Shown here: piece by piece, positions 1 to 21,947 of the stretch | How the letters are laid out: the number at the start of each line of letters is the position of its first letter | How positions within the stretch are numbered: position 1 is the stretch's first letter | Translations under genes and position numbers: made by a program | Notes under the pieces: generated by a model | What the model was told of the DNA's origin: nothing | Databases searched by the model: none | The model's input: the letters and a program-made list of their open reading frames with translations, nothing else | Source of the DNA: a virus | Direction: 5' to 3' (one strand) | IMG/VR virus record: IMGVR_UViG_3300037493_004375 | Span: 1 to 21,947 of that record | Length of the DNA: 21,947 nt

Positions 1-1
1 C

Positions 2-646
2 ACCGGCAACGGCTCACGAGCCCGCGTCGATGCGGCGGCTCTGTCTGCGGGTCAGACGGTCATAAGCATCTCACCGGCCACGTTCGAGGTGGCGTCGCTT
101 GAGGTGTACGTCGGCGACATCCTACTCACCTCGGGCCAGGACTATACGGTCAACAGCGCGTCTCAAATCACCCTCAATATCGGCATGCCCAACGGGACCC
201 GCTACTGCCTGCTCTGGAACTTTGTCAGTTACGTTTCTTTGGCCTCGGCATCGCCGTATTGGGTCACGTACACGGTTGACCACGCACAGCTTGACGCGGC
301 GGCTCTGACCAAGGACATCGAGCTTTTTTCCCTGCTTGCGGGATACATGATTCACAACGTCCTCATTTCCCACTCGGTCCAGTTTGATGATGCCCCGGCG
401 ACCAACTTCACTTCTTATTTGGTGAGCGTAGGTGTGGCCGGGGACCTGACGAAGTACGCCTCGCAGTTCGAGCTTCATCAGGCTCCAGGAGACGGCATCG
501 GCCAAATTTCAAGCATTGCAGGCATCGAGAGCAAGGGCAATACCGCGACATCTATTCGCCTTGCCGCAGTCTCAGAAGGAGCGAACCTTAACGCCGCGAC
601 CCAGGGGACCCTGGTGGTGAATGTCTTAATATCAAAGGTATTTTGA
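2..646 (+). CDS. Tail fibre/appendage protein, C-terminal part (5' end outside window)
   Basis: The frame is open from the first base of the window to the TGA at 644-646, giving 214 visible residues, so the true start lies upstream. The GTG at 89 is only an internal Val codon. The visible N-terminal part (FEV..LEVYVGDILLTSGQDYTV then SQITLN) has the pattern 'vyvNG.lLt.G.DYtv....itLn', a beta-sandwich unit common in phage fibre and appendage proteins. The C-terminal part (residues about 140-214) is rich in Ala, Gly, Ser and Asn and ends in a beta-type tail (GTLVVNVLISKVF). There is no signal peptide or membrane segment in the visible part. The next gene follows after about 10 bp, which places this protein in the host-binding cassette. 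The role as fibre is inferred from pattern and context; the exact family is not identified. Confidence 0.7.
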   Translation, partial: TGNGSRARVDAAALSAGQTVISISPATFEVASLEVYVGDILLTSGQDYTVNSASQITLNIGMPNGTRYCLLWNFVSYVSLASASPYWVTYTVDHAQLDAAALTKDIELFSLLAGYMIHNVLISHSVQFDDAPATNFTSYLVSVGVAGDLTKYASQFELHQAPGDGIGQISSIAGIESKGNTATSIRLAAVSEGANLNAATQGTLVVNVLISKVF

Positions 647-656
647 GGAAATGAAA

Positions 657-1427
657 ATGAGATATAGCCTCGTCGCGTTGCTCATGTTGCTCGCGTCCAC
701 GGCGCATGCCGGGTTCACTCCCGACAACCGCGCCACGTTCGTAACCCAATTTCGGACGTTCACCACTTCCGGAACTTTCACGCCGCCCACGACAGGCTAC
801 TTCGACGTGTATTGTATCGGTGGTGGGGGCGGGGGCGGCGGGACCGCGAACAATTACTCCGGCGATGGTGGCGGCGGCGGTGGCGGTGGGCAGATAACCT
901 ACAAAAGACTTTTTCTTGGCTCCCCCGTGGTCGTCCGTCTCGGCGCAGGAGGAGCGCGAGGTTCCTCGTCGGATGGTGATGGTGGCAATGGCGGAACCAC
1001 GCGCATCTCTCAGTCGGGGGTAACTCTCCTAGAGGCTTATGGCGGCGAGTTTGGTACCGGCAATCATCCCGGCACCGGTGGGGGGCATGGTGGGACATAT
1101 TATTCCAAGGGTGGAAATGCCAACCAAGACGGTTCTAGCTCGTATGGACCATTCTGTTCTACTTGCACGGCCACGTACTCAGTAAATTACTCCACGGGAG
1201 GGTCCTACGCGAGAGCAACGGGGTATGACGGCGGCGGAGGCGGTGGCGGAATCTTGATAGGCGGCTACATGGGCATTGGTGGCAATGGTGGTCGCGGCTC
1301 CAGCGGCCCCGATGCCGCAAGCGGGTCTTACGGTAGCGGTGGAGGCGGCGCAGGTTATTGGACGGGTGGCGGGGCCACGCGCCAGGGCGGACTCGGTGGA
1401 ACTGGATTCTGCATCTTCATCTGGTAA
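657..1427 (+). CDS. Glycine-rich adhesin-like protein with N-terminal signal peptide
   Basis: About 256 residues. The N-terminus (MRYSLVALLMLLASTAHA) is a textbook signal peptide: basic residue, Leu/Ala-rich core, and an Ala-His-Ala site before Gly-Phe. The mature part opens with 'FTTSGTFTPPTTGYFDVYCIGGGGGGGG' type sequence (Thr-rich strand then poly-Gly) and continues with many Gly runs, resembling the glycine-rich tip domains of phage adhesins and fibres. A CSTC motif lies near residue 165. ATG 657 is preferred to ATG 651 because the AGGA at 646-649 sits 7 bp upstream of 657 but only 1 bp from 651; both starts keep the signal peptide. A secretion signal is odd for a virion protein assembled in the cytoplasm. 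It may be an exported host-modifying or decoy adhesin, or the hydrophobic N-terminus may serve as an attachment segment. Confidence 0.72.
   Translation: MRYSLVALLMLLASTAHAGFTPDNRATFVTQFRTFTTSGTFTPPTTGYFDVYCIGGGGGGGGTANNYSGDGGGGGGGGQITYKRLFLGSPVVVRLGAGGARGSSSDGDGGNGGTTRISQSGVTLLEAYGGEFGTGNHPGTGGGHGGTYYSKGGNANQDGSSSYGPFCSTCTATYSVNYSTGGSYARATGYDGGGGGGGILIGGYMGIGGNGGRGSSGPDAASGSYGSGGGGAGYWTGGGATRQGGLGGTGFCIFIW
820..893 (+). repeat. Low-complexity GGN tracts encoding poly-glycine
   Basis: Two runs of glycine codons (around 820-842 and 868-890), made of GGT/GGC/GGG triplets with short G homopolymers, encode two (Gly)8-type stretches. Similar shorter GGN runs occur near 1228-1250 and 1339-1350. They are visible directly. 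Such tracts could change length by slippage, but nothing here shows that they do. Confidence 0.8.
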
Positions 1428-1431
1428 ATAA

Positions 1432-1923
1432 ATGGGCACTCAAACTCCGACGGACTACGCGGGCAGGGGCGGCGTTGTTCAAGTCGCCTATGCACAGCTA
1501 AATGTCCAGTCATCTATCACGACGGTAATTCCCTTTGATGGTTCTGTCCCCCAAAACAACGAGGGCTCCTCCATATTGACCCTGGCCATCACGCCGAAGT
1601 CGGCCACTAATAGAATCCATATCGTCGGATGTTCTCATTGCTCAAACAACAGCTCGGGGCTGAATTTCGCCTTGACCCTTTCGCGGGTGGGTGCTGTCGG
1701 AAACGTCCTCGCATCGAAAGCCTTCAACATGTCCATGTACGGAATGGGCATCGTGGTTATCGAATACGATTTCGTCCCCGCGACGGCCAGTTCATTGACG
1801 ATAGATATGCGCGGCGGAACATCGAACGCTTTATATCCGCTCTGGGTCAACCAACCTTATACCGGTTCGAGTTTGGGCCTGTCCGAGACAACCACGCTCA
1901 CCATTTGGGAGATAGCGGCATGA
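1432..1923 (+). CDS. Fibre-cassette beta protein, paralogue 1 of 3
   Basis: 163 residues, beta-rich, rich in Ser, Thr, Gly and Asn, with no membrane segment. The signature region 'VPQNNEGSSILTLAITPKSATNRIHIVG' and the closing strand 'LTIWEIAA' are shared with the two following genes. The pattern (a 'P..nEG.e.lt..ITPKSAsN.l.I' core) is common in small phage fibre or receptor-binding proteins. Its start is 5 bp after the preceding stop without a clear Shine-Dalgarno sequence, and its TGA overlaps the ATG of the next gene (ATGA at 1920-1923), so translation is probably coupled. Likely a small fibre or fibre-tip subunit; the function is inferred from context. Confidence 0.65.
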   Translation: MGTQTPTDYAGRGGVVQVAYAQLNVQSSITTVIPFDGSVPQNNEGSSILTLAITPKSATNRIHIVGCSHCSNNSSGLNFALTLSRVGAVGNVLASKAFNMSMYGMGIVVIEYDFVPATASSLTIDMRGGTSNALYPLWVNQPYTGSSLGLSETTTLTIWEIAA

Positions 1924-2396
1924 GACTCGACGACTCCTTGATTCACGTTGGGCACTTGGTCCAGACCGTCGTGTCTTACTATAACTCCTACACCAACGGC
2001 TCGACCACGAAGGCATACAATGACACCCTGCCGACGAGTTCGGATGGAACTGAAATCGTTACTGTCTCCATAACGCCGAAGTCGGCGTCGAATGTTCTCC
2101 GTGTAAGCGCACAAGTCATCGGGGCCCTGGGCGCGGCGAGCGGAATGACTGTATGGGTCCTGCGAGACAGCGTCGCAAATGCTCTTGGTGCCGCCTATGT
2201 CACGCCCCCAAGTGGAGACTACGGCATCGTAGTTCCGCTGACTATTGATGAGGTGGCTTCCAACATCGTAGCAACGACATTCAAATTGCGGGTGGGTTCC
2301 ACGTCGGGAACATGGTATATCAATGGAACAAGTGCTGGCCGCAGACACGGTGGGGCCATGAAGACTTTCATCCGTGTTGATGAGGTGTCCGCATGA
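1920..2396 (+). CDS. Fibre-cassette beta protein, paralogue 2 of 3
   Basis: 158 residues from ATG 1920 (MRLDDSLIHVG). The frame is open further upstream to 1629, but that stretch lies inside the preceding gene in another frame, and the ATGA overlap at 1920-1923 is the same arrangement as at the next junction, so 1920 is the credible start. It carries the family signature 'SSDGTEIVTVSITPKSASNVLRV', then 'SNIVATTFKLRVG' and an ending 'FIRVDEVSA'. These match the third paralogue closely ('GSIAATTFKIRFG', 'ITILEVAV'). The 14 bases ACGCCGAAGTCGGC encoding TPKSA are identical to those in paralogue 1. Probably a small fibre or adhesin subunit. Confidence 0.65.
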   Translation: MRLDDSLIHVGHLVQTVVSYYNSYTNGSTTKAYNDTLPTSSDGTEIVTVSITPKSASNVLRVSAQVIGALGAASGMTVWVLRDSVANALGAAYVTPPSGDYGIVVPLTIDEVASNIVATTFKLRVGSTSGTWYINGTSAGRRHGGAMKTFIRVDEVSA

Positions 2397-2911
2397 GCCG
2401 AACACGAATCGCGAATCGCCTCCTACATGCGGGGAGCATCGTGCAAATTGCCGAGAACTCTTCCTCTACTCCGGTCTCAACCACGTCTCTCATGGGGTCT
2501 TCGCATACTGCCGTACCTCAGAACACCGAGGGAGCAGAGCTAATCACCTGCGCCATCACTCCAAAGTCCGCGAGCAACCTTATCATCATCCAGTTCTTCG
2601 GAGCCTGCTCTTGGTCCTACTACGGAGAGAATCTCTGTACCGGTCTATTCAGGGATGACATCGCATCAGCACTCACGGCCCAGGTCGGGTTCTCTGTCAA
2701 CGGAAACAATGGAGCGTACAACTTTCTCACCTCCACCTTTCTTTCTTACAAGACCGTGGCGGGCTCAATCGCCGCGACCACCTTTAAGATTCGGTTCGGG
2801 TTGGGCTACCGGGTTGGTCCCGAAATTCCTTTATACGGCGGTTTGGGTGGTGCCGGTACTTGGGGCGGGGCTCTTAGGTATGGCATCACCATCCTGGAGG
2901 TCGCGGTCTAA
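2393..2911 (+). CDS. Fibre-cassette beta protein, paralogue 3 of 3
   Basis: 172 residues, starting at ATG 2393 in an ATGA overlap with the previous stop. The order of signatures is the same as in paralogues 1 and 2: 'VPQNTEGAELITCAITPKSASNLIII', then 'SIAATTFKIRFG', then a Gly-rich patch (GGLGGAGTWGG) and the closing strand 'ITILEVAV'. The middle section (about residues 65-110) differs strongly from the other two, as expected for diverging receptor-contact loops. The next gene starts on the last base of its TAA stop. Base composition is low for this window (2701-2760 is 29 of 60 G+C). A fibre or host-recognition subunit is the best guess. Confidence 0.65.
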   Translation: MSRTRIANRLLHAGSIVQIAENSSSTPVSTTSLMGSSHTAVPQNTEGAELITCAITPKSASNLIIIQFFGACSWSYYGENLCTGLFRDDIASALTAQVGFSVNGNNGAYNFLTSTFLSYKTVAGSIAATTFKIRFGLGYRVGPEIPLYGGLGGAGTWGGALRYGITILEVAV

Positions 2912-3444
2912 TGGCACTCGAACAACTCCGAGCCGGGACTCAACTTCAAGACCTCACCGCCAATCAGAGTGGGTGGGTTGTTGTCGAAAACAGAACCATA
3001 ACCGCGTCTGTGTCAGAAGTATTTTCTGGACTATCTGCTGGAGTGTGGTACAGGGGATTTGTCTATCTAACAGTTTCATCGGCTGGATACATTCTTTGCC
3101 GTCCAAACAGCGACAACGGTAACAATTACTCTTGGGCCTCTATGAAGGCAAACGAAACCGGTGGCACAACTCCCAATTACGGGTCAGGAGTCAATTACGG
3201 AGTTCTGAGCCACGATTCGGTACCAGCCAACAATCCCTTTTGGGTTGAGACAACGGTCCGTGGAGATGTTTCTCCAGCAAACAGAGCGGTAATCACGTCC
3301 GTCGGTGGCGGAAGCCAAGCTCCATCGGGATATTGGGGTCCACAGGTGGCTTCGGTTAGGTGGAATGGTGTCCTGTCTTCGTTGCAAATTTATGTCAATG
3401 CGGGAACCATGACAGGAAGCATCGTGTGGATGAAATTACAGTAG
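2911..3444 (+). CDS. Beta-rich fibre-cassette protein, family not recognised
   Basis: 177 residues, starting at ATG 2911, which shares one base with the previous TAA (TAATG). It is predicted to be all-beta from its alternating pattern and is rich in Ser, Gly, Val, Asn and Trp (for example 'SGWVVVENRTITASVSEVF', 'GVWYRGFVYLTVSSAGYIL', 'GSIVWMKLQ'). It lacks the ITPKSA signature of the three preceding genes, so it is not clearly a fourth copy. The overall look, a beta-sandwich with many aromatic residues, fits a carbohydrate- or receptor-binding head domain, but no catalytic motif is visible. Composition is low in G+C (3001-3060 is 29 of 60). It is the last gene of the fibre cassette. Confidence 0.6.
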   Translation: MALEQLRAGTQLQDLTANQSGWVVVENRTITASVSEVFSGLSAGVWYRGFVYLTVSSAGYILCRPNSDNGNNYSWASMKANETGGTTPNYGSGVNYGVLSHDSVPANNPFWVETTVRGDVSPANRAVITSVGGGSQAPSGYWGPQVASVRWNGVLSSLQIYVNAGTMTGSIVWMKLQ

Positions 3445-3456
3445 AGAGGGGAAATT

Positions 3457-3837
3457 ATGTTTACACTCGACATGCCGACGATTTTGCAGTACGGATGGGC
3501 CGGGAAGCAATGGGCCATCCGGGACGACATGCGCGACTACTCGAAGCTGGAGTGGTCCGACGTCTCTGAAAAGCCGACCGAACAGGCCATGCTCGACGCC
3601 GAGCTTGCCGCGGCCAAGGCCGCACGCATCACCAAGGCCAAGAGCGAGGCCATGACCCGCATCTACGCGACCTACCCGGCCTGGATGCAGACGAACTGCG
3701 CCCTGGGGGCCTACGACGAGGGCAAGACCGCGGCCATCAAGGCCGGAATCAACGCGGTGCGCTCTGCCGAAGAGGCCGCCGAGGTCGCCATCAACGCCCT
3801 GGAGGCCGTGCAGGCCGTCATCGACTTCACATGGTAG
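3457..3837 (+). CDS. XkdW-like / fibre-assembly-associated small protein
   Basis: 126 residues, preceded by a good GAGGGG ribosome site at 3446-3451. The N-terminal third (ILQYGWAGKQWAIRDDMRDYSKLEW then KPTEQAMLDAEL) follows a pattern seen in small phage proteins near tail fibres and in the PBSX XkdW type: a short strand pair giving 'W.i....YsgLeW.d..pkPTe.EL', then helices. The remainder is Ala/Glu/Lys-rich and probably helical or coiled-coil (residues 45-70 and 90-120). Its G+C is about 70% (3601-3660 is 42 of 60), unlike the fibre genes just upstream, so it groups with the core genes. A role as fibre chaperone or fibre-linked protein is inferred from position and pattern only. Confidence 0.55.
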   Translation: MFTLDMPTILQYGWAGKQWAIRDDMRDYSKLEWSDVSEKPTEQAMLDAELAAAKAARITKAKSEAMTRIYATYPAWMQTNCALGAYDEGKTAAIKAGINAVRSAEEAAEVAINALEAVQAVIDFTW

Positions 3838-3846
3838 GATAACCCA

Positions 3847-4917
3847 ATGGCCATACGATTCCGGGACCTCACGGCGCAAATCGACGGGATACGGACGGAC
3901 TTCTCCGTGTCCCCGACGGTGTACGACGTCGGCTCGACCATCCCCGTCTTCAATGGCGAGACGCTCACGCGCACCGTCGATTACAATGAGGACCCGAATC
4001 GCCAGACCATACACCTGCTTTTCACTCCCGGCCTGTCCGACAAGCTCGTCGTCTACTTCGATGACCCACGCATCTCGCCGGTGCCGTCATCGTTCGACGT
4101 GCCCACGCTCAAGGCCGGGTACCTTTTCGGTCTGGACCTCAAGGACCAGTTCGGGAACGTCATGCCCGACACGACCCTTGGGCAGAAGCTCACCATCGGG
4201 GTCGCCCGGATGGAGCGCGAGATGCGCGATTTCAGCATGACCCCCAAGGTCATCAAGTCCAACATCGTCAACGGCGTGCGGGACGCTGGCGGCGGATGGG
4301 CCATCGAGCCAGAACCCGCCGCCCAGTCCGCGGCGGACATGTTCGAGCCGCCTTACGACTACGACGTCATCGACTATCTCAACTGGGGCTTTCTGCCACT
4401 ACGGCGCAAGCCCGTCATCTCGGTCGAGCGCGTGCGTCTCATCTACCCCACGGGTCAGACCATCATCACCTATCCCCCGGAGTGGATAAAGCTATTCCCG
4501 AAGTTCGGTCAAATCCAAATCGTACCGATGGCCGGGAGCTTCAAGCAGTACCCGCTCATCGGCCAGGGCGCGATGTACCTGCCCCTGATGTCCGGGTTTA
4601 TGACCAAGAACGTGCCGCAACTCATCCATGTCGATTACACGACGGGCCTGGAGAGCGGCAAGATTCCGGACGACATGAAGGACGCGACCTACAAGCTCGC
4701 CGCGGTCGAGGTCCTCAAGCTCGCGGGCCAGGGCAAGGCCCCCGGCGTCGCCGCCCTGTCAACATCCGCGGATGGCCTGTCCGAGAGCACGACCTTGACG
4801 CAGTCAGGCCAGACGCAACTTTACGGAGCCATCATCAAGCAGTATGAGGATGATGTCAAAATGTTCTTGGTCGATTTCATGGAGCACCAGAAGGGCATCG
4901 AGTTCAGAGTGGCCTGA
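3847..4917 (+). CDS. Neck/head-tail connector-type structural protein
   Basis: 356 residues; AGGA at 3836-3839 is 7 bp before the ATG. Residues about 15-75 have the beta pattern 'FSVSPTVYDVGSTIPVFNG...RTVDYNE...IHLLFTP...LVVYF', like the appendage unit in the first gene of the window. The central part ('DYLNWGFLPLRRKPVISVERVRLIYPTG') and a later stretch ('WIKLFPKFGQIQIVPMAG') match the general form of a virion connector or adaptor protein as I recall it from large myoviruses. The C-terminal part is helical. It stands first in a run of neck-type genes and overlaps the next gene by one base (TGATG). The exact neck position (adaptor or stopper) is inferred and not shown. Confidence 0.55.
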   Translation: MAIRFRDLTAQIDGIRTDFSVSPTVYDVGSTIPVFNGETLTRTVDYNEDPNRQTIHLLFTPGLSDKLVVYFDDPRISPVPSSFDVPTLKAGYLFGLDLKDQFGNVMPDTTLGQKLTIGVARMEREMRDFSMTPKVIKSNIVNGVRDAGGGWAIEPEPAAQSAADMFEPPYDYDVIDYLNWGFLPLRRKPVISVERVRLIYPTGQTIITYPPEWIKLFPKFGQIQIVPMAGSFKQYPLIGQGAMYLPLMSGFMTKNVPQLIHVDYTTGLESGKIPDDMKDATYKLAAVEVLKLAGQGKAPGVAALSTSADGLSESTTLTQSGQTQLYGAIIKQYEDDVKMFLVDFMEHQKGIEFRVA

Positions 4918-6194
4918 TGAGCGGCAACTTCGTCCTGAGCGGGTTCTCCGGACTCCTGGGGCTCAACAAGCTCCACGACATCCGCTTCGAGGACCTCATC
5001 AACCGGCGCGGATGGGTCCCGGTCCTCTGGGAGAAATCCATCAAATGCCCGTGCTATTCCGACGATACGGGCAACCCTGACCCCAAGTGCTCCGTCTGCG
5101 GCGGCATCGGCTACACCTACTATGAAGACCTCGACATGGATGTCTTCAACGAGCAGTTGGACATCACGTCCGACGGCCAGACTTCCTACGTTTTGAAGTG
5201 CACGCTTGCCGGGTCCTTCGATTCGACCAGGGCGGTCTCAAAAGTCTCACGCATCTGGAACCAGACCCAGAACATCTCCTACACGGTCTCAATCGTGACG
5301 GGGACCCCGCGCATCAACATCTCAGGTCCCACGCTCCCCATCCAGGGCGACATCGTCATGGTGGACTACACCTACTCCCGGGACCCGGGCGCGAGCGTGA
5401 AGGCCGTCATCACGAACGTCGATTACCAGAAGGACTACATCCCGTCCGGCGAGTGGCTCCAGGGCGACTGCATCCTTACAGTCTCAGGGCAGTTCAAGAT
5501 GGGGTTCCGCGACCGTATCATCATCCCTCAGCAGGTGGTCCGCACGGACGAACTGAAACGTCGCTACGACCTGACCGTGAAGGGCCTGAGCCTGGAGAGG
5601 CTCCGCTACAAGAGCGGAATCGAAATCGTTTCGTGCCACGACCTGTTCAGGAGCTTCACGCTCGGCACCGATTTCACAATGGGCCCCGACCAGACCATCG
5701 TGTGGGGCCTTGGTGCGCGGCCCTTGCACAACGCCTTCAACATCAAATACACCGGCAACGCCACGACCGCGCTCCTGGTCGTCACGCCGACCGCGCTCAC
5801 GGTCACGCTCGTGGGTCAAACCGACGGCTCGACGAGCATCACCGTCCCATTTGCGACCTACCCGCTGGTGAAGGACGTCATCGCCTACGTGAAGACCAAG
5901 GCCAAGTATGCTATCGCCGCGGAGACTCAGGGCACGACCCCAGGCATCGACAACGCCGAGCGCATGACCCTCAGCGACCCGGTCCCATCGACCAGCATCA
6001 AAAACGTGGCTGTCGTCGTAAAGAACGAGGACAAGACCCAATACACCATCGAATACATGCACTACCTCTCCTACTCGATTTACATGAAACAGGGCATGGT
6101 CCGCCGTCACGACGACGGCACCGTCCTCCCAGGAAAATACTGGCTTCGGCTTTGGGAGAACACGGACCTGTTCTCGAATAAACATGGAAGCTGA
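4917..6194 (+). CDS. Neck protein with N-terminal CxC/CxxC zinc-ribbon motif
   Basis: 425 residues. Near the N-terminus, Cys44, Cys46, Cys58 and Cys61 form C-P-C-X11-C-S-V-C-G-G-I-G, a zinc-ribbon-like knuckle. I associate the form 'vlWe.si.CPC.....g.PDp.C..C.G.G' with phage head-tail junction proteins. The middle is beta-rich. Residues about 272-335 (ALLVVTPTALTVTLVGQ then VPFATYPLVKDVIAYVKTK) look like a separate Ig-like unit of the kind inserted in many phage structural proteins, and the polypeptide resumes afterwards with 'YTIEYMHYLSYSIYMKQG'. The gene begins on the last base of the preceding stop and overlaps the next gene by 11 bp. A structural neck role is inferred from the motif and the gene order. 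Confidence 0.6.
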   Translation: MSGNFVLSGFSGLLGLNKLHDIRFEDLINRRGWVPVLWEKSIKCPCYSDDTGNPDPKCSVCGGIGYTYYEDLDMDVFNEQLDITSDGQTSYVLKCTLAGSFDSTRAVSKVSRIWNQTQNISYTVSIVTGTPRINISGPTLPIQGDIVMVDYTYSRDPGASVKAVITNVDYQKDYIPSGEWLQGDCILTVSGQFKMGFRDRIIIPQQVVRTDELKRRYDLTVKGLSLERLRYKSGIEIVSCHDLFRSFTLGTDFTMGPDQTIVWGLGARPLHNAFNIKYTGNATTALLVVTPTALTVTLVGQTDGSTSITVPFATYPLVKDVIAYVKTKAKYAIAAETQGTTPGIDNAERMTLSDPVPSTSIKNVAVVVKNEDKTQYTIEYMHYLSYSIYMKQGMVRRHDDGTVLPGKYWLRLWENTDLFSNKHGS

Positions 6195-7020
6195 AATCAA
6201 GGTTGACCTGAGCGCGTCCCAGAAGGCCGAAGAGGTCTTCAAGCGGGGCTTCACCAAATACGCCCTGGCGGAGACGATGGAGGCCGTTGAGGCCGGGTCT
6301 CACCAGATTCAGGGCGAGTGGATGAAGTATATCTCGGGAGCCCCGGTCTCATATTCCGGAGGGGACTTCGTCATCCATCGCGTCACGGGCCAGTACGCAT
6401 CAGCCGTGATGAACGGTCTCAGATACCCCATGAACGGCGACGCCTTCATGGGCGGCGTCGTTGTGGAACTGGACTACGCCGACAAGCTGGAGCGCGGGTT
6501 CTCGACCTATGACATGAAGCCGGGCATGCTCAACAGCCCCAAGGTCAAGTTCACCAAGCCCGACCCCGCGGACCCGGGGGCCAACACGGAGCCCTACATC
6601 GACGTGCCCTTTGAGCACGCAGAGGCGGGCATCCCCAAGGCCGTCAAGTCAGAGGTGAAGAAGACCGGGACTGCCCTAGGTCTCATCAGGCTCGGCAAGG
6701 GACTGGGCCGGGCTCAGGCCGGTATCAGGTCCAAAATCGCACCCAGGGAGCTTGGCCTGGAGGACTACACGTGGCGCACGGGCCTCTTCGCCAACCTGAC
6801 CCGCAAAGTCTCAGGTCCGGAAAACCGTGGGAAATACATGACTTTCCGTCGTATCAGCGGCAATTCCGACGCCTCATCCTGGATTCACCCGGGAGTCTCA
6901 CCTAAGCCGGTCACGAAGGCCATCGTGGAGAACATTGGCGCACAACTCCAAGGCATGGTATCATTGGCCTTCCAGAAGGATGTCTCAAGTCTTATGAGAC
7001 TATCTGGACTCATGCCATGA
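6184..7020 (+). CDS. HK97-gp10/Mu-gpG-like virion morphogenesis (head-tail joining) protein
   Basis: 278 residues, starting inside the end of the preceding gene (11-bp overlap). The N-terminal helix (ASQKAEEVFKRGFTKYALAE) is followed by 'TGQYASAVMNGLRY' and, near the C-terminus, 'YMTFRRISGNSDASSWIHPG' then 'VTKAIVENIG'. The 'fRtvs....ss.W.HPG......' block is the characteristic C-terminal region of phage gp10-like and Mu gpG-like proteins, which complete the head-tail interface. The protein is longer than the usual 130-170 residues of this family. The extra length falls in a middle section (about residues 100-190), which also holds a Gly/Ala/Arg-rich helix. Its ATGA overlap with the next gene suggests coupled translation. 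Confidence 0.65.
   Translation: MEAEIKVDLSASQKAEEVFKRGFTKYALAETMEAVEAGSHQIQGEWMKYISGAPVSYSGGDFVIHRVTGQYASAVMNGLRYPMNGDAFMGGVVVELDYADKLERGFSTYDMKPGMLNSPKVKFTKPDPADPGANTEPYIDVPFEHAEAGIPKAVKSEVKKTGTALGLIRLGKGLGRAQAGIRSKIAPRELGLEDYTWRTGLFANLTRKVSGPENRGKYMTFRRISGNSDASSWIHPGVSPKPVTKAIVENIGAQLQGMVSLAFQKDVSSLMRLSGLMP
6982..7000. repeat. Inverted repeat GTCTCA-N7-TGAGAC
   Basis: A perfect 6-bp inverted repeat with a 7-nt loop lies 17 bp before the start of the tail-terminator gene. It could form a small hairpin in the mRNA just upstream of the 7017 start. It is built from the hexamer that is over-represented in the window. Confidence 0.5.
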
Positions 7021-7583
7021 ACGCAGGCAAGGACTTGAAGCTGGAGTTGGTCCGCATCATCCGGGCCGGGTACAAGGCCCGGGAGCGGGATGTCCGCGTG
7101 TTCACGTCCGACCCCCGCGTCAAAGAGGATTTCCCGTGCGTCGGCGTCAATCGCATCTATGACTCAGAAGACGACCAGGCCCTCGCCAACTTCTATGAAG
7201 AGCGTCTCACCGACACGGGCGACGGCACCATCACCACCTTCTCCGGGCTCTTCACCCAATCCTCGGAGCTTCGTATCTGGACCGAGAACGCAGACGAGCG
7301 CGACGCCATGTACGTCGAACTGAAAGAAATCTTGCTCCTGGCCAAGCAGGAGTTGGCCAACCTGGGATTCGGCAAGATGGTGATGAAAGGCGGTCGTGAC
7401 GAGAACGATTTCCGCACCTACGCGCCCCTGACCATCTACTGGGGCGTCTTCAATTTCTCCGCGCTCTCGCCGTTCGACGCGGAAGAAGTGCCGGACACGA
7501 CGGCGACGGAAATCAAAGAGGTGGACTCAAGCCTCGCCATCGACGGGATAGAACAACCCGCCGAGGACCTGATTCCTGGATAG
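7017..7583 (+). CDS. Tail terminator / tail completion-type protein
   Basis: 188 residues, ATG overlapping the previous stop (ATGA). The pattern 'KLELVRIIRAGYKA....VRVFTSDPRVKEDFPCVGV', a middle 'LFTQSSELRIWTENADERDAMYVELKEILLLA' and a following strand region is that of tail-terminator or tail-completion proteins (gpU-like fold): a helix, a 'D.r...dfP.i.v' turn, then a strand with 'R.d....l...l...l'. Its place directly before sheath and tube is the usual one. It would cap the tail tube at the head end and bind the neck. The last 40 residues are acidic and probably disordered. Assignment rests on pattern and synteny. Confidence 0.65.
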   Translation: MNAGKDLKLELVRIIRAGYKARERDVRVFTSDPRVKEDFPCVGVNRIYDSEDDQALANFYEERLTDTGDGTITTFSGLFTQSSELRIWTENADERDAMYVELKEILLLAKQELANLGFGKMVMKGGRDENDFRTYAPLTIYWGVFNFSALSPFDAEEVPDTTATEIKEVDSSLAIDGIEQPAEDLIPG

Positions 7584-7592
7584 GAGACCAAT

Positions 7593-7844
7593 ATGAGCAA
7601 AGCGAAGCCGGAGCCAAGCGTCGTGCTGGAAGACGTGGTGCCGGAGGCGACATCGTCTCTGGCAGAACTCGTGGCCATGCGGCGGATACCCGACCATCAT
7701 GCCTTCGCGCTGAGGCAGTACGTGGGCGACGATACGGAAAGACCGCTGGCGGAGTGGGACAGTCTCTACAAGGAGATGATGTCCAAGCCGACGGACATGC
7801 CGAAGGCGCAATGGCACGAGACGTTCGTAAAAAACTCAAAGTGA
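7593..7844 (+). CDS. Small unknown protein between terminator and sheath genes
   Basis: 83 residues with a good ribosome site (AGGAGA at 7582-7587, 5 bp before the ATG). It has a disordered, Glu/Pro/Ser-rich start, then a short segment that looks helical (LAELVAMRRIPDHHAFALRQYVG) and a C-terminal 'AEWDSLYKEMMSKPTDMPKAQWHETF'. There is no membrane segment, Cys pair or known motif. Codon use agrees with the flanking genes and the upstream region has no other reading frame that competes, so it is probably real. The place between tail terminator and sheath suggests a virion-assembly or minor structural role. I do not recognise the family. Confidence 0.65.
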   Translation: MSKAKPEPSVVLEDVVPEATSSLAELVAMRRIPDHHAFALRQYVGDDTERPLAEWDSLYKEMMSKPTDMPKAQWHETFVKNSK

Positions 7845-7849
7845 GGTGA
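7843..7849 (+). promoter_or_regulatory. Strong ribosome binding site of the sheath gene
   Basis: GAGGTGA lies 6 bp before ATG 7856 and overlaps the stop of the preceding small gene (7842-7844). It decides the start at 7856 over the internal ATG at 7868. Confidence 0.7.
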
Positions 7850-7855
7850 AAGCCA

Positions 7856-9295
7856 ATGGGCGGAGTAATGTTTGACGGTCAGACCGTAATCAGGCCCCAG
7901 GCCCGGGTCCGCATCGACGCGACGGGACTCGTTCCCACGGTTCTCGGGTCGGCAAACGTCGTCATGGCGTTCGGCTCGGCAACGGGCGGTGCGCCAAAGA
8001 CGGTGTATTCGTTCACGAACTACTCAGAGGCGGCTTCCGTTCTGAAAAGCGGGAGTCTCCTCAAGGCTCTGAAAAGGATGTGGAACGCCTCCCAGGAAGT
8101 GCCTGGGGCTTCCACCATCAGAGTCGTCCGCATCGACCCGGCGACCAAGAGCACCCTGACCCTGGATTCCAAGCTGAAATTGGACTCCCTGGACTACGGC
8201 ACGTGGACCACGGGCATCCAAATCAAGGTGGAGACGGGGACCACGACGGGCAAGAAAATCACGGTGAACTACGCCGCGGGCGGAATCACCGAGGTTTGGG
8301 ATAACCTGGGAACCGTGGCCGCCGCAGTCGCGGCCATCAACAACGTGACCACGGGCTCGACCCTGGTGACGGCATCCCTGGTCCTGGAAGGGACCATCAC
8401 CAACTCAGCCTACGCCTCCATGACTGGCGGCGCGGACGGGACCCCGGTGAACTCGGACTGGACGGACGGCTTCAACCTCATCGACGCCAACCCGTCCAAC
8501 GTCTACTACGCCGCGACCGCAGACGCCTCCGTCTTGGCCCTGCTCGTAGCGCAGGTGAACCTGACGAGCCAGAACAAGCTCGGCGGACAGGTCGTGGCGG
8601 GCGCGGCTCTGGGTGAGACGGCGGCTCAAATCGCGGCACGCGCCGCGACTTACGCGGCCAACCAGGGCCGGGTCGTGATGTGCGGGCCCGGGACGAAGGA
8701 CTTCGACGACAGCGGTGCCGTCGTAACCGAAGGGGCCTATCTGACGACCGCTCCGAAGGTGGCCGGGCTCATCGCGGGCCTGCCCATCCAGCGGGCCTTG
8801 ACGTACAAGACCATCGACGGCCTGGGGCTGGACAAGGACTTCTCACAAGCCGACCTAGACATCCTAGAGCAGGCGGGCGTCCTCTCCGTCGAGAACGTAC
8901 CGAACCGCGGCTTGCGCGTAGTGCACGGGCAGACCACGTGGACCGGCGACCTGAACCCGCTGTTCCGGGAAATCAGCGTGCGCCGCATCGCGGACGTCAT
9001 CTCCTATCAACTCAAGACGGACCTGAGCGCGTTTGTGGGAGAGCCGGGAAGCGTATTCACCATCAACGCCATCAAGGCGCGGGTGGAGAGCATCATGGTC
9101 GAAGCAGAGAAGGCGGGGCTTATCACCCCGGGCGTGGACGACGCAGGGCGGGAACAGCCTTCGTACCGGAACATCCACGTCAAGTTCAACTCCGCAAGCG
9201 GAATCTGCTACGTAGAGGTCGAATGTTCGCCGGTCACTCCGGTCAACTTCATCCTCTGCACGGCCCACTTCCGGGCAACCAACATCGTCGCCTAG
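7856..9295 (+). CDS. Contractile tail sheath protein
   Basis: 479 residues. The N-terminal 'VIRPQARVRIDATGLVP' followed by 'ANVVMAFGSATGG' and 'YSEAASVLKSGSLLKALKRMW' is the standard opening of tail sheath proteins (a strand, 'p.g.v.iig.a.gG.p', then a helix on filling a series). The C-terminal two-thirds hold 'NQGRVVMCGPGTKDFDDSG', 'APKVAGLIAGLPIQRALTYKTI', 'DILEQAGVLSVENVPNRGLRVV' and a final strand region 'HVKFNSASGICYVEVECSPV', which is the conserved sheath core and the C-terminal linker arm. Residues about 100-190 (TLTLDSKLKLDSLDYGTWTTG then GKKITVNYAAGG) look like an inserted beta domain on the outer face. It forms the contractile cylinder around the tube and, with the tube gene 31 bp downstream, makes the sheath-tube pair. 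Confidence 0.92.
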   Translation: MGGVMFDGQTVIRPQARVRIDATGLVPTVLGSANVVMAFGSATGGAPKTVYSFTNYSEAASVLKSGSLLKALKRMWNASQEVPGASTIRVVRIDPATKSTLTLDSKLKLDSLDYGTWTTGIQIKVETGTTTGKKITVNYAAGGITEVWDNLGTVAAAVAAINNVTTGSTLVTASLVLEGTITNSAYASMTGGADGTPVNSDWTDGFNLIDANPSNVYYAATADASVLALLVAQVNLTSQNKLGGQVVAGAALGETAAQIAARAATYAANQGRVVMCGPGTKDFDDSGAVVTEGAYLTTAPKVAGLIAGLPIQRALTYKTIDGLGLDKDFSQADLDILEQAGVLSVENVPNRGLRVVHGQTTWTGDLNPLFREISVRRIADVISYQLKTDLSAFVGEPGSVFTINAIKARVESIMVEAEKAGLITPGVDDAGREQPSYRNIHVKFNSASGICYVEVECSPVTPVNFILCTAHFRATNIVA

Positions 9296-9310
9296 CGCGT
9301 CGAGGTGAAA

Positions 9311-9318
9311 AAGGAGAG
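9311..9318 (+). promoter_or_regulatory. Strong ribosome binding site of the tail tube gene
   Basis: AAGGAGAG lies 8 bp before ATG 9327. A closer ATG at 9320 opens only a four-codon frame (Met-Arg-His-Gly-stop), so 9327 is the start. Confidence 0.7.
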
Positions 9319-9326
9319 AATGAGAC

Positions 9327-9776
9327 ATGGCTGACCAGACCCGACAGCAAGTCGTAACGGGAAACGTCCTCCAACTTGTCATCAAAGGCAAGACCATCGG
9401 CCTCGCGCAGACGGCAGACGGTCGGAGGAGCTTCGGAACCGAGGGAGTATACGGCATAGGCGAGTTCGCCCCTCGCGAACACGTCCAGCTACGCTACGAG
9501 GGCACCGTGACGGTCGATAGGTTCTTCATCCGCACCGAAGACCTACGGTCGCTCGGACTCGCGGCCATCGGGACGGACGTACTCAAACTGGGCATCATCG
9601 ACATGCTCGTCGTGGACCGAGTCAGCAAGAAGGTCCTGCGGCAGTATATAGGGATGACCCTCTCGGACATGACCGAGACCTTCCGGGCCAACGCCATCGC
9701 GGGCGAGAACGCCACGTGGCGGTACCTGGAGTGCAAGCCGACCACCGACGACCCTGCCGGTGGAACCTCGGCCTGA
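9327..9776 (+). CDS. Tail tube protein
   Basis: 149 residues, starting MADQTRQQVVTGNVLQLVIKG. The pattern 'G..l.l.i.gk.iglaQ......G..giy.ig...p.ehv..ry.gt.tvdrf.ir', followed by 'GTDVLKLGIIDMLVVD' and later 'ATWRYLECKPTT', is that of the beta-barrel tail tube proteins of contractile tails. The length (about 150) is normal. It polymerises as stacked hexamers inside the sheath. The gene follows the sheath and precedes the assembly-chaperone pair, the standard order. A strong ribosome site and a downstream GC-rich hairpin fit a need for high expression. Confidence 0.88.
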   Translation: MADQTRQQVVTGNVLQLVIKGKTIGLAQTADGRRSFGTEGVYGIGEFAPREHVQLRYEGTVTVDRFFIRTEDLRSLGLAAIGTDVLKLGIIDMLVVDRVSKKVLRQYIGMTLSDMTETFRANAIAGENATWRYLECKPTTDDPAGGTSA

Positions 9777-9789
9777 CCGACCGCCCGAG

Positions 9790-9820
9790 CCCCGGCCCTC
9801 TTATAACGAGGGGGTCGGGG
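9790..9820 (+). terminator. GC-rich hairpin after the tail tube gene (possible terminator or mRNA stabiliser)
   Basis: CCCCGGCCCTC (9790-9800) pairs with GAGGGGGTCGGGG (9808-9820) around the loop TTATAAC, with one G-T pair and a two-G bulge. An alternative perfect 8-bp pairing is CCCGGCCC (9791-9798) with GGGCCGGG (9818-9825). There is no run of T after it, so it is not a canonical intrinsic terminator. It may attenuate or protect the sheath-tube message. It sits in the longest intergenic gap of the window (9777-9860). Confidence 0.5.
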
Positions 9821-9846
9821 CCGGGCATTAGTCCAGCATGCTAGAA

Positions 9847-9854
9847 AGAGGAGA
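9847..9854 (+). promoter_or_regulatory. Strong ribosome binding site of the tail assembly chaperone gene
   Basis: AGAGGAGA lies 6 bp before ATG 9861, the most extended Shine-Dalgarno match I saw in the window. It supports the 9861 start. Confidence 0.65.
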
Positions 9855-9860
9855 AAAGCA

Positions 9861-10349
9861 ATGCCACAGCCAAGCGTAAGCATCGGAGCACCCGGGGACA
9901 TCGCCCTGGACAAGCCGGTCGCAGAGATGTCGGAAGCAGACTTGAAGGCCGCAAAGGAGAAGGTTCTGGACGACCTGAGCAAGAAGGTTGCCGCGGGGAA
10001 CAAGATGACCCTGGCAATCGACGTGGATTTCGAGGAGTTTAAGGGCACCATCACCATGCACCGGCCCTCACTCGACGAAGAGCGGCAGATAGGGCTCCGG
10101 ACCGCGAAGTACCTCCAGGGCGTCATCGGAGTGGACGTCCGGACGGAGAACCTTGCCCTGTTCTTCTCGGCCTTCGACGTGTGCGTCGAATGGGAATCCG
10201 CTCCAGCTTGGTTCAAGCCGAGGGAGATGTACGATTATTCCCTCCTGGAGAACATCTACGGGAGGTTCGCCAACTGGCTCACGACCTTTCGCAGGTACGT
10301 TCCAGCAGAACAGCCGGTCGCTGGCGCAACTCCCCCGGTCGCGGGCTGA
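9861..10349 (+). CDS. Tail assembly chaperone, short product (gpG-like)
   Basis: 162 residues. The core 'VDFEEFKGTITMHRPSLDEERQIGLRTAKYL' followed by 'RTENLALFFSAFDVCVEWESAPAWF' and 'LLENIYGRFANWLTTFR' has the recognisable form of phage tail assembly chaperones: 'GtftirrPsl.derrigvr.a..lg...d..t..la...a.l.vcv...P.Ww', then '..l..vy......e..F'. The last 18 codons after about 10290 have much less G/C at the third position than the rest (about 10 of 18), so they may be only the read-through tail of the unshifted product. The gene stands between tube and tape measure, as expected. It would coat the tape measure during tail assembly and is usually not part of the virion. Confidence 0.82.
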   Translation: MPQPSVSIGAPGDIALDKPVAEMSEADLKAAKEKVLDDLSKKVAAGNKMTLAIDVDFEEFKGTITMHRPSLDEERQIGLRTAKYLQGVIGVDVRTENLALFFSAFDVCVEWESAPAWFKPREMYDYSLLENIYGRFANWLTTFRRYVPAEQPVAGATPPVAG

Positions 10350-10599
10350 CTGGTGGGTGCAGAACACGTTCAAGGTTCTGCCGACAGACGAGCGTTTTAA
10401 GGCGTTGACGGATGAGCAAGTAGGGCTCATGTACGAGAGCTTCCTGCTCGACCATCCGGAGGCCGCAAAGGCCGCGGAAGTGTTCCGCGACCCGGGATAT
10501 GAAGACTCAGAGAAGGAACTCCTCGTGGATACGAGGGCGGTTGAAGCTCGGGAGGAACCCAAGCTCCAAGCGGTAGAGGTTGACGTAGCGCAAATATAG
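9861..10599 (+). CDS. Tail assembly chaperone, frameshift fusion (gpGT-like)
   Basis: A second open frame, displaced +1 (equivalently -2) from the gpG frame, runs from the stop at 10090-10092 to the TAG at 10597-10599. It has no plausible start of its own. Its C-terminal part 'DWWVQNTFKVLPTDERFKALTDEQVGLMYESFL' has the form of the T part of G/GT chaperones. Joined to the upstream gene it gives a protein of about 245 residues that would bind both tape measure and tube protein. In the overlap (10290-10350) the third-position G/C is high in the T frame (18 of 22) but low in the G frame (10 of 18), pointing to a shift near the start of the overlap. The fusion is inferred; the exact slip site is unknown. 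Confidence 0.7.
10287..10290 (+). promoter_or_regulatory. Candidate programmed frameshift site TTT-C
   Basis: In the G frame the codons read ACC TTT CGC AGG. A +1 slip of Phe-tRNA from TTT to TTC would enter the T frame exactly where the third-position G/C signal changes from one frame to the other. A second candidate is ACT CCC CCG G at 10329-10338, where tRNA-Pro could slip +1 on CCC-C, or CCG could re-pair at -2 on CCC. Neither is proven. Confidence 0.4.
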
Positions 10600-10602
10600 A
10601 AC

Positions 10603-12663
10603 ATGGCCGACAACGAGACTAAGGTAACGCTCCACGCTCTCTTCAAAGAGACCGGGCTGGACCGGTTCACCCGGAATTTCCAGGACCTCAATCGCCGGGT
10701 CATGGACTGGACCCGCGGTCTCAAGGGCTGGTCTCAGGCCGCGGGACCGTCTCGTGAGGACCTACAAAGGCAGACGCAGGCCGGTCTCGAAGTCGAACGC
10801 CATCAGGGCCGCGTCGAGCGTCTCAAGAGGATGTGGCACGAGACGGGCGACAAGATAGAGCGGGCGCACGACCCCCGGCGCATCCAGCGGCTCCAACAGC
10901 ACCAGGACCGGTTCCTCAAGAGCATGGTCGAGGAACAGCGGATTGTGGACGGTCTCAACAGGTCCTCGTCCCAGGCAGGGGCCAACCTCGCTATGGGCGG
11001 CCTGCTCCGGCGCGGCATGAGACTTGGCCTGGGGGTCATGGGGCTCCCAATGACCCTTGGGGCCGCGGCCAGGGGCGGCCAGGAAGCCTATCAGCAGGAG
11101 ATGGGTGTCGCCGCCTTGGCCGCCAGAACCCGGGAGATGAACACTCCGATGCAGACCTTCTCGGAGCACGTGGTCAACCTGCGTCGCGACATCGTGGCCG
11201 CCGGGGCCGAGTTTGGCTATGCCGGGCGCGAAGCCATCATGCTCCAGGACAGCCTGAGCCAGATGTCGGGCGGCCTGATGAACATGCGCGAGGTCTTCAA
11301 CATGTCCCGCGGTCTGGGCATGCAACCCCAGGTAGCAGGCCAACTCCTGGCCTATACCAGACGATTTGGCGCGGGAGGCGGGGCCGGTGACAAGGAAACT
11401 GCCAAGGCTTTCGCGGCTACCCTGCGGGAATCCGGCATGATGCCCCGCGGTGGTGAGATGGCGCAGGCCATCATCCAGGCCATGCAGACCTACTCCACCA
11501 GGCTCCCATCAGTCTCACCTGAGACTCTCTCTGGGATATTCTCGTCCCTTAGCGCAGAAGGCACGGCCAACAAACCAGGCGTGGGCAGGCTCGCGCCTAC
11601 CCTGCGGGGGCAGGGCGGCACCCAGGTCGTCCAGGGCTTGACCGCCATGATGGACGACTGGTCCGAGGCTATGGTCGCTACCCAGAGCGAAGCCTTGAAC
11701 AAGATGATGAAGGAGGACCCAGACGCCTTTAAGGGGACCCTCAAGACCCTGGGAATGACCCCTGGCGAGGCCCAAGGCGAGGGCCGCTTCGCCCTGCTCT
11801 CTGCCCTCAAGTCCGCGGGCGTGGCCGACAGCGACGGACTCAAATTTGCCGGGCGCACCATCAAGGACATCACCCAGGGAATGTCGAAGGGCATGGAACT
11901 GGCGATTCTCCCCCAACTCATCCGCGGCATTTCGCCTCAGATAGCCGCGGCCTTAGTCCAGGGCGGCTTCATAGAAAAGCTCAAAGCGGGTACGATGACC
12001 GAAGACCAGTTCGCGGCCAAGGTACAGCAGATGACAGCGGGCGCAGAGATGAACGCACCCGGACTTGCCTTTGCTCATCTTGGACGCTCCTTGTCTGCGG
12101 GCATAGCTGGAGGGATGGAAAGGGGAATACTGAAACCAGCCGCTCCGTGGGCTGAGGCACTCGCCCAAATGTTCGACGAGGATAAAATAGGAACCGCGTT
12201 TGCCGCTCCCGGGATGGCGGTGTACGGGGGCATCTATGGTATGGGCCGCGCCACGATGAAGGGATATGAAGATAAGTCTTGGAAGGGAAGGGGCGGACGA
12301 CTCGGGCTGTTTGGAGCGGGTCTTACTACGGCGGGACTCGCAATGTCAGCGACCGGAGTCGGTGCCGGAATCGGGGGACCGATGGCACTTGCTGGCGGAG
12401 CGATGCTTGCGGCTGGCGCAGGAATGTATGCTCTCGGGGATGGTCCTGGCAAAACTGGAAAATCTGTAAGTCACGGCGGGCGCATCACCGTCGATGTGAA
12501 CGTCAACTCTTCACGCGGCATGCACGGGTGGGCGAGTGACTTGGCGAGCATTATCGGGAACATGATTCAGAGGGACACAGACAAGGCTCTCAACGGTGAG
12601 CCGATGGGCAACGAGGGCAAGAAGCAGTCGGATGCCAACGCCGCACAGGTGCATCATAGATAA
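10603..12663 (+). CDS. Tail tape measure protein
   Basis: 686 residues, starting MADNETKVTLHALFKETGLDRF 4 bp after the chaperone T frame, with no clear Shine-Dalgarno sequence, so it may depend on coupled translation. Residues about 45-120 are highly charged and helical, probably coiled-coil. Residues 131-158 (GGLLRRGMRLGLGVMGLPMTLGAAARGG) and 567-613 are Gly/Ala/Leu-rich hydrophobic segments that could insert into membrane on infection. The long helical middle, the length and the place after the chaperones identify a tape measure. With the roughly 0.15 nm per residue rule known from other tails, it predicts a tail of about 100 nm. No lytic transglycosylase or peptidase domain is evident. A short Gly/Ser-rich C-terminus follows 'GRITVDVNVN'. 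Confidence 0.88.
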   Translation: MADNETKVTLHALFKETGLDRFTRNFQDLNRRVMDWTRGLKGWSQAAGPSREDLQRQTQAGLEVERHQGRVERLKRMWHETGDKIERAHDPRRIQRLQQHQDRFLKSMVEEQRIVDGLNRSSSQAGANLAMGGLLRRGMRLGLGVMGLPMTLGAAARGGQEAYQQEMGVAALAARTREMNTPMQTFSEHVVNLRRDIVAAGAEFGYAGREAIMLQDSLSQMSGGLMNMREVFNMSRGLGMQPQVAGQLLAYTRRFGAGGGAGDKETAKAFAATLRESGMMPRGGEMAQAIIQAMQTYSTRLPSVSPETLSGIFSSLSAEGTANKPGVGRLAPTLRGQGGTQVVQGLTAMMDDWSEAMVATQSEALNKMMKEDPDAFKGTLKTLGMTPGEAQGEGRFALLSALKSAGVADSDGLKFAGRTIKDITQGMSKGMELAILPQLIRGISPQIAAALVQGGFIEKLKAGTMTEDQFAAKVQQMTAGAEMNAPGLAFAHLGRSLSAGIAGGMERGILKPAAPWAEALAQMFDEDKIGTAFAAPGMAVYGGIYGMGRATMKGYEDKSWKGRGGRLGLFGAGLTTAGLAMSATGVGAGIGGPMALAGGAMLAAGAGMYALGDGPGKTGKSVSHGGRITVDVNVNSSRGMHGWASDLASIIGNMIQRDTDKALNGEPMGNEGKKQSDANAAQVHHR
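11511..11526. repeat. Near-palindrome AGTCTCA-CC-TGAGACT
   Basis: Two 7-bp arms separated by two bases lie inside the tape measure gene. The arms contain GTCTCA and its complement TGAGAC. The spacer is too short for an RNA hairpin, so a DNA-binding site or chance within the motif enrichment are the alternatives. Confidence 0.5.
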
Positions 12664-12666
12664 TTT

Positions 12667-14454
12667 ATGGCCGAATCTCGAAGCATCAGAAACGTCGAAC
12701 TCTTCTCCCCGAGCGTGCAGATTCGTTTTCACACGCAGAACGGGGCTTTCGAGGTTCGGAGCAAGTCCTTGGGCCAGGAGCAGAGCCTCGTCTCATGCCA
12801 GACCTTCAAGGACATAGGCCAGCCCACAGGTACGTTCACCGTGCATCTCACGGACAACGAGCGGTACGACAAATATCTCCACCCGATGGATATGTGCACC
12901 ATCAAAATGTCCAACCATTCTCCCTTGCAACCGGCGACCGGGAGCATCTCCGAGTCCCGCGACCAGCTTACCCACGCCACGATGATAGGGTTCATCGACA
13001 GCGTCCGGCGCAAGCGGCTCATAGACCCGACTTCGGGCAAGCCGCAGGTCTTCTGCGAAATCCGCGGACGAGACTTCGGCAAGATTTTCGTCAAGCATCA
13101 AGTCCGCTACATCCCCTGGCTCGCGGGCGACGACATCAGCGGCATCAGCAATATGGTTCAGCCGGTCGTGGCCATGTTCAAGGAGCTTCTCTCCGGCTTC
13201 ATCACCGGCGGGGAGATAGACTTCATTGTTGCCAACAACCTGAGAAAGTTCCTATCTCACTCGGTCAAGATGACGTTCAAGTTCGGCGGCCAAGACCTGC
13301 CCATTTCCGACTGCATCTCGTTCCGGGCGCAATCAAAGCTCGGCATCATCCCATACAACCTGCCCCTCCAGGCCCAAGAGGGGTCGTTCTGGCAGGTGCT
13401 CGGGAACTTCGCCAACCTACCCTTCAATGAGATGTGGGTGGATACCATCAACAACCCCGAGCGCGTCATCTCAAAAGAAGATGTCTCAGCAGTCTCAAGT
13501 TCGATAGACCAGAAGACTCTCACGGCTGACCAGTCTCGCGCCACGCAATACATTAAGTCTCAGACCGTGAAAGAGGACCAGGAAAAGAGCAAGGACCTCT
13601 ACGGAGCGAACGGCGAAAAAATAAAGATGGCCCAACGGTACAACACCGACGGGGACATGTCCAACGCCTGCACGATGCTCTTTTTGCGGCGCACACCGTT
13701 TGACGATAGCGACTGGCGCAAGCTCCCCCGATACAGCATCAGCGAGTCTGAAATCGTAGAACAGGACATCGGAAGCTCGGACAACGAAGCCTACAACATG
13801 TTCTGGGTCTACCCCCTCTTGGCCATCCCGAACGACCTCTACATGAAAGGTCTCGGAGCCCGGCCACTTCTTTTTACTCAGGGTGTGCAATGGTCCGAAA
13901 AACCGAACACATCAGGGAATAACAGGCCAAGCCCGATTCAAATTGCTCCTCCAGTAAAAAAAGTGGACGGAAAAAATCAAGACATGCCGCCATTGTCGGA
14001 CCGGAAACAAAAGGATGCCGGAGCGGCGGATGCCTACGCCAATGCCGTCGAGAAGTATGGTCTTCTGCCTATGGAGCTTCGGACCCGCGTCTGGAAGTGG
14101 GCCGAATCAACCAGCACGGGCGATGCCGTGAAGGTCGCCAACATCTTGACCTGCACCATCGCCAACTGGTACAAACGAAACTCGCTTTTACTGAATGGGT
14201 CCATGACTATCAAGGGCTCTCCGGACCTTCACGTCGGAAATGTTTTGGCCAACACCGACGACGGAATGGAGTATTATGTTGAGGGAGTTTCCAACAGCTA
14301 CATCCAATATCAGCCCATGACGACGACCGTGATGTTGACCAGGGGACAACCCGCAAAAGACAGGGCCGATGCTTTTGTGTGGGGCGACGCATACACCACC
14401 TACACCGGTGCTCCGTCTTTGAAAGTCGGTAGCCAAGAGGTAAAAAACAAGTGA
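12667..14454 (+). CDS. Baseplate hub protein (gp27/gp44/XkdQ-like)
   Basis: 595 residues. The N-terminal beta region (GTFTVHLTDNERYDKYLHPMDMCTIKM) with a following 'GFIDSVRRKRLIDPTSGKPQVFCEIRGRDFGKIF' has the hub pattern '..f.i.l.......w...l..mD.v.I.......G.I......' that precedes OB-like and hub domains. The C-terminal 'LTCTIANWYKRNSLLLNGSMTIKGSPDLHVGNVLANTDDG' and 'EYYVEGVSNSYIQYQPMTTTVMLTRGQ' is the typical closing domain of such hubs. A low-complexity charged and Pro-rich stretch sits at about residues 415-460. It would form the ring at the tube tip that holds the spike encoded next. The next gene begins with GTG overlapping its stop. Confidence 0.8.
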   Translation: MAESRSIRNVELFSPSVQIRFHTQNGAFEVRSKSLGQEQSLVSCQTFKDIGQPTGTFTVHLTDNERYDKYLHPMDMCTIKMSNHSPLQPATGSISESRDQLTHATMIGFIDSVRRKRLIDPTSGKPQVFCEIRGRDFGKIFVKHQVRYIPWLAGDDISGISNMVQPVVAMFKELLSGFITGGEIDFIVANNLRKFLSHSVKMTFKFGGQDLPISDCISFRAQSKLGIIPYNLPLQAQEGSFWQVLGNFANLPFNEMWVDTINNPERVISKEDVSAVSSSIDQKTLTADQSRATQYIKSQTVKEDQEKSKDLYGANGEKIKMAQRYNTDGDMSNACTMLFLRRTPFDDSDWRKLPRYSISESEIVEQDIGSSDNEAYNMFWVYPLLAIPNDLYMKGLGARPLLFTQGVQWSEKPNTSGNNRPSPIQIAPPVKKVDGKNQDMPPLSDRKQKDAGAADAYANAVEKYGLLPMELRTRVWKWAESTSTGDAVKVANILTCTIANWYKRNSLLLNGSMTIKGSPDLHVGNVLANTDDGMEYYVEGVSNSYIQYQPMTTTVMLTRGQPAKDRADAFVWGDAYTTYTGAPSLKVGSQEVKNK

Positions 14455-16058
14455 GCCCGAGCATTATAGGTGCTGGCGAACGGTTTCAGGCTTCCCTTGG
14501 CGGGAAGGCCGACAACACTCCACAATGGGTCATCGACGCCCTACGCGCCCGCACCCCCGAAATCGTTCACGTAGAAAGCGTGGACTATATCGGCCACCGC
14601 GTTCTGGTCAAGAACGGAAACGGGACGCTCTGGGCCTACGTGCTCAAGCGCAACACCTCCGGCAAGGTATCAGGTGAGTCTCGCCTGCCCAACGTGAACG
14701 ACATCGGGGTCATCGTCTATCTCAATGGCGACCCCAAGAGCGCGGCCTGGATTGGGAGTATCAATTCGGTTGAGGTCCGTGACACCATCGAGAAAGATGA
14801 GAACTTCATCAGCGCGGACGAACTCGTGCATCGGGATTATAAAAAGCATGAGACCGGCTCGTACTGGCTCCTGGACAAGCTCGGCAACTATTTTATCAGC
14901 CTCTTCAAGAAAGCGGCCAAAGAAAAGGACGTGGCCAAGAAGAATATCGACCTGACCGTCTCCAAGGACGGCGTCGTCACGTTCACCCACTATCGCGGAG
15001 AGAACAAGAAAAACTTCGTCTTTAAGACAGACCAGACCGGGGCGTTTGTCATCAAGAACTACCAGGACAAGCTCGGCGTGGCCGCGAGTGGGTCCGTGCT
15101 GTTTACGCGACTTCTGCCCGCCCCCGTCGGGGGCATCGTCATACCTATGGGGGCAACCGTCGCATGGCCCGGGCATGCGACTTATAAGACCACATCGGCG
15201 GCGACCATTACCGAGGGCGGATTGTCCACCACGGCCCAGGTGCTCTGCGACATCGTCGGCGAATCCGGGAACGCCCCTGCCAACGCCATCACGGGGACCA
15301 ATGCGGTCGGAGTAGACTCGGTCAAAAACTCAAGCTCTTTTACCAACGGTGAGGACAACGAAATCGCCTTCAACCTGAGTGCCGACAAGGACGGAACGGT
15401 CTCGTTAGAAAACAACGGCCATCAACTTTCGATGACCAGCAAAGCTGGCTCCGAGGTATTCCGTTATCTGCACAAGAAGAAGAACTCGCTCATACAGGTC
15501 ACAGAGCTTGGAGACATCGTCCTGAACGCCGGGGGCTCATCCATCGCCCTTGATGCGGAGAGTTTAGACATCGTGCTTGGGCACAAGAGCGGGTCTCACG
15601 TCCACGTCATGCAAGACTCCATTGAGATTGAGACTGGCGACGGTTCCAACCTCAAGCTCGATAAGGATTCTGCTCAAATGTTCTGCGTAGGGAAAGGCCA
15701 GTATATTATGTTCGACAAAGACGGTGATATTTGCGAAATCACCGCAGGCAAGATGGTCGTGGATGGGGACACCATCAACCTCGGGAGCGGACTCCAGATT
15801 CCCCTGTTTCACCTGGGGTTCTCGGTCCAATACGCGGCCCTTTTGACCGCCATAGCCCTCGACACCCGCATCGTGACGAGTGGCGCGGGCATCGGCGGCA
15901 CCGTGCCCCCGTCTCCGGCTCTACTCGCGGTCATCGCCGCCCAAGGTCCCCTCTTCGCCACGATGGTAGCTCAGTATCAGACCATTCTGGCCAGCGCAGT
16001 CCCGCCTGTTCTTCCGCCTCTGAATCCCACAGTTACGGGTCAAGTGACAGGAGCTTGA
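14451..16058 (+). CDS. Central spike/baseplate hub-tip protein (OB-fold plus beta-prism) with an inserted J-type domain
   Basis: 535 residues, with GTG start 14451 overlapping the hub stop (GTGA). Residues about 37-110 (VHVESVDYIGHRVLVKNGNG then GVIVYLNGDPKSAAWIGSINS) form an OB-fold like gpV/gp45 spikes. Strand repeats follow at 160-210 (NIDLTVSKDGVVTFTHY) and at 303-450 (SIALDAESLDIVLGHKSG, GKMVVDGDTINLGSG) in the manner of a beta-prism. Between them, residues 212-302 are a distinct domain (ASGSVLFTRLLPAPVGGIVIP ending VDSVKNSSSFTNGED) that closely matches residues 79-176 of the J-like protein at 18574. The C-terminus (450-535) is hydrophobic and Pro/Ala-rich. It pierces the outer membrane or cell surface at contraction. 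No lysozyme domain is seen. Confidence 0.82.
   Translation: MSPSIIGAGERFQASLGGKADNTPQWVIDALRARTPEIVHVESVDYIGHRVLVKNGNGTLWAYVLKRNTSGKVSGESRLPNVNDIGVIVYLNGDPKSAAWIGSINSVEVRDTIEKDENFISADELVHRDYKKHETGSYWLLDKLGNYFISLFKKAAKEKDVAKKNIDLTVSKDGVVTFTHYRGENKKNFVFKTDQTGAFVIKNYQDKLGVAASGSVLFTRLLPAPVGGIVIPMGATVAWPGHATYKTTSAATITEGGLSTTAQVLCDIVGESGNAPANAITGTNAVGVDSVKNSSSFTNGEDNEIAFNLSADKDGTVSLENNGHQLSMTSKAGSEVFRYLHKKKNSLIQVTELGDIVLNAGGSSIALDAESLDIVLGHKSGSHVHVMQDSIEIETGDGSNLKLDKDSAQMFCVGKGQYIMFDKDGDICEITAGKMVVDGDTINLGSGLQIPLFHLGFSVQYAALLTAIALDTRIVTSGAGIGGTVPPSPALLAVIAAQGPLFATMVAQYQTILASAVPPVLPPLNPTVTGQVTGA
15084..15356 (+). other. J-type beta domain inserted within the spike gene
   Basis: Residues 212-302 of the spike protein share 'ASGSVxFxRxxPAPVGGIxIPxG', a central '(A)TIxE..xxxxAxV', then 'G..GNA.ANaIT' and 'GVDSVxNxxxFxxG.D' with residues 79-176 of the J-like protein. 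Confidence 0.75.
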
Positions 16059-16059
16059 T

Positions 16060-16323
16060 ATGCCGACACCAACCACTTTTAGAATCCCAAGTCCCATTGC
16101 CCCGATAGCGACTCCAGAGGTCGTGCTCCCTTGCGGAATCAAGGTCCCGAGCATCCCGCTCATACCCGACCTGAGCCTGACCATCACCCTCCCGCCATTC
16201 CCTCCTATTAAGCTCAAAAAGAAGGGGCCGCGGAAAAGTCGGCTGGACAAATACATCGCTCTGATGAACCGACTCAAAAAGCTCTGCAACGGCGACTGTC
16301 CGAAACCGAGGCCAGTAACATGA
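16060..16323 (+). CDS. Small proline-rich protein next to the spike (unknown)
   Basis: 87 residues, starting 1 bp after the spike stop. About one residue in five is Pro, arranged with Ile, Leu and Val (for example PSIPLIPDLSLTITLPPFPPIKL). A Lys/Arg-rich amphipathic segment follows (KKKGPRKSRLDKYIALMNRLKKL), ending with C-N-G-D-C. There is no signal peptide and no PAAR motif. The place directly after the spike gene is where PAAR tips or hub-associated small proteins are often found, and similar Pro-rich small open frames follow spike genes in other myoviruses to my recollection. A spike-tip or spike-sheath linker protein is possible but not shown. Overlaps the next gene (ATGA). Confidence 0.6.
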   Translation: MPTPTTFRIPSPIAPIATPEVVLPCGIKVPSIPLIPDLSLTITLPPFPPIKLKKKGPRKSRLDKYIALMNRLKKLCNGDCPKPRPVT

Positions 16324-18563
16324 GCGGATTGAACACGAGCAACGACACGCAGATAGGGGACCTGAAACACGGGTACAATCAGCGCACTTTATCTGAGACT
16401 CCGAGGCGGTACACATTCAGAATTTCCTGCGACCCGACCATTCAGGGAGCGGTGGATACTGCAATCGGGGGAAGTCGTGGTTTTGGACCGGGCGTCGTAG
16501 ACCAAGTGACCCTTAAAATAAATCCTCAGACCTATCGCTTTATGGAACCCACCAGACAGGGTGTCACCCAGACGGTGTCTGGTGCCTGGGTGGACTGGTA
16601 CGGCCTAGGTTTGCCCAAAATCAATCTTGCCGGAACCACGGGCTGGAAACCAGACCGCATGAAGCTCGCTACGGCTACATCTGGATTCGCCCTGCTCCAG
16701 GCCGGAATAACATCTCGTGCCCAAGACCTGGCGAAGACCGTGAACATCCTCAATAAAAACGACCCCAATGCTCCTACGGGTCTTCAAGATTTTATCTATC
16801 TCAGAAACCGAATCTTCCGAACCTATGCGACCCTTTTGCAGAAGGTCAATCTGAAACACGACCAGAAAATTCAGGACCAAGTCCAGTTGCAGTTCTTCGC
16901 CTGGGACACCGAAGACTTCTGCGTCGTGCTCATTGACCAGTTCGAGCTTAACCGCTCCATCGCCCGGCCCATGCTCTACGACTACAACATCCAGATGACG
17001 GTTATCGGCTACGTCGGCGACCGCGCTGGTGCTTGGACGGATTTTTTGTCGAAAATAGACAATCCGAAGGCCGGTCTTACCGGGATATTGGGCTCCATCC
17101 AAGCCGCCAATGCCTGGATGAAAGGCATCCAGGCCACGGTCAGAAACGCATCACTCGCTGTCAGCGAGGCCATCGGTAGCATCACGGCTCAAATAGACGC
17201 TGTGAGTCAGGGCATAGAAGAGTTCATGTCCAATGCCACGGGCATGATAACCGTACCTCTCCAGTTCGTCACTCAACTTACGACCGACATCCGCAACCTA
17301 GGCGACTCCGTGCTTGGAATTGCACAGCTTCCGGAGCGTTTCAAGAACGAGCTTCACAATCAACTGGTATCGACGTGGTGTGCCCTATCCGGCCTAACCG
17401 CATACCCAGAGATGTTCCAGGAGACCTTCAAGTCCCTTGCCGACGGGGCCCCCTGGTCAAACCTTAACTGCTCAGGGACTCTTGGGATACCTCCCAACCC
17501 AACCAACACGGACCCTGGCGTAAGGGCTCAAGAAAGCAATACGCCTCCGAACGGATTCTCGGGAATCATGGGGCCTACCGCCCCCGTGGCCCTATCTCAG
17601 CCGAGCCCGGCAACATCCCCATATCGTCTTTCAGAGGCCACAATTACCGAGGGGGACACCATCCAGTCCGTCATCACGAAGCTCGGTGGGCTCGACCAAA
17701 ACATCGCCCAGGTGTGGCAACAAATCGCCACCTTGAACAATCTGGAGTACCCTTACATTGTCCCCGACGTGAATTTCCAGACCGAGGTCAGGGCGACCGT
17801 GACTGTTGTTTTGTCAGGAACCCCTGGGACCATCGTCAGCGCGGGGACGCGCATCGGGACTCTGGCTATCACATCCAACGAAGACATCATTATATTCCGC
17901 ACCATCGTATCGGCAACTATCGGAGCGGACGGGAAGGCCACAGTAATCGCGATGGCCGAGAAGCCGGGCGAGTTCGCCAACGTGAAGGCCATGAGCGTGT
18001 CACAGTTTATAGACGCCGTAGGACAACCGACCACCATCTCCGGGGTCAACACAATCGAGAACCCAAACACCGCCGCAGGTGGTAAAATATACAAGGTCCT
18101 CAAGCCGGGGCAGAAGTTGAAGATTCCCGTGGCCCTGGATACGGCCAGAGAGACCGGTTACGTCGATAGGTCGGCGACAATAGACGAGAATCTGTTCAAG
18201 AACGACATCGCCCTCGACTCGAACGGGGACATTGTCGCAGACGGAAGGGGGGACATCCAGGTCGTAAGCGGGATAGATAATATGGCCGTGGCCATCCAGG
18301 ACCGACTTCGGACCGACAAGGGGGAACTAATCAAGCACCCCGGCTACGGCTTCAACACACAGCAGGTCATCGGAGAGCCCGGAGACCAGAACTTTCTGGA
18401 CTTCGCGAAGCTGGAGTTGCAAGCAACCCTCCTTGAGGACCCCAGGATAAAGTCCATAAAAAACATGACGCTCGCCAAGGACACGCAGGCCCTCTGGGTG
18501 GACATGAACCTCATCCTTATCGACGAGAAGTCCAGGCCGACCAACGCGAGCATCCCCTTATAG
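16320..18563 (+). CDS. LysM baseplate protein fused to a gp25/GpW-like wedge domain, with an inserted J-type domain
   Basis: 747 residues. Residues about 67-110 (INPQTYRFMEPTRQGVTQ then GLPKINLAGTTGW) are the beta start of XkdP-type LysM baseplate proteins, followed by a long helical part (130-370) and a Pro/Ser linker (390-435). Residues 438-485 begin a LysM repeat (TITEGDTIQSVITKL then WQQIATLNNLEYPYI), which resumes only at 589-603 (KIYKVLKPGQKLKIPV). The 100 residues between are a J-type domain. Residues 622-740 are gp25/GpW/XkdS-like (DIALDSNGDIVADGRGDIQVVSG, GELIKHPGYGFN, LELQATLLEDPRI). These two functions are usually encoded by separate genes. It should link tail hub and wedge, with LysM contacting peptidoglycan or baseplate partners. 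Confidence 0.8.
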   Translation: MSGLNTSNDTQIGDLKHGYNQRTLSETPRRYTFRISCDPTIQGAVDTAIGGSRGFGPGVVDQVTLKINPQTYRFMEPTRQGVTQTVSGAWVDWYGLGLPKINLAGTTGWKPDRMKLATATSGFALLQAGITSRAQDLAKTVNILNKNDPNAPTGLQDFIYLRNRIFRTYATLLQKVNLKHDQKIQDQVQLQFFAWDTEDFCVVLIDQFELNRSIARPMLYDYNIQMTVIGYVGDRAGAWTDFLSKIDNPKAGLTGILGSIQAANAWMKGIQATVRNASLAVSEAIGSITAQIDAVSQGIEEFMSNATGMITVPLQFVTQLTTDIRNLGDSVLGIAQLPERFKNELHNQLVSTWCALSGLTAYPEMFQETFKSLADGAPWSNLNCSGTLGIPPNPTNTDPGVRAQESNTPPNGFSGIMGPTAPVALSQPSPATSPYRLSEATITEGDTIQSVITKLGGLDQNIAQVWQQIATLNNLEYPYIVPDVNFQTEVRATVTVVLSGTPGTIVSAGTRIGTLAITSNEDIIIFRTIVSATIGADGKATVIAMAEKPGEFANVKAMSVSQFIDAVGQPTTISGVNTIENPNTAAGGKIYKVLKPGQKLKIPVALDTARETGYVDRSATIDENLFKNDIALDSNGDIVADGRGDIQVVSGIDNMAVAIQDRLRTDKGELIKHPGYGFNTQQVIGEPGDQNFLDFAKLELQATLLEDPRIKSIKNMTLAKDTQALWVDMNLILIDEKSRPTNASIPL
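17793..18083 (+). other. J-type beta domain inserted inside the LysM repeat
   Basis: Residues 492-588 show 'VVLSGTPGTIVSAGTRIGT', 'IIFRTIVSATI', 'TVIAMAEKPGEFANV' and 'ISGVNTIENP..AAGG', which parallels the order of elements in the baseplate-J N-terminal domain. The match to the other two copies is weaker than theirs to each other. Confidence 0.55.
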
Positions 18564-18573
18564 GAGAAAAGTT

Positions 18574-20052
18574 ATGGCATTTGGAGTGAAGCATTTTGAG
18601 ACCATCACGGGGAGCATCGTCCGATTTTTCTCCGGAAACAACAAGACGCTGACCGATTTCACCATCGGCTCTCGACTACGCACGGCCTTCGAGGCGGTCG
18701 CCATCGAGCTTGAGCAAATCTACTACCAGCTTTACATCGGCATAACGGACGGCATCGAGAACGGCGTCTACAACTCCTTCAACTTCTCCCTGCTCCAGGC
18801 CAGTTCCGCCAGCGGAAGCGTCAGGTTTTCAAGAAACACTCCAGCCCCGGTTGGGGGCATCACCATCCCGGCTGGAACCCAAATCTCGACTCCCGGAAGT
18901 TCAACGTCCCCGGCAGTAATCTATCAGTCCGCGGACACGGTGACTATCCTGGAAGCAACCACATACATTGACGCGATAGTCGTGGCCACCCTAGATGGCT
19001 CCATAGGAAACGCATCGGCCAACAGCATCACCGTCCTCGTCGGGGCTCCGTCCGGTGTGGATTCCGTCACGAACCCGAACGCCTTCTTCACAGGAAGGGA
19101 CCTGGAGACAGCCGATGAACGCCGCAATCGGTTCCTTAAATATATCGACAATCTCAGCCGCGCCACCCTGGGGGCGGTTGAGACCGCCGCCCTGGGTGTC
19201 GATGGGGTCGTGGACGCCAAGGCGTTTGAGAGCCCCAAGCTCTCCATCCTCATATACGCCTCTCCAACGCAGACCTACACCGACATCAGCTTTGAGGCCA
19301 ACCTGCCGAGCGGAGCCCCCATCGCGTGCCTGCCCCCATTCGTGAGCACGGACGACGCCCTCTACATAGGCTCAGATGGCCGGTTCGACGTCTTGCAGTT
19401 CGTCATCGACCAGGGCATGTCGGGCGGTGCTTTCACATGGGAATACTGGAACGGAACCGCCTGGGTCACGCTCCCCTACACAACCGACTCGACCCTCGCA
19501 TTGAGACAGGGCGGGTTTTTGACGTTCACCAAGCCGACCAACTGGCGAGACTCTCTGGTAAATTCTGTAAGAAAATTCTGGATTCGGCTTCGGGTTCTAA
19601 CCCCGTCAGTCTCAAGAATAGCGACCATCGTCTGGACCAAGGCCGCCCCACTTCCTGGGGTCATTCAGCTTGTGGCCATGAACGCCTCAGCGACATTGAC
19701 TCCGTCATTGAGAACCGCAGTCTCAAATGCGGTCGAAGGGTATCGAGCCGCCGGGGTCCGCGTTACAGTCGTTCCGCCATATATAACCACGGTCAACGTC
19801 ACGGCGAATCTAAAACTGGAGCCACTTGCGGATGCCGCGGTTTTGCAGGCGAGCATCCAGCAAGGAATCTCAGACTATCTGGCCGCCTTTAAGCTCGGCC
19901 AGAAGCTCTCGCTCTCTGAAATCATCCAGTTCATCGAGAACCAGAGCACGGACATCCTCGACACGGTTCTGACTTCTCCGTCCGACCGTATCGACGCATC
20001 GTATGACGAGGTCCTACGGCCTGGGACCATAACGGTAGTGGTGCAACAATAA
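18574..20052 (+). CDS. Baseplate J-like wedge protein with an internal extra domain
   Basis: 492 residues, with a strong ribosome site (AGGAGA at 18562-18567). Residues 1-78 are the helical start (FEAVAIELEQIYYQLYIGI). Residues 79-176 are the J domain (GSVRFSRNTPAPVGGITIPAG then GVDSVTNPNAFFTGRDLE), followed by 'TADERRNRFLKYIDNLSRAT' and 'GAVETAALGVDGVVDAKAF', all hallmarks of baseplate J. The regular sequence is broken at about residues 262-358 by a domain with 'LYIGSDGRFDVLQFVIDQG', 'FTWEYWNGTAWVTLPYTTD' and 'KFWIRLRVL'. It then resumes with 'PGVIQLVAMNASATLTPSL', 'VRVTVVPPYI' and the C-terminal 'LGQKLSLSEIIQFIENQSTD'. It builds the baseplate wedge with the W- and I-like proteins. The next gene starts on its final stop base. 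Confidence 0.88.
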   Translation: MAFGVKHFETITGSIVRFFSGNNKTLTDFTIGSRLRTAFEAVAIELEQIYYQLYIGITDGIENGVYNSFNFSLLQASSASGSVRFSRNTPAPVGGITIPAGTQISTPGSSTSPAVIYQSADTVTILEATTYIDAIVVATLDGSIGNASANSITVLVGAPSGVDSVTNPNAFFTGRDLETADERRNRFLKYIDNLSRATLGAVETAALGVDGVVDAKAFESPKLSILIYASPTQTYTDISFEANLPSGAPIACLPPFVSTDDALYIGSDGRFDVLQFVIDQGMSGGAFTWEYWNGTAWVTLPYTTDSTLALRQGGFLTFTKPTNWRDSLVNSVRKFWIRLRVLTPSVSRIATIVWTKAAPLPGVIQLVAMNASATLTPSLRTAVSNAVEGYRAAGVRVTVVPPYITTVNVTANLKLEPLADAAVLQASIQQGISDYLAAFKLGQKLSLSEIIQFIENQSTDILDTVLTSPSDRIDASYDEVLRPGTITVVVQQ

Positions 20053-21611
20053 TGCCTACGCCCCAAGACGACGTCTTCTCCGGACCGTCACTCGACTCCA
20101 AGTGGGTGTTCTCCGAGCGCACAGGGAGCCCTGACCTGGGGTATTCGTTCACCCAGAACCCCGGCAATCTGACCATTCACGTCAAGGCGGCGTCGAAGAA
20201 CGACGTGGTCGCGAACATCACCAGGCTTCTCCAGGACACCATACATCAGGATTATATCGTCGAGGGCTTGTTCACGACCTCCGGCATCGCTTCGGTGGGC
20301 CATGAGTCGGGAATCTTGATTGCCGAGGACAACACCAATTTCATATGGTTCGTGAAATCGTGGCAGTCGGGCGGCTCTCGCCTTCGTGTCTATAAGGCCA
20401 GCGGAGCGGCCCCCGTCCTTATCGACGAGGTCGTCTTCACGGACGACACCAACATCGTCCTGCGCGTCCAAAAGTACGCGAGCGACTTCACCTTCTACTA
20501 CAAGAAATACGAGGACCTTGTCTACACGCAGACCCCGACTACCGTGAGCGCGGCAGGATACGGGTACGGCGCAGGCACAAGCCGCTACGTGGGCATCGGC
20601 ATGGTCGCCGGAGACGCCGGGGCCCTCACGTTCGACTCCCTCGCCGACCAGTTCTTATTCCGGAGACTCATGGACGTCGCCGTGAAGGGCGACATCTACT
20701 TGAGAGTCTCAAATCTCAAGTCGGTCAAGGGCGATATACTCTTGGCCATTAAGAATTACCCCCCTGTCTCAGACTTCGACGTGAAACAGCATTTTGAGAA
20801 TCCGCTCAATACGCTGGTCTGGACCAACCCCTCTGCCGAGCCCGGTTATGTCAGCACGGTCATTACCCGCCGAGAAGGGCGGCATCCGAAAAACACATCC
20901 GACGGCACCGTGGTCTTGACGACATCAGTCCTAACAACCTTCGACGACGGACCGATGGTGAGCCGAGCCCGGCAATTCTACTCTGCTTTCGCCGTCTATT
21001 CCGACAAGACCACCTTCCCGGTAATGTCAGAGATGATGCCGGTCTTCGTGAACATGTACCAGAACACCGGTAAAAGGTTCTCTCGGATATTTAAGCAGAC
21101 ATGGTGGACCCTGCTCTACGCATGGTCTCGGGTTGTCCAAACCCTCGTGGATGTGGACATCGTCGAAGCCTTGGCCCAGTTCAACATCAGGACGGCCAGC
21201 GGCTCATTCCTGGACCTCTGGGGACGCCTGTTCGGCGCACGGAGATTCCCGGAGGAGTCGGACCGGCCATACTCTGACCGGATACTGAGCCGAGTCATAT
21301 CGCCCCGCACCGTGCCGCAGTCCATCATCGACGCCGTGCTGGCTGTTTCCGGGGTCACGTTCTGCGAAATCCTGGACTCCAGCTACGGCACGATGTTCGT
21401 TGGGAAGAGCTTCATCGGCCATCAGGGCGGCGGGAACACGGACGCGGACTCCGACTACATCCAGGCGTCCTTTGGGGACAACGCCTTCTTCTTCATCGTT
21501 CGCGTCAACATCAAGCAGGGAACAAACCTCAATCAGATACTCAAGGCTGTCGATGACACGAAAGCCGCGGGCACGCGCTACGTGGTCGAAATCCTTGAGG
21601 TCTTACCATAG
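20052..21611 (+). CDS. Lectin-like / FnIII / tail protein I-like fusion
   Basis: 519 residues, ATG sharing one base with the previous TAA. Residues 1-203 look like a concanavalin/LamG or DUF1349-type jelly roll: 'DDVFSGPSLDSKWVFSE', 'SVGHESGILIAEDNTNFIWF', 'NIVLRVQKYASDFTFYYKKY', ending 'LTFDSLADQFLF'. Residues about 254-322 (LVWTNPSAEPGYVSTVITRR then YSAFAVYSD) resemble a fibronectin type III domain. Residues 325-519 (RFSRIFKQTWWTLLYAWSR, ASGSFLDLWGRLFGARRFPEE, YSDRILSRVISPRTVPQSI) have the pattern of P2 gpI/tail protein I. P2-type gpI lacks the first two domains. A sugar-binding module would thus sit on the wedge. The lectin function is inferred from fold pattern; no catalytic residues are claimed. 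Confidence 0.75.
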   Translation: MPTPQDDVFSGPSLDSKWVFSERTGSPDLGYSFTQNPGNLTIHVKAASKNDVVANITRLLQDTIHQDYIVEGLFTTSGIASVGHESGILIAEDNTNFIWFVKSWQSGGSRLRVYKASGAAPVLIDEVVFTDDTNIVLRVQKYASDFTFYYKKYEDLVYTQTPTTVSAAGYGYGAGTSRYVGIGMVAGDAGALTFDSLADQFLFRRLMDVAVKGDIYLRVSNLKSVKGDILLAIKNYPPVSDFDVKQHFENPLNTLVWTNPSAEPGYVSTVITRREGRHPKNTSDGTVVLTTSVLTTFDDGPMVSRARQFYSAFAVYSDKTTFPVMSEMMPVFVNMYQNTGKRFSRIFKQTWWTLLYAWSRVVQTLVDVDIVEALAQFNIRTASGSFLDLWGRLFGARRFPEESDRPYSDRILSRVISPRTVPQSIIDAVLAVSGVTFCEILDSSYGTMFVGKSFIGHQGGGNTDADSDYIQASFGDNAFFFIVRVNIKQGTNLNQILKAVDDTKAAGTRYVVEILEVLP

Positions 21612-21619
21612 GAGAAGCC

Positions 21620-21947
21620 ATGAGAATCAAGTTTACGGACAAAGAGCAGATGGACCTCGTCGAGGCACAGGCTCTCGCCGATACCGCCGAGGACAACGTC
21701 TTCGAGTGCGTGAACCGGCTTCTTTTCAGCGGCGACTACCGCATCGAAGGCGGCATCATCAACCCCGACTCGCCCGTGAGCGGAGTCGTCAAAATCGACC
21801 CCGGCGTTTTCGTCAAGGCGGGCGGGAAGTTTTATACCATGCCCACCACGGCCACCGCGAACATCCTGACCGGGGTCGAAAACCAGCCCGCCAACGTGTG
21901 GGGCACCGGACTCGCGGCCCACGCGACCCTACCCAGGAAGGACATCA
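21620..21947 (+). CDS. Start of a further baseplate/fibre-attachment protein (3' end outside window)
   Basis: 109 residues visible, beginning MRIKFTDKEQMDLVEAQALAD, 8 bp after the preceding stop with GGAGA at 21611-21615. The visible part has an N-terminal helix followed by beta strands: 'NRLLFSGDYRIEGGIINPDS', 'GVVKIDPGVFVKAGGKFYTM' and 'ATANILTG'. The pattern '..G.ii......g.v.i..G.v...G....' fits the N-terminal attachment region of a tail fibre or a DUF4815-like baseplate-associated protein. Its place after the I-like protein is where fibre genes begin in many myoviruses. No firm family is assigned. Confidence 0.6.
   Translation, partial: MRIKFTDKEQMDLVEAQALADTAEDNVFECVNRLLFSGDYRIEGGIINPDSPVSGVVKIDPGVFVKAGGKFYTMPTTATANILTGVENQPANVWGTGLAAHATLPRKDI

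Follow-up and report, generated by a model that had tools for sequence, protein, structure and literature searches.

Can a domain of one baseplate protein come to lie inside other proteins of the same baseplate, and by what route? This question is raised by a 21.9-kb viral fragment from IMG/VR (21,947 nucleotides, hereafter the window), in which the same J-type beta domain had been predicted in three different proteins. It carries a contractile-tail module that encodes the sheath and tube, the hub and spike, a large fused protein, J and a second wedge-like protein, with a small ORF among them (Table 1). No match to phage records was found at the DNA level. The tail tube is at most 53% identical to Herelleviridae tubes, a likeness that indicates a tail of the SPO1 type.

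Table 1. Positions in the window of the spike, fused-protein and J genes and of their domains.
Feature	Position	Strand	Evidence
Central spike (gpV/gp5-type) gene, 535 aa	14451..16058	+	PF04717 near cut-off, fold match, orthologues
Spike beta-repeat shaft, portion upstream of insert	14943..15068	+	L014 alignment, predicted strands
J-wing (DII) barrel in spike, residues ~207-302	15069..15356	+	Pfam, HMM, shuffles, fold; missing from L014/L103/L104 spikes
Spike beta-repeat shaft, portion downstream of insert	15357..15815	+	L014 alignment, predicted strands
Fused tail-tube initiator + LysM + sheath initiator (gp25), 747 aa	16320..18563	+	PF23980, PF10934, PF04865; same fusion in L103, L104
LysM domain N-terminal half, ending LEYPYI	17622..17765	+	Alignment with insert-free LysM-gp25 proteins
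J-wing (DII) barrel in LysM domain, residues ~486-590	17775..18089	+	Pfam, HMM, fold; L103/L104 same site
LysM domain C-terminal strand (VLKPGQKLKIP)	18090..18134	+	LysM tail in Pfam search; alignment with insert-free LysM-gp25 proteins
Sheath initiator (gp25) domain	18222..18506	+	PF10934 4.4e-10; T4 gp25 Z 9.6
Baseplate J / gp6-type wedge protein, 492 aa	18574..20052	+	PF04865 2.8e-28; PDB phi812 ORF62 7e-22
Native J wing (DII), J residues 79-176	18808..19101	+	PF04865, HMM; aligns with wings of solved J proteins

The J wing in spike, fused protein and J

We compared the three proteins with the Pfam Baseplate_J family (PF04865), whose curated cut-off of 21.1 bits was exceeded by all of them: J (residues 69-219, 99.4 bits, E = 2.8e-28), the spike (residues 207-304, 35.4 bits, E = 9e-9) and the LysM/gp25 protein (residues 491-574, 24.1 bits, E = 2.5e-5). 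The LysM inserts of two related phages, L103 and L104, scored 42.9 and 54.9 bits. An HMM of the wing was then built from J proteins only, with the spike and LysM copies left out. It matched residues 212-302 of the spike (2.7e-12), residues 494-588 of the LysM protein (3e-4) and the orthologous LysM inserts (5e-17 and 1e-15), in agreement with the segment boundaries originally predicted. Among the ORFs of the loci examined, exactly four carriers other than J were detected: spike and LysM protein of the window, and the LysM protein of each of the two relatives; for this tail family, in these loci, the domain is normal only in J, as had been stated.

Comparison with shuffled sequences gave Z = 23 for spike against J (0/2000) and Z = 6.3 for LysM against J (1/2000). 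Direct pairwise comparison of the spike and LysM inserts reached only Z = 2 against shuffles, with no clear signal, and this pair is therefore linked through J and through profiles. Profile comparison with hhalign tied both inserts to J (E = 1.5e-13 and 4e-13), and the core motifs of the wing (GT, GN, N) are mostly kept in them. The N-terminal and C-terminal segments of J matched the J ORF only and neither the spike nor the LysM ORF. Full paralogy with J was ruled out for both proteins, as the DI helical bundle and DIII are absent and the wing alone is common. Neither mobility functions nor self-splicing motifs were found in the inserts; an intein-like or mobile-element identity was likewise rejected, no family besides the wing being present within them.

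AlphaFold models of both inserts took the fold of a J wing. The LysM insert, modelled from an alignment without any J rows, matched the phiCD508 J wing (residues 87-181) with Z = 12.1 and an rmsd of 2.2 Å over 93 residues, followed by the J wings of XM1, A-1(L), Mu and phi812. The model of the spike insert matched residues 80-178 of A-1(L) J with Z = 13.2, from an alignment that contained J wings, so that its fold is no independent test; the LysM model is the cleaner one because J sequences were absent from its alignment. Both inserts also weakly resemble the beta domain of the galactose oxidase GlxA (Z 7-9). Together, Pfam, HMM, profile comparison and predicted folds confirm that the spike, the LysM/gp25 protein and J each carry the baseplate-J barrel, that is, the J wing or domain II. 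By profile and fold it is the same barrel as the wings of XM1 gp16 (DII), A-1(L) gp31, phiCD508 gp65, phi812 ORF62 and Mu gp47. Those are inserted in J; the window adds further copies of the barrel in its spike and its LysM/initiator protein.

The wing is an insertion in J itself. In XM1, the wing-like domain II of J (residues 87-178) is inserted in domain I and covers gp12 (PMC10457771), and in A-1(L) the two copies of the J insertion domain (residues 81-180) differ in their contacts: one plugs a cleft of the hub, and the long tail fibre is held by the second (PMC10966104). The phiCD508 wing contacts the first sheath layer in a position that varies (PMC11948020). Since the J wing is inserted in the domain-I helices, J has to be added to the proteins interrupted by the barrel, which makes three (PMC10457771, PMC10966104); the original prediction had recognized the interruption of the spike and LysM domains and had counted only these two. 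The J wing is a known domain, and its presence in a spike and in a LysM/initiator protein is new within the literature searched, which covered subscription papers in part and contained no earlier report of either.

Other possible shared segments were noted. The C-terminal half of phrog_34452, a 175-aa phage family of no known function, matches the wing and may be a further copy outside J. An additional domain of J (EYWNGTAWVTL..., positions 19240-19623, J residues 223-350) lies C-terminal of the wing. It is missing from typical J proteins of ~350 aa, belongs to no Pfam family and has relatives in non-J ORFs of L005 (547-2082) and L006 (2611-3684 and 7440-8756); it is possibly another shared module. 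At its N-terminus the second wedge-like protein (20052-21611) carries a concanavalin-like domain (GH43_C2, residues 7-155), and its residues 352-398 match the J N-terminal region of phrog_6. Three consecutive ORFs of L103 (9408-12940) match this protein, one its N-terminus only and two its C-terminus, which suggests duplication and splitting of the gene.

Sites of insertion and relatives without the wing

Neither the spike nor the LysM sequence, used singly as a query, recovered a close relative, whereas a tail-tube alignment did. The relatives compared here are L014 (IMGVR_UViG_3300031772_000583), L103 (3300037225_000234) and L104 (3300032069_000001). The spike consists of an N-terminal OB fold followed by a beta-repeat shaft, the architecture of gpV/gp5/VgrG-type spikes. 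Its OB fold scored 22.4 bits against PF04717, slightly below the cut-off, which the L014 and L104 orthologues exceed; with VIA-align it matched the R2 pyocin spike, VgrG and gpV at Z 8-9.6. The tail tube of L014 is 82% identical to that of the window, and its spike, 49% identical upstream of the insert site and 38% downstream, has no insert. This alignment shows that the insert interrupts the run of beta repeats, as had been proposed. The L103 and L104 spikes likewise do without the wing. No further orthologue was obtained in a dedicated search, and the insert-bearing spike is known from one contig. Searching 50,697 phage records with the whole spike gave nothing at 1e-5; under relaxed criteria the matches were to its wing, chiefly in records whose annotation is baseplate J or wedge protein. 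The T4 spike gp5 resembles the window spike in having a globular domain close to the upper end of an OB-fold/beta-shaft spike. In gp5 this is a lysozyme between the OB fold and the beta-helix, whereas the window spike holds a structural wing, no enzyme, set within the beta-repeat run. Between the spike and fused-protein genes (16060-16323) lies an 87-aa proline-rich ORF of no family, with a conserved counterpart in the corresponding position of L014 (E = 8e-21); it is a candidate spike-tip or chaperone protein.

The 747-aa ORF joins a tube initiator (PF23980), a LysM domain and a sheath initiator (PF10934). The tube initiator and the LysM-gp25 protein are also fused in L103 and L104 and are encoded by separate genes, 13.1 and 14.1, in SPO1; the fusion may fix the stoichiometry at the start of tube and sheath. 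The LysM domain scored under the Pfam cut-off in the window and its relatives and was assigned by alignment with LysM-gp25 proteins. The same alignment with insert-free proteins placed the wing exactly between LEYPYI and VLKPGQKLKIP, where it had been predicted. In L103 and L104 the wing occupies the identical position, and the inserts of these three diverged phages are in frame and 34-43% identical; the L014 contig stops before this gene.

In a census of 37 distinct gp25-bearing ORFs (34 complete), the wing was present only in the group formed by the window, L103 and L104. Some 30 further LysM-gp25 proteins from this tail family are without it, and in most other gp25-bearing ORFs gp25 starts near residue 70-90, leaving no space for a wing. 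Homologues without the insert, the existence of which the original prediction required, were thus found for both proteins. A search of genome contigs returned Anaerococcus loci only, all without the insert. Weak matches between the LysM domain with its insert and Herelleviridae LysM-gp25 proteins, which had hinted at insert-bearing proteins in known phages, were examined and rejected, their lengths (229-246 aa) and the HMM census showing none to carry it. Two LysM-gp25 proteins of ~435 aa, in L041 (18431-19747) and L036 (11381-12682), have an N-terminal extension of ~230 aa without a wing and are another fusion of this protein. SPO1 gp14.1 and phi812 ORF61 (SPO1/Herelleviridae) similarly have a LysM followed by a sheath initiator and adjoin J, but have no wing and are not fused to the tube initiator. 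In A-1(L), the LysM connector gp16 is encircled by J helices, sheath initiators and the tube initiator and joins hub and wedge (PMC10966104), but it is a small separate protein without a wing.

Origin of the inserted wings

In a tree of the wings, based on about 100 columns and with long branches, the three LysM copies formed one group (support 89/74). The spike copy has a long branch (1.26) and falls with the window's own J (86/75); support is moderate and no branch is strong. Sister relationships of the window LysM copy with the window spike copy (p = 0.016) and with the window J wing (p = 0.017) were rejected, while a single clade of all four non-J copies was not (p = 0.12). Spike and J wings are only 37% identical at third codon positions, and the GC3 and composition of the inserts are similar to those of their flanks. 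The wing copies are old at the DNA level.

That the inserts reflect an assembly chimera or a chance similarity of barrels is very improbable. The source is a metagenomic contig and the spike insert was observed once, but the reading frame is open across precise domain boundaries, GC3 follows the flanks, the DNA is far from that of the phage's own J, and the homology is backed by the E-values and by three contigs for the LysM insert. A chimera is excluded for the LysM insert and unlikely as the source of the inserts in general.

The presence of three copies in three adjacent genes could also mean that one mobile module spread within the window phage to the spike and the LysM protein together, a history with which the surviving clade of all non-J copies agrees. 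We consider it improbable: the LysM insert is common to two phages with insert-free spikes, the window spike and LysM copies are rejected as sisters, and the spike copy is closest to the phage's own J. The data give moderate support to two separate captures, an old one in the LysM domain, common to at least three phages, and one in the spike, private to the window phage and probably derived from its own J wing. Given the distribution of the inserts and the tree, an old LysM capture followed by a lineage-specific spike capture is the simplest history. Of the mobile or duplicated module originally proposed, the inserted copies therefore stand, as two events of different age and not as one spreading element.

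Possible role of the extra wings

A compact barrel, the wing is itself an insertion in J, set between two helices. An ancestor of the phage group acquired such a wing in the loop ahead of the last LysM strand of the fused tube-initiator/LysM/gp25 protein and retained it; later, in the lineage of the window phage, a second wing, closest to its own J wing, entered the beta-repeat shaft of the spike. Homology and the insert-free relatives support these steps, as does the tree with moderate strength. By analogy with the wings of known J proteins, each extra wing may act as a docking tenon. With the usual three-fold symmetry of the spike and six-fold symmetry of initiator and wedge, which these copy numbers assume, six LysM wings would lie next to the twelve J wings, in the contact zone of hub and wedge in which J helices and initiators normally enclose LysM. 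The three spike wings would jut from the top of the shaft, brace the spike on the hub or wedge before firing and be pulled away upon contraction. We judge this combination, an old LysM capture, a later spike capture and extra wings serving as docking tenons, to be more probable than not. Because in known baseplates the LysM unit connects the hub with the wedge, and docking of J wings is to hub, fibre or sheath, added wings would add contacts there, and extra docking between the spike or initiator and the wedge or hub appears the most likely function. Known wing contacts make it plausible, as suggested earlier, that the wings would lock the spike and LysM to the wedge. Mechanically, a domain that projects sideways from a piercing shaft is odd, which counts against bracing of the spike.

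A broader version, in which the J wing is a general docking tenon of contractile tails and three rings (12 J, 6 initiator/LysM and 3 spike wings) couple spike release to wedge opening through wing-wing or wing-hub contacts, seems to us unlikely. Similarly unlikely is a passenger role, in which the inserts do nothing specific and are tolerated because a compact barrel with neighbouring ends fits easily into surface loops. This is a real rival chiefly for the spike copy, which is long-branched and known once, and most relatives do without either insert; against it, the LysM insert is kept in frame at one site in three diverged phages and the core motifs are mostly preserved. Slightly less likely still, the extra wings might bind the host surface or hold fibres instead of bracing the baseplate. 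The fibre-holding wing of A-1(L) (PMC10966104) and the weak likeness to GlxA would fit such a role, but the LysM/initiator and upper-shaft positions are central and not peripheral in known baseplates, and no evidence of a binding site was seen.

A central question of baseplate structure is how spike, initiator and wedge are kept together up to the moment of firing. A wing in exactly those two parts that must couple to the wedge, with insert-free and insert-bearing relatives for both proteins, provides a natural experiment. Core baseplate proteins, usually viewed as rigidly co-evolved, here swap domains within one gene cluster. Capture of the wing on two separate occasions suggests that it serves the injection machine as a docking part that can be reused.
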